From the NCBI RefSeq assembly GCF_900109195.1, contig NZ_FNZG01000004.1:62001-126000 (forward strand): a DNA stretch of 64,000 nucleotides. The letters run 5' to 3'. Shown here in pieces: positions 1-64,000 of this stretch (the first letter of the stretch is position 1; every line of letters begins with the position of its first letter). The notes below the pieces were generated by a model. It was given only the letters and a program-made list of their open reading frames with translations, searched no databases and was not told the DNA's origin. Made by a program: the position numbers and the translations under genes. Source of the DNA: Pseudooceanicola nitratireducens (GTDB lineage: Bacteria; Pseudomonadota; Alphaproteobacteria; Rhodobacterales; Rhodobacteraceae).

Positions 1-213
1 CACCAGGTCATGCAAGATCAGCTTGCGGATGGCGCGGGTCTGCAGGGCGGCGTCTTCGTCGACCAGCCAGATCATCGCCGCCAGCGCCGCATGCCAGGAA
101 TGTTCCGCCGAATTCTCGGGGCGCGACTGGTCCAGCAGGTTGTTCGCACGGGTGACGGATTTCAGGCGGTCCGCTTCATTCAGGAACGCCATCTGCGCAT
201 CGAGACGGGTCAT
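1..213 (-). CDS. HD-domain hydrolase, 5'-nucleotidase YfbR-like (partial)
   Basis: This is the first 71 codons of a gene that runs off the left edge. The start ATG at 213 overlaps the TGA of the upstream gene (ATGA). The fragment reads MTRLDAQMAFLNEADRLKSV and then contains AEHSWHAALAAMI and a later HD pair in LILHDLV, the first metal-binding histidine and His-Asp of HD-type phosphohydrolases of the YfbR group. Those enzymes dephosphorylate nucleotides in the cytoplasm. The substrate cannot be told from this fragment. It is the third gene of a tightly coupled minus-strand run with 210-428 and 428-1081. Confidence 0.75.
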   Translation of the reverse strand, partial: MTRLDAQMAFLNEADRLKSVTRANNLLDQSRPENSAEHSWHAALAAMIWLVDEDAALQTRAIRKLILHDLV

Positions 214-428
214 TCCACGGATTTCTTGGTGGCCTGGATCAGCGCCATGGCCTTGCGGGCGGCCAGGCGGATGCGGATTTCGGTCAGGTAGGCCTCTTCC
301 AGGGTCTGGGAGGCCGCGCCGATGGTCTGGGCGACGGTGGTGTAGAACCTGTCGTCGCCCGTCTTGTCCATCACCTGGAGCGTCTCATCGGCCAGCTTGG
401 CCGCAATGCGATCAAGCGTGGCCGACAT
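210..428 (-). CDS. Small conserved hypothetical protein
   Basis: This 72-residue protein begins MSATLDRIAAKLADETLQVM and is acidic to neutral and predicted almost entirely helical, with no membrane segment and no signal peptide. I do not recognise a named family. Both junctions are translationally coupled: its ATG at 428 shares bases with the TGA of the upstream hydrolase (TGATG), and its TGA overlaps the ATG of the HD hydrolase. That arrangement is the main evidence that it is a real gene. Its function is unknown. Confidence 0.7.
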   Translation of the reverse strand: MSATLDRIAAKLADETLQVMDKTGDDRFYTTVAQTIGAASQTLEEAYLTEIRIRLAARKAMALIQATKKSVE

Positions 429-1081
429 CAGCGGGTGTTTTCCGTCAGCCGGCGTTTCACGTAATCGCTGACGGTGCCGATCATCGGCTCCATGTGCGGG
501 TCCTTGAAGAAGTGGTCCGCGCCTTCGATTTCCGAATGGGTGACGGTGATGCCCTTCTGTTCCTGCAGCTTGGAGACCAGCGTGCGCGTGTCGGCCGGGG
601 GCGCGACACGGTCGGCGGTGCCATTGATGATCAGACCCGACGAAGGGCAGGGCGCCAGGAACGAGAAGTCATAGGTGTTCGCCGGCGGCGAGACCGAGAT
701 GAAGCCCGTGATCTCGGGGCGGCGCATCAGCAGCTGCATGCCGATCCAGGCCCCGAAGGAAAAGCCCGCGACCCAGCAGTGCTTGGAGTTCTGGTTCATC
801 GACTGCAGGTAATCCAGCGCCGAGGCGGCATCGGACAATTCGCCCACGCCCTGGTCGTATTCGCCCTGGGACCGGCCGACGCCACGGAAGTTGAACCGCA
901 GCACGGTAAAGCCCATGCGGTGGAAGGCGTAATGCAGGTTGTAGACGACCTTGTTGTTCATCGTGCCGCCGAACTGCGGATGCGGGTGCAGGATGATGGC
1001 GATCGGGGCGTCACGCTCTTTCTGGGGATGGTAGCGACCTTCGAGGCGGCCTTCGGGGCCGGGAAAGATGACCTCGGGCAT
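428..1081 (-). CDS. Alpha/beta hydrolase
   Basis: The product is 217 residues, starting MPEVIFPGPEGRLEGRYHPQ. The ATG at 1081 is preceded by AGGAG at a good distance, so I prefer it to in-frame starts further upstream. The fold is visible as an oxyanion-type HPHPQFGG segment near residue 35, the nucleophile elbow GFSFGAW near residue 105, and an acid and a late histidine in NGTADRVAPP and GADHFF. This is the small cytoplasmic family of dienelactone-hydrolase-like proteins often annotated only as alpha/beta hydrolase. The substrate is unknown. It is transcribed away from iscR and shares the 1082-1247 intergenic region with it. Confidence 0.85.
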   Translation of the reverse strand: MPEVIFPGPEGRLEGRYHPQKERDAPIAIILHPHPQFGGTMNNKVVYNLHYAFHRMGFTVLRFNFRGVGRSQGEYDQGVGELSDAASALDYLQSMNQNSKHCWVAGFSFGAWIGMQLLMRRPEITGFISVSPPANTYDFSFLAPCPSSGLIINGTADRVAPPADTRTLVSKLQEQKGITVTHSEIEGADHFFKDPHMEPMIGTVSDYVKRRLTENTR

Positions 1082-1108
1082 ATGTGTCTCCTGCGTGGTG
1101 CTGGTTTC

Positions 1109-1137
1109 TTGACGAAAACGATCAAGCACCTTAGAAA
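1109..1137 (+). promoter_or_regulatory. Putative sigma-70 promoter of the iscR-suf operon
   Basis: TTGACG at 1109-1114 and TAGAAA at 1132-1137 are separated by 17 bases, a plausible -35/-10 pair. The -10 falls inside the Irr-like palindrome at 1131-1145, so binding there would block RNA polymerase. This is inferred from sequence only. Confidence 0.45.
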
Positions 1138-1145
1138 GATTCTAA
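1131..1145. promoter_or_regulatory. Irr-box (ICE)-like palindrome
   Basis: TTAGAAAGATTCTAA is a perfect 6-3-6 inverted repeat. It matches the core TTAGAA-N3-TTCTAA of the iron control element bound by the haem-responsive regulator Irr in alphaproteobacteria. It sits 103 bases upstream of iscR and overlaps the proposed -10 box. Irr itself is not encoded in the window, so the assignment rests on the motif and on the operon's function. Confidence 0.6.
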
Positions 1146-1151
1146 TTCTGG

Positions 1152-1171
1152 ATTCCGCCCATGTGCGGAAT
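1152..1171. repeat. Inverted repeat in the iscR leader
   Basis: ATTCCGC at 1152-1158 and GCGGAAT at 1165-1171 form a perfect 7-base inverted repeat with a 6-base spacer. It lies just downstream of the proposed promoter, so it could be a second operator, for example for IscR, or an RNA hairpin near the 5' end of the transcript. Confidence 0.4.
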
Positions 1172-1247
1172 ACGGGCTTGAAGCGGGATAAGCTGTTGTT
1201 CCGGCGTCGTCAATGAATTCGAGAATCGCGGTGAGGAGCCGAGCGCC

Positions 1248-1718
1248 ATGAAACTGAGCACCAAGGGACGCTATGCGATGGTGGCGCTGGCCGATATCGC
1301 GCTGCAACCGGACGGGTCGCTGGTCACCCTGGCGGATGTCTCGAAACGTCAGAACATCTCGCTTCCGTACCTTGAACAGCTGTTCGTCAAACTGCGCCGG
1401 GCGGACATCGTGTCGTCGGTGCGCGGGCCGGGCGGCGGCTATCGCCTGGCGCGTCCGACGGCGGAAATCCGGGTGATCGAGATCCTGGCAGCCGTGGATG
1501 AAACCATCGACGCGCTGCACACCGGGGCCGGGGCCTCGGGCGGGTTGTCGGGGTCCAAGGCGCAATCGGTCACGAACCGTCTGTGGCAAAGCCTGTCGGC
1601 GCATGTCTATGTCTTCCTGCACCAGACGCGGCTGTCGGATGTGGTGGCCAACGGGCTGATGCCCTGTCCCGCTGTCCCGAACCTTTTCGACGTGGTGGAC
1701 GAGGGCGAGGACGCGTGA
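1248..1718 (+). CDS. iscR: Rrf2-family regulator IscR, single-cysteine type
   Basis: The 156-residue protein starts MKLSTKGRYAMVALADIALQ and has the Rrf2 winged-helix domain over residues 1-70, with the recognition segment ISLPYLEQLF and wing GPGGGYRLARP. Classical IscR binds a [2Fe-2S] cluster with three cysteines near residues 92-104. None is present here, and the only cysteine is Cys140. IscR of Rhodobacter sphaeroides has been described as such a single-cysteine type that still senses iron and represses iron-sulfur genes. It heads the suf operon, and its TGA overlaps the GTG of the next gene, so it likely autoregulates this operon. The start follows GAGGAG with normal spacing. Confidence 0.92.
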   Translation: MKLSTKGRYAMVALADIALQPDGSLVTLADVSKRQNISLPYLEQLFVKLRRADIVSSVRGPGGGYRLARPTAEIRVIEILAAVDETIDALHTGAGASGGLSGSKAQSVTNRLWQSLSAHVYVFLHQTRLSDVVANGLMPCPAVPNLFDVVDEGEDA

Positions 1719-2761
1719 AACCCCGGGCCTACCTGGATTACAACGCGACGACCCCGTTGCGGGACGCGGCGCGTGCGGCGATGGTCGCGGCGATGGACGT
1801 GGCGGGCAATCCGTCCTCGGTCCATGCTGAAGGGCGGGCGGCCAAGGCGCTGGTGGAAAAGGCGCGGGCCCAGGTGGCCACGGCCTTTGGCGCAGATGGC
1901 GCGGACGTGATCTTTGTCTCATCGGCCACGGAAGCGGCGGCGCTGGCCATGGCGGGGCGCAGCCTTGCGGCGTCAGAGGTCGAACATGACGCGGTGTTTT
2001 CCCACGCGGGCGCGGTTCTGGCGACGGATGGGCAGGGGCGGATCACGGTGGATGACCCCGCTGCATCGGCGGTGCAACTGGCCAATTCCGAAACCGGCGT
2101 GATCCAGGATCTGCTTCAGGGGCTGGCGGTCTGCGACGCAACCCAGGGTTTTGGCAAGATTCCTGTGGCCTTCAACTGGATTGGCTGTCAGATGGCCCTT
2201 ATATCAGCGCATAAGCTGGGTGGCCCCAAGGGCATCGGCGCGCTGGTCGTCAAGCGGGGCACGGATATCGCCGCGCAGCTGACCGGCGGGGGCCAGGAAA
2301 TGGGCCGTCGCGCGGGCACGGAAAACGTGATCGGCATTGCCGGCTTCGGGGCCGCCGCCGAGGACGCCATGCGCGATCTGGATGCCGGCGTCTGGGACCG
2401 GGTGCGTGCTCTGCGCGACGCCTTCGAGGCGCGGGTCATGGACGAGGCTGACGACCTGGTGATCGCCGGGAAGGACGCCAAGCGGCTGCCCAATACGTCG
2501 AACCTGATCAGCGCGGGCTGGAAGGGCGAGACGCAGGTGATGCAGATGGACCTTCACGGGTTCGCGGTTTCGGCGGGATCGGCCTGTTCCAGCGGCAAGG
2601 TCCGCGAAAGCCGGGTCTTGAAGGCCATGGGATTTGACGGGCCCCAGGCGGCTGGCGCGCTTCGCGTGTCGCTTGGGCCCGAGACGAGTGAAGACGAGAT
2701 CATGCGCTTTGCCGATGTCTGGCTGGCGCAGCGGAAAAAGCACCGCGCCCGGGCCGCGTGA
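1715..2761 (+). CDS. Cysteine desulfurase, compact IscS/NifS-like
   Basis: This PLP enzyme would take sulfur from cysteine for cluster assembly. The GTG start at 1715 overlaps the iscR stop, giving 348 residues beginning (M)[14 protein letters not shown]. Visible landmarks are the PLP-stacking His91 in VEHDAV, SETG near residue 126, Asp141 and Gln144 in DATQGFGK, the Schiff-base Lys167 in [10 protein letters not shown], and the catalytic Cys291 in AGSACSSGK. IscS proteins are usually about 400 residues. The shortfall lies mainly between residues 80 and 125. It is a second desulfurase besides SufS in the same operon. Class is sure; which scaffold it serves is not. Confidence 0.88.
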
Positions 2762-2792
2762 ACCCCGGGTGCGAGATGGAAGGATGAGTAAG

Positions 2793-4309
<1,517 letters not shown>

Positions 4310-4313
<4 letters not shown>

Positions 4314-4510
4314 TCCTGCGCGCGCTTCTGGCATCCGTCATCGCAACCGTCGCCTATGCGGGGTTCATGTGGATGCTGGGGGACTTCGTGCCCAGGGCAC
4401 TGGCGATCTTCTTCTGCATCGTGCTGGCCTTCAACCTGGCCTGGAACGCCTTCAAGGCGCGCCAGGCCGGCAAGCAGGCCAAGGCACCTAAACCGGGGGA
4501 ACCGGAATGA
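4310..4510 (+). CDS. Small membrane protein in the suf operon
   Basis: A 66-residue protein reads from a GTG that overlaps the sufB stop (GTGA). It has two hydrophobic segments, roughly residues 3-24 ([20 protein letters not shown]) and 29-47, then a basic tail [19 protein letters not shown]. It would sit in the inner membrane with the charged tail probably in the cytoplasm. I do not recognise a family. Its stop overlaps the ATG of the following gene, so it is translated as part of the operon. A role in Fe-S assembly is suggested only by position. Confidence 0.7.
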
Positions 4511-4821
4511 TCATCACCACCACGCAGGCCATCGACGGCAAGCGCATCGTCGACTATCGCGGCATTGTCGTGGGCGAGGCGATCATGGGCGCGAATGTCG
4601 TGCGCGATTTCTTCGCGGGCATCACCGATATCATCGGTGGCCGGTCGGGCGCGTATGAATCCAAGCTTCAGGATGCCCGCGACACCGCCATGGGCGAGAT
4701 CGAGGCCCGCGCCCGTAGCCTTGGGGCCAATGCCGTTGTCGGCGTGGACCTGGACTATGAGGTGGTCGGGGACTCCATGCTGATGGTGTCGGTTTCCGGC
4801 ACGGCGGTCGTGGTCGAGTAA
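4507..4821 (+). CDS. YbjQ/UPF0145 heavy-metal-binding-domain protein
   Basis: The 104-residue product, starting [20 protein letters not shown], is a typical YbjQ family member: it has [25 protein letters not shown] near residues 21-45 and the [18 protein letters not shown] signature near residue 68. The family forms pentamers and is often named heavy-metal binding, but no enzymatic role is established. It is cytoplasmic, starts within the stop of the small membrane protein, and shares one base with the next gene. Its presence between sufB and sufC suggests a use in metal or cluster handling; that is inference. Confidence 0.85.
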
Positions 4822-5435
4822 TGACCGCCCAGCCCGTCCATACAGGCGTTGCGCGCCCCGAACTGACCCTGCCTCCGGCAGAGGCAGAGGCGCTGCGCAT
4901 GGCCTATGGGGATGCGTCTTGCATCCTTGAATATGGCTCGGGCGGGTCGACGGTTCTGGCATCCGAACTGTCGGGCAAGCGGATTTTCAGCGTCGAAAGC
5001 GACCCGGACTGGTCCGCCAAGATGTGCGGATACTTCGCGGAAAACCCCGGCCAAAGCCCGGTGGACATGGTGACGGCCGATATCGGCCCGACCAAGGAAT
5101 GGGGCCACCCGGTCGATCATTCGGCCTGGCGCCGGTTTCCGGCCTATCCGCTGGCGGTCTGGGACCGCCTGGAGGCCGAAGGCCAGGCCCCCGAGGTCGT
5201 TCTGGTGGATGGCCGGTTTCGCGCCGGCTGTGCCCTGGCCACGGCCTTTCGCACGCAGCGTCCGGTGACGCTGCTGTTTGACGATTACACGCCCCGCAAG
5301 GCGTATCACGCGGTCGAGGACTTCCTGGGCCGCCCCGTAACGATCGGCCGGATGGCCGTGTTTGACATTTCCCCGATGCCGGTCCCGCAGGACCGTCTGC
5401 TTCGGGTGATTGAACTGATCTCAGCCCCGCTGTGA
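4821..5435 (+). CDS. SAM-methyltransferase-fold protein
   Basis: The 204-residue product has a Rossmann-type nucleotide-binding start ILEYGSGGSTVLASELSG near residue 35, an acidic strand end VESDPDW near residue 58, and VLVDGRFRAGCAL near residue 132. This resembles class I methyltransferases used on small molecules or glycans, though a canonical catalytic motif is not obvious. The ATG overlaps the TAA of the upstream YbjQ gene by one base, and sufC follows after 22 bases. No Suf role is known to me for this family. Confidence 0.7.
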   Translation: MTAQPVHTGVARPELTLPPAEAEALRMAYGDASCILEYGSGGSTVLASELSGKRIFSVESDPDWSAKMCGYFAENPGQSPVDMVTADIGPTKEWGHPVDHSAWRRFPAYPLAVWDRLEAEGQAPEVVLVDGRFRAGCALATAFRTQRPVTLLFDDYTPRKAYHAVEDFLGRPVTIGRMAVFDISPMPVPQDRLLRVIELISAPL

Positions 5436-5457
5436 GGGGCCAAGGAAAGGACGCAAG

Positions 5458-6213
5458 ATGCTGACGATCAAGAACCTTCAGGTGAAACTGGAAGACGAGG
5501 ACAAGCAGATCCTCAAGGGTGTGGACCTGACCGTTGAGGCGGGCAAGGTGCACGCGATCATGGGCCCGAACGGATCGGGTAAGTCGACCCTGTCCTACGT
5601 TCTGTCCGGCAAGGACGGCTACGAGGTGACGGGCGGCGAAGCCACCCTGGACGGCGAAGACCTGCTGGACATGGAAGCCGAGGAACGCGCCGCCGCTGGC
5701 CTGTTCCTGGCGTTCCAGTACCCGGTCGAAATTCCCGGCGTCGGCAACATGACCTTCCTGCGCACCGCGCTGAACGCACAGCGCAAGGCCCGCGGCGAAG
5801 AGGAAATGTCCGCCGCCGACTTCCTGAAATTCGTGCGCGAAAAGGCCAAGACCCTGAAGATCGACGCCGAGATGCTGAAGCGTCCGGTGAACGTCGGCTT
5901 CTCGGGTGGTGAGAAAAAGCGCAACGAAATCCTGCAGATGGCCGTGCTTCAGCCGCGCATGTGCATCCTGGACGAAACTGATTCCGGCCTGGACGTGGAC
6001 GCGATGAAACTGGTTTCGGAAGGGGTGAACGCCCTGCGTGACGAAGGCCGTGGCTTCCTTGTGATCACCCACTACCAGCGTCTTCTGGACCACATCAAAC
6101 CCGACGTCGTGCACATCATGGCGAACGGCCGCATCGTGAAGACCGGCGGGCCTGAGCTGGCGCTGGAAGTCGAACAGAACGGCTATGCCGACATTCTGGA
6201 GGAAAACGCGTAA
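5458..6213 (+). CDS. sufC: Fe-S cluster assembly ATPase SufC
   Basis: SufC is the ABC-type ATPase of the SufBC2D scaffold; ATP hydrolysis drives the rearrangement that lets the cluster form. The 251-residue protein starts MLTIKNLQVKLEDEDKQILK, with Walker A GPNGSGKST near residue 37, the Q-loop FQYPVEIPG near 86, the signature SGGEKKRNEI near 149 and Walker B CILDETDSGLD near 172. The length is normal. AAGGAAAGG stands just upstream of the ATG. Its stop overlaps the sufD start (TAATG). Confidence 0.97.
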   Translation: MLTIKNLQVKLEDEDKQILKGVDLTVEAGKVHAIMGPNGSGKSTLSYVLSGKDGYEVTGGEATLDGEDLLDMEAEERAAAGLFLAFQYPVEIPGVGNMTFLRTALNAQRKARGEEEMSAADFLKFVREKAKTLKIDAEMLKRPVNVGFSGGEKKRNEILQMAVLQPRMCILDETDSGLDVDAMKLVSEGVNALRDEGRGFLVITHYQRLLDHIKPDVVHIMANGRIVKTGGPELALEVEQNGYADILEENA

Positions 6214-7508
6214 TGGCTGTCGCTCGGAATGTATTGAAACAGCAGAAACAGGACCTGACGCAGGCGCGTCTGGATGCCCTGGGTCCGGTCACGGATCAGG
6301 GCTGGTCCGCTGCAGCCCGTGGCGCGGCGCTGGACCGTCTGGTCCAGATGGGGCTGCCCCATGCCCGTGACGAATACTGGAAGTTCACCCGCCCGGAAGG
6401 CCTGACCCAGGCCACGCCTGCAAAGGCCGCCGTGTTCGAGACCGACGAGGCGCTGATCTTTGACCAGGTCGACCGCCTGAAGGTCGTCTTTGTCGACGGT
6501 GTCTTCAGTGCCGAAGACAGCGATGACCTGACCGAGGCGGGGCTTAAGATCGATCGCCTGGCCGAGGACAGCGACATCCATTGGGCCCAGGGTCTTTACG
6601 GTACGCTGGAAGCCAATGGTCAGGATCCCGTCGCCCGTCCGCTGGCCGCGCTGAACACCGCCTTTGCCACCGACGGCGTGCTGATCCACGTGACCGAAAG
6701 CGCCAAGCGCCCGATTTCGCTGATCTATCGCCATACTGACGACAGCTCGGACGCGATCCTGCACCACGTGGTCAAACTGGATGCCGGGACCTCGTTGACC
6801 GTGCTGGAAAACGGCCCCGCCGCTGCGCGGTTCAACAAGGTCATGGAGATCGACATCGCGGATGGCGCTGCCTTCCACCATGTCCGGGCCCAGGGCCGCG
6901 ATCATGAACGCCAGGCCGCGACGCATATCTTTGCCCGCCTCGGCACCGAGAGCGTGTTCAAAAGCTTTACCCTGACCGCCAATGGCCGCCTGACGCGCAA
7001 CGAATGCGTGATCGAGCTGACCGGCGACGATGCGGTGGCGCATGTTGCGGGCGCCTGCATGGGCGACGGCGATTTCCACCACGACGACACCGTCTTCATC
7101 ACCCATGACGCCGAGAATTGCGAAAGCCGTCAGGTGTTCAAGAAGGTGCTGCGCAACGGCGCTACCGGCGTCTTTCAGGGCAAGATCCTGGTGAAGGAAG
7201 GTGCCCAGAAGACCGACGGCTACCAGATCAGCCAGTCGCTTCTGCTGGACGGCGACAGCCAGTTCCTGGTCAAACCCGAGCTTGAGATCTACGCCGACGA
7301 CGTGGCCTGTTCGCATGGTTCGACCTCGGGCGCGATCGACGAAGACGGGCTGTTCTACCTGAAATCGCGCGGCGTGCCGGCGGATCAGGCGACCGACCTT
7401 CTGACCATCGCCTTCATCGCCGAGGCGGTGCAGGAGATCGAGGACGAAGACCTGGCCCAGGAAATCCTGAACCGGGTCGAAGGCTGGCTGGAGCGTCGGC
7501 GCGGCTGA
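6213..7508 (+). CDS. sufD: Fe-S cluster assembly protein SufD
   Basis: SufD is the SufB paralogue in the SufBC2D complex and helps bring iron to the scaffold. The 431-residue product keeps the C-terminal beta-helix region, with VKEGAQKTDGYQISQSLLLD near residue 330 and a histidine-containing CSHGSTSGAIDEDGLFYLKSR-like segment near residue 370, equivalent to the conserved SufD histidine. Its ATG overlaps the sufC stop, and its stop overlaps the next start, so sufB-sufC-sufD are probably made in fixed proportion. Confidence 0.95.
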   Translation: MAVARNVLKQQKQDLTQARLDALGPVTDQGWSAAARGAALDRLVQMGLPHARDEYWKFTRPEGLTQATPAKAAVFETDEALIFDQVDRLKVVFVDGVFSAEDSDDLTEAGLKIDRLAEDSDIHWAQGLYGTLEANGQDPVARPLAALNTAFATDGVLIHVTESAKRPISLIYRHTDDSSDAILHHVVKLDAGTSLTVLENGPAAARFNKVMEIDIADGAAFHHVRAQGRDHERQAATHIFARLGTESVFKSFTLTANGRLTRNECVIELTGDDAVAHVAGACMGDGDFHHDDTVFITHDAENCESRQVFKKVLRNGATGVFQGKILVKEGAQKTDGYQISQSLLLDGDSQFLVKPELEIYADDVACSHGSTSGAIDEDGLFYLKSRGVPADQATDLLTIAFIAEAVQEIEDEDLAQEILNRVEGWLERRRG

Positions 7509-7990
7509 TGTCGGTCATGGCAGACATCGCGGCCAGCTATCGCGGGCCGGTTCCGGTTTTGCGTCGGCGGATCGCCGGCGAACAGGAATCCCGTGCGCTG
7601 GCCATCCTGATGGCCGGCTGCGTGCTGCTGTTCATCGCCCAATGGCCGCGGCTGTCGCGACAGGCCTTTGAAACCGGGGCAGAAGTCCAGATGCTGATCG
7701 GCGGATCGCTGATGGCGCTGGTTTTCATGCTGCCGCTGATCCTTTACGTGCTGGCGGGGCTATCCCATGCCATCGCGCGGGTCTTTGGCGGCAAGGCCAC
7801 GCCCTATGCGGCGCGGATGGCGCTGTTCTGGGCGCTGCTTGCCTCGGCCCCGGTTTTCCTGCTGAACGGCTTGATGGAGGGCTTTGTCGGCCCAAGTCTG
7901 CAGACAAGCCTGACAAGTGCGCTGGCACTTGCCGTGTTTCTCTGGTTCTGGTTGGCGGGATTGTTCGCCGTCGAAAGGGGCACGTCATGA
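7508..7990 (+). CDS. Integral membrane protein, YIP1-like
   Basis: A 160-residue protein with a 35-residue cytoplasmic N-terminus and four likely membrane spans (about residues 33-50, 65-88, 103-122 and 132-152). In related bacteria this position in the suf operon is often held by genes annotated YIP1-family, and the next gene is a clearer member, but sequence resemblance here is weak. ATG overlaps the sufD stop and the TGA overlaps the next ATG. Function is unknown. Confidence 0.7.
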   Translation: MSVMADIAASYRGPVPVLRRRIAGEQESRALAILMAGCVLLFIAQWPRLSRQAFETGAEVQMLIGGSLMALVFMLPLILYVLAGLSHAIARVFGGKATPYAARMALFWALLASAPVFLLNGLMEGFVGPSLQTSLTSALALAVFLWFWLAGLFAVERGTS

Positions 7991-8583
7991 CGCAGGGCAT
8001 GAACCTGGCACAGATGCGCGACCTGGTGGTCGAAACCGTGGTCTCTCCGGCCTCGGCCGCGAAGGTCGTCACCGGATTTGCGGCGGCACGGCCGACGCTT
8101 TGGACGGCACTGATCCTGATCGCGGTGCTGAACGGGCTGTATTACGGCGTCCTGCTGCCCTCGGCGGCGGCGGCGGGGCTGGTTCCCGTGAACATGGCCA
8201 ATGCGCCCTTCATCGTGACCGGGGCGATCCTGCTGATCTTCACCGTCATGGTCTTCCTTTTGACGATCATGGGCCGGTTCCTGGGCGGGCGCGGTGATCT
8301 GGATGCGGTGATGAAGATCACCGTCTGGCTTCAGGCGCTGCGGCTTCTGGCCCAGATCATCATTTCCGTGCTGTCGCTGGCGATCCCCTTCCTGGGCAGC
8401 CTTTTCGCGCTTGCGGTCGGCGTCTGGGGTCTGTGGGTTCTGGTCGTCTTCATCGCGGCAGCACATCAATTCGAAACGGTCAAAGGGTTCGGGACCCTGC
8501 TGGGCACCTTCGTGGCCACGGTCTTTGCCCTGTCGATCCTGAGTGGAATTCTGGGGCTTGGCGTCCCGTCAGGAGGGCTGTGA
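7987..8583 (+). CDS. YIP1-family membrane protein
   Basis: The 198-residue protein begins MTQGMNLAQMRDLVVETVVS and has about four to five membrane spans from residue 37 onward. The pattern of an amphipathic N-terminus naming a phage-shock-like RDLV...P.A segment followed by spans fits bacterial YIP1/DUF1282-type proteins. Its role in the Suf pathway, if any, is not known. Overlaps on both sides (ATGA upstream, TGATG to sufS) put it firmly in the operon. Confidence 0.7.
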   Translation: MTQGMNLAQMRDLVVETVVSPASAAKVVTGFAAARPTLWTALILIAVLNGLYYGVLLPSAAAAGLVPVNMANAPFIVTGAILLIFTVMVFLLTIMGRFLGGRGDLDAVMKITVWLQALRLLAQIIISVLSLAIPFLGSLFALAVGVWGLWVLVVFIAAAHQFETVKGFGTLLGTFVATVFALSILSGILGLGVPSGGL

Positions 8584-9803
8584 TGCTCGACATCGACAAG
8601 ATCCGCGCGGATTTCCCGATCCTCTCGCGCGAGGTGAACGGCAAGCCGCTGGTCTATCTGGACAACGGGGCCTCGGCCCAGAAGCCGCGGGCGGTGATCG
8701 ACACGATCACCCGCACCTATGAGGCCGAATATTCCAACGTTCACCGCGGGTTGCATTACCTGTCCAACCTTGCCACCGACAATTACGAAGCGGTGCGTGG
8801 CAAGGTCGCGCGCTTTCTGAACGCCGGAACCGAGGATGAGATCATCTTTACCTCGGGCACGACCGAGGCGCTGAACCTGATCTCTTATGGCTGGGGGGCT
8901 GTGCACCTTCAGGAGGGCGACGAAATCGTCCTAAGCGTGATGGAGCATCACGCGAATATCGTGCCCTGGCATTTCCTGCGCGAACGCCTGGGCGTGACCC
9001 TGAAGTGGGTCGAGATCGAGCCTGACGGGTCGCTGGACCCGCAGGCGGTGATCGACGCCATGGGGCCGAAGACGCGCATGGTTTGCATCACCCATATGTC
9101 GAACGTGCTGGGCACGGTTGTCGATGTGGCGGCGATCTCCAAGGCTGCGCGGGACCGTGGTGTGGTCTCGGTCATCGACGGATCCCAGGCGGCGGTGCAT
9201 ATGCCCGTGGACGTCCAGGCGATTGGGTGCGATTTCTACGCGATCACGGGCCACAAGCTTTACGGGCCTTCCGGCTCCGGTGCCTTGTTCGCCCGGATGG
9301 AACGTCAGAAAGAGATGCGCCCCTTCCTTGGCGGCGGTGACATGATCCGCGAAGTGCGGCGCGACGGCATCACCTACAATGACCCGCCGATGAAGTTCGA
9401 GGCCGGGACACCGGGCATCGTGCAGACCATCGGGCTGGGCACCGCGCTGGATTACATGATGTCCCTGGGGATGGAAAATATCGCCGCCCACGAACGCGCG
9501 CTGGCCGATTATGCGACGGAAAGGCTCAAGGGCCTCAACTGGTTGCAGGTTCAGGGCAACGCGCCGGGCAAGGGGGCGATCTTCTCGTTCACGCTGGATG
9601 GGGCGGCCCATGCGCATGACATCTCGACCATCCTCGACAAGAAAGGGGTGGCGGTGCGCGCCGGTCAACATTGTGCCGGCCCGCTGATGGAGCATCTGGG
9701 CGTCTCGGCCACCTGCCGCGCGTCGCTGGCGGTCTACAACACCAAGTCCGAGATCGACGTGCTGATCGAGGCGCTGGAACTGGCCCACGATCTGTTTGCG
9801 TGA
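8583..9803 (+). CDS. sufS: Cysteine desulfurase SufS
   Basis: SufS removes sulfur from cysteine and passes it, usually via SufE or SufU, to SufB. The 406-residue product is full length. Landmarks are His122-His123 in MEHHANIVPW, Asp199 and Gln202 in IDGSQAAVHM, the PLP lysine Lys225 in TGHKLYGPSG, and catalytic Cys364 in RAGQHCAGPLM, which is the type II (SufS/CsdA) signature. It is the last gene of the operon: a TetR gene converges 13 bases beyond. No sufE, sufA or sufT follows within the window. Confidence 0.96.
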   Translation: MLDIDKIRADFPILSREVNGKPLVYLDNGASAQKPRAVIDTITRTYEAEYSNVHRGLHYLSNLATDNYEAVRGKVARFLNAGTEDEIIFTSGTTEALNLISYGWGAVHLQEGDEIVLSVMEHHANIVPWHFLRERLGVTLKWVEIEPDGSLDPQAVIDAMGPKTRMVCITHMSNVLGTVVDVAAISKAARDRGVVSVIDGSQAAVHMPVDVQAIGCDFYAITGHKLYGPSGSGALFARMERQKEMRPFLGGGDMIREVRRDGITYNDPPMKFEAGTPGIVQTIGLGTALDYMMSLGMENIAAHERALADYATERLKGLNWLQVQGNAPGKGAIFSFTLDGAAHAHDISTILDKKGVAVRAGQHCAGPLMEHLGVSATCRASLAVYNTKSEIDVLIEALELAHDLFA

Positions 9804-9808
9804 GGGAT

Positions 9809-9827
9809 GCCGGGGTTATTCCCCGGC
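9809..9827. terminator. Hairpin between sufS and the tetR gene
   Basis: GCCGGGG and CCCCGGC form a perfect 7-bp stem around TTATT. The stop codon of the converging TetR gene sits in the loop. There is no T tract on either strand, so it may slow or end transcription from both sides only partially. Confidence 0.4.
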
Positions 9828-10382
9828 AAGCCGCGCCAGAACCTCGCCCGCGCTGTGCAGACCCACGGTCGACCGCTGTGCGCGGGCGCGGGCGACGCCT
9901 CCATCCAGGGCGGCCAGAACGGTGGTCGCCAGCTCTTCGGGCATGTCGGCACCGCCCTCGGCCAGATTGTCGGCCAACTGGCGCGAGGCATCGCGATAAG
10001 CCTGGGCGATCCGGCTGCGCAGCGCGGTTTCACCCGGTTCGACCTCTTGCGCCAATAGCGACAGCAGTGCGCCCTGTGCATAGTCATGCGCTTCAAGCGA
10101 GGCCGCGGCGTCGGTGAAAAGGCGTGTGATCTGAATGCACGCCCTGGCACCGCCATCGGCCGTGCGGGCGAAACGCGCCGCCATATCCTCGGCCAGGTAA
10201 TCGACGGCGGCGATGGTCAGCGCCTGCTTTCCCCCCGGAAAATGATGATACATCGACCCCTTGGGAACGCCGGCGTGGTCGAGGATCGCAGAGACCCCGG
10301 TCGCGTGGTAGCCCCGGGACTGGTACAGCGCCACGGCGGCGCGGATCAGGCGAAGGCGGGTTTCTTGCCCCTGGCGGGTCAT
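9816..10382 (-). CDS. TetR-family transcriptional regulator
   Basis: The 188-residue protein starts MTRQGQETRLRLIRAAVALY and has the TetR N-terminal helix-turn-helix, with GYHATGVSAILDHAGVPKGSMYHHFPGGK over residues 25-52. The KGSMYHHFPGGKQAL form is typical of the LmrA/YxaF subgroup, which often represses a neighbouring transporter or detoxifying enzyme. No such neighbour is present: it converges on sufS and is followed upstream by the histidine kinase. The ligand-binding domain covers residues 60-185. Target unknown. Confidence 0.9.
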   Translation of the reverse strand: MTRQGQETRLRLIRAAVALYQSRGYHATGVSAILDHAGVPKGSMYHHFPGGKQALTIAAVDYLAEDMAARFARTADGGARACIQITRLFTDAAASLEAHDYAQGALLSLLAQEVEPGETALRSRIAQAYRDASRQLADNLAEGGADMPEELATTVLAALDGGVARARAQRSTVGLHSAGEVLARLAGE

Positions 10383-10439
10383 GGCGCACCTTTGTGTTGA
10401 ACGGCAGGCCGCCAGTTTACCCCGGATGGACCACTTGGT

Positions 10440-13070
10440 CTAGGTCGCGGCGGGCTGAGCATCCGATGACAAGGGACCGGGGCGCAGGTCGGTGATCTCG
10501 GCCCGGATCTCGGGCCATTGATCCAGGATCCCCGACACAAGGCGCGCGGTCTTTTCCGTCTGACCGGCGCGTTCCGATTGTTCGGCATTGGCCAGCGCAC
10601 GGTGCAGCGGCGCGATCCCAAGGCTGGCGGCGGCACCGGCCAGGGCATGCAGGGCTTCGGCAAGGCCCAGGTCGGGCGTGCTGCGCGCGGTGGCGGCGGC
10701 GTTCAGAAGGTTCGGCAGGTCGCGATCTGTCTCGCTTAGGAAGGCGTCGATCAGCTTGGTGGCGGTTTCGGCGGGCAGGGCGCCCAGCAGGGCCGACAGG
10801 GTCAGCTGCGACGGCTGGAGCCTGTCGCCGCTGTCGGACTTGATCCCAAGCGCTAGGCTGATCTGATCGTAAAGAAGTTGCCGGTCCAGGGGCTTGTGCA
10901 GGATCGCATCCATGGCGCGCATGGCTTCGGACATGTCCAGCGCCCCGGCCATATGGGCTGTCAGCGCCACGATCCGCGTTGCCTTGTTCGGGCCGTCGCC
11001 CTGGCGGATGTGGTGCGCGGCTGTCGGGCCATCGATCACGGGCATCGAGATGTCCATCAGGATCAGATCAAAGGCGGCCGTGGCGCAATGATCCAGACAG
11101 TCGGCCCCGTTTACCGCCTCGGTCACGATATGGCCCTCAAGCTCCAGCAGGCGGCGGGCGATCAGCCGGTTCGTCGCGTTGTCCTCGACCAGAAGGATGC
11201 GGGCGCGGGGCAGGTCGGGCGCGCGTGTCTTGCGCGTCTTTGTGGCCTCGTCCTGGGCGACCGGGGGCAGAGGCAACCGCAACCAGAAGACCGATCCTTC
11301 GCCTTCTTCGCTTTCCGCGCCGATTTCGCCGTCCATGGCGTCGACCAGGCTGCGGGTGATGCCAAGACCAAGGCCGGTGCCTTTGATCTGCTGGCGGATG
11401 GCGGTGTCGGCGCGGAAGAAATCGTCGAAGATATGCGCCAGTTCGTCCGCGGTCATGCCCATGCCGGTGTCCATCACCTGGATCTCGACCACCTCCTTGG
11501 TGCCGCGCGCCACTTCGATTGCGATCTCTCCGGCGCGGGTGAACTTGATCGCATTGGCGACAAGGTTGGTGATGATCTGGCGGATGCGGTCCGGGTCGCC
11601 GCGCACCCATCCAAGCGGCGTGTCCCGCACCAGGGTCAGGCTGTTGTCCAGCTGCTGGGCCGAAGGTTCGGCGGCCAGGACGATTTCATCCAGCAAGGCA
11701 TCCAGATCGAAGGGCCGCAGCGACAGCTTGGGCCCGCCTTCGATCTGGGTCAGGTCCAGCACGTCGTCGACCAGCGACACCAGCGACTTGGCCGAGCTTT
11801 TGATGACCGGGAAATAGGTGTCGAAACTTTCGGTGGCCCTGGCACCGCTTTGGGATTCGGCCTCGATCAATTCGATGGCCCCGAGGATCCCGTTCAGGGG
11901 TGTGCGCATCTCGTGACTGACGACGCCCAGGAACCGGGCCTTGGCCCGTTCGCCGGCGCGGGCGGTGTCGCGCGATTGCTTCAACTCTTGCTCGACCTCG
12001 ACCTGGTGAGAGATATCGCGGATCACGGCCACACAGATGGGGCGACTGGAAAGCGTTGAAATGTCTATGGAAATCTCGACGGGGAATTCCGCCCCGGTCT
12101 GGCGGAACCCTGTCAGGCGCAGGCGGCTCTGCCGTCCGGACCGCGCGGCATCGAACAGCGATCGGCCCGTGATGGGAAGCAGTCTGCCGCTTTCTTCCTT
12201 TGCCAGCAGGCGATAGATGCGGGCGTTGCTTTCGGGCAGGGCGCGGGTGCCGAACATCTCTTCCCCGGCGCGGTTGAGGTTCAGCACATGGCCCGCCTGA
12301 TCGAACACCACGATGGCATCGCGCGAGGTGGAAAAGATCGCTTCGAGCCGGGCGGACGAGGCCAGGTTTTCCTTCAGGCGGTTGTCGGACACCGCCGCCT
12401 CGCGCCGGAACAGCAGGGTGATCATCGTCAGCGTGACCAGAAGCACGCCGGTGGCCTCGGCCAGGCGGATCAGAACGGAGGAAATCTCTTTCCGCTTGGT
12501 GTCCGAATTCAGCGCAAGGCCTCGGTTGCCGATGGTCAGGATACGCCGGATCGAGGGGTGCAGCGCGTCCAGCCGGGCGCGCATTTCGGGCAGGTCGGCC
12601 AGCAGCGCGGCGTCGGTCTGATCGATCAGCTCAGCCAGGCCAAAGATCTCATCCGCGACCCTCTGGAAATCCTCTTCGATATTGCCGCCCGAAACCGCCG
12701 GGTCATACAGCGTACCGTCCCGAATGGTCTGCACGCGGGAATAAAGGATGTCGTAGCGGCGGCGCAGCTGTCCCAGGTCAGGCGGCAGCGGATCGCTGTA
12801 GTTCAGCGCGTCGGCCCGTTCGACCTGAATGGCGAAGGTCAGATATTCGACCTCAAGCTGGGTCAGGGTCCATTGCACGTTGTCGAAGGGAGAGCTTTCA
12901 AGTTCTCCCATCTTGGCGCGCACGTCGGTCAGCAGATAGACGACGACAAAGGCCGATATTACAAAGAAAAGGCCCGGCAGGCCGAAGCGATACCAGGTCC
13001 GTCCCCGGTCGCCGGGCGCATTGGGGTTTTTCTTTTTCGTCGTCCGGGTCAGAGGTTGCGGGCCCTTCAC
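10440..13070 (-). CDS. Hybrid sensor histidine kinase with receiver and HPt domains
   Basis: The 876-residue inner-membrane kinase has membrane spans near residues 28-48 and 197-222 around a helical periplasmic domain, a PAS domain near 250-365, an H-box HEMRTPLNG with the phospho-histidine near 385, ATP-binding boxes NLVANAIKFT and DTGMGMT, a receiver with aspartate near 672 (LILMDISMPVIDG), and a C-terminal HPt-like segment (ALHALAGAAASLG) with histidine near 808. It therefore holds a full His-Asp-His relay. The start is a GTG at 13070 with a poorly placed AGGG. The gene lies directly behind the secreted protein at 13075-13602 and opposite a response regulator, its likely partners. Confidence 0.92.
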   Translation of the reverse strand: MKGPQPLTRTTKKKNPNAPGDRGRTWYRFGLPGLFFVISAFVVVYLLTDVRAKMGELESSPFDNVQWTLTQLEVEYLTFAIQVERADALNYSDPLPPDLGQLRRRYDILYSRVQTIRDGTLYDPAVSGGNIEEDFQRVADEIFGLAELIDQTDAALLADLPEMRARLDALHPSIRRILTIGNRGLALNSDTKRKEISSVLIRLAEATGVLLVTLTMITLLFRREAAVSDNRLKENLASSARLEAIFSTSRDAIVVFDQAGHVLNLNRAGEEMFGTRALPESNARIYRLLAKEESGRLLPITGRSLFDAARSGRQSRLRLTGFRQTGAEFPVEISIDISTLSSRPICVAVIRDISHQVEVEQELKQSRDTARAGERAKARFLGVVSHEMRTPLNGILGAIELIEAESQSGARATESFDTYFPVIKSSAKSLVSLVDDVLDLTQIEGGPKLSLRPFDLDALLDEIVLAAEPSAQQLDNSLTLVRDTPLGWVRGDPDRIRQIITNLVANAIKFTRAGEIAIEVARGTKEVVEIQVMDTGMGMTADELAHIFDDFFRADTAIRQQIKGTGLGLGITRSLVDAMDGEIGAESEEGEGSVFWLRLPLPPVAQDEATKTRKTRAPDLPRARILLVEDNATNRLIARRLLELEGHIVTEAVNGADCLDHCATAAFDLILMDISMPVIDGPTAAHHIRQGDGPNKATRIVALTAHMAGALDMSEAMRAMDAILHKPLDRQLLYDQISLALGIKSDSGDRLQPSQLTLSALLGALPAETATKLIDAFLSETDRDLPNLLNAAATARSTPDLGLAEALHALAGAAASLGIAPLHRALANAEQSERAGQTEKTARLVSGILDQWPEIRAEITDLRPGPLSSDAQPAAT

Positions 13071-13074
13071 ATCC

Positions 13075-13602
13075 CTATTCGGTGAAAACGATCTGCTCCA
13101 GCTGCCAGATGGAATTGGCGTAGATCACCTCGGAACGGTACATCGGATCGGTGTCGAAAGGATAGACGATCCACAGCGGCCCTTTGTCCCGCAGCGTCAT
13201 CGGCTGGCCGTTGCGCGCATAGGCGATCAGCGCGGTACGTTCGCTGTAATGCGCAATCGGCACTTCGATCTGATAGCCATTCGCGGCGATCAGGGTGAAA
13301 CTGGCCGCGTTCAGCCGGTCCATCGTCAATGTCTCATCCAGATTGGTGAGAATGGCCAGAAGGTCCGCCATGGCCAACCCGGTGAATTCCTGCGGCCCCT
13401 CGGTCCAGATGGTCGAGGTCGTAAAGCTTTGCGACGGCAGTGAAGTCAGCGCGTCACGATCCAGCACATATGTCTGATCGGGCACGATAATTGTCAGAAT
13501 CGGGTCGGCGGCTTCGGTTGGCAATGCGATCTCGGCCTGGGCGGTTGCGGGAAACAATGCCAGGGCGAGATTGATGACTATCATGGCCAGGTGTTGTCGC
13601 AT
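13075..13602 (-). CDS. Secreted sulfite-oxidase-fold-like protein, cysteine-free
   Basis: A 175-residue protein with a signal peptide (MRQHLAMIVINLALALFPAT, cleavage after AQA). The mature part, with DRDALTSLPSQSF, WTEGPQEFTGLAMADLL, and LRDKGPLWIVYPFD, resembles the molybdopterin-binding domain of sulfite-oxidase-family proteins. The family's molybdenum ligand is a cysteine, and this protein has no cysteine at all, so enzymatic molybdenum chemistry is unlikely. It starts behind GGAAGGA and ends 4 bases before the histidine kinase, so I infer that it is a periplasmic partner or ligand receptor for that kinase. Confidence 0.75.
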   Translation of the reverse strand: MRQHLAMIVINLALALFPATAQAEIALPTEAADPILTIIVPDQTYVLDRDALTSLPSQSFTTSTIWTEGPQEFTGLAMADLLAILTNLDETLTMDRLNAASFTLIAANGYQIEVPIAHYSERTALIAYARNGQPMTLRDKGPLWIVYPFDTDPMYRSEVIYANSIWQLEQIVFTE

Positions 13603-13749
13603 GCCGAATTTCCTTCCAACGTCCGCATAGATACAAATTGAGTCCTAGTTTCTTTTCATTGCCGTGTCGTAAACGTCTCGGCAAGTTTTTGGCACATACC
13701 CTGTGCTTTTGGGTAGTGTCTGAGTCGGATTCGCAAGAGGGTTGCAAGT

Positions 13750-14340
13750 ATGGGTAGAGTACTGTTGGCCGATGATCATGAGCTGGTCCGCGAGACCATA
13801 GCCGCCTATCTCACGCAGAATGGCGCACATGAGGTGACCTCGGTCGGCAGTTTCGACGAGGCGGTCGCGGCGCTGAAGGCGGATGACTATGATCTGGTGA
13901 TGCTGGACTACCGCATGCCGGGGATGGAGGCGCTGGATGGTCTGCGTGACGTGGCCGCGACCTATCCCAACACGCCTTTTGCCCTGATTTCCGGCGCTGC
14001 GGGCCCCGATATCGCCCGCCACGCCATCGATTCCGGCGCTGCCGGTTTCCTGCCGAAAACGCTGGCCCCGGCGGAACTGATGGAGGCGGTCGACACGCTG
14101 ATCGCCGGCGGCTTCTTCCTGCCGGATGAGGCCGTGGCCAAAATGTCGTCGAGCCTGACCCCGCGCGAACTTGAGGTCGTGCGCGGCATTGCGGCGGGCA
14201 AGTCGAACAAGGAAATCGCCCGGGATCTGGGTGTTCAGGAAGTCACGATCAAGCTGCATGTGAAGACCCTGTCGCGCAAGCTTGATGCCCGGAACCGCAC
14301 CCATGCGGCCATGCGGGCGCGGGATAACGGTCTGGTCTGA
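13750..14340 (+). CDS. LuxR/NarL-type response regulator
   Basis: The 196-residue protein begins MGRVLLADDHELVRETIAAY. The receiver domain has the acidic pair DDH near residue 8 and the phospho-acceptor aspartate near residue 53 in VMLDYRMPGMEAL. The C-terminal LuxR helix-turn-helix, LTPRELEVVRGIAAGKSNKE, is at residues 136-155 and is followed by VQEVTIKLHVKTLSRKLDARNRTHA. It is divergent from the secreted protein and hybrid kinase pair and is the most likely output of that relay. Confidence 0.92.
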   Translation: MGRVLLADDHELVRETIAAYLTQNGAHEVTSVGSFDEAVAALKADDYDLVMLDYRMPGMEALDGLRDVAATYPNTPFALISGAAGPDIARHAIDSGAAGFLPKTLAPAELMEAVDTLIAGGFFLPDEAVAKMSSSLTPRELEVVRGIAAGKSNKEIARDLGVQEVTIKLHVKTLSRKLDARNRTHAAMRARDNGLV

Positions 14341-14379
14341 AGGGATAATTTCTGCTCGTACACGGGCGGTGAAATAGTC

Positions 14380-14396
14380 TTGGCTGATTAAGCCAA
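14380..14396 (+). terminator. Weak terminator-like hairpin after the response regulator
   Basis: TTGGCT and AGCCAA form a perfect 6-bp stem with a 5-base loop and are followed by TTTTC. This could end the response regulator transcript, 40 bases after its stop, or be an operator for the MCP gene 69 bases downstream. Confidence 0.4.
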
Positions 14397-14464
14397 TTTT
14401 CATTCGGTGGCGCGATAAAGCCTTGCAATGGCCCCATTGCGGGTAGGTTGCAAGGGATGGTGCT

Positions 14465-17401
14465 ATGCCCCGATTTGGAATTTCCGGAAAAATCGTCAGC
14501 GCGTTGATCGTGCTCAGCGGGCTGTCGATCGCGGTGATCGGCACGCTGATCTATTTCGACGCGCGATCCCGCCTGATTGAAGATGGGCGGCGGGTGTTGC
14601 AACGCGACGCGGCTGTGCGGGCCGTGATGCTTACCGAATGGGGCAAATCCGTCGAAGGCGACATCGGGTTTCAGGCGACCTCGCCCTCGGTCAGTTTTGC
14701 TGTGACCTCTCTTGCCAAGGCCCTGGACCGGCAGAAGGAAAAGGAAAACGGTCAATCCACCGGGTTCGACCGATCCTATAACCGGTCGAAGGAATATTTC
14801 AGCCTAGTGGCCGATCACGGCGGCTACCGCGATGTGGTGCTGACCGATGCCTCCGGGCGCGTGGTCTTCTCGCTTCGTGACCGGTCGGCCATTGGTGCAC
14901 AGGCCGGCGCGCTGGATCCAACCCTGGGCGGGTTGGTCGGGCAGATGATCGCCGGCAAGGAACCCGTCGCCCGGATCAGCGATTTTGCCCGTCAGGGGCA
15001 GGGGTTTCGCGCCTTTGCCGGGCAGGTGATCCTGTCGCAAGATCAGGTGCCGATCGGCGCCATCGTGTTGGAGCTGGACAGTACCCGCCTGGCCGAACTG
15101 TCAGCCGTCGGGGAACAGCCAGACGACGTGGCGCATTCCTATGTCGTTGACGCCTCGGGTATCATCCTGGCGGGCGCGCCCGACCTGGCCGGCGCAGACG
15201 CAATTGCCGAAGGCGACATTCGCATGACCGGCGTCTTCGGCGATCAGGACATCTCGCGTCTGGACGGGGAAGACCCCAGTTTCGTCGCCTTCGCGCCGGT
15301 CCGCATCCTGGGAAAAAGCTTCGCCCTCATCGTGGAAGAAGCGGAATACCACCTGGTCGCAGACGCCACCGATTTCGGCTATTCCACGTTGATCCGCGGC
15401 ACGGTGCTGATCCTGCTTGCGGGGGCCTTGGCATATGGCCTGACGATCTTCCTCGTCCGTCCGATCAACCGCATGACCGAAGCATTGGCCCGGATGCAGG
15501 GCGGGGATTATTCCACGCGCGTTCAGGCGACCCGATCCGGGGATGAGCTTCAGGTGATGGGCGAGGCCTTGGATGGCCTCCGGCAGGAACTTGAGGTCAG
15601 CCTGTCGCATCAGGCGGAAAACATCCGGCGCAGCGCTGCGCTTCAGGCGACCTCGGCCGCGCTGATGATGACGGATTCCGATTTCAATATCACCTATATG
15701 AACCCGGCAGTGATCAGCCTGTTGAACGACCGCCTTGTCGATTTCCGCACTGTCGATGCCAACTTTGATCCCTACGCTCTGATCGGCGTGAACATGGACC
15801 GGTTCCACAAACTGCCCGAGGTCGTTCGGAAAAGGCTCAGCCGGCCGGAAAACCTGCCTTTCTCGACCGACATTCATGTCGGGCAGGCCTTCATCCAGCT
15901 GAAGGTAGACGCGATGCAGGACGACGCTGGCGATAGCCAGGGGCTTGTTCTGGAATGGCTGGACGTAACCGAATTGCGCGGCGATCAGGCGGTTCTGAAA
16001 GCTATCCATGAGCATCAGTCCAAGGCCGAATTCGATCTGTCCGGTCGCCTCGGATCATGCAACGCCCGGTTCCGCGAGGCATGCCAATTTGCCGATCCTT
16101 CCGTGGCCAGCGGCCAGATCGACCGCGATCTGGTGCATTTCGACGGGGACAAGGACCTGCCGGTTCTGGATACGGTGTCCAAGGGGGATCCGGTGACGGG
16201 GCTGTTCCGCCACCTTCCGACGGATGCAATCTTTGAAGGCGGGGCCTTCCCGATCAAGGACCGCAGCAATGCCACCTCGGCCATGTTGTTTATCGGCAAG
16301 GACATTTCCGAAAGTCACCGGCAGATGGCTCAGGCCGAAGCCTACCGCAAGCAAATGGCCGAGGTGCAGACCCGCGTCGTGGAAACGCTCAGCATCGGAA
16401 TGAAGGCCATCTCGGCCGGGGACCTGACGCATCGGCTGACGCAGGATCTGGGCAGCGACTATGAACAGCTAAGGGCGGATTTCAATTCTTCGACCGAAAC
16501 GCTGAGCCAAGCAATTGCCTCGGTCTTCGATGAAACCAGCGCGATGCGCCAGGAGACCGCTGAAATCGTGAAGGCTGCGGATGAGATGGCGCGCCGGACG
16601 GAAATGCAGGCCTCGACCCTACAACAGACCGCCAGCAGCTTGGATGAGTTGACGCAAAGCGTCGCCTCGACTTCCGACGGGACACAACGGGCCAATTCGC
16701 TTGTTTCCAATGCACGCAGTTCTGCGCAGGACAGCGGCGAAATTGTGCAAGCCGCCGAACAGGCTATGTCGGCCATTTCTGACTCGTCCAAAGAAGTGGT
16801 CGAGGTCATTTCCCTTATCGAGGATATCGCGTTCCAGACAAACCTTTTGGCTCTGAATGCGGGCGTCGAAGCCGCCCGCGCGGGTGAGGCTGGTCGCGGT
16901 TTCGCCGTCGTGGCCACTGAAGTTAGGGCGCTGGCGCAACGGTGTTCGGATGCAGCATCCGAGATCTCGGATCTCATCTCGCGGTCGGGACAGCATGTAT
17001 CCCATGGCGTGGAATTGGTCGGCAAGACCGGTGCGGCGCTGAAAGGCATCGTGGAATCGATTGCCGAGGTTGCGTCACATATCGATGAAATTGCACGCGC
17101 AGGAGAGGAGCAAAGCAAAGGCCTTGGACAGATCAACCAGGCCGTGAACGACATCGACCACAATACACAACAAAACGCGGCCATGTTCGAAGAAACCACC
17201 GCAGCCGCCCATGCCCTAGCACACCGGGTCGAGGCGCTTGTTGGAACCGTTGGTCAGTTCAACATCGGGGTTGGCCGTGATTTTTCGAGCAAATCGGTTG
17301 TATCGGAAATTGCGTCGCCCTCTGAACAAAAAAGTAGCGCAGCGACCGGCACACATGGGGCCGATTCAACATCAAAATCTGATGAGTGGAGGGAGTTCTG
17401 A
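14465..17401 (+). CDS. Methyl-accepting chemotaxis protein with PAS domain and CheR/CheB pentapeptide
   Basis: The 978-residue receptor has membrane spans near residues 10-31 and 308-331 around a Cache-like periplasmic sensor, a HAMP domain near 332-385, a PAS domain near 396-510, and a second HAMP-like piece [18 protein letters not shown] near 650. The signalling hairpin tip, [20 protein letters not shown], starts near 787. The very C-terminus is DEWREF, which fits the xWxxF tether that recruits CheR and CheB. cheB starts at the last base of the stop codon. The ligand is unknown. Confidence 0.93.
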
Positions 17402-18489
17402 TGTCAGAGCGTCCCAATCTAGAAGTCGGTGCCAAATGCAGGGTTCTATTGGTCGATGATTCACCTGCCATACGGCAAATGCTGCGACTGGGCTTGGCCA
17501 AGCATCCACATATCGAAGTGGTAGGAGAAGCTGAGGACGCCTATGTCGCACGTGAAAGGATCAAGCAACTCAACCCGGATGTCATAACCCTCGACGTCGA
17601 GATGCCTCGCATGAATGGTCTGGACTTCCTTGAACGCATCATGCGGCTCAGACCCATGCCTGTCGTCATGCTTTCCAGTGTGACCAATCAGGGCAGTGTT
17701 GCTGCCGTTCGGGCGCTGTCGCTTGGGGCCGTCGACGTTCAGGTCAAACCGTCTGACGGTTTTGACGATCGTTTCATGAAGCGTCTAGCAGAGCGTTTGT
17801 TGACAGCGGGAACATCGAAGTTGCGCGTGCCCGGGCGGTTGCGAAACACTGGAAAAACAACGGCGGATACAACAGCTCGATTGAATGCTTGGAACGGAAA
17901 AATCGTTTTGATGGGTGCTTCCACCGGTGGAGTCGCCGCTATTGAGAGCGTCTTGAGGCGGCTGCCCAGCAATACACCTCCGGTCGTTATTGCCCAACAT
18001 ATGCCGGCCAGTTTTCTTAGCAGTTTTGTCGAAAGGTTGTCTCAGCGCATGGCAATGAATGTACAGGTCGCATCGGATGGTGTCGCTTTGCAACAAGGCA
18101 CGGTCTATTTAGCCCCAGGGGGCATGACGCACACAACAATACGCAGAGATGGGAGCCAGTTCATCTGTCAAGAACGGACGGGGCCGAAGATCAATGGCCA
18201 TCATCCGTCAGTGGATGCGTTGTTCCTTTCGGCGGTTGACTTTGCAGAGCATGTGATCGGCGTCATCTTGACAGGTCTTGGTCGCGACGGCGCTGATGGT
18301 TTGACCCAACTAAAGTGTGCCGGCGCGCAGACAATTGGTCAGGATGAGGCCTCTTGTGTGGTCTATGGGATGCCCCGTGCTGCGTTTGAGGCCGGTGCAG
18401 TCGGTATACAATTGCCGCTTGAACGTATGGCCAGCAAAATCTGCAGCTTTGCTGACCGCGGCCAAGATCCAATTAAAGTTTTTGAGTAA
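17401..18489 (+). CDS. cheB: Chemotaxis response regulator protein-glutamate methylesterase CheB
   Basis: CheB removes methyl groups from receptors and deamidates receptor glutamines. The 362-residue protein has a receiver with Asp65 in LDVEMPRMNG and a methylesterase domain with the catalytic triad Ser in GASTGG near residue 174, His in AQHMP near 200, and Asp in LGRDGADG near 296. I chose the ATG at 17401, which shares a base with the MCP stop and follows GGAGGGAG. This gene and the next ones are visibly poorer in G+C than the rest of the window. Confidence 0.95.
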   Translation: MSERPNLEVGAKCRVLLVDDSPAIRQMLRLGLAKHPHIEVVGEAEDAYVARERIKQLNPDVITLDVEMPRMNGLDFLERIMRLRPMPVVMLSSVTNQGSVAAVRALSLGAVDVQVKPSDGFDDRFMKRLAERLLTAGTSKLRVPGRLRNTGKTTADTTARLNAWNGKIVLMGASTGGVAAIESVLRRLPSNTPPVVIAQHMPASFLSSFVERLSQRMAMNVQVASDGVALQQGTVYLAPGGMTHTTIRRDGSQFICQERTGPKINGHHPSVDALFLSAVDFAEHVIGVILTGLGRDGADGLTQLKCAGAQTIGQDEASCVVYGMPRAAFEAGAVGIQLPLERMASKICSFADRGQDPIKVFE

Positions 18490-18498
18490 ATCAAAAAA

Positions 18499-19005
18499 AT
18501 GCAAACCACAATCACCCAAGGCGAATATGCAGTTGGAACACGTCCGGGCGAATTGATCTCGACCATACTTGGGTCTTGTGTTGCGATTTGCTTGTGGGAT
18601 GATCAGGCTAATGTTGGAGGCATGAATCATATATTGGTTGCCCAAACCAACATCGGTGGAGTCTTGAATGATTTTGCCGGTGTGAACGCCATGGAGCTGT
18701 TGATCAATGGAATGGTTCGGCGTGGTGCGGATCGGAACAATCTGAAGGCCAAGGTCTTTGGCGGGGCCAAGATGGTGACTGGGCTCTCTGACATTGGTGG
18801 CAAAAATGGAGAATTTGCGTTGGAGTATCTTCAACGCGAAGGCATTGTTTGCCTCGGTACTTCGATTGGCGGAACATCTGCGCGTCACATCAAATTTTAT
18901 CCCGCGGAAGGCCGTGTGATGCAAAAGATGGTTTCGGCTCCTGTCAGGGAAGAAGTGCCTGTGCCGACCCGTAAGCCTGCCGGGAACGATGTGGAATTGT
19001 TCTGA
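18499..19005 (+). CDS. cheD: Receptor glutamine deamidase CheD
   Basis: CheD deamidates receptor glutamines, and in several bacteria works with CheC-type phosphatases. The 168-residue protein begins MQTTITQGEYAVGTRPGELI. Cys27 in LGSC and His44 in GMNH fall at the positions of the catalytic cysteine and histidine of characterised CheD proteins. The family signature VFGGAKM is at about residue 95. It follows cheB by 9 bases on the plus strand and ends 15 bases before the convergent small gene at 19021. Confidence 0.95.
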   Translation: MQTTITQGEYAVGTRPGELISTILGSCVAICLWDDQANVGGMNHILVAQTNIGGVLNDFAGVNAMELLINGMVRRGADRNNLKAKVFGGAKMVTGLSDIGGKNGEFALEYLQREGIVCLGTSIGGTSARHIKFYPAEGRVMQKMVSAPVREEVPVPTRKPAGNDVELF

Positions 19006-19020
19006 GTTATATTATGGGGA

Positions 19021-19404
19021 TCAAAACCAAATATCCTGATCCTTGGTGACGGTTTGACCCAGATTGTTGGTCAAGGGAGCGATCGTTCCCTTCATATCTA
19101 CCGTATCAGAAAAATCTTGGATCGGAATCGCTGTCCCAGGTTCCCACATTACTTGACCACCAAAGCGCTGGAGGACAGCCAATAGGTCTCTTGCGTATTG
19201 CCGCGAGTAGTCCAAAGACTGAAGTGCCTGGATGGTAGAGGCATCCAAAGCATTGTCGTGGCATATGACTCGAGAAAGTGCCGTCTCAAGCGAAATAGCT
19301 GTGCTGTGGAGTTCTTCGAGACCGGTTCTAAGAACTTTGATAAATGCATCGATGTCGACGCAATCTTTCGATCCCGTTTCGTTGCTTTCAACCTGAGGAT
19401 GCAT
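19021..19404 (-). CDS. CheZ/CheT-like chemotaxis protein (candidate CheY-P phosphatase)
   Basis: This 127-residue helical protein has no standard annotation that I can recall from sequence alone. It contains IQALQSLDYSRQYARDLLAV near residues 58-77, which has the DxxxQ signature (Asp65, Gln69) within a long helix. In E. coli CheZ the same spacing is Asp143 and Gln147, where Gln147 does the CheY-P hydrolysis. The C-terminus TKDQDIWF is acidic and ends in aromatics, like the CheY-binding tail of CheZ. It follows cheY by one base and is cotranscribed with it. A CheZ-like protein called CheT is known in Sinorhizobium. Function here is inferred. Confidence 0.6.
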   Translation of the reverse strand: MHPQVESNETGSKDCVDIDAFIKVLRTGLEELHSTAISLETALSRVICHDNALDASTIQALQSLDYSRQYARDLLAVLQRFGGQVMWEPGTAIPIQDFSDTVDMKGTIAPLTNNLGQTVTKDQDIWF

Positions 19405-19405
19405 A

Positions 19406-19792
19406 TCAGAGTCGTCCGACTACCGCTTCGATGCAGGCTTGAAGGTCCTTGGGTTCAAACGGTTTCTTCAAAAAGTTGTTCATTCCAAATTTCCGGCCCT
19501 GATCGATGATCGCCTTGTCGGCTTTTCCTGTGATCAGAATGAATCCAACCCCTTTGGTCTTGGCTCCGCTCCGCAGTCTGTGCAGCAGTTGAAGCCCATC
19601 CATCCCGGGCATGTTGTAGTCTGAGATAACCAAGTGCACAGGGGTAGATTCAAGCGCCTTCAAAGCAGAAGGACCGTCCGCCGTACTGGCAACATTCCGG
19701 ACGCCGAATGCGTCGAGGGCCTGAGTGATAAGACCCCGGCTGGTGGACATATCATCCACGACCATGATTCGAATTTGATCGCGTAGAGCCAT
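19406..19792 (-). CDS. cheY: Chemotaxis response regulator CheY
   Basis: The 128-residue single-domain receiver begins MALRDQIRIMVVDDMSTSRG. It has the acidic pair DD at 13-14, the phospho-acceptor aspartate near 58 in SDYNMPGMDG, the threonine in LITGKAD near 88, and the lysine in LKKPFEP near 110. CheY-P carries the signal to the flagellar motor, or acts as a phosphate sink. It is one of two in the cluster. The adjacent CheZ/CheT-like gene suggests that this one is the regulated copy. Confidence 0.93.
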   Translation of the reverse strand: MALRDQIRIMVVDDMSTSRGLITQALDAFGVRNVASTADGPSALKALESTPVHLVISDYNMPGMDGLQLLHRLRSGAKTKGVGFILITGKADKAIIDQGRKFGMNNFLKKPFEPKDLQACIEAVVGRL

Positions 19793-19804
19793 AACAGGGT
19801 TCCT

Positions 19805-20668
19805 TTAGGCGTGTGTGGCGTTTGATGCGTTGATTGGCCGATAGGCTGTCATGCCGACGGATGAAAAACGAGGCAGAGCCTGTTCCGAGACACGTTCGGA
19901 ATGGCCCAAGAAGAACCACCCCTGCGGATGCAACGCGGATTCAAAACGTGGCCACAGGCCGTCCTGCGTCGGCGTATCAAAATAGATCACAACGTTTCGA
20001 CAGAAGATGACGTCGAATTGTGTCCGCATGGGCCAATCGTGCAGCAAATTCAGTTCCCGGAACCGCACCATGCGTTTGACATTCGGCGTGACAATATGAG
20101 CGTCTGAGCTGTTACCCGGTTTCAAGTATCGCTTGCGCATGTCTTCCGGAATACCCGTGATTTGTTGTGTGCTGTATTGACCAACTTCCGCTTTCTCGAG
20201 GATTTTTGGGTCGATATCTGTGGCTAAGATGAGTGTATCCAAGCTTGCCAGTTCCGGGGTCGCATCCAGGATTAGCATTGCGATTGAATAGGGCTCTTGG
20301 CCACTGGAACAGCCAGCAGACCAGATCCGAACCGGTTTGCCGGATTTGGCGCGACGCAAGAGTTCCGGAAGAGCATCTTTCTTCAGGATATCGAAATGGT
20401 GATTTTCCCTAAAAAAATGCGAAACGTTTGTTGTTAGAGCTGAAATCATCAATCGGCGTTCGGCCGAGCCTTCGGCCGCGGACACGAATTTGGCATATGC
20501 CTCGTAGGTGTCGATTCCAGTTGCAGCCAGACGCGTTCGCAGACGGGACTGTACCATGGTCACTTTCGAGTGCGGCAGCACCAGCCCGGCCTCTGCTTTT
20601 GCGAGAGACGAGATCGTCGCGAAGGCCGTCTCGCTGATCGTGCCGGAGCCTTGGGATATCACGCTCAT
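19805..20668 (-). CDS. cheR: Chemotaxis protein methyltransferase CheR
   Basis: CheR uses S-adenosylmethionine to methylate receptor glutamates. The 287-residue protein has the N-terminal helical domain with TTNVSHFFRENHHFD near residue 80 and the SAM-binding segment RIWSAGCSSGQEPYSIAM near 115-132, followed by LATDIDPKILEKAEVGQYS and CRNVVIYF. The ATG at 20668 overlaps the cheW stop (ATGA). Base composition is markedly more AT-rich than in cheW and cheA. Confidence 0.95.
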   Translation of the reverse strand: MSVISQGSGTISETAFATISSLAKAEAGLVLPHSKVTMVQSRLRTRLAATGIDTYEAYAKFVSAAEGSAERRLMISALTTNVSHFFRENHHFDILKKDALPELLRRAKSGKPVRIWSAGCSSGQEPYSIAMLILDATPELASLDTLILATDIDPKILEKAEVGQYSTQQITGIPEDMRKRYLKPGNSSDAHIVTPNVKRMVRFRELNLLHDWPMRTQFDVIFCRNVVIYFDTPTQDGLWPRFESALHPQGWFFLGHSERVSEQALPRFSSVGMTAYRPINASNATHA

Positions 20669-21123
20669 GCGGCCTCATCCGCGGTGGCGGGAACGACAGC
20701 GGACAGATCCAGGACTCGGATCATTCGGTCGTCGATGACGGTCAGGGCCCGCACCACGGACATGTGAGGATCCGACGAGAGTTCGGGCGGCGGTTGCAGG
20801 TCGTCTTCTGTCATGGCGACGATGTCCGACACGGCGTCCACCAGAAGACCGGTCAGGGTTCCGTTGATCTTCACGACAATGATCACGTTGCGATCGCTGG
20901 TTTCCCGTGTGGGCAGGTTCAGACGGCGGGCCAGGTCCATGACGGGCAGGACAGTGCCGCGCAGGTTGATGACGCCGCGCATGAATTCCGGGGCATGGGG
21001 CATCGGCGTCGTCCGGGTCCAGCCGCGGATTTCGCGCACAGACATGATGTCGAGCGAATATTCCTGGTCGGCGACCCGGAACGTCAGGAGCTCAAACCCC
21101 TGGGTTTTGGGTTGGTCATTCAT
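20665..21123 (-). CDS. cheW: Chemotaxis coupling protein CheW
   Basis: CheW links the receptor to CheA at the membrane. The 152-residue protein contains the CheW/SH3-like sequence FELLTFRVADQEYSLDIMSV, a RGVINLRGTVLPVMDLARRL motif near residue 45, and GLLVDAVSDIVAM near 93. It overlaps cheA by 8 bases and cheR by 4, which argues for one transcript. Confidence 0.95.
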   Translation of the reverse strand: MNDQPKTQGFELLTFRVADQEYSLDIMSVREIRGWTRTTPMPHAPEFMRGVINLRGTVLPVMDLARRLNLPTRETSDRNVIIVVKINGTLTGLLVDAVSDIVAMTEDDLQPPPELSSDPHMSVVRALTVIDDRMIRVLDLSAVVPATADEAA

Positions 21124-23263
21124 TGACGGCTTTCCTTTCAGGACGGGCCAGTTCAGCGTGGCGCATGGGGCCGGCGGCGGCGATGATGTCGGCGGGATCG
21201 AGGATCAAGGCGATCTGGCCGTCGCCGAGAATGGTGGCGGCGGCGATCCCGGGGGCACGGTAGAAGCTGTCGTCGAGGCCCTTGATGACGACCTGGCGCT
21301 GATCCTGGATGCCGTCGATGACAAGTGCGGCGCGCGTCCCATCCTCGAGCGAGATGAGCAGCACGATCGCCCCGGCCAGCGTATCGCGGGCACCCCGGTA
21401 GCCGAGCATGATGCCCAGATCGTAAAGAGGAACGAAGCCGCCACGCACGCGGACAACATTGTGGCCGGGGCGCAGCATCTGAACATCCTCGGGGCCGAGG
21501 GACAGAGTTTCCTCGACCACGTTCAACGGGAGAACCAGAGTTTCGCCGGCCACGTTCACGACCATACCGTCCAGTACGGCCAAGGTCAGCGGCAGGCTGA
21601 TCGAGAAGGTCGTGCCCTTGCCCCGTTCCGAGGTGATCGCGATCCGTCCGCCGAGCTGCTGAATCGACGTCTTGACCACGTCCATGCCCACACCGCGGCC
21701 GGATAGGTCGGACACCTGGCTGGCGGTCGAAAACCCGGGCAGAAACAGCAGGTTGTCGATCTCACCATCGGTGAGAGAGGCATCCTGAGGCACGAGCCCC
21801 TTGGATTTGGCGATCCCCAGCACCTTGTCGCGATTGATGCCGCCCCCGTCGTCAGAGACTTCGATGATGACGCGACCAGAGCGGTGCGCGGCGGAGAGGC
21901 GGACGTGGCCGGTGGTTTCCTTGCCGGCCTCTTTCCGGTCCGCCGTGCTTTCCAATCCGTGGTCCACGGCATTGCGGATCATGTGCGTCAGGGGGTCGGC
22001 AAGTCGTTCGATCACGGTCTTGTCGACCTCGGTCGCTTCGCCTTCGGTGATCAGGCGGACGTCTTTCTTCACGGCGGCAGAGGCTTCGCGGACGATGCGA
22101 GACATGCGCTGGAACAATGACTTCACCGGCTGCGCCCGGATCATCATGACGCTATCCTGAATGTCGCGTGTCAGGCGTTGGAATTCTTCAAGCCCGTTCA
22201 TCGCATCGGAATGGGGCGAGAGGCCGGCCTGATCCAGGCTTTGTGCCAGCATGGCCTGATTGATCACCAGCTCTCCGACCAGATTCACAAGCCGTTCGAT
22301 CCGTTCCAGATCGACACGGACCACCGATTTCGGGCCTGCAGCCTTGGCGGGTGGTGCGGCGTCAGATGATGATTCAGGCTTTGCCACCGGTTTGGGTGGG
22401 GCCGGTTCGGGCGCCAGTTCGACCGAAGCAGCGGCTGGCGTTGGTTCGGGCTCCGGCTCCTCCGCGACTGCGGGAAGGTCGGGTAGGGCAGAGGGGCTTT
22501 CGGTGTCGTCGTCCAAGCGTGTGATTGTCAATTCACACAGGCCATCGACAAATTCGAAAACCTCGCGAATTTCATCCTCCATGACCTCGGCCTGAAGGGT
22601 GATATTCCAAGAGAAATACGGGGTTTCCGGAGCGAGAGAGGAAAGGTCGGGCAGGTCGCCGCGATCACAACGCACCTGTGCGGTCCCCAGGGCGGCAAGG
22701 TTGCGCAGAAGGGTCTGGGGTTCGTTGCCGGTGGTAAACAGCTCTTGCCCCGGTTTGAACAGGATCTCGTATTCCGGCGGGGTTGCGGGGGCATCCAGGT
22801 CCGGAAGATCCAGCGTCATGACGCCGAGCGGCTGGAAATCTTCGGCGGTCACCTCTTCTTCCTCGGTGTCGCCGAGGAAGGCGTTCAGCGCCGCGATCAG
22901 GTTATCGCCGCCATTCGGATCAATGTCTTGCCCGTCGCGGCACATGCGCACCAGGTCGGACAGGTGGTCGGCGGCCTGGAAAAAGACCTTCATCGCTTCG
23001 GCATCCGCGGTCAGCTTGCCGCTGCGGACCTCATCCAGGACGGTTTCATAGCGATGTGCAAAGCGAACCAGATCCTCAAGCCCGAAGGCCCCGGCGCCGC
23101 CTTTGATGGAATGCACAGCGCGGAAGACGATGTTGATCGTTTCAGGATCGTCACTTCCGTCATCCATCTGTTGCAGGCCGTCCTGCAGCGCCTCGAGCAG
23201 TTCTTCACATTCGATGAAGAAAGAGGCGCGGATTTCGGCCATCGGGTCATTGGTGTCGTTCAT
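21116..23263 (-). CDS. cheA: Chemotaxis histidine kinase CheA
   Basis: CheA autophosphorylates and passes phosphate to CheY and CheB. The 715-residue protein has a P1 domain with the phospho-histidine His51 in VHSIKGGAGAFG, a P2-like segment near 165-265, a proline/alanine-rich linker, the P3 dimerisation helices (ERLVNLVGELVINQAML), the P4 ATP-binding domain with HMIRNAVDHGLE and GRGVGMDVVK, and the CheW-like P5 domain. All ATP-binding boxes are present, so it should be active. Confidence 0.96.
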   Translation of the reverse strand: MNDTNDPMAEIRASFFIECEELLEALQDGLQQMDDGSDDPETINIVFRAVHSIKGGAGAFGLEDLVRFAHRYETVLDEVRSGKLTADAEAMKVFFQAADHLSDLVRMCRDGQDIDPNGGDNLIAALNAFLGDTEEEEVTAEDFQPLGVMTLDLPDLDAPATPPEYEILFKPGQELFTTGNEPQTLLRNLAALGTAQVRCDRGDLPDLSSLAPETPYFSWNITLQAEVMEDEIREVFEFVDGLCELTITRLDDDTESPSALPDLPAVAEEPEPEPTPAAASVELAPEPAPPKPVAKPESSSDAAPPAKAAGPKSVVRVDLERIERLVNLVGELVINQAMLAQSLDQAGLSPHSDAMNGLEEFQRLTRDIQDSVMMIRAQPVKSLFQRMSRIVREASAAVKKDVRLITEGEATEVDKTVIERLADPLTHMIRNAVDHGLESTADRKEAGKETTGHVRLSAAHRSGRVIIEVSDDGGGINRDKVLGIAKSKGLVPQDASLTDGEIDNLLFLPGFSTASQVSDLSGRGVGMDVVKTSIQQLGGRIAITSERGKGTTFSISLPLTLAVLDGMVVNVAGETLVLPLNVVEETLSLGPEDVQMLRPGHNVVRVRGGFVPLYDLGIMLGYRGARDTLAGAIVLLISLEDGTRAALVIDGIQDQRQVVIKGLDDSFYRAPGIAAATILGDGQIALILDPADIIAAAGPMRHAELARPERKAVNE

Positions 23264-23275
23264 GCGGCCGCCCCC

Positions 23276-23641
23276 TTATCCGGTGACCATGGTCAGGGCC
23301 TTGACCAGTTTCTGCGGGTCGAAGGGTTTCACGATCCAGCCGGTGGCCCCGGCGTTGCGGGCCCTTTGCTTCAACTCTGGGGCGCTTTCGGTGGTCAGGA
23401 CCAGGATCGGTGTGGCGCGGTGTTCTTCCTGGCTGCGCACGGCGTCGATAAAGCCGAAGCCATCCATGCGCGGCATGTTGATGTCGGTGATGATCGCATC
23501 CGGGTCGAGGCCATCCAAAACTTCGATCCCGTCGACGCCGTCTTCGGCCAGGTGAACATCGAAACCGGCGGGCACAAGGCACATGCGGATCATGTCGCGC
23601 ATCGTGCGACTGTCATCCACGGCAAGGACTGTCAGGCTCAT
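23276..23641 (-). CDS. cheY: Chemotaxis response regulator CheY (second copy)
   Basis: The 121-residue receiver begins MSLTVLAVDDSRTMRDMIRM. Its phospho-acceptor aspartate is near residue 52 in ITDINMPRMDG, with TTESA near 81 and IVKPFDP near 101. It precedes cheA in the minus-strand operon, and its ATG overlaps the stop of the STAS gene. In alphaproteobacteria with two CheY proteins, one often drives the motor while the other drains phosphate; which is which cannot be told here. Confidence 0.92.
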   Translation of the reverse strand: MSLTVLAVDDSRTMRDMIRMCLVPAGFDVHLAEDGVDGIEVLDGLDPDAIITDINMPRMDGFGFIDAVRSQEEHRATPILVLTTESAPELKQRARNAGATGWIVKPFDPQKLVKALTMVTG

Positions 23642-23913
23642 ACCGTGGCCTCCGTCAGGGTTTCGGGGGTGAAGCCGAGGTGAGTGAGCTGTTCCAGAAC
23701 CCGGTCAGAGGTCTGAACAAGGCTAAGCCTGTGACCGGCGGCCGAGAGGCTGATCGCGGCAGAGGCGACGACCTGGGCCCCCAGCGCGCCGAATTGCGTC
23801 ACATCGGACGCATCCAGGGTCAGATCCCCATCCAGCCGGTCCTTCAGATCGGCGGCAAGCGCCGTGGCGGCGGAGAGATCGAGTTTCGGCGGCAGCTTGT
23901 ACGGTTCGGCCAT
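23638..23913 (-). CDS. STAS-domain protein of the che operon
   Basis: The 91-residue protein starts MAEPYKLPPKLDLSAATALA behind AAGGAAGG. It shows the STAS pattern of SpoIIAA-like anti-anti-sigma factors, with LDASDVTQFGALGAQVVASA near residue 42, but the residue at the phosphorylated serine position is not clearly the usual one. Such small STAS genes head chemotaxis operons in many alphaproteobacteria, where their role is poorly defined. It is the first gene of the minus-strand che operon. Confidence 0.8.
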   Translation of the reverse strand: MAEPYKLPPKLDLSAATALAADLKDRLDGDLTLDASDVTQFGALGAQVVASAAISLSAAGHRLSLVQTSDRVLEQLTHLGFTPETLTEATV

Positions 23914-23997
23914 CGACACCTTCCTTGACGTGGGGTGACTGACAGGCGGCAGGCGCGTCAGGTCCATGAGATCAGGAATGTCATAGGCGGGCAGGCG

Positions 23998-24012
23998 TTA
24001 AGGCGGGGTTAC
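23998..24012. promoter_or_regulatory. CtrA-box-like site upstream of the che operon
   Basis: TTAAGGCGGGGTTAC matches the CtrA consensus TTAA-N7-TTAA at seven of eight bases. It lies 85 bases upstream of the STAS gene. CtrA controls motility and chemotaxis genes in Rhodobacterales, which makes the position meaningful, but CtrA is not in the window and a single near-match can occur by chance. Confidence 0.4.
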
Positions 24013-24042
24013 GCTGCCATGGCAAAAATGGGCGTATTGCAT

Positions 24043-24074
24043 AAAAAACGGCGCGCCCTGGGGGCACGCCGTTT
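24043..24074 (-). terminator. Rho-independent terminator of the methyltransferase operon
   Basis: On the minus strand, AAACGGCG...CGCCGTT forms a long G+C-rich stem with GCCC/GGGC continuing inside it, followed by six T residues (A43-A48 on plus). It lies 21 bases after the stop of the gene at 24095. Confidence 0.85.
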
Positions 24075-24094
24075 CGATGTCTGACACTTGATCC

Positions 24095-25066
24095 TTAGCG
24101 ACGGCGGCGACGGCCACCGCGACCTGCGGATTGGGCGGCCTGTGCGGCCTCGGGGAAGGTTGCGCCTTCTTTCACGGCATCCAGCACGCGCGAGAAGCCG
24201 ATCCAGTTGCCGCCGTTCGGGTCGTGGTTCATCAGCAGGTTGGCGGCCTTGATGGCCTCCATCTCCACCTGGCGGACCGGGTTCATGATCGCCGAGGTCA
24301 TACCGGCGCCGATGGCCATCGGCAGGAAGGCCGCATTGATTCCATGGCGGTTGGGCAGGCCGAAGGACACGTTCGACGCACCGCAGGTGGTGTTCACGCC
24401 CAGTTCGTCCCGCAGACGGCGCACCAGGGTAAAGACCTGCTGACCGGCGGTGGCCATGGCCCCGATCGGCATCACCAGCGGATCGACCACGATGTCATGG
24501 GCGGGAATGCCGAAATCTGCGGCGCGTTCGACGATCTTCTTGGCAACGGCAAAGCGGACCTCGGGGTCTTCGGAAATGCCGGTGTCGTCGTTCGAAATCG
24601 CCACGACGGGCACGTTGTACTTCTTGACCAGGGGCAGAACCAGTTCCAGCCGCTCTTCCTCACCGGTGACCGAGTTCAGCAGGGGACGCCCTTCGGCGGC
24701 TTCAAGACCGGCCTCGAGCGCGCCGGGGACCGAGCTGTCGATGCACAGCGGCACGTCAACCAGCGCCTGCACCCGCTTGACCAGTTCCGGCATCAGCATC
24801 GGTTCGACAAAGTTGTTGTCGGCATAGCGCGGGTCGCTGGCCATCTTGTTGGTGAAAACCGCACCCGAGTTGATGTCCAGCACCATGGCCCCGCAGGCGA
24901 CCTGTTCGACAGCGTCCTTTTCGACGGTCGAGAAATCGTCCATCTCAAGCTCTGCCGCCAGCTTCTTGCGCCCCGTGGGGTTGATACGTTCGCCGATGAC
25001 GCAGAAGGGTTCGTCGAAACCGATCACGACGGTCTTGGTTTTGCTTTCGATCACGGTGCGGGTCAT
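24095..25066 (-). CDS. Methyltetrahydrofolate-binding methyltransferase (split MetH-type)
   Basis: The 323-residue TIM-barrel protein belongs to the pterin-binding family of MetH and corrinoid methyltransferases: FCVIGERINPTGRKKLAAEL near residue 21, VLDINSG near 62, PLCIDSS near 106, LNSVTGEEERLELVLPL near 130, and TTCGASNVSFGLPNR near 229. It would pass the methyl group of methyltetrahydrofolate to a cobalamin protein. The homocysteine- and B12-binding parts of MetH are absent, as in the split methionine synthase reported in Phaeobacter. The C-terminus is arginine-rich (RGGRRRRR). It is the last gene of its operon. Confidence 0.85.
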   Translation of the reverse strand: MTRTVIESKTKTVVIGFDEPFCVIGERINPTGRKKLAAELEMDDFSTVEKDAVEQVACGAMVLDINSGAVFTNKMASDPRYADNNFVEPMLMPELVKRVQALVDVPLCIDSSVPGALEAGLEAAEGRPLLNSVTGEEERLELVLPLVKKYNVPVVAISNDDTGISEDPEVRFAVAKKIVERAADFGIPAHDIVVDPLVMPIGAMATAGQQVFTLVRRLRDELGVNTTCGASNVSFGLPNRHGINAAFLPMAIGAGMTSAIMNPVRQVEMEAIKAANLLMNHDPNGGNWIGFSRVLDAVKEGATFPEAAQAAQSAGRGGRRRRR

Positions 25067-25090
25067 GGTGGTCCCTTGCTTTTCAGATGG

Positions 25091-26014
25091 TCAGGATTGG
25101 TTGGCGGGCGTACCGGCGGAACCGGCGTTTTCGGTGACCCAGGTGGCGGCGGTCTTGATGCCGCCAAGCGGGAAGATATGCGCCTGTTCGATCAGGCTGT
25201 CGGGCGTTTCGGCCTTGTGCCGGGCCAGCGCCGACAGAACCTCGGTCGGTTCATAGGGCAGAACCAGCTTGGTCACGTCCATGGCGCGTTTCTGCAGCAC
25301 CTTCAGGGACGGGCCGACGCCGCAGGCGATGGCGAATTTGATCAGGGTCTGAAGCTTGGCCGGGCCAGCGATGCCGATGTGGATCGGGATCTCGATTCCT
25401 TCGTCTTTCAGGCGGTTGGCCCAGGCGATGATCGGATCCGCGTCAAAGGCGAACTGGGTGGCCATGGACATCTTGGCATCGGTGCGCTCAGCAAAGGCCT
25501 GCTTCCAGCGCAGGGCCTCCATCACCATCTTGTCCGACCCGTCGGGGTCGATGTCGCGGTTGCCCTCGGGGTGGCCGGCGACATGAAGGCGGTCAAAGCC
25601 CGCGCGATCGAAGATGCCGGTTTCCAGCAGCTGCATCGAGGAATGGAAATCGCCCGCGGGCTCGGCCACGCCGCCGGCCAGGATCAGGCCCTGGGTCACG
25701 CCGGCCTCGGCCTGGTAGCGGTTCACCCAGTCTTCCAGCGTCGCGGCATCGCGGATGATGCGCGCGGGGAAATGCGGCATGACGTCAAAGCCTTCGTCCG
25801 ACAGACGGGCGGCGGTGGCGACCATGTCCTCGATCGGGGTGCCGTCGATATGGGCGATGTAGACGCGCGTGCCGCGGGGCAGATGCGCGGTGAAATCCTC
25901 GACCTTCTCGGCGGTGCGGGGCATCACCTCGATCGAATAGCCCTGCAGGAAGGCTTCAAGATCCGCGTTCACCGGTTCCACTGACGCCTTGCGGGCGAAA
26001 TTCAGAATTCCCAT
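25091..26014 (-). CDS. Methylenetetrahydrofolate reductase-like protein
   Basis: The 307-residue protein starts MGILNFARKASVEPVNADLE behind GGAGG. It has the TIM-barrel features of the MetF family: the EVMPRTAEKVED segment near residue 28, TRVYIAHIDG near 50, LILAGGVAEPAGDF near 110, HVAGHPEGN near 143 and TQFAFDADPIIAW near 180. These match the FAD-binding barrel, but it is an outlying group compared with classical MetF. It sits between the PF13769-type gene and the methyltetrahydrofolate-binding protein and probably supplies or processes the same one-carbon intermediate. Confidence 0.8.
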   Translation of the reverse strand: MGILNFARKASVEPVNADLEAFLQGYSIEVMPRTAEKVEDFTAHLPRGTRVYIAHIDGTPIEDMVATAARLSDEGFDVMPHFPARIIRDAATLEDWVNRYQAEAGVTQGLILAGGVAEPAGDFHSSMQLLETGIFDRAGFDRLHVAGHPEGNRDIDPDGSDKMVMEALRWKQAFAERTDAKMSMATQFAFDADPIIAWANRLKDEGIEIPIHIGIAGPAKLQTLIKFAIACGVGPSLKVLQKRAMDVTKLVLPYEPTEVLSALARHKAETPDSLIEQAHIFPLGGIKTAATWVTENAGSAGTPANQS

Positions 26015-26040
26015 CAATCTGTCCCTCCAGCGGGGCGGTG

Positions 26041-26343
26041 TCATGCCCAGCCATCGTTGGCGATCAGGGCCTTGAGCCGCGCCTGATCGTATTCCGCCTC
26101 AAGCCGGGCGATTTCGCCGGCCGCGATGTCCGAGGGCGCGCCCTCGGCCGGGGGAAGAGAGACCTTGCGCCATTCCGCAAGATAAGCGTCGGTATCGGAC
26201 GCGCCCACCTTCATGGCGGCGCGGTCGATGGCCTGCTCGAACCGCTCGGACAGCACCTGTTTGGCTGCCTTGCGACCCTTGCCGACGATCACCTGCGCGG
26301 GGATATCCCGCCAGCAAACAAGGGTGATTTCGGTCTGGGCCAT
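26041..26343 (-). CDS. Virulence-factor (PF13769)-type small protein
   Basis: The 100-residue protein starts MAQTEITLVCWRDIPAQVIV behind AAGGAA. The sequence CWRDIPAQVIVGKGRKAAKQ with the following helical half is characteristic of a small family labelled virulence factor in databases, despite being common in free-living Rhodobacteraceae. It heads the operon with the MetF-like and methyltetrahydrofolate-binding genes, so a role in one-carbon or cobalamin chemistry is more likely than virulence. It is cytoplasmic, with no signal peptide. Confidence 0.75.
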   Translation of the reverse strand: MAQTEITLVCWRDIPAQVIVGKGRKAAKQVLSERFEQAIDRAAMKVGASDTDAYLAEWRKVSLPPAEGAPSDIAAGEIARLEAEYDQARLKALIANDGWA

Positions 26344-26651
26344 GGTCGCGGTTCCTTCGTTCCCGGTATCCCTGAGATACGGCAGGCGGGGGTGATTTCG
26401 GGTGTCGTTTTCGACATCTCGCATCGCAGCCGCGACGCGGGGTCAGGTCTAACGGGGGCGGATCGGCGAATCCAGATGCGATCGGCCCTGTCGAATCGCC
26501 GTATTTCTCATGACCGTTATGAATCGTGTCGCGGGCGGGCAGGGCGCGGGCGCGCGGACCCGATGATTTCGCGTCAAGTTGCGCGGCGGCGCTTGCGCAA
26601 ACATGGGCCGTCGACTACCTTTTCCCTAACACGTATCAGGAGGGCGCAACG
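26344..26651. other. 308-bp divergent intergenic region
   Basis: This gap holds the promoters of the one-carbon operon (minus) and of the Ppx/GppA gene (plus). I see an imperfect hairpin TTGCGC...GCGCAA at about 26578-26600 and a clear AGGAGG before the Ppx start. An open frame extends through it from 26526, but its codons look unconstrained and its start has no ribosome-binding site. No RNA gene is evident. Confidence 0.5.
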
Positions 26652-27764
26652 ATGGCGCCCAGGCGTCCCAAAGGTGCGGGCGCATTCCCGAAGCCGGTCG
26701 AGAGCCCCGTACCCAACCCGCCGGATCCATCCGAGCTTTATGCCGCGCTGGATCTGGGCACGAATTCGTGCCGCATGTTGATTGCCCAGCCAAAGGGCAG
26801 CCAGTTTCATGTGGTCGACAGTTTTTCGAAATCGGTGCAGCTGGGCGCCGGTCTGGAAAGATCTGGGCAATTGTCCCGGTCTTCCATGACCCGGACGATC
26901 CAAGCGCTGCGCGTCTGCCAGCAAAAGCTGAAGCGTCACCGCGTCCGCCACATGCGGCTGGTCGCGACCGAGGCCTGCCGCCGTGCCGGCAACGCCGAAC
27001 GCTTCATTTCGCAGGTGCGCCGCGAAACCGGCCTGTCGCTTGAGATCATCAAACCCGAGGAAGAGGCCCGCCTGGCGGTCATTTCCTGCGCCCCTCTGGT
27101 GTCGACGCGGACCGAACAGCTTTTGGTCGTGGATATCGGCGGCGGGTCGACCGAACTGGTCTGGATCGACCTGACGGCGGTGCCGTCGCGCGAACGGCCC
27201 AAGGCGATCATGCGGCTTCATGCGGGCTTCCATGCCCCCGAAAGCCCCTTTCCGGCGGCCAAGGTCGTCGACTGGATCAGCGTGCCGCTTGGCGTGGCGA
27301 CCCTGCGCGACCAGTTCCGGGACGTTCAGGACGACACCGCGCGCTTTGCCCTGATGTCCTGGTTCTTCGAAGAATCGCTGGCCGAATTCGCCCCCTACAA
27401 GGACGAACAGGCGCGTGAGGGTTTCCAGATCATCGGCACCAGCGGCACGGTGACCACCGTTGCGGCGTCGCATCTGGGGCTGAAGCGCTATGACCGGACC
27501 AAGGTGGACGGGTTGCGCATGTCCTCGGACCAGATCGACAAGGTGATCCGCGATTACCTGTCGCTTGGGCCCGAAGGGCGGCGCCGTGATCCGCGTATCG
27601 GGCAGGACCGGCAGGCATTGATCATGTCGGGCTCGGCCATCCTTCAGGCCCTTCTGCGCTGCTGGCCAACCGATCGGCTGTCCGTGGCGGACCGGGGGCT
27701 GCGCGAAGGGCTTCTGTATGCGCAGATGTCGGCGCATGGGGTGCTTGAGGACGGGCCTTATTGA
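26652..27764 (+). CDS. Ppx/GppA-family phosphatase
   Basis: The 370-residue protein begins MAPRRPKGAGAFPKPVESPV with a proline-rich leader, and the ASKHA-fold phosphate loop ALDLGTNSCRMLIAQ follows at about residue 36. Further motifs are VATEACRRAGNA near 99, VVDIGGGSTELVW near 159 and IIGTSGTVTTVAA near 259. Family members hydrolyse polyphosphate or pppGpp; which one cannot be decided from this. The ATG is preceded by AGGAGG at 26638-26643. It is followed by rlmE after 107 bases, a pairing common in alphaproteobacteria. Confidence 0.92.
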   Translation: MAPRRPKGAGAFPKPVESPVPNPPDPSELYAALDLGTNSCRMLIAQPKGSQFHVVDSFSKSVQLGAGLERSGQLSRSSMTRTIQALRVCQQKLKRHRVRHMRLVATEACRRAGNAERFISQVRRETGLSLEIIKPEEEARLAVISCAPLVSTRTEQLLVVDIGGGSTELVWIDLTAVPSRERPKAIMRLHAGFHAPESPFPAAKVVDWISVPLGVATLRDQFRDVQDDTARFALMSWFFEESLAEFAPYKDEQAREGFQIIGTSGTVTTVAASHLGLKRYDRTKVDGLRMSSDQIDKVIRDYLSLGPEGRRRDPRIGQDRQALIMSGSAILQALLRCWPTDRLSVADRGLREGLLYAQMSAHGVLEDGPY

Positions 27765-27871
27765 ACCGGGCCTTGGTGCGCCTTCAAAGGCCGGCCCCGC
27801 AGGGAAGGCTTGGCTTTTTGCAGCGGCTGGCGTAATCGGGGCCGCCTTGGAAATGGCGGAAAGGGTCTGTC

Positions 27872-28588
27872 GTGGTTAAGAAACCGACCGGAAAGAACAC
27901 CTCGGGGCGCGGACAGCGCGACCTGACCGTCAAGGTCAAGACGGCGCGCGGGCGGAAACTGTCCTCGACCCTCTGGCTGCAGCGTCAGCTGAACGACCCT
28001 TACGTCCAGCGCGCCCAGGCCGAAGGCTATCGCGGCCGCGCGGCCTATAAGATCATGGAGATCGACGACAAGTTCCGGTTCCTCGTACCCGGTGCGCGGG
28101 TGGTGGACCTTGGCTGTGCGCCCGGTGGCTGGATGCAGGTCGCCGTGCCGCGGATCAACGCGCTTGGCGAAAAGCGCGGCAAATCCGTGGGCCGCATCAT
28201 CGGTGTCGACCTGCAAGAGGTCGAGCCGCTGCCGGGGGCCGAGATCCATCAGCTGGATTTCATGGAAGACGACGCCGACGAGAAGGTGAAGGACTGGCTG
28301 GGGGGCGAGGCCGACGTGGTCATGTCCGACATGGCCGCCGCATCCTCGGGGCACAAGCAGACGGACCACCTGCGGATCATCTCTCTGTGCGAAACGGCAG
28401 CCTATTTTGCCTTTGACGTGCTGTCCCCGGGCGGCACATTCGTCGCCAAGGTTCTGGCCGGTGGCGCCGAGGGCGAGTTGCAGAAGCTGCTGAAACAGAA
28501 GTTCGACAAAGTCGTGAACTTCAAACCGCCGGCATCGCGGTCGGATTCTTCGGAAAAATTCGTGGTGGCGACCGGCTATCGCGGCTGA
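27872..28588 (+). CDS. rlmE: 23S rRNA 2'-O-methyltransferase RlmE (RrmJ/FtsJ)
   Basis: RlmE methylates U2552 of 23S rRNA in the 50S subunit. The 238-residue product uses a GTG start. The K-D-K-E catalytic tetrad is visible as Lys60 in RAAYK, aspartate near 153 in VVMSDMAA, lysine near 192 in FVAKVL, and glutamate near 227 in SSEKFVV, with the SAM loop [13 protein letters not shown] near 77. The N-terminal 30 residues are basic and bind RNA. Confidence 0.95.
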
Positions 28589-28601
28589 TCCACGGGTTGG
28601 A

Positions 28602-28832
28602 TCAGCGTGTCTGTCGCCAGCGAAGGCGCGGCAGCCCCGGTTTTTTCGGTGTAAAGGACGCGATCGCGGTATCGCGCAGTGTCTCTAGCGTGTGGTCATC
28701 CCGGGGGATCTCGGGCTGAGGACCGGGCGACAGGGGCAGCGCATTGGCCGAGATTTCGCCCGCGCGCAGCAGGTCGAACAACCTCGCATGGCGACGCGCC
28801 AGCAGCTCTTGCTGTTCCTGCGGCTTCAGCAT
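28602..28832 (-). CDS. Small hypothetical protein
   Basis: A 76-residue basic protein starts MLKPQEQQELLARRHARLFD and ends in PRLRWRQTR. The N-terminal third is helical and the rest is proline-rich. It converges on rlmE with 13 bases between stops. A modest GAACGG lies before its ATG. I do not recognise a family; it could still be a chance open frame. Confidence 0.5.
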   Translation of the reverse strand: MLKPQEQQELLARRHARLFDLLRAGEISANALPLSPGPQPEIPRDDHTLETLRDTAIASFTPKKPGLPRLRWRQTR

Positions 28833-29356
28833 GGCGTTTTTCCGTTCGTCAAATCAGATGCGACCCAGCTTGCCCCCAAATATGGGACAAATCTTTAGCC
28901 CGGTCGCGGTGCTTTTGCGGCAATTTCGGTGCGTTTAATCCCTTAACTCTGCGCTTTGGGCCCGATTCTGGCAAGTCCGGGCCGGTTCAGCGGCCTGTGA
29001 CGGCGGGCAAGTGGTAAACTAATTCAATTTCACAGCGATTAATTCACCCCACGCTAACCTTTTGACTTCACTGACAATTGGCGGGCCGATTTTGCTGTCA
29101 TATTTTCGTGTCCACAGCACTGGATGGCGGCCCTGAGCAGGGTGCCTCCGGGCCAGAAGACCTGTGCCGGTTTCCCGGCAAAACGGGTGCGCGAGCGAAA
29201 GGGAAACGCCACGTGAAAAGGGCGAAAATGGCAGTTTTACGTCCCCACACAGACGTCCGGGCACCGGGCCCGGGCGGAACTTGCCGCCTGTCTGGCGTGT
29301 TGATCCCACCAACAGGCGCTGCGGCGTCGTAACCCTGTACTGGACAGAAACACGTA
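28833..29356. other. 524-bp gap with a long structured leader
   Basis: The left part is unremarkable. From about 29113 to 29356 the plus strand is rich in inverted repeats: GTTTCCC/GGGAAAC (29170-29176 and 29201-29207), CGCC/GGCG (29207-29210 and 29221-29224), CCGGGC/GCCCGG and CGCCTGT/ACAGGCG (29285-29291 and 29312-29318). These could fold in the leader of the Crp-type gene. No protein frame with a ribosome-binding site is evident. Confidence 0.5.
29078..29106 (+). promoter_or_regulatory. Putative promoter of the Crp-family gene
   Basis: TTGGCG at 29078-29083 and TATTTT at 29101-29106 are 17 bases apart. If used, it gives a leader of about 245 bases before the start at 29357. Confidence 0.4.
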
Positions 29357-30166
29357 ATGGATCAGCCACTCCATCAGCGAGACAGATCTACACCCCCGAG
29401 CGCCCCTGGTGCGCCGGCGCGGGCGGCCAGCTGCTTTGCCAGCCGGTTGGAGCGGTATGCCAAGCTGAACGATGATGAATTCCGTTTCATCGCCCGGATG
29501 GAGGACAACGAGACCGCGATGCCCAAGGGTGCGCTGGTCGTCGCAGCCGGCACCCCGGCCGAGGAATTGTTCGTGCTGAAGGAAGGCTGGGCCGTGGCGC
29601 GGCGCACGCTGCCCGACAACCGTGGCCAGGTGCTGCGCGTCTACCTGCCGGGTGAGGTCATCGGCCTGACCGGTCTGGGGCTGTCGCGCAATGCCCATGA
29701 CGTGGTGATGCTGACCAGCGGAACGGTCTGCCCGTTCCCGAACGCGCATATGACCGCGATCTATGACAAGGCCCCACGTGTCGCGGCGCTGTTCACCGCG
29801 ATTTCCGGGCTGGACCAGGTGTCCTTGATGGACCGGCTTGCCGTGATGGGGGCAGGGACCGCGCGCGAACGTATGGCGCATTTCCTGCTGGACCTGCACG
29901 AACGTCTGCTGGTCACCAACCCCGATCTGGGCCGCCGTTTCCGCCTGCCTTTGCGACAGGTCGACATCGGCGAGGTCCTCGGCCTGACCAAGGTCTACGT
30001 GAACCGCATGCTCAAGGCCTTCACCGAGGAAGGCCTGATCGAGATCCATCGCCCCTATGTGCGGATCCTCAAACCCGAGGTGCTTCGCGATCTTGCGGGC
30101 TATGAGAACCGCTATGACGACGTGGATCACAGCTGGTTTCCCGCGGCCTCGCGGAACGATCTGTAA
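29357..30166 (+). CDS. Crp/Fnr-family transcriptional regulator
   Basis: The 269-residue protein has a cyclic-nucleotide-binding-type sensor fold near residues 35-150, with VLKEGWAVARRTLPDNRGQV and VYLPGEVIGLTGL, then a winged helix-turn-helix with LPLRQVDIGEVLGLTKVYVN near residues 197-216. The N-terminus lacks the cysteine cluster of FNR; only two cysteines occur (in AASCFAS and TVCPF), so an FNR-like iron-sulfur sensor is unlikely. The signal it senses is unknown. The leader upstream is long and structured. Confidence 0.9.
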   Translation: MDQPLHQRDRSTPPSAPGAPARAASCFASRLERYAKLNDDEFRFIARMEDNETAMPKGALVVAAGTPAEELFVLKEGWAVARRTLPDNRGQVLRVYLPGEVIGLTGLGLSRNAHDVVMLTSGTVCPFPNAHMTAIYDKAPRVAALFTAISGLDQVSLMDRLAVMGAGTARERMAHFLLDLHERLLVTNPDLGRRFRLPLRQVDIGEVLGLTKVYVNRMLKAFTEEGLIEIHRPYVRILKPEVLRDLAGYENRYDDVDHSWFPAASRNDL

Positions 30167-30169
30167 TCC

Positions 30170-30475
30170 CTAGCCCTGCGTGACGCCGCCGGCTGTTGGG
30201 CCCGGCGTGGACTGCGGACCTTGAGGCGTGGCTTTGGTCGAAAGACAGCCTTCGCTCAGCTCTCGCCACATGGGGACGTTCAACGACATCTGACATTGCG
30301 CCATGAACATGCGTCCGTCGACCTGCATGCAGATCGTCTGGCCCAGTTCGACGCGCGCGCCGGTCTTGTCGGTGCAATAACAGTCAATTGTCTTGCCGCC
30401 TTGGGTGACATCCGCAGGGGCGATCTGGGGGGCAAGACAAAGCCCCGGGACAAGGAACAGGACCAAACGCGACAT
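30170..30475 (-). CDS. Small secreted cysteine-rich protein
   Basis: The 101-residue protein starts [20 protein letters not shown] with a signal peptide. The mature chain has five cysteines, at CYC, TICMQ, AQCQM and GCLS, suggesting disulfides in the periplasm, and ends in a proline/glycine/threonine-rich tail. I do not recognise a family. It converges on the Crp-type gene and is divergent from prfA, whose start is 64 bases away. The ribosome-binding site is weak. Confidence 0.65.
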
Positions 30476-30538
30476 GGACGCAAGGCTAGCACAGGTCCGG
30501 CCCTTGACCAAATGTTCCGAATAGGGGACAGCACTTGC

Positions 30539-31588
30539 ATGATATCCCTCGACCGTCTCGCCCAGATCACGCAACGCTTTGAATATCTTGAGGCCCGCAT
30601 GGCCGAAGGGGGCGGCGACTTTGCCGCCCTGTCGCGCGAATATGCCGAACTGCGGCCTGTCGTCGGGGCGATCCAGGCCTGGCAAGAGGCGACCGCCGGT
30701 CTGGACGAGGCGCGGATGCTGCGCGACGATCCCGAGATGCGCGCCCTCGCGGACGAAGAAATTGATCGCATTTCCAAGGACCTGCCGGATCTGGAGCATG
30801 CGGTTCAGATCGCTCTTTTGCCCAAGGACGCGGCCGACACCCGCCCGGCGATGATCGAAATCCGTCCCGGCACCGGCGGGGACGAAGCGGCGCTGTTCGC
30901 CGGCGACCTGCTGCGCATGTATCAGCGCTATGCCGAGGCGCGCGGCTGGAAGTTCAACATCGTCGAACTCAGCGAGACCGAGCTGGGCGGCATCAAGGAG
31001 GTCGTCGGCAACATCCAGGGAGACAACGTCTTTGCGCGGCTGAAATTCGAAAGCGGCGTGCACCGGGTGCAGCGCGTGCCGGAAACCGAAAGCGGCGGGC
31101 GGATCCATACCTCGGCCGCGACGGTCGCCGTGCTGCCCGAGGCGGAAGAGGTCGACATCCACATCGACCCGCAGGACATCCGCATCGATACAATGCGCGC
31201 CAGCGGGGCAGGTGGCCAGCATGTCAACACCACCGATTCCGCGGTGCGGATCACCCATATTCCGACCGGCATCGTCGTGACCTCGTCCGAGAAGTCACAG
31301 CACCAGAACCGCGCCATCGCCATGCAGGTCTTGCGAAACAGATTGTTCGACGCACAGCGCCAGAAGGCGGCCGACGAACGCGCGGCGGACAGGAAGGCTC
31401 AGGTCGGGTCGGGGGACCGCAGCGAACGCATCCGCACCTACAACTTCCCGCAGGGCCGCGTGACCGACCACCGGATCAACCTGACGCTTTATCGTCTGGA
31501 CCAGGTGATGCAGGGCGATCTGGACGAGGTGATCGACGCGCTGATCGCCGATCATCAGGCCGCCCTGATGGCGGAGATGGAGGGGTGA
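30539..31588 (+). CDS. prfA: Peptide chain release factor 1
   Basis: RF1 reads UAA and UAG in the ribosomal A site and releases the finished chain. The 349-residue protein carries the GGQ motif in [19 protein letters not shown] near residue 221-225 and the family hallmark [16 protein letters not shown] near 105. AGGGGA lies 10 bases before the ATG at 30539; an in-frame ATG at 30512 lacks a better site. Its stop overlaps the GTG of prmC, whose product methylates the GGQ glutamine. Confidence 0.96.
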
Positions 31589-32406
31589 ACCTGCGCCCCC
31601 TGATAGCCCGGCTTGAGGCCGCAGGCATCCCCGACGCGGCCCGCGACATGCGCAAACTGTTCGACTGGGCCTACGCCAAGGGGGCGGCTTCCGGCGATCC
31701 TCAGGACCGCGATCAGCCGAATGCACTGACACGGCAGCACCTTGAGGCTGCGGTGGCAGAACGGGTGCTTCGCAAACCGGTCAGCCAGATCATTGGAACA
31801 CGATCGTTCTGGCGACATGACTTCCATGTCACACCGGACGTTCTGGATCCCCGACCCGATACGGAAACCCTGATTGATCAGGCGCTTGGCGAAACCTTTC
31901 AACGCGTTCTGGATCTGGGAACAGGGTCTGGCTGCATCGTGATTTCCCTGCTTGCCGAACGGATTCAGGCACAGGGTGTCGCGGTGGATCTGTCGGAAAA
32001 GGCACTGGCGGTGGCGCGCGGCAATGCCCGTGACATCGGTGTGGCCGACCGGCTGACGCTGCTGCAATCGGATTGGTTTTCCAACGTCACGGGGCGCTTT
32101 GATCTGATCGTGTCGAACCCGCCCTATATCGCGACGTCCGAAATGCCTGACCTTGCGCCCGAGGTCCGTGATCACGAACCGCATATGGCGCTGACCGATG
32201 GCGGCGACGGGCTGGGCTGTTACCGGAGCATAGCCGCGAAAGCGCCAGACCATCTGACAAGGGGCGGGCGTCTTCTGGTGGAAATCGGTTTGACCCAGGG
32301 GCAGGCCGTCACGGCGCTTTTTCAGGCGGCGGGGCTGCGGGATGTGCAGGTCATTCAGGATCTGAACGGCCATGATCGCGTTGTGGCCGCACGATCAGAC
32401 CGTTAG
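31585..32406 (+). CDS. prmC: Release-factor glutamine N5-methyltransferase PrmC
   Basis: PrmC methylates the GGQ glutamine of release factors. The 273-residue product starts at a GTG overlapping the prfA stop. The SAM-binding loop [17 protein letters not shown] is near residue 109, and the substrate-gripping NPPY is in [11 protein letters not shown] near 176. The fused order prfA-prmC is the standard pairing. There is little doubt about this gene. Confidence 0.95.
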
Positions 32407-32607
32407 CGCGATCTGGCCGACAAAGGCCACTTAACCCTTGTATTCACCATTGGGACATGTTTATTCGTTATATATGTCATGTCGGCGATGCTTTCGCGCA
32501 TCTGCCCTGACATTGGTAAGCCCAAAACGTCACTCGCCCGCTGCGCCTTAGTTTCTGCGCTGCATGGGCTGAACGACCGCCAATTTAGCAAGGCTCAATA
32601 AAGGCCC

Positions 32608-33198
32608 ATGAGATCTTCGAAATCACGTTCGCGCAACAAGTCGAACCGCAATCGGTCTATCGGCAATATCGTCAACCGGGTGTTTGATTCCTCCGGTCCC
32701 GAAGGCAAGGTTCGCGGCACGCCGCAACAGATCATCGACAAATACAACCAGCTGGCCCGCGACGCGCAGCTGGCGGGCGACCGTGTGGCCACGGAAAATT
32801 TCCAGCAGCACGCGGAACACTACCTGCGCATGCTGGGGGCCGCCCAGAAGGAACAGGACAAGCAGCGCGAACAGCAGGAGGCTGAGAACCGCAAGCGTCA
32901 GGCCGACCGCGATCGCGATCGCGATCGTGCCCGTCAGGAAACCGCCGACCAGTCGAACAACGACGCCAAGGATCAGGTCAAGGATCCCGGTGCCGGCGAT
33001 CAGCCCGAGGTGATCGAAGGCGGCGCATCCGACAGCAACCTGGTCGAAACGCCCGAGGGCCGCGGCTCGGACGAGCCTGCCACCAAGCCCAAGCGCACCT
33101 ACAACCGCAAGCCGCGCGCCAAGAAGTCGGACGATGCCCCCAAGGCCGAGGCCTCGGGCGATCATTCTGCGCCCGAAGGCAAGACGGCGGCGGAATAA
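32608..33198 (+). CDS. DUF4167-domain protein
   Basis: The 196-residue protein has the DUF4167 domain at residues 1-85: a basic start MRSSKSRSRNKSNRNRSIGN, then NRVFDSSGPEGKVRGTPQQI and a helical QHAEHYLRMLG. A charged low-complexity tail follows with QADRDRDRDRARQE and glutamate/lysine-rich stretches. The basic N-terminus suggests nucleic-acid binding, and proteins of this family are restricted to alphaproteobacteria. Function unknown. A 200-bp region with AT-rich TTATATATG before it is likely its promoter. Confidence 0.85.
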   Translation: MRSSKSRSRNKSNRNRSIGNIVNRVFDSSGPEGKVRGTPQQIIDKYNQLARDAQLAGDRVATENFQQHAEHYLRMLGAAQKEQDKQREQQEAENRKRQADRDRDRDRARQETADQSNNDAKDQVKDPGAGDQPEVIEGGASDSNLVETPEGRGSDEPATKPKRTYNRKPRAKKSDDAPKAEASGDHSAPEGKTAAE

Positions 33199-33414
33199 CT
33201 ACCCGCGATAATGGTTCAGCACGTAGACCCGGATGGCCGAGGCCAATCCGGCGTCCGTGCCGCGCGTCTGGTCGATCTCGGCCGCAAGGACATTGATCGC
33301 CACGTCCTTTTCCCGCGCAATGTCGCGGAAAGCCTGCCAGAATTCCGGCTCCAGCGACACGCTGGTGCGATGTCCGTGCAGGGTCAGCGAATGTTTCTGC
33401 GGCCGGGTGGTCAT
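33199..33414 (-). CDS. Ribbon-helix-helix domain protein
   Basis: The 71-residue protein begins MTTRPQKHSLTLHGHRTSVS. The beta strand HRTSVSLEPEFW and following helices DIAREKDVAINVLAAEID match the ribbon-helix-helix fold of the alphaproteobacterial RHH_4-type family. It probably binds DNA as a dimer, target unknown. It converges on the DUF4167 gene with no gap, and its ATG overlaps the stop of the DUF4169 gene. Confidence 0.85.
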   Translation of the reverse strand: MTTRPQKHSLTLHGHRTSVSLEPEFWQAFRDIAREKDVAINVLAAEIDQTRGTDAGLASAIRVYVLNHYRG

Positions 33415-33608
33415 CCGTCCTGATCATCCCCGGTGGTGTCGCGCAGATGACCATCCAGCTTGCGCGTTGCCAGATCCCTAGTCGCCTTGTCCTGCGACTT
33501 CTCGGCCTTTGTGCGGCCGAATTTCACCGCGTTTTCATCGGCTTTGGCCTTCTTCCCGGCCTTGTCGCGTGCCTTGCGCGCGCGGTTGAAGTTCACGACA
33601 TTGGACAT
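33411..33608 (-). CDS. DUF4169-family small protein
   Basis: The 65-residue, very basic and charged protein reads MSNVVNFNRARKARDKAGKK at its start and has KFGRTKAEKSQDKATRDLA further on, the pattern of DUF4169. It likely is an RNA- or DNA-associated accessory protein, but no role is known. The overlap with the RHH gene and the operon with it on the minus strand support its reality. Confidence 0.8.
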   Translation of the reverse strand: MSNVVNFNRARKARDKAGKKAKADENAVKFGRTKAEKSQDKATRDLATRKLDGHLRDTTGDDQDG

Positions 33609-33675
33609 GCGGCCACCCTAAGCCCGCGCAGGGGGCGCGCCAATGGAAAACGCATCGGGCCCAGGGCGCGTATGC

Positions 33676-33704
33676 AAAAAGGGCGGCCAGATGGGCCGCC
33701 CTTT
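33676..33704 (-). terminator. Rho-independent terminator of fumC
   Basis: AAAGGGCGGCC (78-88) and GGCCGCCCTTT (94-104) form a perfect 11-bp stem with a 5-base loop. On the minus strand the stem is followed by a short T run, 24 bases beyond the fumC stop. Confidence 0.85.
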
Positions 33705-33727
33705 CGCATTCAAACCGTTGAGATGGC

Positions 33728-35122
33728 TCAGCCTTTCGGGCCGATCATCTGTTCGGGGCGCACGACCTTGTCGAAGGTTTCGGCATCCACGAAGCCAAGG
33801 GCGATTGCCTCTTCCTTCAGGGTGGTGCCGTTCTTGTGCGCGGTCTTGGCAACCGTGGTCGCGTTGTCATAGCCGATGGTCGGGGCCAGCGCCGTCACCA
33901 GCATCAGCGATTCCTTCATCAGCTTGTCGATGCGCGGCTCATTCGCCTGGATGCCGTTCAGCATACGCTCGGTGAAGCTGTCGGCGACGTCGCCCAGAAG
34001 CTGCATGGATTGCAGCAGGTTGTAGGACATCATCGGGTTATAGACGTTCAGTTCGAAGTGCCCCTGAGAGCCCGCGAACTTCATCGCGGCGTCGTTGCCC
34101 ATGACATGCGCGGCGACCTGGGTCATGGCTTCGGCCTGGGTCGGGTTGACCTTGCCGGGCATGATGGACGAGCCGGGTTCGTTCTCCGGCAGGATCAACT
34201 CGCCCAGACCCGAGCGGGGACCGGAGCCGAGGAAACGGATATCGTTGGCGATCTTGTACATCGCACCGGCAACAGTGGCGAGGGCACCGGACATGAAGAC
34301 CATGGCGTCATGTGCGGCCAGCGCTTCGAACTTGTTGGGGGCGGTGACAAAGGGCAGGCCGGTGATTTCGGCCATGTTGCCGGCGACCTGTTCGCCCCAG
34401 CCGTTCTTGGTGTTCAGGCCGGTGCCGACAGCGGTGCCGCCCTGGGCCAGTTCATAAATGCCGGGCAGCGCGGCTTCGATGCGCTTGATGCCCTGGCGGA
34501 TCTGGTGCGCATAGCCCGAGAATTCCTGGCCAAGGGTCAGCGGGGTCGCATCCTGGGTATGCGTCCGGCCGATCTTGATGATGTCCTTGAATTCTTCCGA
34601 CTTAGCTTCCAAGCCCTTGAGAAGCTTGTTCAAACCGGGAAGCAGAACGTCCCGTACAGTCATCGCCGCGGCGATGTGCATGGCGGTCGGGAAGGTATCG
34701 TTGGACGACTGACCCATGTTGCAGTGATCGTTCGGGTGAACCGGATCCTTGGAGCCGATGACGCCGCCGAGGATTTCGATCGCGCGGTTGGCGATGACCT
34801 CGTTCGAGTTCATGTTGGACTGGGTGCCGGACCCGGTCTGCCAGACGACCAGCGGGAAGTTGTCGTCGAACTTGCCTTCAACTACCTCACCAGCGGCCTG
34901 GATCACAGCGTCGGCGATCTTGGCATCCATGTCGCCGTTGGCCTTGTTGGCCATGGCGCAGGCTTTCTTGATGACCCCAAGGGCCCGGACGATGGCGACG
35001 GGCTGCTTTTCCCAGCCAATGGGGAAGTTCATGATCGAGCGCTGCGTCTGCGCGCCCCAATACTTGTCTGCGGGAACTTCCAGCGGGCCGAAACTGTCGC
35101 TTTCGGTACGGGTCTGGGTCAT
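33728..35122 (-). CDS. fumC: Class II fumarate hydratase
   Basis: Fumarase C interconverts fumarate and malate in the citric acid cycle without an iron-sulfur cluster. The 464-residue product contains the superfamily signature [16 protein letters not shown] near residue 316, [20 protein letters not shown] near 187 and the [13 protein letters not shown] segment near 139. I chose ATG at 35122, which follows GGAG, over an in-frame TTG at 35131. Being cluster-free, it would keep working when iron is short. It is divergent from a TetR gene. Confidence 0.96.
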
Positions 35123-35234
35123 TGGGTGCAACTCCGATAGATGACGTTCGGCCTGCTATACGACGTCGGGTCGGCCTGCGCAATCGCGGCGCGGGAGCGG
35201 CAGATTTCTTCCTATGCGTGTCAGATAGATCTTG

Positions 35235-35256
35235 TGTCAGAATACGTGTTCCGACA
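35235..35256. promoter_or_regulatory. Imperfect palindrome, putative TetR operator
   Basis: TGTCAGAA (35235-35242) and TTCCGACA (35249-35256) form an inverted repeat matching at 7 of 8 positions around a 6-base spacer. It ends 11 bases before the TetR start. A further TGTCAGAT copy lies at 35219. The position and form suggest autoregulation. Confidence 0.45.
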
Positions 35257-35266
35257 TATATTGGGT

Positions 35267-35857
35267 ATGCCACGCAAACCGTCACATACCCCCGAAAGCC
35301 TTGCCGACAGCGCGCTTGCCCAGTTCTGGTACGGCGGGTACGAGGCGACGTCGATGGACACCCTTGTGAAGAAGACCGGGGTCAGCCGTCACGGCATCTA
35401 CACCGATTACGGCAGCAAGCATGCGCTCTATCTGGCGTGTTTCCCGCGCTACCACGAACATGTGGTGGCGCCGGTGCTGAACCCTGTCTTCAGCTCTCCG
35501 GCCGGGTTGCCGGCGATCACAGCCTATTTCGGGCGTCTGATCGAGATGGCCGAGGGCATCGGGCTGCCCGGTCCGGGCTGTTTCATCGCCAATGCCGCGA
35601 CCGAGACCGCGCCGCACGACCCCGAGGTCGCGCGCAAGGTTGCCGAGCATAACACGCGGCTTGAGAACGCCTTTACCATGGCGCTGCAGCGGGAAAAGAC
35701 GTCGAATCTGCCGCTGGCGCATCGCAAGGCGCTGGCACGGCTGACGGCGATCTTCTCGGCCGGGGTCTGGACAGCGTCGCGTAGCACCGAAAACGTCGAA
35801 GTGCTGCGCCAGCATGTCGCCGTCTTCCTCGACATGCTGGAACATCGGGTCAAGTAA
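35267..35857 (+). CDS. TetR-family transcriptional regulator
   Basis: The 196-residue protein starts MPRKPSHTPESLADSALAQF. The helix-turn-helix is in GYEATSMDTLVKKTGVSRHGIYTDYGSK near residues 24-51. The C-terminal half, with GPGCFIANAATETAPHDPEVARKV, matches regulators of the AcuR/RutR-like branch, in which GCFIANA is recurrent, but no transporter or catabolic gene sits beside it. The divergent neighbour is fumC and the operator-like palindrome at 35235-35256 lies in its own promoter. Ligand unknown. Confidence 0.88.
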   Translation: MPRKPSHTPESLADSALAQFWYGGYEATSMDTLVKKTGVSRHGIYTDYGSKHALYLACFPRYHEHVVAPVLNPVFSSPAGLPAITAYFGRLIEMAEGIGLPGPGCFIANAATETAPHDPEVARKVAEHNTRLENAFTMALQREKTSNLPLAHRKALARLTAIFSAGVWTASRSTENVEVLRQHVAVFLDMLEHRVK

Positions 35858-35872
35858 TCGCCGCTGTGGCGT

Positions 35873-36430
35873 TTACTGAACCTTGCGGCGGAATTCGAAG
35901 ACGCGGGCAGGCGGCAGGTTGGCCCAGATCGTTCCGCGTTTGCGTGCAGTGATGCCCATTTCGGCCTGGGTCTGCACCGGGATCGGCGCGTTGGCAGAAT
36001 AGGTGATCTGCACGAAAACCCCGTCCGGTGCCATCACGTTGAAGGCCCGTCCAACCACGTCGCGCTGCACCTGGGGCTGCGCCAGAACCGGCACGCCCGA
36101 GATGACCATCGAGATGTCGGTCAGGCCCAGTTTCTCGATCTCCTGCGCGGGGCAATTGAAGACGGTGACACCGGGGAACTTGCGCCGAAGCTCTTCGCAG
36201 AAGCGGGGGTTGAGCTCGACCAGGGTCAGCCGGTCCGGGGCAACGCCGCGATCCAGGATGGCGCGGGTGAAGCTGCCGGTGCCGGGGCCGATTTCGACGA
36301 CGGGGCCGGTGGTCCGTTCGACCCCTTCGGTCATCTTGCGTGCCACGGCGGCCGAGGAAGGCGCAATTGCCCGGACCTCGTTCGGGCGGCGCATCATCTC
36401 GCCCAGGAAAACAGTGAAATCGCTGGCCAT
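35873..36430 (-). CDS. SAM methyltransferase, PmtA/rRNA-dimethylase-like fold
   Basis: The 185-residue protein starts MASDFTVFLGEMMRRPNEVR. It has a class I SAM-binding loop VVEIGPGTGSFTRAILDRGV near residue 44 and ELNPRFCEELRRKFP near 71. The resemblance is to phospholipid N-methyltransferase PmtA-type and to KsgA-type enzymes. In alphaproteobacteria PmtA makes phosphatidylcholine from phosphatidylethanolamine, but the sequence alone does not settle the substrate. Confidence 0.8.
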   Translation of the reverse strand: MASDFTVFLGEMMRRPNEVRAIAPSSAAVARKMTEGVERTTGPVVEIGPGTGSFTRAILDRGVAPDRLTLVELNPRFCEELRRKFPGVTVFNCPAQEIEKLGLTDISMVISGVPVLAQPQVQRDVVGRAFNVMAPDGVFVQITYSANAPIPVQTQAEMGITARKRGTIWANLPPARVFEFRRKVQ

Positions 36431-36547
36431 GAACCTGGTCCTTCTGCCTTTGGTCAGTGCTGAGACCGATCAAAGCCGAAGGCGGGCGTGACGCAAGACA
36501 GGCCGTTCTTTTTTACAAAAAATTCACGCAGAACAGGGCGCTAGCGC

Positions 36548-37039
36548 CTATTTGCGGAATTTGTCCAGCTGAACGACTTCGCCTTCCTTGTCCGCGGCAT
36601 GCGGCTCTGGCTTGGTCTCTGGCTCATCATCGCGCGGGGCGCGCAGGGGTTCGGCCTGTTCGGGGGCTGCCTCTTCCTCGTCCTCGCCCTGGGTTTCGAA
36701 CCGCAGGCCGAATTCCACGGAAGGATCGACGAAGGTCAGGATCGCGTCATAGGGAATGTACATATTCTCGGGCGAGTCGCCGAAATTCAGCGTGATGCCG
36801 AATCCTTCGTCGCCAACCTCGAGGTTGTCGTACCAATGCTGCAGCACGACGGTCATTTCCTTGGGGTAGCGTTCTTTCAACCAATCCGCCAGCGCCGACC
36901 CGGGGTGGGTGGTGTCGAAGGTGATGAAAAAATGGTGGTTTCCTGGCAGCCCGTTTTCGGCGACATCGCCCAGGACTTCCTGGATCAGACCGCGCATCGC
37001 GCGATGCATCAGGTTACCGTATTCTATTGAACGTGACAT
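36548..37039 (-). CDS. sspB: ClpXP protease adaptor SspB (alphaproteobacterial type)
   Basis: SspB captures proteins bearing the ssrA tag and hands them to ClpXP. The 163-residue protein starts MSRSIEYGNLMHRAMRGLIQ behind GGAAG. It has the substrate-binding fold with HHFFITFDTTHPG near residue 36 and DNLEVGDEGFGITLNFGDSP near 72, and an acidic linker leading to the ClpX-binding tail VQLDKFRK. The ssrA gene that specifies the tag begins about 160 bases upstream on the same strand, a functional pairing. Confidence 0.93.
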   Translation of the reverse strand: MSRSIEYGNLMHRAMRGLIQEVLGDVAENGLPGNHHFFITFDTTHPGSALADWLKERYPKEMTVVLQHWYDNLEVGDEGFGITLNFGDSPENMYIPYDAILTFVDPSVEFGLRFETQGEDEEEAAPEQAEPLRAPRDDEPETKPEPHAADKEGEVVQLDKFRK

Positions 37040-37199
37040 AGACACTTCCGAAACATTCCACCTTGAGCATAAGGTATTTTTTCCGAAACGGAAGCGATTA
37101 ACTCCGGTCAGGCGGGGAAGTGATGGAAACTTGTCCTATCGCATCCCGAATGGGGTGACACAGGGCGCTGAATGGGCGGGTCGGAGGGGGGAGTGAAGT

Positions 37200-37533
37200 G
37201 CAGGTTTCTGTTGCCAGGTACCTGCGAACCCCGCCTTACACTGCTAGGCGCAAGGACTTAGATTTCGATTCCTCGAACTGCTTACGCAGCCAGAGCAACC
37301 GGAGCACGATTGTCGTTTGCAATTGTACTTGTTGAACCGATAACGGTGGTATCTCACCGAGACAAAGCAAACCCCTTTAGACGTCCGTCGATCCTATTTC
37401 GGCCCCCCGGTTCCGAATGCAGCCCCAAACGAAGGTTGCCGCCGGAAAGAGTTTGGTGGAGCCGCCGGGTACCGCCCCCGGGTCCGATCCGCTTATTACG
37501 AGCGCGTTTATGTCCATAGTCGGTTGCCCGACA
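37200..37533 (-). ncRNA. ssrA: tmRNA (ssrA), circularly permuted two-piece type
   Basis: The minus strand encodes a permuted tmRNA. First comes the acceptor piece, about 37533 to 37454, ending CGGCTCC-ACCA, then a 47-base intervening segment (37453-37407), then the coding piece starting GGGGCCG at 37406. The acceptor stem pairs GGGGCCG with CGGCTCC over seven positions and includes the G3-U alanine identity pair. ATCGACGG follows the 5' end as in other tmRNAs. The tag frame (37320-37282) reads ANDNRAPVALAA-stop. It rescues stalled ribosomes in trans-translation. Hairpin GTCGG-GCAA-CCGAC (37519-37532) lies in the acceptor piece. The 3' end of the coding piece is approximate. Confidence 0.95.
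37282..37320 (-). other. ssrA tag reading frame
   Basis: Twelve codons and a TAA encode ANDNRAPVALAA, giving a tag of (A)ANDNRAPVALAA after the alanine of tmRNA. The C-terminal LAA is the ClpX signal, and the ANDN part is the SspB-binding region. Confidence 0.95.
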
Positions 37534-37538
37534 GGGAA

Positions 37539-37567
37539 GATATAGGGGGGCTGGTGCGGGATTTCAA
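37539..37567 (-). promoter_or_regulatory. Sigma-70 promoter of ssrA
   Basis: On the minus strand TTGAAA (37567-37562) and TATATC (37544-37539) are separated by 17 bases. Transcription would start near 37532, right at the acceptor piece, which fits the gene's order. Confidence 0.7.
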
Positions 37568-37641
37568 CGGCGGAATTGGGGGCGCTGCCCCCAGGCGGCG
37601 GGGCCGCCTTCCCCCGGGATATTTAAGAAAACTAAAGAGGA

Positions 37642-37941
37642 TCAGGGCGCGCAGGAGAAGGGCACGAAGGTCGAGGCCATGCCTTCGCTCATCGTCATGA
37701 CGGTCAGCATGTTGGCCAGGGCGATTTCCTGGTCCGTGCGGGCGCAGACCTTTTCCGGGCCCGTGCAGCCGTTGGCGATGAAGGCGTCGTTTTCCTTCAG
37801 GAATCCGGGGCGGAGCCCGTCCTGTCCCAGGGCCGCAACGGCGTGATCGAAGGCAGATTGGTAGAGCGCGCATTTGCGGTCGGACCAATCGTCAGCGAGG
37901 CCCGGGGTGGGAAGCAGCAGAAAAAGGAGAAGGGCGCGCAT
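37642..37941 (-). CDS. Small secreted protein
   Basis: The 99-residue protein begins [20 protein letters not shown] and has a signal peptide cleaved after GLA. The mature part has four cysteines (KCALYQ, NGCTGP, KVCART and FSCAP). It contains [20 protein letters not shown], with no catalytic motif that I recognise. An in-frame GTG at 37956 is an alternative start, but it has no better ribosome-binding site. It precedes tyrS on the same strand. Function unknown. Confidence 0.65.
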
Positions 37942-37986
37942 CCTTGCGTCCGGCACCGGGGCTGGCCCGATGCCGGAATTGGCCGG

Positions 37987-39240
37987 TCAGCCGGCCAGTT
38001 TGACCAGCGCGTGGCGCTTCTTGCCGGCAGACAGCTTGACCGGAGAGGCCAGAGCGGCGGCGTCCAGCATCAGGCCCGCGTCAGACAGGGGCGCGTCGTC
38101 GATGCGGGCACCGTTGTCGGCGATCAGGCGCTTGGCCTCTTTCCCGGTCTTGGCGAGGCCCGTGCGCACGATCAGCTGGGCGACCGAGATGCCGTCGCCG
38201 ATTTCCTCGGCCGTCAGCTCAAGCGTCGGCAGGTCGTCGCCCACGCCGCCCTTTTCAAAGACTTCGCGGGCCGTGGCCTCGGCCGCGGCAGCGGCTTGGG
38301 CGCCGTGCAGCAGGGTCGTGGCCTCATTCGCAAGGATCACCTTGGCATCGTTGATCTCGGACCCGCCAAGCGCGCCAAGGCGATCGCATTCGTCAACCGA
38401 CAGTTCGGTGAAGATCTTGAGGAAGCGGCCCACGTCGGCGTCGGTCGAATTGCGCCAGAACTGCCAGTATTCGTAGGGCGAGAGCATTTCGTCGTTCAGC
38501 CAGACGGCTCCATTGGCGGATTTGCCCATCTTGCGCCCGTCCGAGGTGGTCAGCAGCGGCGTGGTCAGCCCGTAGATTTCGTGATCCAGAACACGGCGCG
38601 TCAGGTCGATGCCGTTGACGATATTGCCCCATTGGTCCGAGCCGCCCATCTGCAGCAGACAGCCGTAGCGGTTGTTCAGCTCCATGAAGTCATAGGCCTG
38701 GAGGATCATGTAGTTGAATTCCAGGAAGGACAGCGATTGTTCGCGGTCCAGGCGCGATTTCACCGATTCAAACGACAGCATCCGGTTGACGCTGAAGTGG
38801 CGGCCGATATCGCGCAGGAATTCCAGGTAGTTCAGGTGATCCAGCCATTCCGCGTTGTTCAGCATCAGGGCCGGGTTGCCAATCTTTTCGTAGTCCAGGA
38901 AGGACGAGAAGACGCGCTGCATCCCGGCGATGTTGTCGTCGATCTGCGCGGGCGTCAGCAGGGGGCGTTCATCGGCGCGGAACGAGGGATCACCCACCTT
39001 GGTCGTGCCGCCGCCCATCAGGGTGATCGGCTGGTGGCCGGTTTTCTGCAGCCAGCGCAGCATCATGACGTTCATCAGGTGGCCGACGTGCAGCGATTTC
39101 GCCGTGGCGTCATAGCCGATATAGGCGGTCACCATCCCGGCGTTGAGGGCGTCGTCCAGGGCCTGGTAATCGGTGCAATCGGCGATGAAGCCGCGCTCCT
39201 GAATGGTGGCCATGAATTCGGACTTGGGATGGTATGTCAT
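37987..39240 (-). CDS. tyrS: Tyrosyl-tRNA synthetase
   Basis: The enzyme charges tRNA-Tyr. The 417-residue product starts [20 protein letters not shown]. Class I signatures are [12 protein letters not shown] (the HIGH box) near residue 46 and [12 protein letters not shown] (the KMSKS box) near 236. [17 protein letters not shown], the tyrosine-specific pocket, is near 200. An S4-type RNA-binding domain ends the protein. Full length and intact. Confidence 0.96.
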
Positions 39241-39318
39241 GTCTCTTGTCCCGGATTGCTGTGCAGTGCAGTCTGTAGGGGGCAGTCTGTACAGGGCTGG
39301 CAGGCAAAGGAAAAGACC

Positions 39319-40425
39319 GTGTCGAACGCAGTGGGAAAGAAAGGGCCGGTCCGGGCCCTGGGGGCAATGTCGGGCACGTCGCTGGATGGGGTGGATGCCG
39401 CCGTCGTGGTGACCGACGGGCACGAGATCCTGGGATTCGGCGAAAGCGAATACCGCGCCTATTCCGGCGATGAGCGTGCGGCCCTGCGTGCGGCCCTTGG
39501 GCAATGGCCCGGCGGTCCGGACGTGGATGCGGCCGAGGCCGTGGTGATGCAGGCGCACCAGGCGCTTCTGTCCGGCTTCCGCGACGTGGCGCTGGTCGGG
39601 TTTCACGGCCAGACCCTGGCGCATGAGCCGCGCGGGCGGGGCACCTTTCAGATCGGCAATGGCGATGCACTGGCCCAGGCGCTTGGCCTTCCGGTGGTCT
39701 GGGATTTCCGGTCATCCGACGTGGAAATGGGCGGAGAGGGCGCGCCGCTTGCGCCCTTTTATCACCACGCCTGTGCCCGCTGGATGGGGGCGACGGCCCC
39801 GGTGGCCTTTCTGAACATGGGCGGCGTCGGCAACCTGACCTGGGTCGATCCGCGCATCGCGCGGCCCGAGGACGAGGGCGCGCTTCTGGCCTTTGACACC
39901 GGGCCTGCCAATGCGCCGGTCAACGATCTGGTCTTTGCCCGGCGCGGGTTGGAGTATGACAAGGACGGCGCGCTGGCGATGCAGGGCACGGTGGAAACCG
40001 GCGCTTTGGAGCTGTTCCTGGACGATCCCTATTTCTCGCGGATTCCGCCGAAGTCACTGGATCGCAACGCCTTTCCCGAAATGATGTCGCTGGTTGGCGA
40101 ATTGGCCGATGCGGATGCGGCGGCGACGCTGATGGGGATGGCCGCGGCCTCGGTCCTGCGGGGGATGGAGCATTGCCCGGAGCCGCCCGAAAGGGTGCTG
40201 GTCACCGGAGGCGGACGCATGAACCCCGTACTGATGGAGATGCTGTCGGTCGCGCTGGACTGTCCGGTCCAGCCGGTCGAGGCCGTCGGGCTGGATGGCG
40301 ACATGCTGGAAGCGCAGGCCTTTGCCTATCTTGCCGTGCGGGTGGCGCGGGGGCTGCCGACGTCGTGCCCGTCAACCACGGGGGTGAAGATCTGTGTCGG
40401 CGGCGGGCAGGTGTCGACGCCCTGA
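39319..40425 (+). CDS. anmK: Anhydro-N-acetylmuramic acid kinase
   Basis: AnmK phosphorylates anhydro-MurNAc during cell-wall recycling. The 368-residue product starts at a GTG at 39319 ([15 protein letters not shown]), behind AAAGGA. Domain marks are [16 protein letters not shown] near residue 14, [11 protein letters not shown]-type [11 protein letters not shown] near 165, and [14 protein letters not shown] near 191. An ATG at 39367 would remove the first strand, so I reject it. It is divergent from tyrS. Confidence 0.94.
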
Positions 40426-40431
40426 AGGGCG

Positions 40432-41058
40432 CTAGTCCGCGATATAGCGGTCGCGGTCGTGGTTGAAGGCGATGACGCCATTCAGGACGGCCGCGCCAAA
40501 CAGCGAATATAGCACCACCGGCAGGTCGAACAGGAAGAAAGCGGCGGCGAAGATCACCGCGTCGACGATCAGTTGCACGTATCCGGCGCGAAACCCGGTG
40601 CGGTCCTGGATCAGCAGGGCGATGACGCCCAGCCCGCCAAGCGACCCCTTGTGGCGAAACACGCCCAGCAGCCCGAAACCGGTCAGAACCCCAAAGACCA
40701 GTGTGCCCAGGATCGGGTTCAGAACGTCGAAGTGCATCATACTGGGCAGCCAGTCCACCAGCACCGACAGGGCGGTGACGCAGAGGATGGATTTCAGAGT
40801 GAACTCTGGCCCCAGGCGACGCCAGGCAAAGGCGTAGAAGGGCAGGTTCACCAGGAAGAAGACCGTGCCAAAGCTGACGCCCGTCAAATACGAAATGATC
40901 AGCGCGATGCCCGCCGTCTGCCCGGTCAGGAAGCCAAGCGACGACAGGAACACGATTCCGACGCTGGCCGTGATCAGCGAAATACCCAGGCCCTGAATAT
41001 CTTCGAGCCAGGTGTGCTTGTGCCGGTATTCGGTCGGTATCGGAAAAGGTGCGGGCAT
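40432..41058 (-). CDS. YitT-family membrane protein
   Basis: The 208-residue protein starts MPAPFPIPTEYRHKHTWLED and has five to six membrane spans beginning near residue 25. Features of the YitT/DUF161 family include GIALIISYLTGVSFGTVFFL and the region SLGGLGVIALLIQDRTG near residue 135. No transported substrate is known. It converges on anmK with 6 bases between the stop codons. Start choice is uncertain because the ribosome-binding site is weak. Confidence 0.8.
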   Translation of the reverse strand: MPAPFPIPTEYRHKHTWLEDIQGLGISLITASVGIVFLSSLGFLTGQTAGIALIISYLTGVSFGTVFFLVNLPFYAFAWRRLGPEFTLKSILCVTALSVLVDWLPSMMHFDVLNPILGTLVFGVLTGFGLLGVFRHKGSLGGLGVIALLIQDRTGFRAGYVQLIVDAVIFAAAFFLFDLPVVLYSLFGAAVLNGVIAFNHDRDRYIAD

Positions 41059-41216
41059 ATCCGGGGCATAGCGGCAGCATGGCCTTGGTGTCGAGCGTTT
41101 CGCGTCCCGGCAGGGACCCGCCGTCGCGTCACTGCTTAGGAACCGGGCAGGCGATGGCGTCGTTGGTGGGGCAAGGGCGGTCACGGACCGCGTCACACCA
41201 AAGAAGGAGAGCAAGA

Positions 41217-41777
41217 ATGCCCAAGATCGGCAACGCCCGCATCATCATCCTGTCTACCAACGGTTTCGAACAGAGCGAGCTTGAAGTGCCGCGCGACATG
41301 CTGCGCGCCGCCGGGGCGCAGGTTGATGTCGTGTCGCCGGATGGTGAGGACATCACCGGCTGGGACGACAAGAACTGGGGCCGCAAGGCCGAGGTCGCGC
41401 ACAAACTGTCGGACGTGAAGGCGGGCGATTACGACGCGCTGGTCCTGCCGGGCGGCCAGATCAACCCCGACATCCTGCGCACGGACAAGCACGCCGTGGA
41501 TTTCGTCAAGGCGATGCACAATGGCGGCAAGGTCGTGGCCGCGATCTGCCATGCGCCCTGGATGCTGGTCGAGGCCGGGATCGTGAAGGGCCGCAAGGTG
41601 ACATCCTACCCGTCGATCAGCACGGATGTGAAGAACGCCGGTGGTCTTTGGGAAGACAACGAAGTGGTGACCGACAAGGGCATTATCACCTCGCGCAACC
41701 CCGGGGATCTGGACGCCTTTGTCGCCAAGATCATCGAAGAAATCGAAGAAGGCACCCACGACCGCGCCGCGGCGTGA
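41217..41777 (+). CDS. DJ-1/PfpI-family protein
   Basis: The 186-residue protein starts MPKIGNARIIILSTNGFEQS behind AAGGAGA. It has the nucleophile elbow Cys in AAICHAPWMLVEAG near residue 105 and the acidic residue in NGFEQSELEVP. These fit PfpI-type proteins, which repair glycated or dicarbonyl-damaged proteins, or act as chaperones or proteases. Its exact activity is not clear. It stands alone between divergent and convergent neighbours. Confidence 0.88.
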   Translation: MPKIGNARIIILSTNGFEQSELEVPRDMLRAAGAQVDVVSPDGEDITGWDDKNWGRKAEVAHKLSDVKAGDYDALVLPGGQINPDILRTDKHAVDFVKAMHNGGKVVAAICHAPWMLVEAGIVKGRKVTSYPSISTDVKNAGGLWEDNEVVTDKGIITSRNPGDLDAFVAKIIEEIEEGTHDRAAA

Positions 41778-41814
41778 TCTTGGGGGATCATCTTCGTCAA
41801 AAGGTAGCAGAACG

Positions 41815-41843
41815 AAAGGCAGCCGATTGATCCGGCTGCCTTT
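41815..41843. terminator. Bidirectional terminator between the PfpI gene and icd
   Basis: AAAGGCAGCCG (15-25) and CGGCTGCCTTT (33-43) form a perfect 11-bp stem. It is followed by CTTTATT on plus, and by a short T run on minus. It lies between the stops of the two converging genes. Confidence 0.85.
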
Positions 41844-41870
41844 CTTTATTCAGAACACTCGGTTTCGACC

Positions 41871-43085
41871 TTACCCAACCAGCGCCTTGTTCAGATTTTC
41901 GTCAATCTTTTCAAGGAATCCCATGGTGGTCAGCCAGCCCTGGTCCGGTCCGACCAGCAGGGCCAGATCCTTGGTCATGAACCCATCCTCGACGGTTTCG
42001 ACGATCACCTTTTCCAGCGTGGTGGCAAAGGCCATCAGTGCAGTGTTCTGATCCAGCTTGGCGCGGTGCTTCAGCCCGCCGGTCCAGGCGTAGATCGACG
42101 CGATCGAGTTGGTCGAGGTCGCTTCGCCGGCCTGATGCTGGCGATAGTGACGGGTCACGGTGCCATGGGCGGCCTCGGCCTCGACGATCTTGCCATCGGG
42201 GGTCATCAGCTGGGACGTCATCAGCCCGAGTGACCCGAAGCCCTGCGCCACGGTGTCAGACTGCACGTCACCGTCATAGTTTTTGCAGGCCCAGACGAAG
42301 CCACCGTTCCACTTCATGCAGCAGGCGACCATGTCGTCGATCAGCCGATGTTCGTACCAGATCTTCGCGGCTTTGAATTTCTCTTCGAACTCCTGCTCAT
42401 AGACCTCCTGGAAAATCTGCAGGAACTGGCCGTCATATTGCTTGAGGATGGTGTTCTTGGTCGAAAGGTAGACCGGCCAGCCCAGCTGCAACCCGTAGTT
42501 CAGCGAGGCGCGGGCGAAATCGCGGATCGAGGCATCCAGGTTGTACATGCCCATGAAGACGCCCGAGGACGGGGATTGATAGACCTCGTGTTCGATCTCG
42601 GTGCCGTCGTCGCCAACGAACTTCATCGTCAACTTGCCGGGCCCGGGGAACTTCATGTCCGTGGCCTTGTACTGATCGCCAAAGGCGTGGCGACCGATGA
42701 CGATCGGCTTGGTCCAGCCGGGCACCAGGCGGGGCACGTTGCGGCAGATGATCGGCTGGCGGAAGACGACGCCACCCAGGATGTTGCGGATGGTGCCGTT
42801 AGGCGATTTCCACATCTTCTTGAGGTTGAATTCCTCGACCCGCGCCTCATCCGGGGTGATGGTGGCGCATTTGACGGCCACGCCGACCTCTTTGGTCTTT
42901 TCGGCGGCGTCGATGGTGACCTGATCCTCGGTCCGGTCGCGTTCCTCGATCCCGAGGTCATAATACAGAAGATCCACGTCCAGGTAGGGCAGGATCAGCT
43001 TGTCCTTGATGAACTGCCACATGATGCGGGTCATTTCGTCCCCGTCCATCTCGACAATCGGATTATCGACCTTGATCTTGCTCAT
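41871..43085 (-). CDS. icd: NADP-dependent isocitrate dehydrogenase
   Basis: The citric-acid-cycle enzyme makes 2-oxoglutarate and NADPH. The 404-residue protein is the eukaryote-like dimeric type, starting [20 protein letters not shown], with [20 protein letters not shown] near residue 79, [13 protein letters not shown] near 100, and [10 protein letters not shown]-type [14 protein letters not shown] near 130. It is followed upstream by inverted repeats in its promoter. Confidence 0.95.
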
Positions 43086-43128
43086 GTCTGCCCTCGAAAA
43101 AGCTTGTGTCGGTTGCGCATAGGGTAGT

Positions 43129-43167
43129 GCATTCTCTCCGCGCGGGAAAGAATGCATACATATGTAT
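43129..43167. repeat. Palindromes upstream of icd
   Basis: GCATTCT (43129-43135) and AGAATGC (43149-43155) form a 7-base inverted repeat with a 13-base spacer. ATACATATGTAT (43156-43167) is a perfect 12-base palindrome directly beside it. They lie 44 to 82 bases upstream of the icd start and could be operators. Confidence 0.4.
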
Positions 43168-43216
43168 ACCGAAAAATTGTAACCAACGGGTTACCCGTGC
43201 CGGATCGTTTGGCGGC

Positions 43217-44437
43217 TCAGGTGTTTTGCGGCCGGTCCAGTTTGCGCATGCGCATCAAGGGCGGCAGGCACAGCGCCAGAAGGATCAACGTGCCACCAAT
43301 CTGCGGCAGCGTGGTTTCGTTGAAGAACTGCGCAATCACCGTGGCAATGATGCCTGCGGTGATCGTGGCAATGGCGCCGATCACGGATGCGGCCAGACCG
43401 GCGATATGGCCAAGCGGCTCCATCCCCAGGGCATTCAGGTTGCCGATTGTCAGCCCCATCTGGAAGAAGATCGACAGCTGCCAAAGGATGTAGGTCCAGA
43501 AATACCATTGCTGCGACAGGCCGCTCAGCTGAAGGATCAGCACCAGAATGGTCAGCCCGAAGGTGATCGACACCGACAGCGTGATGATCGCGCGCATGCC
43601 GAATTTCATCACGAAGGCCGCGTTCACCATGGAAGACGTCGCGCAGAAGATGCCGATGCCAAAGAAATACAGCGCGAATTGATCGGACTTGTCGAAGATC
43701 AGGTCGAAGGTCGGCTGGATCAGCGAGATCGAGGTGAAAAGCACCCCGAAGATCAGCGTCTGCACATAGATCGAATTGCGCACCATCGGCAGAGCCATCA
43801 TTTCCGAGAATGCCGTCCGGAAGGCCGCCAGGCGGAAGGGGCGCCGGGCCTCCGGGGCCAGCGGTTCGACCAGGCGGCTGTTGAGCCATAGGATCGAGAT
43901 CACGGAAAAGACCATGAAGGCCACGAAGATCGACCGCCAGCCGCCGATCGACATGATGCCGGTGCCGAGAAGCGGGGCGAGTGCGGGCACGATGGTAAAG
44001 ATGATCATGACAAAGGACACGATCCGCGCCATTTCCCGGCCGGAATACAGATCGCGCACAATGGCCAGCGACACGATGCGGGGGCCGGCAGCACCGATCC
44101 CCTGCATGACGCGGGCGGCGATCATCAATTCAAGCGTCGGGGCCGACCAGGCCAGCGCAGCACCCAGGATATAAAGCGCGGCACCCAGGTTGATTACCGA
44201 TTTCCGCCCGAAGGCATCCGACAGCGGGCCGGTGAACAGCGTGCCGACACCCATGCCCACCATGAAGGCCGACAGGATCAGCTGCGACCGGTTGGGCGCG
44301 TCCGGGGTCAGTTCGCTGGCGATCTCGGGCATGGCGGGCAGCATGCTGTCGATCGAGAAAGCAACGGTCGCGACCATCATCGCCATCATGGCAATGAATT
44401 CGGACTGGGAAATGCGGGCAGAGGTGGCGGCGGACAT
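43217..44437 (-). CDS. Bcr/CflA-type MFS multidrug exporter
   Basis: The 406-residue inner-membrane protein has 12 likely spans. It starts MSAATSARISQSEFIAMMAM and has the motif-A-type loop GPLSDAFGRKSVINLGAALY near residue 62 and RVMQGIGAAGPRIVSLAI near 105, typical of drug-proton antiporters of the Bcr/CflA group. The range of substrates is unknown. GGAG precedes the ATG at 44437. Confidence 0.9.
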   Translation of the reverse strand: MSAATSARISQSEFIAMMAMMVATVAFSIDSMLPAMPEIASELTPDAPNRSQLILSAFMVGMGVGTLFTGPLSDAFGRKSVINLGAALYILGAALAWSAPTLELMIAARVMQGIGAAGPRIVSLAIVRDLYSGREMARIVSFVMIIFTIVPALAPLLGTGIMSIGGWRSIFVAFMVFSVISILWLNSRLVEPLAPEARRPFRLAAFRTAFSEMMALPMVRNSIYVQTLIFGVLFTSISLIQPTFDLIFDKSDQFALYFFGIGIFCATSSMVNAAFVMKFGMRAIITLSVSITFGLTILVLILQLSGLSQQWYFWTYILWQLSIFFQMGLTIGNLNALGMEPLGHIAGLAASVIGAIATITAGIIATVIAQFFNETTLPQIGGTLILLALCLPPLMRMRKLDRPQNT

Positions 44438-44536
44438 GAAGGCTCCGGTATAGGGTCGGGTATCGCTAACACGGCTCCCGACCGGGGACCATTGCTGCGG
44501 GTGCAAAGCCGTCTTGTCGCGACAGCGTGGGCCGGG

Positions 44537-45199
44537 TCAGCCCTGCGCGGTGTCGTCCGTCAGCTGGCCGGAAATTTCGTCAATGACCTTCAGCCACAGA
44601 TCGGCGGGCTGGGCCCCGGGCACGGCATGCTGGCTGGCCACGATGAAGGTCGGCACGGCGCCGATGCCCATTTCGCGCGAATGGCTGTCGCGGTCGCGGA
44701 TCATCGTTTCGTCCGCGTCCGACCCCAGCAACCGCAGCACGACCGAGGCATCCATGCCGATGTGGTCGGCGATATCGGCCAGCACCTCGTGATTGCCGAT
44801 GTCACGGCCTTCAACGAAATTGGCGCGGAACAGGGCGTCGACCATGGCGGTCTGCTTGCCCTCGATCCCGGCCCAGTGGATCATCCGGTGCGCGTCCAGC
44901 GTGTTGGGCGTGCGGGTGATGGCGTCCAGGTCAGCCTCAAGGTCGATGTCTTTGAAATGCTTGGCAATCTGTCCATAGACCTCATCCGCGCGGTCACCGA
45001 ATTTGCCGGTCAGATAGGCGCGGCGATCCATGCCTTCGCGGGGCATGTCGGGGTTCAGCTGAAAGGGATGCCATTCGATCACAAAGGGATGGTCCGGCCT
45101 TTGGGCCAGGGCGCGGTCCAGCTGGGTCTTGCCGATATAGCACCAGGGGCAGATCGGGTCCGAGACGATATCAAGCTTGACGGCGTTTCCTGTTTCCAA
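44537..45199 (-). CDS. DsbA-family oxidoreductase (FrnE-like)
   Basis: The 220-residue protein has a thioredoxin-like DsbA domain without a signal peptide, with CPWC in DIVSDPICPWCYIGK near residue 17, and VPTFIVASQHAVPGAQ near 187. This is the cytoplasmic FrnE/HCCA-isomerase-like branch, probably a disulfide or redox enzyme. The start is TTG at 45199 (METGNAVKLDIVSD), supported by AAGGA at 8 bases distance. It follows the acyl-CoA synthetase in one operon. Confidence 0.85.
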   Translation of the reverse strand: METGNAVKLDIVSDPICPWCYIGKTQLDRALAQRPDHPFVIEWHPFQLNPDMPREGMDRRAYLTGKFGDRADEVYGQIAKHFKDIDLEADLDAITRTPNTLDAHRMIHWAGIEGKQTAMVDALFRANFVEGRDIGNHEVLADIADHIGMDASVVLRLLGSDADETMIRDRDSHSREMGIGAVPTFIVASQHAVPGAQPADLWLKVIDEISGQLTDDTAQG

Positions 45200-45226
45200 G
45201 GGGCTGGTCCTTCTTGTCTTTTGATT

Positions 45227-46747
45227 TCAGGCGGTTGGCGCGGGCCAATGGTCGCGCAGGGCGCGGCGCAGCAGCTTGCCATTTGGATTGCGCGGCATCT
45301 GGTCGATGTGCACGAAGGCGCGGGGCTGCTTGTAGCGGGCCAGGCGTTCGGCGGCGGCCTGTTTCAGCATCGCTTCGTCCAGGGCCTCGGGGCCGGTATA
45401 GAAGGCGATGATCAGCCGCGCGTCTTTCTTCACCTCGCAATCGGTCACGCCGATTTCGGTGATGCCGGGGATGTCCGACAGCGCCGCCTCGACCTCGAGC
45501 GGCGAGACGCGGTAGCCGCCGGCATTCATCATGTCGTCGGCGCGGGCCATGTAGGTGATCTGGTGATCTGCATCCATGCGGCCGTGGTCGCCGGTCAGGA
45601 ACCAGTCGCCCTGCATGCGCGATTGGGTTTCCTCTTCCGCGCCCAGGTAGCCTAGCATCAGGCCGGGGTCGTCGCGGTGGATGGCGATCACGCCTTCTTC
45701 ATCCAGGCCCACGGGGCCGTCGGGGCCAAGGATCGCCACGCGGCGCCCGGTCTGGGGACGGCCAAGCGCGCCGGGTTTGGCGGGATGCGAGGGCGAGCCC
45801 GAGATGAAGGTCGAACATTCGGACATCCCGAATGCCTCGTAAAGCTCTCCTCCGCCGGCTGCGCGCCAATCGTCCCGGATCTGGTCCGAGACCTTTTCAC
45901 CAGCGGTCAGCCCGTGACGCAGCTTTGGCAGAACGATTGATTCATGATGGCTGAGGATCTTGCGGTAAACACCCGGGGCAGCGGCAAAAATCGTCGCCTC
46001 ATGGCGTTTCATCAACAGGGGCAGGGCCTGGGGATCGACGCCTTCGGCGGGGATTAGCGCGGTGGCCCCGACGGACCAGGGATCCATCAGCCCGGTGCCA
46101 AGCGTGTAGGTCCAGTTGAAGGCGCCCGCGTGCATCAGGCGGTCGTCCTCGCTCAGCTCATACCAGCCGTCGTGCATCATGCGGCGCGCCCAGATGGCAC
46201 GATGCGCATGCATCACCGCACGCGCATTTCCGGAGGTGCCCGAGGTATAGACCAGATAGGCCAGGCGGTCGGGATCCCCCAAGGCCCAGTCGACGGGCGG
46301 CAGATCGCGCATCGCCTTCAACGCATCGGTGGTAATCACGGGCAGATCGGTCGTCGCCGTGGCAACCGCCGGGTCATGCAGGATGCCGGCGGGGGCGAGC
46401 CCGTCGATCATCTTCCCGACCTCGCGCGCGGTCAGCTGGGACGAGGTCGGCACAGGCACCAGACCGGCGGCAATGGCACCAAGGTAGGCAATCGGGAAAT
46501 CAACGGTATTTCCCAGCCGCATCAGGATCTTGTCGCCGGGTGTGAAGCCGGCCTGCAGAAGGCCCGTTCCGGTTCCACGCACCGCCTGTTGCAGGCGGGC
46601 ATAGGACCAGCGTTCAGCCCCCGACAGCCCCACCACCGAAAGCGCCACCTTATCGGCCAGCCGATCGGCATGGGCCAGCACATAGGCGGCAAGGTTGAAG
46701 GGGGTCGGGCATGGGGCAAAGGCCCCGTCGTCAAAGATCGCTTGCAT
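45227..46747 (-). CDS. AMP-binding acyl/aryl-CoA synthetase
   Basis: The 506-residue adenylate-forming enzyme has the P-loop-like AMP motif YLVYTSGTSGNARAVMHAHR near residue 189, FGMSECSTFI near 315, the hinge TGDHGRMDADHQITYMARADDM near 390 and the catalytic C-terminal lysine in PRNPNGKLLRRAL near 488. The family ranges over benzoate-, acetate- and fatty-acid-CoA ligases, and the specific substrate cannot be read off. It is upstream of the FrnE-like gene and shares its transcript. Confidence 0.88.
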   Translation of the reverse strand: MQAIFDDGAFAPCPTPFNLAAYVLAHADRLADKVALSVVGLSGAERWSYARLQQAVRGTGTGLLQAGFTPGDKILMRLGNTVDFPIAYLGAIAAGLVPVPTSSQLTAREVGKMIDGLAPAGILHDPAVATATTDLPVITTDALKAMRDLPPVDWALGDPDRLAYLVYTSGTSGNARAVMHAHRAIWARRMMHDGWYELSEDDRLMHAGAFNWTYTLGTGLMDPWSVGATALIPAEGVDPQALPLLMKRHEATIFAAAPGVYRKILSHHESIVLPKLRHGLTAGEKVSDQIRDDWRAAGGGELYEAFGMSECSTFISGSPSHPAKPGALGRPQTGRRVAILGPDGPVGLDEEGVIAIHRDDPGLMLGYLGAEEETQSRMQGDWFLTGDHGRMDADHQITYMARADDMMNAGGYRVSPLEVEAALSDIPGITEIGVTDCEVKKDARLIIAFYTGPEALDEAMLKQAAAERLARYKQPRAFVHIDQMPRNPNGKLLRRALRDHWPAPTA

Positions 46748-46815
46748 GGCTCATGCGTATGCCCCGGCGGGCACCTGCGCAAGTCCCTGTTTCGCAGCCG
46801 TATAGGACCGGTGAC

Positions 46816-47160
46816 CTAGCTTCGGCCCATGGGCGTCTGGGCCGTGTCGTCATCACCGAACAGGTCGTCGCGGTCATAGGGGTCTTCGCCCGGGCCCAGA
46901 TTGCGGCCGGATTCCAGGATGTTGGTGTTGTCCCGCGTCGGGTCCATGGCCACATCCGTGGGGATCTGCCCCATGCGCCAGTCTTCAACCTGGGCCAGAA
47001 CATCGCGCGATTCCTCGCCCGTCACGCCGGACAGGTACATGGCCAGCGCGGTCTGTGACCCGTCCAGGTTGAGCACGTCCTCTTCCCGGGCGTCGGGCCA
47101 GCGTTCCAGGATGGCGGGGGTGAAGGCGGTCCAGTTCTCAGAAATTTGGGTCCAGCGCAT
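46816..47160 (-). CDS. Conserved hypothetical protein
   Basis: The 114-residue, acidic protein starts MRWTQISENWTAFTPAILER behind GGAGG. It has WPDAREEDVLNLDGSQTALA and an acidic tail ending in DDTAQTPMGRS. The first half resembles the short repeat region in CsbD-like or stress-induced proteins, but I cannot assign it with confidence. It stands between the acyl-CoA synthetase and the phosphatase-like gene. Function unknown. Confidence 0.7.
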   Translation of the reverse strand: MRWTQISENWTAFTPAILERWPDAREEDVLNLDGSQTALAMYLSGVTGEESRDVLAQVEDWRMGQIPTDVAMDPTRDNTNILESGRNLGPGEDPYDRDDLFGDDDTAQTPMGRS

Positions 47161-47256
47161 GAGATCCTCCAGGTGTCTTGGGTGTGTCCGTGTTCGGGGA
47201 GACAACCGCTGCACCAGAGGATGGTTCCAAGACCGGGGCCGGGCCTAGCGATAGGA

Positions 47257-47718
47257 TTATTTCTTGCCGATGCGGTCCAGGGTGGCCTTCAGCTCACCCG
47301 GATCGAGGGTTTCGATCGCGTATTTCAGCAGCGCCGCAGCCCGCCGGTCCAGCAGGTCATAGGTCGCGCGAAAGGCGTCTTCCCAGCCGTCTTCGGGCTG
47401 ATCGGCGGGGTCGGGGATGGCCCAGGTGGCGCGCACCGGCTGACCGGGCAGCTTTGGCGCGCCAAGGGGCGCGAGGCTCAGCACCAGATCCATCTCAGGG
47501 GCGCCCGGCTCCGCAAATTCGGCCAAGGGCGTCGACTGCAGGTCCGAGGTGTCGAAATCCTGTTCTTCCAGAAGCTTGAAGACCTGCGGATGCACGGACC
47601 CGGCCGGATCGGTCCCGGCGGAATAGGCGGTGACACGGCCCTGGCCGCGGGCGTTCAGGATCGCCTCTAACAGGAGAGAAGAGGAGGCGTTTCCGGCACA
47701 GAGAACAAGGATATTCAT
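47257..47718 (-). CDS. Low-molecular-weight phosphatase/arsenate-reductase-fold protein lacking the Cx5R arginine
   Basis: The 153-residue protein starts MNILVLCAGNASSSLLLEAI. It is a low-molecular-weight phosphotyrosine-phosphatase/arsenate-reductase-fold protein. Cys7 is the nucleophile, but the family signature C-x5-R needs an arginine at position 13, and Ser13 is there instead. The acidic loop WAIPDPAD near residue 105 keeps the general-acid aspartate. Without the arginine, phosphate or arsenate binding would be weak, so it may have another role. It has a single cysteine, unlike thioredoxin-coupled ArsC. Confidence 0.75.
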   Translation of the reverse strand: MNILVLCAGNASSSLLLEAILNARGQGRVTAYSAGTDPAGSVHPQVFKLLEEQDFDTSDLQSTPLAEFAEPGAPEMDLVLSLAPLGAPKLPGQPVRATWAIPDPADQPEDGWEDAFRATYDLLDRRAAALLKYAIETLDPGELKATLDRIGKK

Positions 47719-47767
47719 GATGGGGGTCGAAGGCTCAGAAAAAGGGCTAGGGCAGGTGGTGCTGGCC

Positions 47768-49585
47768 CTATTCGGGGGTCATCCACCAGACCTCGGGCAG
47801 GAAATAGACCGAGTCCCCATACAAAGGCGGATGATCGCGTCGGTAGTCAAGCCGCGCGTCATGGGCAATGCGTCCGACGTCGTAATTGTGGATCGGAATG
47901 ACATAGCGCCCGGCGGTCAACAGCCGATCCAGGGCGCGGGTTGCGGCGGTGAAATCCTCGGCGCTGGTGGCGTTCAGCATGGCGTCGATCGTGGCGTCGA
48001 TGGCGGGGCTGTCGATGCCGATGATATTGCGGGTGCCGGGCTGCCGGGCCACGTCCGATCCCCAATAGGTGCGCTGATCATTGCCGGGCGACAGGGAAAA
48101 CTGCCGCCGGATGTCGGTCATGTCGAAATCCAGGTTGGTCAGGCGCAGCTGGTACTGGGCGTTGTCCACGACCTCTTGCCGGACCTGCATGCCCAGACGC
48201 TCCAGCGCCTTGATGTACAGATCCGCGATGGTCTGCAGCTGCGGCTGGCTTTGCGGCAGCAGGATGGTGAAGGCAAAGGGCTGACCTTCGGCGTTGCGCA
48301 GCTGGCCGTCCTGCACGGTCCAGCCGGCATCTTCAAGCAGGGCCACGGCCTTGCGGATGTTGCGCCGGTTGCGCGGCGATCCGTCTGAGACGGGCAGGGC
48401 GTAGCCCGCCATCGCGCCGGGGGGCAGGTCGGTCAGGGTGCCAAGGATCTCGGCCACGCGGCCCTGGGCGGGGCCGTCCTGCATCCCCAACTCACTGCCC
48501 GAGAAATAGGATGTGATGCGCCCCTGACGCCCGCCGGTCAGGGTTTCGTTGATATATTCGAAGTTGAAGGCATGCAGCATGGCATCGCGCACGCGAATGT
48601 CGTCAAAAGGCGCGCGGCGGGTGTTCATGGCAAAACCGGTGATCCCCGAGGGGCGGCCTGAGGGGATCTCGCTCAGCACGATGTCGCCATCGCGCACAGC
48701 GGGGAAGCCATAGTCGCGGGCCCATTTCTCGGCGTTGAATTCACGGTAATAGCTGATTTCGCCGCCCTTGAAGGATTCGAACAGCACCGCGCCATCGCCG
48801 TAGAATTCGATCTCGATCGTGTCAAAGTTGTTGGTGCCGCGCCGGATCGGCAGATCCTTGCCCCAGTAGTCAGGGTTGCGGGTCAGCGTGACCGACCGGG
48901 CCGGTTCGAAATCGCTGACCACATAGGGGGCAGAGCCGATCGGCGCTTCTTCGAGGCTGAGCGAGGTAAAGGCGCGATCGGCAAATTGCGCCTTCTTCAG
49001 GATCGGCCGCAACCCGATGATCAGCGCCAATTCGCGGTCAAGCTTGTTGAAGGTGAACCGGACGGACCGAGGGCCGGTCTGTTCCATCTTCTCGACCAGG
49101 GTCCACATGCCGCGATAGCGCGCGTTGCCTTCGGTGCCCAGGGTCTCATAGCTCCACATCACGTCTTCGATGGTGACGGGGCTGCCGTCGGAAAACCGGG
49201 CCTCTTCTCGCAGGGTGAATTCCACCCAGGACCGGTCGGGCGCGGTTTCAATCGATTCGGCCAAAAGACCATACAGACCGAAGGGTTCGTCCTGGTTCCG
49301 GTACATCAGGCTTTCCGAGATCAGGAAGCGCAGCTGCCAGGGCGGGTTGCCGGTGATGACGTAGGGATTGAGGCTGTCAAAGGCGCCTTCGTTGCCGCTG
49401 ACCAGCTTTCCGCCCTTGGGCGCGTCGGGGTCGACGTAAGGCAGGGCTGTGAAATCTGCGGGAAGCGCCGGTTCACCATACATTGCGATTCCGTGCGCGG
49501 GCTGGGCCTGTGCGGGGGCGGAAAACAGGGCCGTGGCCAGCAGGGCCAGACTTGCCAGGGGCTGCATGAAAAAATCTGACCTCAT
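47768..49585 (-). CDS. Periplasmic peptide/oligopeptide-binding protein of an ABC transporter
   Basis: The 605-residue secreted protein has a signal peptide of about 27 residues (MRSDFFMQPLASLALLATAL, cut after AQAQ) and the SBP_bac_5 pattern, with MYGEPALPADFTALPYVDPD and GGKLVSGNEGAFDSLNPY, resembling YejA-type proteins. ILLPQSQPQLQTIADLYIKA and NYDVGRIAHDARL follow later. No permease or ATPase genes adjoin it, so it is an orphan unless its partners lie elsewhere. It is divergent from the small RNA candidate at 49700-49775. Confidence 0.9.
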   Translation of the reverse strand: MRSDFFMQPLASLALLATALFSAPAQAQPAHGIAMYGEPALPADFTALPYVDPDAPKGGKLVSGNEGAFDSLNPYVITGNPPWQLRFLISESLMYRNQDEPFGLYGLLAESIETAPDRSWVEFTLREEARFSDGSPVTIEDVMWSYETLGTEGNARYRGMWTLVEKMEQTGPRSVRFTFNKLDRELALIIGLRPILKKAQFADRAFTSLSLEEAPIGSAPYVVSDFEPARSVTLTRNPDYWGKDLPIRRGTNNFDTIEIEFYGDGAVLFESFKGGEISYYREFNAEKWARDYGFPAVRDGDIVLSEIPSGRPSGITGFAMNTRRAPFDDIRVRDAMLHAFNFEYINETLTGGRQGRITSYFSGSELGMQDGPAQGRVAEILGTLTDLPPGAMAGYALPVSDGSPRNRRNIRKAVALLEDAGWTVQDGQLRNAEGQPFAFTILLPQSQPQLQTIADLYIKALERLGMQVRQEVVDNAQYQLRLTNLDFDMTDIRRQFSLSPGNDQRTYWGSDVARQPGTRNIIGIDSPAIDATIDAMLNATSAEDFTAATRALDRLLTAGRYVIPIHNYDVGRIAHDARLDYRRDHPPLYGDSVYFLPEVWWMTPE

Positions 49586-49664
49586 TTTGGCAACAATCCC
49601 CGTTTCGCCTGTGTTTGTTGGCCGGGACCGTAGCTAGGCTTTTGCGTCTTATCAAACTTTTAGC

Positions 49665-49693
49665 TTGGAACGCGGCGATGGATTGCTTATAAA
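49665..49693 (+). promoter_or_regulatory. Promoter of the small RNA candidate
   Basis: TTGGAA (49665-49670) and TATAAA (49688-49693) are separated by exactly 17 bases, which is the strongest sigma-70-type promoter in the intergenic region. Initiation would be near 49700. Confidence 0.6.
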
Positions 49694-49699
49694 GGGGTC

Positions 49700-49775
49700 A
49701 CTGCTCGATAGGTTTCTTGCCTGTATGAAACCTGCCTCAATAACTTAACGCCGGCTTCGTGCCGGCGTTTTTTTT
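49700..49775 (+). ncRNA. Candidate small regulatory RNA (about 76 nt)
   Basis: A promoter, two stem-loops and a strong terminator are packed into about 110 bases with no protein frame of note. Hairpin one pairs AGGTTTC (49710-49716) with GAAACCT (49727-49733), a perfect 7-bp stem with a 10-base loop. A single-stranded GCCTCAATAACTTAA stretch follows. The terminator is a 7-bp stem, CGCCGGC and GCCGGCG, with a TTCGT loop and eight T residues. The only open frame, MKPASIT, has no ribosome-binding site. I recognise no known RNA family. It is divergent from the peptide-binding protein gene. Confidence 0.6.
49749..49775 (+). terminator. Rho-independent terminator with TTCG-type loop
   Basis: CGCCGGC (49749-49755), TTCGT loop and GCCGGCG (49761-49767) are followed by eight T residues. 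It terminates plus-strand transcription, and its orientation shows that a transcript is expected on plus although no plus-strand gene precedes it. Confidence 0.9.
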
Positions 49776-49857
49776 GGCCTTATAGTCAACAAGACAAGGC
49801 CGTAAAGGCGCCCCAATCCCGGATGGTCCATTCTTTAAACCCTGCGTTTACCCGGGG

Positions 49858-49872
49858 TTACGGCGGGGTTAA
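49858..49872. promoter_or_regulatory. CtrA-box-like site upstream of bdhA
   Basis: TTACGGCGGGGTTAA matches TTAA-N7-TTAA at seven of eight bases and uses the same central seven bases (GGCGGGG) as the site at 23998-24012. It lies about 150 bases before the 3-hydroxybutyrate dehydrogenase gene, amid further TTAC/TTAA-like pieces. Confidence 0.3.
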
Positions 49873-49976
49873 CCACGGCGAATCGAAACCGGCAGAACGG
49901 GCGCGCTGTTACCGCTAGCGGCAAACTGACACGGGCGCGGAACAGGGCGGTGATCAAATCAGTTTATTTTGCAGTT

Positions 49977-49992
49977 GCAGCACCTATGCTGC
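49977..49992. promoter_or_regulatory. GCAGCA/TGCTGC palindrome before bdhA
   Basis: GCAGCACCTATGCTGC is a perfect 6-4-6 inverted repeat, 28 bases before the start of bdhA. TGC-rich inverted repeats are used by PhaR-type regulators of polyhydroxyalkanoate genes, so an operator is possible. The arm order here differs from the published CTGC-N3-GCAG form as I recall it. Confidence 0.4.
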
Positions 49993-50019
49993 GCCCACGA
50001 GATCACAAAGGAATGCAAG

Positions 50020-50793
50020 ATGTCTGTTGAAGGTAAAACCGTCGTCGTCACCGGATCGAACTCTGGTATCGGTCTGGGTGTGGCGCGGGCATTCGCCGGG
50101 GCCGGCGCCAAGGTTGTTCTGAACTCTTTCACCGATCGCGACGAAGACCACGACCTTGCCGCCGATCTGGCCAAGGAATTCGGAACCGAGGTCCGCTATA
50201 TCCAGGCGGACATGTCCAAGGGTGACGACGCCCGCGCGCTGATCGAAAAGGCCGGGGTTTGCGATATCCTGGTGAACAACGCCGGGATCCAACATGTGGC
50301 ACCGATTGACGAATTCCCGGTGGACAAGTGGAACGCGATCATCGCGATCAACATGTCCTCGGCCTTCCATACGACTGCCGCGGCGCTGCCGATGATGCGC
50401 AAGGCCGGCTGGGGCCGGGTGATTAACGTGGCCTCGGCCCATGGGCTGCGGGCCTCGCCCTTCAAATCGGCCTATGTGACGGCCAAGCACGGCATCGTCG
50501 GCATGACCAAGACCGTCGCGCTGGAAACCGCAAAAGAGGCGATCACCTGCAACGCGATCTGCCCCGGCTACGTGCTGACACCGCTGGTCGAGGCGCAGAT
50601 CCCCGATACCGCCAAGGAATACGACATGTCCGAGGATGAGGTGATCGAGAAGGTGATCCTGGCCAAGCAGCCGTCCAAGGAGTTTGTCACCGTCGAACAG
50701 CTGGGCGACATGGCGTTGTTCCTGGCGTCCGACGCCGCCGCACAGCTGACCGGACAGGCGATCGCCATGGACGGGGGCTGGACGGCGGCCTGA
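50020..50793 (+). CDS. bdhA: 3-hydroxybutyrate dehydrogenase
   Basis: The enzyme interconverts 3-hydroxybutyrate and acetoacetate with NAD, in the use of polyhydroxybutyrate. The 257-residue short-chain dehydrogenase starts MSVEGKTVVVTGSNSGIGLG behind AAAGGA. It has the dinucleotide motif TGSNSGIG near residue 14, the catalytic serine in NVASAHGL, and Tyr/Lys in AYVTAKHG near 153-157. The C-terminal VTVEQLGDMALFLASDAAAQ is typical of the BdhA group. The next gene is a patatin-like lipase, a recurrent pairing in alphaproteobacteria. Confidence 0.92.
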   Translation: MSVEGKTVVVTGSNSGIGLGVARAFAGAGAKVVLNSFTDRDEDHDLAADLAKEFGTEVRYIQADMSKGDDARALIEKAGVCDILVNNAGIQHVAPIDEFPVDKWNAIIAINMSSAFHTTAAALPMMRKAGWGRVINVASAHGLRASPFKSAYVTAKHGIVGMTKTVALETAKEAITCNAICPGYVLTPLVEAQIPDTAKEYDMSEDEVIEKVILAKQPSKEFVTVEQLGDMALFLASDAAAQLTGQAIAMDGGWTAA

Positions 50794-50796
50794 GCC

Positions 50797-51855
50797 ATGG
50801 TCACCCGGATCAACCTGGCGCTTCAGGGTGGGGGCGCACATGGCGCCTTCACCTGGGGCGTGCTGGACCGTCTGCTGGACGAAGAGGATATCGAGGTGGC
50901 GGGGATCTCTGGCACCTCGGCGGGCGCGCTGAACGGGGCGGCCTTCAAGGCCGGCTATGCGCGCGGCGGCCGCGACGGGGCCCGCGCCACGCTGGATGCG
51001 CTTTGGGCGCGAATGGGCGCGGTTCAGGACATGCGGCTGCCCGGCTGGATGGGCGGCCCGATTTCTTGGATGGAGAAGTTTTTCACCCCGCCCACGGCCG
51101 AGATCGCGCAGATCATGGAATATGCGCCGCCCTTTGTTGCCGCCAATATGCTGGATCAGGTGACATCGCCCTATTTCTACGGGCCTTTCTACCGCAATCC
51201 GCTGCAATCCGTCGTCGAAGCCTTTGATTTCGAAGACGTCTGTGCCGGTGAGGGCCCGCGTCTGTTCGTCTGCGCCACCAATGTGCGCACCGGCAAGCCG
51301 CGCATCTTCACCCGCGATCAGGTCACCACCGACGCCATCCTGGCCTCGGCCTGTCTGCCGACGCTGTTCCAGTCGATCGAGATCTATGACCCCGTCAGCG
51401 ACCGAATGGAGGCCTATTGGGACGGCGGCTATTCCGGCAACCCGGCGCTGTTTCCGCTGTTTGAACCGGATCTGCCCGAGGATGTGGTGATCGTCAGCAT
51501 CAACCCCTTGGAGCGCGACGAAATTCCGATCACGCCACAGCAGATCGAAAACCGCGTGAACGAGATCAGCTTCAACACCACCTTGCTGCGCGAACTGCGC
51601 GCCATCGCCTTTGTGCAGCGCCTGCTGGCCGCGCAGAAGATCGACACCGGGTCGATGAAGAACGTGCTGGTCCACATGATCTCGGACGACAAGATGATGC
51701 GGGAACTTTCGGTTGCGACCAAGATGGTGCCGAACCCCGTGGTGCTTCTGTCACTGAAGGCGGCGGGTCAGGCTGCGGCGGATGGCTTCCTTGCGCAGCA
51801 CCGCGCGGCGCTTGGCAAAACGTCGACCGTGGATCTTCCGGGGATGCTTAGCTGA
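50797..51855 (+). CDS. Patatin-like phospholipase
   Basis: The 352-residue protein has the patatin Ser-Asp dyad: GISGTSAGAL near residue 37 with the nucleophile serine, and DGGYSGN near residue 208. The oxyanion loop LQGGGAHGAFTWG is near 10. In the same family some members degrade PHB granules or lipids, and the adjacency to bdhA makes PHB-linked turnover attractive but unproven. It starts 4 bases after bdhA and overlaps the DUF502 gene by 8 bases at its end. Confidence 0.88.
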   Translation: MVTRINLALQGGGAHGAFTWGVLDRLLDEEDIEVAGISGTSAGALNGAAFKAGYARGGRDGARATLDALWARMGAVQDMRLPGWMGGPISWMEKFFTPPTAEIAQIMEYAPPFVAANMLDQVTSPYFYGPFYRNPLQSVVEAFDFEDVCAGEGPRLFVCATNVRTGKPRIFTRDQVTTDAILASACLPTLFQSIEIYDPVSDRMEAYWDGGYSGNPALFPLFEPDLPEDVVIVSINPLERDEIPITPQQIENRVNEISFNTTLLRELRAIAFVQRLLAAQKIDTGSMKNVLVHMISDDKMMRELSVATKMVPNPVVLLSLKAAGQAAADGFLAQHRAALGKTSTVDLPGMLS

Positions 51856-52537
51856 CCTTTTCCAGCTTGGGCGGCTGGGACGGATCCTTGGCGTTCGGAT
51901 AGACCAACCCGGCCGAGATCACCAGCTTGGCCGCGTCTTCCACGGTCATGTCCAGCTCGATCACGTCTTCTTTCGGGAAGAACAGCAGAAAGCCCGAGGT
52001 CGGGTTGGGCGTGGTCGGTACAAAGACCGACATCAGCGTCGATCCGGTCTGGGCGCGGGTTGCGACTTCGCCCTTGGCTTCGGTCGAGACAAAGCCGATG
52101 GCCCAGATATCCTTGCGCGGGTATTGCACCAGGCAGGCCTTTTCAAAGCTGCGGTCCTGCTGGTTGAACACCGTCTCGGCGATCTGCTTGGCCCCGGCAT
52201 AGATCGACCGCACGAAGGGTAGCTGGTCCACCCAGCTTTCCGCATAGCGCAGCAGCGACCGGCCGATCAGCCCCTTGGCGATCCAGCCGACGATGATCGT
52301 GAACACCAGGAAGAAGATGATGCCGACGCCGCGCAGGTTGATGCCGATGTATTTTTCCGGCTGGAAGGTCTGCGGGACCAGCGGCAGCACCACGCCATCG
52401 ACCCAGCCCGCAAGCGTCCAGATCAGCCAGATGGTCAGGCCGATCGGCAGGATAACGACGATCCCCGTCAGAAAGCTCGACCTAAGCCGGGCCAGAAGGC
52501 CGGGCTTGGGCATGTGTTCACTCAGCGGGTCGGTCAT
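51848..52537 (-). CDS. DUF502-family membrane protein
   Basis: The 229-residue protein starts MTDPLSEHMPKPGLLARLRS. It has two membrane spans near residues 23-43 and 72-94, a GIVVILPIGLTIWLIW motif and WIAKGLIGRSLL, and a C-terminal cytoplasmic domain with FVPTTPNPTSGFLLFFPKED near 160-179, the family hallmark. No function is established. The 3' end overlaps the convergent patatin-like gene by 8 bases. Confidence 0.85.
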   Translation of the reverse strand: MTDPLSEHMPKPGLLARLRSSFLTGIVVILPIGLTIWLIWTLAGWVDGVVLPLVPQTFQPEKYIGINLRGVGIIFFLVFTIIVGWIAKGLIGRSLLRYAESWVDQLPFVRSIYAGAKQIAETVFNQQDRSFEKACLVQYPRKDIWAIGFVSTEAKGEVATRAQTGSTLMSVFVPTTPNPTSGFLLFFPKEDVIELDMTVEDAAKLVISAGLVYPNAKDPSQPPKLEKVS

Positions 52538-52622
52538 GGGTGGTTCCGTCAAAAGGCGCCAAGTTCCCGGCGCTGGCCAGAACCTAGGCGCTGCTTTCTG
52601 CAACGGCAATGGTGGGTTGCGG

Positions 52623-53546
52623 TTATTTTGAAGATGTTTTGGGCAGGGCGACCAATTCTTGGGCGATTTTCGCGGCCAGCCGGGCGTTGTTGCGGACCAG
52701 CGCGATATTCGTCGCAAGCGACCGGCCATCGGTCAGTTCGAAGATCCGTTGCAGAAGGAAGGGCGTGACCGCCTTGGCCTGGATCTTCTGCGCCTCGGCC
52801 TCGTTCAGGGCCTGGGCGATGATCGGGTCGATGACATCGCGGGGGATTTCATCGGCCTCGGGCACCGGGTTGGCGATCAGCTGACCACCCGCCAGACCCA
52901 GATCGGCACGGGTGCGCAGGGCGCGGGCCATGTCGGCGGGCGCGTCCAGCCGCAGGGGAGAGGCCAGGCCGCTGTCACGGCTCCAGAAAGCGGGCAGGGC
53001 GTCCTGACCGTAAGAGATCACCGGAACCCCAAGGGTTTCAAGCACTTCCAGGGTGCGAGGGATATCAAGAATGGCCTTGGCCCCGGCGCAGATGACGGTG
53101 ACGGGGGTCTGGGCCAGTTCCTGAAGATCGGCCGAAATATCCATGGAGCTTTCGGCCCCGCGATGCACGCCGCCGATGCCGCCGGTGGCAAAAACCTCGA
53201 TCCCCGCAAGATGTGCGGCGATCATGGTGGCGGCGACAGTGGTGGCCCCGGTGCCGCCGGTGGCGATGCAGACGGCCATATCTGCGCGCGACAGCTTGGC
53301 CACGTTCTTGGCCTGGGCCAGGTCTTCCAGCTGCGCGTCGGTCAGGCCGATGTGCAGCGTGCCGTTCAGAACGGCGATGGTGGCAGGCACAGCCCCGGCA
53401 GCGCGCACGTCGTCTTCGACCATGCGGGCGGTTTCCAGGTTCTGCGGATAGGGCATCCCGTGGGTGATGATCGTGCTTTCCAGCGCCACGACGGGCTGGT
53501 TGTTGGCAAGGGCTTCGCGGACCTCGACTGTGGTTTCGAACTGCAT
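52623..53546 (-). CDS. psuG: Pseudouridine-5'-phosphate glycosidase
   Basis: PsuG splits pseudouridine-5'-phosphate into uracil and ribose-5-phosphate. The 307-residue protein has VALESTIITHGMPYPQNLET near residue 19 with the conserved glutamate, CIATGGTGATTVAATM near 91, GGIGGVHRGAE near 120, and NIALVRNNARLAA at the end. It follows the PfkB kinase on the same strand after 41 bases; together they form the pseudouridine breakdown pathway. AAAGG precedes the ATG at 53546. Confidence 0.92.
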   Translation of the reverse strand: MQFETTVEVREALANNQPVVALESTIITHGMPYPQNLETARMVEDDVRAAGAVPATIAVLNGTLHIGLTDAQLEDLAQAKNVAKLSRADMAVCIATGGTGATTVAATMIAAHLAGIEVFATGGIGGVHRGAESSMDISADLQELAQTPVTVICAGAKAILDIPRTLEVLETLGVPVISYGQDALPAFWSRDSGLASPLRLDAPADMARALRTRADLGLAGGQLIANPVPEADEIPRDVIDPIIAQALNEAEAQKIQAKAVTPFLLQRIFELTDGRSLATNIALVRNNARLAAKIAQELVALPKTSSK

Positions 53547-53586
53547 CTTTCGGCCTTTGTATCGGAGGAGTCTGAACAAGACGTTA

Positions 53587-54480
53587 TCAGAGGGCGTTAT
53601 CGCCCGAGACATAGCGCGCCGCGGCGGTCAGCGCCTGGGACAGCGCCTCTTGCCGGTCGGCACCACGGGTTTCGGCGGCGATATGGGCTGCCATGAAGGT
53701 GTCGCCGGCGCCAGTCACTCGGGTGACCAGAACCTCGGGCGGGGTGCCGGTGATCACGCCGGTCTCATCCGCCTCGGCGGCCGAACGTCCACCATCGGTG
53801 ACGACCACCCGGCGCGCACCGCGTTTTATCAATGTTTCCGAGGCGATGGCGGCATCTGAAAAGGTGTTCTGACACAGCAGACCGGCCTCTTCCAGGTTGA
53901 CGTAAAGCATGGCGCGGTGGTGATTGAGGAAGGGCATCAATCGTTCTGCCTTGCCGGGCGACGCCGGGGCGACACGCAGATCGGCCATTCCGAATTCAGG
54001 TGATACGGAAATATTTTCAAGCAGTTGCCGGGTAAGGTTCCCATCCAGCGCGATCAGCCCCTGATATGGCGAAACGTCCGTTCCGAGAGTGCCGTTCACC
54101 AGCGGGCGCAGGATCTTGTCGCCGGCGGCTTCCAGCGAATGGGCATCGGCAATGGCCGCGATCAGGCCATTCGCGCCTTCGACCGCCATGTAGCGATCCG
54201 TGGGCAGATCCTCGGACCGGTAGACGTGGCTGACGTCCATGCCAAGGTCGGCACAGGCGCGGATCAGCTCATCCCCTTCGGCGTCGCGCCCGATGGCGGT
54301 CAGAAGCGCGGGGCGCAGTCCAAAGCGTGCGGTGGCCATGGCGATGTTCATCGCAACACCGCCGGGCAGGCGGGTGATGCGGCCGGGCACGTCCGACCCT
54401 TGACGCATGACCGAAGCAGGGCGCCCGATCACGTCCCAGAGGACCGACCCGATACAAAGGATTTCCGTGTTTCCTGTCAT
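53587..54480 (-). CDS. psuK: PfkB-family kinase, probable pseudouridine kinase
   Basis: The 297-residue protein begins MTGNTEILCIGSVLWDVIGR. The PfkB-family signatures are GGVAMNIAMATARFG near residue 39 and RVTGAGDTFMAAHIAAE near 253, with the catalytic aspartate in GAGD. The order psuK-psuG, with the two genes 41 bases apart on one strand, argues strongly for pseudouridine kinase rather than another sugar kinase. It would supply the substrate of PsuG. Confidence 0.88.
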   Translation of the reverse strand: MTGNTEILCIGSVLWDVIGRPASVMRQGSDVPGRITRLPGGVAMNIAMATARFGLRPALLTAIGRDAEGDELIRACADLGMDVSHVYRSEDLPTDRYMAVEGANGLIAAIADAHSLEAAGDKILRPLVNGTLGTDVSPYQGLIALDGNLTRQLLENISVSPEFGMADLRVAPASPGKAERLMPFLNHHRAMLYVNLEEAGLLCQNTFSDAAIASETLIKRGARRVVVTDGGRSAAEADETGVITGTPPEVLVTRVTGAGDTFMAAHIAAETRGADRQEALSQALTAAARYVSGDNAL

Positions 54481-54519
54481 ATCCTGTCTTTGCCCCCGAA
54501 GCCGCACCGGGGCAAGCAT

Positions 54520-55323
54520 CTATTGCGGCAGACCAAAGGTCATATTGGCCCAAAGGCTTTCCCACATGACGCCGGCCTCGATCGCCTGATCGCTTTCGGG
54601 TTCCCGGATCACCACCGCGTCGATCTGATAGGAGGCGCCCGCGCGCACCGGCAGGGTGACAAGGCCCTGATCGTCGGTGCGATAAAAACTGTGGGTGATG
54701 GCGTCGCCGGACTTCTCCCACATCTCGACCTGGGCGTCGGGCCTGGGCTGGCCCTGATATAGCAGAATGAGTTGGACGCTATCAATTCCATCCGCGAAGG
54801 GATTGGACTGCATGACAAATTCGGTTTCCATGCCAAAGTCGCGATCCGTTCCGTTACCCGGTTCTCCTCCGATTAACGTCTTAGCAAAGCGCCAATACCC
54901 TTCTGTTACGCCCTCCTGCGGCAGACCCCGCGCCGCATGGGTGTCGTTGAACCAGGGGGCGTCCTTGTGGGTAACGAAAGACTGGACCTTATCCCAGCTG
55001 TCATAGGTCAGTTTCGACATGGTCGAGCTGTAGGCCACAGCGGTCAATTCGTCACTAACGGTCAGAGTCATCCCCGGAAGATCGCCGGGCAAGCCCCTGT
55101 ATTCTCGAAACTTCCCATCCAGAACGTACGATACGGAACCAATACGACGGTCAAACCAGCTCAGCTCGATCCCCTTGAAATCCTCGCCGTTGCGAAAACG
55201 GATGCCCACGTTCTCGCCGCTTGGCGCTTGATATCTGTCGGGTTCAAGCCAAAACTCATGGCTGGATCCTGCGTTTGGCAGGATGAGGAGCAAAGGGGCG
55301 AATATGAGTGTTTTCAGGTCCAT
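54520..55323 (-). CDS. DUF4198-type periplasmic protein
   Basis: The 267-residue protein starts MDLKTLIFAPLLLILPNAGS with a signal peptide, then HEFWLEPDRYQAPSGENVGI. The histidine-led mature N-terminus and later VEMWEKSGDAITHSFYRTDD fit the DUF4198 family of periplasmic proteins linked to nickel or cobalt uptake. Its neighbour is a HupE/UreJ-type membrane protein reading the other way, so both could serve metal import. The two starts are head to head and share bases. Confidence 0.8.
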   Translation of the reverse strand: MDLKTLIFAPLLLILPNAGSSHEFWLEPDRYQAPSGENVGIRFRNGEDFKGIELSWFDRRIGSVSYVLDGKFREYRGLPGDLPGMTLTVSDELTAVAYSSTMSKLTYDSWDKVQSFVTHKDAPWFNDTHAARGLPQEGVTEGYWRFAKTLIGGEPGNGTDRDFGMETEFVMQSNPFADGIDSVQLILLYQGQPRPDAQVEMWEKSGDAITHSFYRTDDQGLVTLPVRAGASYQIDAVVIREPESDQAIEAGVMWESLWANMTFGLPQ

Positions 55324-56461
55324 GGGACGCAGGCTGAATGTCTGGCGCTTGGTGTCAAGGGTTGGCGTGCTGGCTGGCGCGCTTGTGATGGGCCAGGCGG
55401 CTGCCGCGCATGAGGTCCTTCCGACCATTGCCCAGCTGTCGTCAACGCCCGATGCGGTGCAGCTGGAACTGCGCATGAATGCCGAGGCCTTCCTGGCCGA
55501 TGTCGATCTGGACGGGCTGGAGGATACCAATTCCTCTGCACAATCAGACGATTACGATCGCTTCCGCGCCTTGCCCCCGGCGGATCTGGAACGCGAGATC
55601 CGCAGCAACTGGGACCGGATCAGCGCCGGCATCGTCCTGCGGTCGGGCGATCAGGACATCCCGCTGACGCTGGATACGGTCGAGGTTGGCGAGGTCGAGA
55701 ATGTCGAACTGACCCGTCCGACCCGTGTCGTCCTATCCGGGGCGCAACCGTATGATCGCGCGCCGCTACAGCTGGTCTGGCCCGAGGGACACGGAACGCT
55801 GGCGCTGCGCCAGGTTGGCGTCGAAAACGGCTATGCCGGTTACCTGGAGGGCGGCGAGACGTCCGAGATGATCCCGCAAGAGGGCGGCGCGGCGCAGACC
55901 GGCTGGCAGGCTTTTGTCGAATATATCCCCGTGGGGTTCGATCACATCCTGCCCAAGGGGCTGGATCATATCCTGTTTGTGCTGGGGCTGTTCTTCCTGT
56001 CGCCGCGCCTTGCACCGCTGCTTTGGCAGGTGTCGGCCTTTACGCTGGCCCATACCGTGACCCTGGCGCTTGGCGCGCTCGGGCTGGTGAACGTGCCCGG
56101 CAGCATCGTGGAACCGCTGATCGCCGCCTCGATCGCCTTTGTCGCCATCGAGAACATCTTCTCAACCAACCTGCATCGCTGGAGGCCGGCGGTAATCTTT
56201 GCCTTCGGCCTGTTGCACGGGCTGGGCTTTGCCAGCGTGTTGCAGGACTTCGGTCTGCCGCAGGCACAGTTCATCCCGGCGCTGATCGGGTTCAACGTCG
56301 GTGTCGAGTTCGGTCAGCTGACCGTCATTGCGCTGGCCTTCATCGCCGTGGGCGCGTGGTTCCGCCACAAGACCTGGTATCGGTCGGCAATTGCGGTTCC
56401 GGCTTCTGCGGTGATCGCCTGTGTCGGGATCTACTGGGCGATCGAACGCACCTTCCTGTAA
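55304..56461 (+). CDS. HupE/UreJ-type membrane protein
   Basis: The 385-residue protein has a signal-anchor region up to residue 37 (VLAGALVMGQAAAAHEVLPT), a periplasmic domain of about 170 residues and a C-terminal membrane domain of six to seven spans. The first span carries FDHILPKGLDHILFVLGLFF near residue 210, the histidine-aspartate-histidine pattern of HupE_UreJ_2 metal permease-like proteins. ATG at 55304 follows AAAGGGG; another ATG is at 55322. It may import nickel or another metal. Its 5' end overlaps the divergent DUF4198 gene. Confidence 0.82.
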   Translation: MSVFRSMGRRLNVWRLVSRVGVLAGALVMGQAAAAHEVLPTIAQLSSTPDAVQLELRMNAEAFLADVDLDGLEDTNSSAQSDDYDRFRALPPADLEREIRSNWDRISAGIVLRSGDQDIPLTLDTVEVGEVENVELTRPTRVVLSGAQPYDRAPLQLVWPEGHGTLALRQVGVENGYAGYLEGGETSEMIPQEGGAAQTGWQAFVEYIPVGFDHILPKGLDHILFVLGLFFLSPRLAPLLWQVSAFTLAHTVTLALGALGLVNVPGSIVEPLIAASIAFVAIENIFSTNLHRWRPAVIFAFGLLHGLGFASVLQDFGLPQAQFIPALIGFNVGVEFGQLTVIALAFIAVGAWFRHKTWYRSAIAVPASAVIACVGIYWAIERTFL

Positions 56462-56554
56462 GACAGGACCGACCATGGGGTGCGCCCGACGGGGCGCATC
56501 CACCTTTCCAGGGGCCCATTCAACGGGCCTGACCGAGAAAGCCGGGAAGGGGAC

Positions 56555-56583
56555 TTGCCAAAGGTCAGGGGCCGGTGTAATGC
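56555..56583 (+). promoter_or_regulatory. Putative rpsB-tsf promoter
   Basis: TTGCCA (56555-56560) and TAATGC (56578-56583) are 17 bases apart. This predicts a start near 56590 and a leader of about 112 bases. Confidence 0.45.
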
Positions 56584-56589
56584 ACCGCC

Positions 56590-56701
56590 ACTCAATCCCG
56601 CAGGTGGGGTCGGGCCTTTGGGGGAGACATCCCCAAGCGTCCACCGGTTGAAGCATCCGCTTCTCACCCCCGCCGAGGCTAAACCGGAAAGGAAAACGGA
56701 C
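56590..56701 (+). other. rpsB 5' leader with a hairpin
   Basis: The leader contains TTGGGG (56618-56623) and CCCCAA (56631-56636), a perfect 6-bp stem with a GAGACAT loop, then pyrimidine-rich sequence. GGAAAGGA precedes the rpsB ATG. The leaders of ribosomal protein operons are often autoregulatory, so binding of S2 is possible. Confidence 0.35.
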
Positions 56702-57469
56702 ATGGCTCTTCCCGAGTTCACCATGCGCCAGCTGCTTGAAGCCGGCGTTCACTTTGGTCACCAGACGCAGCGTTGGAACCCCCGCATGGGCGAGTTCATC
56801 TATGGCGCGCGCAACGGCATCCACATCATGGACCTGACGCAGACCGTCCCGATGCTGGACGCTGCTCTGAACGTCATCCGCGAAACCGTCGCCAAGGGCG
56901 GCCGCGTTCTGTTCGTCGGCACCAAGCGTCAGGCCTCGGCCCCCGTCGCAGAAGCCGCCGAGAAATGCGCGCAGTACTACATGAACCACCGCTGGCTGGG
57001 CGGCACGCTGACCAACTGGAAAACCGTTTCCCAGTCGATCAACCGCCTGAAGGAAATCGACGAAAAGCTGGGTTCCGGCGCTGAAGGCCTGACCAAGAAA
57101 GAGCGTCTGGGCATGGAACGCGACCAGGAGAAGCTGACCGCATCCCTGGGCGGCATCCGCGAAATGGGCGGCGTTCCCGACCTGCTGTTCGTCATCGACG
57201 TGAAAAAAGAACAGCTGGCCATCGCCGAAGCCAACAAGCTGGGCATCCCGGTTGTCGCCGTTGTCGACACCAACTGCTCGCCCGATGGCATCGACTACAT
57301 CATCCCCGGCAACGACGACGCGGCGCGTGCGATTTCGCTGTACTGCGACCTGGCATCGCGCGCAGCCCTGGACGGCATGACCGCCCAGCTGGGTGCTGCT
57401 GGCGTTGACGTTGGCGCAATGGAAGAAGCCCCGGCCGAAGAGGCTGTCGAGGAAGCCGCAGAGGCGTAA
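56702..57469 (+). CDS. rpsB: 30S ribosomal protein S2
   Basis: S2 is a small-subunit protein near the head-body junction. The 255-residue product begins [20 protein letters not shown], with [20 protein letters not shown] and a [17 protein letters not shown]-like region near residue 79. It ends in an acidic tail [15 protein letters not shown]. It is followed by tsf, the conserved pairing. The start is fixed by an AAGGAAAACGGAC leader. Confidence 0.97.
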
Positions 57470-57560
57470 GCCACGCGACACCTTCGGGTTTCATGAAAAC
57501 GTCATGGGTCGCGGGTACGCCCGCGGCCAAGACCATTCCCAAGACATGAGGAGAGCCGAA

Positions 57561-58442
57561 ATGGCGATCACTGCTGCACAGGTGAAAGAACTGCGCGAAA
57601 TGACCGGCGCAGGCATGATGGATGCCAAGAAGGCGCTGGTGGAAACCGATGGCGACATCGAAGCCGCCGTTGACTGGCTGCGCACCAAGGGCCTGGCGAA
57701 AGCCGCCAAGAAATCCGGCCGTACCGCCGCCGAGGGCCTGGTGGCCGTCGCCGTTGAAGGTGGCAAGGGTGTTGCTGTCGAAGTGAACTCGGAAACCGAC
57801 TTTGTCGGCAAGAACGCCGAATTCCAGACCATGGTGAAAGACATCGCCGGCGCCGCGCTGAACGTGTCCGACATCGAGGCGCTGAAAGCGGCCGATCTGG
57901 GTGGCAAGACGGTCGAAGAGACCATCACCAACAAGATCGCCACCATCGGGGAAAACATGACCCTGCGCCGGATGGAAACCGCAGAAGGCGATCAGGTCGT
58001 GTCCTACGTGCACAACGCTGCGGCGGACGGCATGGGCAAGATCGGTGTTCTGGTTGCGCTGAAAGGCGACAACGAAGCCTTCGGCAAGCAGGTCGCGATG
58101 CACGTCGCTGCTGCTGACCCGCGCCCGCAGGCCCTGAACGAATCCGAAGTCGATGCCGAAGTCATCGAAAAGGAACGTCAGATCCAGATCGAGATCGCAC
58201 GTGAATCCGGCAAGCCGGAGCAGGTGATCGAGAAGATGATCGAAGGCCGGATGAAGAAATTCCTGTCCGAGATCACCCTGGTGAACCAGGCCTTCGTCGT
58301 GAACCCCGACCTGACCGTCGGTGCGGCCGCGAAAGAAGCCGGCGTCGAGATCCTGGGCTATGTCCGCCTGGAAGTCGGCGAAGGCATCGAGAAGGAAGAA
58401 GAAGATTTCGCAGCAGAAGTGGCCAAGGCCGCTCAGGGCTGA
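57561..58442 (+). CDS. tsf: Elongation factor Ts
   Basis: EF-Ts exchanges GDP for GTP on EF-Tu. The 293-residue product begins [20 protein letters not shown]. The conserved [20 protein letters not shown] and [20 protein letters not shown] segments identify it, and TDFVGKN near residue 80 is the EF-Tu contact. It follows rpsB by 91 bases. GAGGAG is upstream of the ATG. A strong terminator lies after it. Confidence 0.97.
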
Positions 58443-58468
58443 TCGCCCGCTGTTTCAGATCTGGAAAG

Positions 58469-58493
58469 GGCCGGGGATTTCCCCGGCCTTTTT
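58469..58493 (+). terminator. Rho-independent terminator of rpsB-tsf
   Basis: GGCCGGGG (58469-58476) and CCCCGGCC (58481-58488) form a perfect 8-bp stem with an ATTT loop and a T run interrupted by one C. It ends the operon 27 bases after the tsf stop. Confidence 0.92.
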
Positions 58494-58505
58494 CTTTTGG
58501 GCGGA

Positions 58506-59132
58506 TCAGGTGTTGTCCAAGGCCGCTTGGGGCCGTTTCAGCGCCGCACGGGTCCGGGTGACGGCGTCACGGATATGGCAGCCCTCGGCGTGGTCATTCA
58601 GCAGCCCCATGCTTTGCATGAAGGCAAAGACGGTCGTGGGGCCAACGAACTTCCATCCGCGCTTTTTCAGGTCCTTGGCCATGGCGATGGCAGAAGGGCT
58701 GGTGGTCATGCTTTGCGGCGCACCCAGTTCGTCCTCGGACGGCTCCCAGGACCAGACATAGGCGGCAAGGGTGCCTGTCTCGACGATCAGTTTCTCTGCG
58801 CGGGCGGCGTTGTTGATCACGGCGTCGATCTTGCCCTTGTGACGAATGATACCAGCATCGTTCAAAAGGCGCGTTCTGTCTGCGTCGGTGAACTTAGCAA
58901 CCTTGTGCAAGTCAAAGTTTTCAAACGCGGAACGAAAGTTCTCTCTCTTTGCCAGAATGGTTCGCCAGCTTAGCCCCGACTGGAAGCTTTCCAGGCAAAG
59001 CTTCTCGAACAGGTGGCGGTCATCGGTGACGGGCCACCCCCATTCCTCGTCATGATAGGGGATGAAATCCGTCGTCTGATGCACCCAGTGGCAGCGTTGC
59101 CTGCCATCGGGGCCCGTGGTCAGCTGTGCCAT
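58506..59132 (-). CDS. tag: DNA-3-methyladenine glycosylase I
   Basis: Tag removes 3-methyladenine from alkylated DNA. The 208-residue protein starts MAQLTTGPDGRQRCHWVHQT behind AGAGG. The zinc ligands appear as Cys near residue 14 (QRCHW) and His and Cys in NDHAEGCHIRD near 183-186, and the catalytic glutamate is in YHDEEWGWPV. The N-terminal zinc snap is intact, which supports this start over an upstream ATG at 59138. It converges on tsf. Confidence 0.93.
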   Translation of the reverse strand: MAQLTTGPDGRQRCHWVHQTTDFIPYHDEEWGWPVTDDRHLFEKLCLESFQSGLSWRTILAKRENFRSAFENFDLHKVAKFTDADRTRLLNDAGIIRHKGKIDAVINNAARAEKLIVETGTLAAYVWSWEPSEDELGAPQSMTTSPSAIAMAKDLKKRGWKFVGPTTVFAFMQSMGLLNDHAEGCHIRDAVTRTRAALKRPQAALDNT

Positions 59133-59545
59133 CTGCATCCTCTTGCCCTGCGCCGTACAGGCACAGGAGACAGGCAAGACGCCTTGCGGTCAAGGCGGCC
59201 ATGGGGCCGTGATCAGGGCAGGGGCTGGATACAAGAACGGTGCCGACCAGAGGTCGACACCGCCTTATAACGTCCGCGGGCATAAATGGGGATGGTGCCC
59301 GCCGGACTGCCGGAACGAAGGTGGATCAATACACCTCCGCCCGGCTCCGGTTTCCCGGTCGAAGACCAGAGCCTCGGTATATCGAGGGGTGGTTTCCGAA
59401 TGTTCCATGGCCATAAAGCCACCACTCACGGAACCTCTGCAGATTGCAATCTGACGCGGCGTAACGAAAGTCAGGGAATCCTTACCTTTTGGTCAAACAC
59501 GTCATTCAGAGAATTGAATGTTGTTTATTTCCAGTGGCTTAGAGA
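59133..59545. other. Structured 413-bp intergenic region
   Basis: Five stem-loops crowd 59238-59387: an 11-bp stem at 59238-59262, GTCCG/GGGCA paired with TGCCC/CGGAC (59272-59307), AGGTG/CACCT (59319-59336), GGCTCCGGT/ACCAGAGCC (59343-59373) and CCTCG/CGAGG (59372-59387). In two of them the single mismatch on plus becomes a G-U pair on minus, which favours a minus-strand RNA. A 70-codon minus frame (59213-59425) overlaps but I do not recognise it. No known RNA family is evident. Confidence 0.45.
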
Positions 59546-60343
59546 TCACGCTTCCAGGACGAACATCTGATTTTGGAATGCCGCTTTCAGCACTGCCTGG
59601 GCCGTTGTCTCGACATTTAGCGCCTCACGCGCAAGCCGCAGATGCTTCTCAACCGTGGCGGGTGTCAGGCCCATCAAAAGGGCGATATCGGCGGTGGTTT
59701 TTCCATCGCCAACCCATTGCAGCGCTTCGCGCTGACGCCTGGTCAGGCCGCGCGACGGGCCGGCATAGGGCAGGGTAAGAATCTTCAGGTGCGCGACGTT
59801 GTTCATCACCACGATATCGCGGCCATGGTCGGCCCAGATGCGATCGCAGTCTTCCTGGGACATGCCAGGGTTCGCGGTCAGCGCGATGGCGCCCTTGGTG
59901 CGGGGCGAGATCGATTTGAAGCTGATGGAATAGCCGGCGGTCACCTCGTGACGGCGGTTGAACTCCAACACGCTTTTTTCACTTTCGGTCAGCGTCCCGC
60001 TGGCCATCATGTCGCGCACAATGGACCAGCTGCAGGCACCTTCGTGTTCCAGCGCCCAACGGACCATGGGGGCGTGGAAATACAGACCCTTGCCAAGGAA
60101 GCCGTCGGTGTAATCCTTCGCGTGGTTGGTCAGGATCACGAAATCCTCGGGATCGCCCAAAGAGGTCGCGGTGCGGTAGCGGGTAAAGCCATAGATCAGA
60201 CGATCAAAGCCGTAGGCACCCATGCGGTCGCAATGCAGCTGCCACAGCTCCTCGATGGACTGCGCATTGGTCAGCTGCTCAAGATAGTCGCGGCGCGTGT
60301 GGCTGCGTTCATCCCGGGTGCGGTGCGCGGAGGCGGCTGTCAT
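59546..60343 (-). CDS. LuxR-type autoinducer-binding transcription regulator
   Basis: The 265-residue protein has an autoinducer-binding-type domain over about residues 25-180, with CDRMGAYGFDRLIYGFTRYR and ACSWSIVRDMM, then a LuxR helix-turn-helix LTRRQREALQWVGDGKTTAD near 200-219. The cell would use it to sense acyl-homoserine lactones or another signal, but no luxI lies in the window, so it is a solo receptor here. The ligand-pocket tryptophan and aspartate residues cannot be scored confidently by eye. Confidence 0.88.
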   Translation of the reverse strand: MTAASAHRTRDERSHTRRDYLEQLTNAQSIEELWQLHCDRMGAYGFDRLIYGFTRYRTATSLGDPEDFVILTNHAKDYTDGFLGKGLYFHAPMVRWALEHEGACSWSIVRDMMASGTLTESEKSVLEFNRRHEVTAGYSISFKSISPRTKGAIALTANPGMSQEDCDRIWADHGRDIVVMNNVAHLKILTLPYAGPSRGLTRRQREALQWVGDGKTTADIALLMGLTPATVEKHLRLAREALNVETTAQAVLKAAFQNQMFVLEA

Positions 60344-60598
60344 GCAAGTCCTTCAGGTTGTAGATGCTACCGAGCGTCTATTACTAAGGGCTATGGTCCA
60401 AATGTCGAGGGGATCAGCCGCAATTTCCCCTGCGTAACCATCCGTTATTTACATAATACTGATTACACGCAACATGGATATACTTGGAACGACCCCCTGT
60501 TTGTCCACAGTATCCGTGTTTTGACGCCTCGAGATCACTTTGTCATCCCTGAGCGTCGTCTGGGCCGATACAGAACCCTGCACCGACCCGGAAGCCTG

Positions 60599-61255
60599 TT
60601 AGGACGATCGCCCCTCCATCCCGGATGCCAGACTTGACGGCGCGCCCGGGATCCGCATCTCGAACGTGCTCTCGATCGCGGTGTAGTCGTAGTAACCCAT
60701 CCGCGCCAATGGTTTGATCTTTGGCACCATCAGCTTGCCCTCGGCCGAAATCACGTCGTCCTGCACGTGGATACGCACCACTTCGCCATAGACGATGTCC
60801 ACCCAGGTGTCCTGGTTCCCCCCGGAAAGCCGATGCGTGCTGAGATAGCGGCATTCGAACTGTGCCGGGCTTTCCGCAACCCGAGGAGCCTTGGCGTCGA
60901 TCGACGCGGCCTTGGTCAAGCCGGCGCTGACGAATTCGTCCTCTTCCGGTGGCGTATCCATACCCGAGATGCTGACCGCCTCGCGCAGGTCGTAGGTTGC
61001 CATGTTCCAGACAAACCACCCGGTTTCCTCGGCATTCACCACGGAATCCTTGCGCCGCGCGCCCCTGCGATGGTTCGCGGCAAACATCACCATGGGCGGA
61101 TCGAAGTTCAGGTTCTGCCACTGGCTGTACGGTGCCAGATTGTCGATCCCTTGCCGGCTGGTGGTGGAAATCCAGCCGATCGGGCGCGGCACCGTACAGG
61201 CCTTGAACGGGCTGAACGGCAGCGGACATGGTTCTTTTCCTGGTGCATAGTGCAA
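60599..61255 (-). CDS. Flavin reductase-domain protein
   Basis: The 218-residue protein carries the FMN-binding split-barrel flavin reductase pattern, with FKACTVPRPIGWISTTSRQG near residue 17 and VSISGMDTPPEEDEFVSAGL near 94. The start is TTG at 61255, with GGGAGGA 9 bases upstream; the ATG at 61248 is out of frame. It likely supplies reduced FMN to a monooxygenase or acts on its own. No partner is adjacent. Confidence 0.85.
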   Translation of the reverse strand: MHYAPGKEPCPLPFSPFKACTVPRPIGWISTTSRQGIDNLAPYSQWQNLNFDPPMVMFAANHRRGARRKDSVVNAEETGWFVWNMATYDLREAVSISGMDTPPEEDEFVSAGLTKAASIDAKAPRVAESPAQFECRYLSTHRLSGGNQDTWVDIVYGEVVRIHVQDDVISAEGKLMVPKIKPLARMGYYDYTAIESTFEMRIPGAPSSLASGMEGRSS

Positions 61256-61375
61256 GTGGTGGATCCTCCCTCTGGTTGGGCTGCAATAGCCGTTCCGGAG
61301 AGACTAGCCCCCTATTTGTTAGCTCGCAAACAATTATCTTGCTTATCGCCTTGAGCCAGGTGCGGCGCGGAACGC

Positions 61376-61411
61376 CAAGGGGCGGCCCCGGTCTGCCGAA
61401 GCCGCCCCTTG
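61376..61411. terminator. Hairpin downstream of phoB
   Basis: CAAGGGGCGGC (61376-61386) and GCCGCCCCTTG (61401-61411) form a perfect 11-bp stem with a 14-base loop. There is no T tract on either strand. It lies 24 bases after the phoB stop on minus and probably ends the pst-pho transcript with help from Rho. Confidence 0.55.
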
Positions 61412-61434
61412 AGGAAAACAAACGCCCGCAGATC

Positions 61435-62121
61435 TCAGCCCAGGGCGTAGCCCGCGCCGCGCACGGTGCGCAAAGGATCGCCCCCGCCGTGCTGGCACAG
61501 CGCCTTGCGCAGACGGCCGATGTGCACGTCCACGGTGCGCGTGTCGACATAGATGTCGCGCCCCCAGACACGGTCCAGAAGCTGTTCACGGCTCCAGACG
61601 CGGCCGGGTTTTTCCATGAAGGTGGTCAGCAGACGGAATTCCGTCGGCCCCAGCTTCAGCACGTTGCCGTCGCGCGTCACGCGGTGCGTTTCGCTGTCCA
61701 GCAGGATGTCCTCGAACTCCAGCCGTTCACCGACGGTGGACGGACGCGTACGGCGCAGCTGGGCGCGCACACGGGCCATCAGTTCGATCACCGAATAGGG
61801 TTTGACCACGTAGTCATCCGCCCCGGTTTCCAGGCCGCGCACGCGGTCGACCTCTTCGCTGCGGGCAGACAGCATGATGATCGGCACGCCGCGGGTTTCC
61901 GCCCGCATCTTCAGTTGGCGGCAGACCTCGATCCCCGAGACATTGGGCAGCATCCAGTCCAGCACAATGATGTCCGGCGCGGCCTCGTCCACCAGCATCA
62001 GCGCCTCTTCGCCGTTTTCCGCCCGCGAGACGCGGAAGCCTTCGGCTTCGAGGTTGTAGGACAGCACTTCGCGCTGTGCGGGTTCGTCTTCGACGACAAG
62101 GACTGTGGGCTGTTCGGGCAT
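61435..62121 (-). CDS. phoB: Phosphate regulon response regulator PhoB
   Basis: PhoB activates phosphate-starvation genes. The 228-residue protein starts MPEQPTVLVVEDEPAQREVL. The receiver has the phospho-acceptor Asp55 in IVLDWMLPN and ends near residue 125. The OmpR-type winged helix follows, with LGPTEFRLLTTFMEKPGRVW and RTVDVHIGRLRKAL. It is the last of the minus-strand set pstA-pstB-phoU-phoB. No PhoR is visible within the window. Confidence 0.95.
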   Translation of the reverse strand: MPEQPTVLVVEDEPAQREVLSYNLEAEGFRVSRAENGEEALMLVDEAAPDIIVLDWMLPNVSGIEVCRQLKMRAETRGVPIIMLSARSEEVDRVRGLETGADDYVVKPYSVIELMARVRAQLRRTRPSTVGERLEFEDILLDSETHRVTRDGNVLKLGPTEFRLLTTFMEKPGRVWSREQLLDRVWGRDIYVDTRTVDVHIGRLRKALCQHGGGDPLRTVRGAGYALG

Positions 62122-62141
62122 CTTCGGTCTTTCGGAAAGGC

Positions 62142-62867
62142 TCAGGCTTGCGGCGAGAAGGTCGCGTCGGTCGAGGTTTTGTCGCCCTTGGGCCGCGCCT
62201 CGTCCGGGGTTTCGCCGGTGACCAGGTAGATCACCTGCTCACAGATCGAGGTCACGTGATCGCCCATGCGTTCGGTGTTCTTGGCCATGAAATGCAGGTG
62301 CATGCAGGCGGTGATGTTGCGCGGATCTTCCATCATGAAGGTCAGGAATTCGCGGAAGAGCGCGTTGTACATCTGGTCGACGTCCTGGTCGCGCTGGATC
62401 ACGTCGGCGGCCTTGACGGCGTCGCGCTGGATATAGGCGTCCAGCGCGTCCTTCAGCATCTCGTTGACCTCGCGCGCCATGCGGCGCAGCGCGGCCTGAG
62501 AGCCGTTGATCGGCGACATCTGGGCCAGGATCGAGGTCCGCTTGGCCATGTTTTTCGCATAGTCGCCAATACGTTCCAGGTTGGACGAGATCTTCATGAC
62601 GGACAGAACGATGCGCAGATCGCCCGCCGTCGGTGCGCGCAGCGCGATCAGGCGCGCGGCGTCTTCGTTGATCATCTCTTCCAGGGCGTCGATGGCCTTG
62701 TCGCCCTTGCGGACCTGTTCGGCCAACTCTTCGTCGCGAGTTTCCAGCGACTGGGCTGCGTCCAGGATCGCGGCCTCGACCAGGCCGCCCATCTTCATGA
62801 TCTTCGCCTGGATGGCTTCCAGATCCCGGTCGAAGGCGGATGCGATATGCTGCTCGTCTGCGGTCAT
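62142..62867 (-). CDS. phoU: Phosphate transport system regulatory protein PhoU
   Basis: PhoU links Pst transport to PhoR/PhoB control. The 241-residue protein starts MTADEQHIASAFDRDLEAIQ behind GGAG; an in-frame TTG at 62876 is less likely. Two helical PhoU repeats are visible, each with the E-x-x-x-D-type metal-binding pattern, as in ERIGDYAKNMAKR near residue 98 and NTERMGDHVTSICEQV near 199. It is 20 bases from pstB and 20 from phoB. Confidence 0.95.
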   Translation of the reverse strand: MTADEQHIASAFDRDLEAIQAKIMKMGGLVEAAILDAAQSLETRDEELAEQVRKGDKAIDALEEMINEDAARLIALRAPTAGDLRIVLSVMKISSNLERIGDYAKNMAKRTSILAQMSPINGSQAALRRMAREVNEMLKDALDAYIQRDAVKAADVIQRDQDVDQMYNALFREFLTFMMEDPRNITACMHLHFMAKNTERMGDHVTSICEQVIYLVTGETPDEARPKGDKTSTDATFSPQA

Positions 62868-62886
62868 TTTATCCAACTCCGATGGA

Positions 62887-63684
62887 TCAGCCGATACGGC
62901 CGGTGATGTAACTTTCGGTGCGCGGATCCACCGGGTTGGTGAAGATCTGGCCCGTCTCGCCGTATTCCACCAGGTTGCCGAGGTGGAAGAAGGCCGTTTT
63001 CTGGCTGACGCGCGCCGCCTGCTGCATCGAGTGCGTGACGATCACGACGCTGTAGTTTTCACGCAGCTCGTCGATCAGTTCCTCGACCTGGCCGGTGGCG
63101 ATCGGGTCAAGCGCGGAACAGGGTTCGTCCATCAGAAGAACCTCGGGTTCAGTGGCGACGGCGCGGGCGATGCACAGACGCTGCTGCTGACCACCAGACA
63201 GGCCGGTGCCGGGCGCGTGAAGGCGGTCCTTCACCTCGTCCCAGATGGCGCCGCGGCGCAGGGATTTTTCGACAATGTCGTCCAGGTCGGCCTTGTTCTT
63301 GGCCAGTCCGTGGATCCGCGGACCATAGGCGATATTGTCGTAGATCGATTTGGGAAACGGGTTCGGCTTCTGGAACACCATGCCGACCTTGGCGCGCAGT
63401 TGCACGGGGTCGACGCGAGCGTCATAGATGTCTTCACCGTCCAGCAGGATGTCGCCTTCGACGCGGCAGATGTCGATGGTGTCGTTCATGCGGTTCAGGC
63501 ACCGCAGGAAGGTGGATTTGCCGCAGCCCGAGGGGCCGATGAAGGCCGTCACGGTCTTGTCTTCGATCTCGACGTTCACGTCCTTGATGGCGTGGGTGCT
63601 GCCGTAGAAGACCTGCACGTTGCGGGCGGCGATTTTAGTCTCGTTCTGGGTCACTTTCTGCTCCGATGCGGGGGCGTCGTACAT
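62887..63684 (-). CDS. pstB: Phosphate ABC transporter ATP-binding protein PstB
   Basis: PstB powers the Pst phosphate transporter. The 265-residue protein begins [20 protein letters not shown]. It has Walker [13 protein letters not shown] near residue 51, the Q-loop [14 protein letters not shown] near 110, the signature [14 protein letters not shown] near 163 and Walker [14 protein letters not shown] near 184. The length and motifs are typical. It lies 15 bases after pstA. Confidence 0.97.
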
Positions 63685-63699
63685 GGGGTCTGGTCCTTC

Positions 63700-64000
63700 T
63701 TACCACCGGCGCTCGAAGCGTCGACGCAGAATAATTGCGATGATGTTCATGGTCATGAGGAAGAGCAGCAGGATGATGATGCCACCCCATGCCCGTTCGT
63801 AGTAAGCAGGATCCGCCCGTTTCGCCCATTCGTAGATCTGGGCCGGCATGGCCGAGTTCGGGTCAAGGAACCCGCTGGCGATCCCGTCAGGATAGTTCGA
63901 GGCGATGTAGCCCACCATGCCGATCAGCAGCAGCGGCGCGGTTTCGCCAAGCGCCTGGGCCAGACCGATGATCGTGCCGGTCAGGATGCCGGGCATGGCC
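63700..64000 (-). CDS. pstA: Phosphate ABC transporter permease PstA (C-terminal part)
   Basis: This is the last 99 or so residues of PstA; the 5' part lies beyond the right edge. It includes the EAA-type loop GLAQALGETAPLLLIGMVGY and two hydrophobic segments, ending RAWGGIIILLLFLMTMNIIA and RRRFERRW. PstA and PstC form the membrane channel of the phosphate importer. The pst-pho genes run in order on minus. Confidence 0.93.
   Translation of the reverse strand, partial: AMPGILTGTIIGLAQALGETAPLLLIGMVGYIASNYPDGIASGFLDPNSAMPAQIYEWAKRADPAYYERAWGGIIILLLFLMTMNIIAIILRRRFERRW

Follow-up and report, generated by a model that had tools for sequence, protein, structure and literature searches.

A nearly unchanging small RNA of the Rhodobacteraceae that probably acts on the dcw leader and UpsM

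The stretch of DNA analysed here (the window; 64,000 nucleotides from Pseudooceanicola nitratireducens) contains, at positions 49700-49775, what is almost certainly a real small RNA gene. Sequence comparison supports a free-standing gene whose promoter and terminator are its own. The RNA has a conserved complementary site in the leader of mraZ and the dcw genes, with which it very probably pairs. Taken as a whole, the proposal that this family-wide small RNA acts on the dcw leader and on UpsM, an RNA derived from that leader, is considered probable. The organization of the locus is as follows, in coordinates of the window.

49653-49668, plus strand: upstream element CAAACTTTTAGCTTGG, which overlaps the -35 box; 78-95% identity at -47 to -39 across 172 loci.
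49665-49670, plus strand: -35 box TTGGAA, read directly; TTG with 17-nt spacing in 142 of 172 loci.
49688-49693, plus strand: -10 box TATAAA, found in 98 of 172 loci, with TAT (at -12) in 162.
49700-49775, plus strand: small RNA gene with a predicted 76-nt transcript; found in 390 of 390 family genomes, with invariance from 49700.
49701-49707, plus strand: possible second pairing stretch, nt 2-8 of the RNA, CTGCTCG; complement CGAGCAG in 44 of 58 mraZ leaders.
49710-49733, plus strand: hairpin 1, 7 bp with a 10-nt loop, formed by AGGTTTC (49710-49716) and GAAACCT (49727-49733); read directly and predicted by folding.
49718-49735, plus strand: predicted pairing stretch, nt 19-36 of the RNA, complementary to the dcw/mraZ leader in the leader complementarity tests.
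49749-49775, plus strand: Rho-independent terminator, stem and eight T residues, from a terminator scan; two-sided changes in 7 of 8 stem pairs.
47768-49585, minus strand: divergent neighbour, solute-binding protein family 5 (PF00496, 224 bits); in place at 164 of 176 loci, several of which end too early to judge.
50020-50793, plus strand: downstream neighbour, 3-hydroxybutyrate dehydrogenase (TIGR01963, 368.9 bits against a cut-off of 307.05); in place at 139 of the same 176 loci, with the same reservation.

Direct reading bore out the architecture described in the original prediction, which had been made from the sequence alone: TTGGAA and TATAAA boxes separated by a 17-nt spacer, a perfect 7-bp hairpin and a 7-bp TTCG-type terminator with eight T residues (49768-49775), with no plus-strand gene ahead of that terminator, the preceding gene lying on the minus strand. 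The terminator stem joins CGCCGGC (49749-49755) to GCCGGCG (49761-49767) across the five-base loop TTCGT and reaches 9 bp if two A-T pairs are counted. The predicted +1 is A49700, the A of ACTGCTCG, which sits six bases past the -10 box; conservation begins at this base, in agreement with the proposed transcript of ∼76 nt. By pattern alone, the promoter and terminator are not beyond chance: the rule of the promoter scan, which requires T at the sixth -10 base, listed no promoter at the locus, and terminator-like sites numbered 4, compared with 3.3 (sd 1.7) in shuffles. The fold and the conservation are beyond chance. None of 200 shuffles was as stable as the folded RNA (-26.3 kcal/mol; z = -4.78). 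The TTG and TAT boxes are compatible with the minimum promoter requirement for RpoHI/RpoHII, as given in the accessible excerpts of PMC10673084, and also with sigma-70. The upstream element CAAACTTTTAGCTTGG, which looks like a regulator site, has a single occurrence in the own genome when up to two mismatches are allowed.

A 201-base query matched 59 of 60 family genomes, the sole one without a match (G054) being 74% complete; among 40 genomes that belong to other families of the class it matched none. With up to eight candidates scored per genome, 58 of the 59 had one match each; in G030 the second match was a 24-base fragment from the terminator end. The RNA was also found in 124 of 125 genomes of the genus taken for Paracoccus, as well as in all 390 genomes of a further sample of the order that covered 139 genera, for which only two candidates were scored per genome. 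At least seven of these 390 showed a second match to the query (G243, G320, G377, G415, G481, G558 and G569). Outside the family, a covariance model applied to 385 genomes of the class, with strict filters and 12 candidates scored per genome, gave nine matches, five of which were in family genomes; the other four, at ∼29 bits, were plain terminators by eye.

Across 172 loci, the 40 bases from A49700 are nearly unchanging, whereas the six bases before them and the promoter spacer are variable. Since 113 of these loci were chosen with a pattern over nt 13-40, and the other 59 by whole-region similarity, nt 13-40 are not independent evidence in the 113. The first 12 nt, which lie outside the selection pattern, are identical in all 113, and the exact 40-mer is present in 55 of the 59. 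In a set of 38 genera with one locus each, none picked by pattern, the exact 40-mer occurs in 34, mean identity is 0.994 and 32 of the 40 columns are invariant. For comparison, tmRNA from 29 family loci (of 30, one of odd length having been dropped) gave a best 40-column block with a mean of 0.983 and at most 35 invariant columns in 40, which puts the conservation of the first 40 nt of the small RNA about level with that of the best tmRNA block. An ordinary alphaproteobacterial tmRNA lies within the window itself, at 37197-37571 on the minus strand.

Compensating changes had been proposed as a check on both stems. In the terminator, the letters of the stem change while pairing is kept, with changes on both sides in 7 of 8 pairs, and the stem and T run are retained in 61 aligned relatives. 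Hairpin 1 showed no compensating change; its pairs are constant in 60 of 61 sequences, with one broken in L060. Given that this hairpin hardly varies, covariation neither supports nor contradicts it. Promoter and stems, whose absence from relatives was to count against the gene, are conserved there.

The leader site turned up unsought. A scan of 1.51 Mb from the own genome for exact antisense matches of at least 11 bases gave nine, compared with 10.9 in shuffles, and as a whole thus showed no excess. One of the nine (L286 12206) lies ∼220 nt upstream of mraZ (MraZ PF02381, 47.8 bits). By eye, this own-genome site pairs colinearly with nt 19-38 of the small RNA at 18 of 20 positions and, with two internal mismatches, is among the weaker ones. 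When 27 leaders were scored, namely those of 30 fetched mraZ loci in which the motif that served to locate the gene was present, the mean best complementarity score was 16.2, as against 8.1 in shuffles (sd 0.45; maximum of 300, 10.24), with 26 of the 27 scoring at least 13. After the addition of 30 more genomes, 58 full leaders of 700 nt gave a mean of 15.4 versus 8.45 (sd 0.36; maximum of 40 shuffles, 9.17). A score of at least 12 was reached in 53 of these 58, every site falling 196-279 nt upstream, or in 54 when L408 is included, the contig of which ends early and the site of which was taken from the 27-leader comparison. The 232-nt leader L388 also has the site; L440 has only 87 nt. The stretch of the small RNA involved is mostly nt 19-36, which comprises the loop of hairpin 1, its 3′ arm and two further bases.

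Four of the 58 full leaders (G035, G050, G029 and G930) have no site. When each small RNA was scored against the leader of its own genome, 31 of 35 genomes beat all 200 shuffles. The exceptions were G048 (14.0) and G050 (12.3), for each of which 2 of 200 shuffles scored as high, G035 (25 of 200) and G029 (44 of 200). Both G035 and G029 keep the exact 40-mer in the absence of a leader site; thus, pairing with the dcw leader alone fails to explain the invariance of the RNA. In G050 (L060, L386), the most diverged small RNA seen accompanies a diverged leader, and the 5′ end of the RNA pairs with it at the score of 12.3 given above, reached in 10 of 2000 shuffles, which is no more than a hint that RNA and leader may have changed together.

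Predicted dimer folds for five genomes opened hairpin 1 with a gain of 17.5 to 23.3 kcal/mol. Two other results tell against the proposal. In the folds predicted for 51 leaders, the unpaired share of the site averages 58%, and substitutions within the site, counted over 55 leaders in which a few placements may be chance, showed no bias towards preserving pairing through G-U (11 of 70, compared with an expected one in six). The heptamer CGAGCAG, complementary to nt 2-8 of the small RNA, occurs ∼50 nt downstream of the site in 24 of the 27 and 44 of the 58 leaders, with 2.7 expected in shuffles of the latter; it forms part of a hairpin predicted in the leader, and its conservation may have other reasons. 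Downstream of the pairing site, mraZ leaders (e.g. L286 12240-12300) share a strongly conserved predicted hairpin that contains GAGCAGACATCCCCCCAGGTGG. The original prediction had called a base-pairing regulator plausible. Given the conserved complementary site in the mraZ leaders, such a role now appears more than plausible, and the RNA fits the kind known as trans-encoded base-pairing small RNAs in its apparent promoter, terminator and conserved distant complementarity. The exposed stretch first proposed for pairing, GCCTCAATAACTTAA, fared less well: its first six bases are conserved and the rest are not, and the conserved pairing stretch is instead nt 19-36.

Genome G312, which we take to be R. 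sphaeroides 2.4.1, allows the site to be placed on a characterized RNA. According to the accessible excerpts of PMC5089854, UpsM is a small RNA of R. sphaeroides that arises from the mraZ 5′ leader by partial termination: a 268-nt leader carries a terminator that yields the 206-nt UpsM, RNase E generates a 130-nt 3′ fragment from it in a cleavage that requires Hfq, and a partner of UpsM under RpoHI/RpoHII control was inferred by those authors. The same excerpts describe the long terminated leader as exclusive to the Rhodobacteraceae, a range that the small RNA matches. Excerpts of PMC8307010, PMC11354728 and PMC8625941 describe StsR (RSs0827), an orphan 72-nt small RNA of R. sphaeroides whose targets are UpsM and the dcw 5′ UTR and whose action is followed by RNase E cleavage; cleavage of UpsM is attributed there to StsR, and the RNA of 49700-49775 is not named in those excerpts. 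On UpsM as numbered in G312, the site of the present RNA spans nt 55-72 and ends 4 nt before nt 77, where the 130-nt fragment is computed to begin. Since the numbering rests on the sizes excerpted from PMC5089854 and on our choice of the G312 terminator as anchor for the 206 nt, an error of a few bases in these positions is likely. The StsR-complementary sequence GGGACAGTGAA lies at UpsM nt 14-24 in G312, and StsR-complementary GGACAGTGAA was found in 1 of 60 leaders, compared with 54 of 58 for the site of the present RNA.

From the position of the site, the dimer folds and CGAGCAG, we infer a mechanism of pairing-guided RNase E cleavage with lower dcw read-through, towards which we lean slightly. 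The small RNA is presumably expressed and, given a leader partly terminated to UpsM, would meet both UpsM and the dcw mRNA. Hfq would assist pairing, hairpin 1 would open upon it and the duplex would mark the leader for an RNase E cut just 3′ of the paired region, such that a high level of the small RNA would lower read-through into dcw. A broader reading, close to evenly balanced but on the side of doubt, is that cell division throughout the Rhodobacteraceae is subject to an ancestral RNA brake, in which the nearly invariant RNA grips a fixed site in the dcw leader, possibly with a second contact between nt 2-8 and CGAGCAG, and would direct an RNase E cut beside the duplex, the pairing of StsR being a late, lineage-specific addition.

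Other candidate targets were sought with the same measure. Across 1255 gene starts, placed by a crude ORF picker in 37% of one genome, there was no clear excess of scores of at least 9 (41 versus 27.9; 15 of 200 shuffles had as many), and scores of at least 12 numbered 3 versus 0.8 (9 of 200). The best of these starts, regA/prrA (13.9), was rejected, as 31 of 500 shuffles had a maximum as high; in 24 relatives, five of 30 loci being unusable, regA gave no sign (6.52 versus 6.40). In the own genome, the regA/prrA ribosome-binding site (L294 17353, minus strand) can form 15 contiguous pairs, G-U included, with nt 7-21 of the RNA. The start of the solute-binding gene gave 6.61 versus 6.27 (165 loci; 22 of 200 shuffles as high) and that of 3-hydroxybutyrate dehydrogenase 6.94 versus 6.34 (140 loci; 10 of 200), each at most a weak signal; these two and regA served as controls for the leader score. 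A match to the start codon of repC of RepABC plasmids was discarded, being present in full in 2 of 10 plasmid repC regions drawn from 69 records with a match. Two repC starts of the own genome are complementary to the RNA (L193 2917-2931, 14/15; L198 3074-3088, 13/15).

The main rival reverses the direction of control, such that UpsM is a sponge that restrains the small RNA, the real targets of which are other mRNAs. The location of the site inside UpsM in G312 is compatible with this, as is the description of UpsM as the most abundant small RNA in exponential phase (excerpts of PMC11354728); the two genomes that lack a leader site yet retain the exact 40-mer point to further targets, and the dehydrogenase (bdhA) start scores slightly above shuffles. 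Against these points, no other conserved target was found among the solute-binding gene, regA and the 1255 gene starts covered in 37% of one genome, and we regard the reversed direction as unlikely. An identity with StsR by descent is far less probable still. Such an orthology would account for the similar size (72 and 76 nt), the shared target molecule and the orphan gene, but the complement of the StsR probe printed in the excerpts of PMC11354728 is absent from 49700-49775. In the ∼400 kb of G312 that were searched, it occurs once, at ∼858 kb (C4), in a different RNA with its own terminator, and G312 carries the present RNA as well (E = 4.7e-30). The complementary positions on UpsM also differ (nt 14-24 for StsR; nt 55-72 here). 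The orthology is thus refuted unless the printed probe or the assignment of G312 is wrong.

The neighbourhood of the gene raises the further question of whether the RNA is a cis-acting leader or attenuator of the 3-hydroxybutyrate dehydrogenase gene, which follows on the same strand at most loci (139 of 176); mmgR-type small RNAs are known to regulate PHB. The distance to that gene varies from ∼100 to >2000 nt, the terminator is retained among the aligned relatives and the crude ORF picker places the following gene on the opposite strand at up to 23 of 152 loci, of which L010, L074, L129 and L167 are real by eye. As the RNA persists where a different gene follows, a leader of the dehydrogenase gene is very unlikely. 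The notion that the RNA encodes the tiny peptide MKPASIT deserves the least credence. The near constancy of ATGAAACCTGCCTCA would suit it, but in 75 of 172 loci no stop codon occurs before the end of the RNA, peptide lengths and ends differ, and the ATG at 49726 has no visible ribosome-binding site, as was originally noted for this seven-codon frame.

Should the RNA act on the dcw leader as proposed, it would give a direct handle on why a long terminated leader precedes the division genes in the Rhodobacteraceae, theirs alone according to the excerpts of PMC5089854, and its site would offer a reason for the location of the known UpsM cut. A nearly unchanging, family-wide RNA with a conserved leader site also reduces the problem to a single gene and a single site in many tractable species. 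If the ancestral-brake reading is true, the switch is much older than the pairing of StsR in R. sphaeroides; if the direction is reversed, UpsM would act as a sponge for a regulator of great age, an outcome at least as interesting.

The RNA belongs to no Rfam family at cut-off, and the original failure to recognise a family is thereby upheld. The best sub-threshold match was BjrC1505 (RF02356; 28.3 bits against a gathering score of 50). The mmgR/suhB family (RF00519; 23.5 bits against 41) shares a single 5′ hairpin, a C/U-rich linker and a strong terminator with the present RNA, and separate suhB RNAs of >60 bits exist in G022, G025, G029, G036 and G038, all of which carry the present RNA too. 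SorX (RF02784; 22.3 bits against 46.6) resembles it in hairpin, linker, terminator and occurrence in the Rhodobacteraceae, and the own genome has two SorX-family RNAs elsewhere (L349 and L350; 79.1 and 50.8 bits). By the title of the SorX paper, SorX is reportedly cut from an mRNA 3′ end; this processing contrasts with the apparent promoter of the RNA at 49700-49775. A literature search by topic and short strings of the RNA, with subscription journals mostly outside its reach, gave no paper recognisably about this RNA, and among the matches listed for the short strings no title concerned its family. Abundant intergenic RNAs of 78-84 nt in Paracoccus denitrificans (Intergenic 60, 28 and 134; excerpts of PMC5107571), which have relatives in Rhodobacteraceae, are similar in kind, and one of them may be the same RNA. 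The nearest functional counterpart is StsR, which shares complementarity to UpsM and the dcw leader with the present RNA, computed for the latter and at another site, and which differs from it in sequence and locus.
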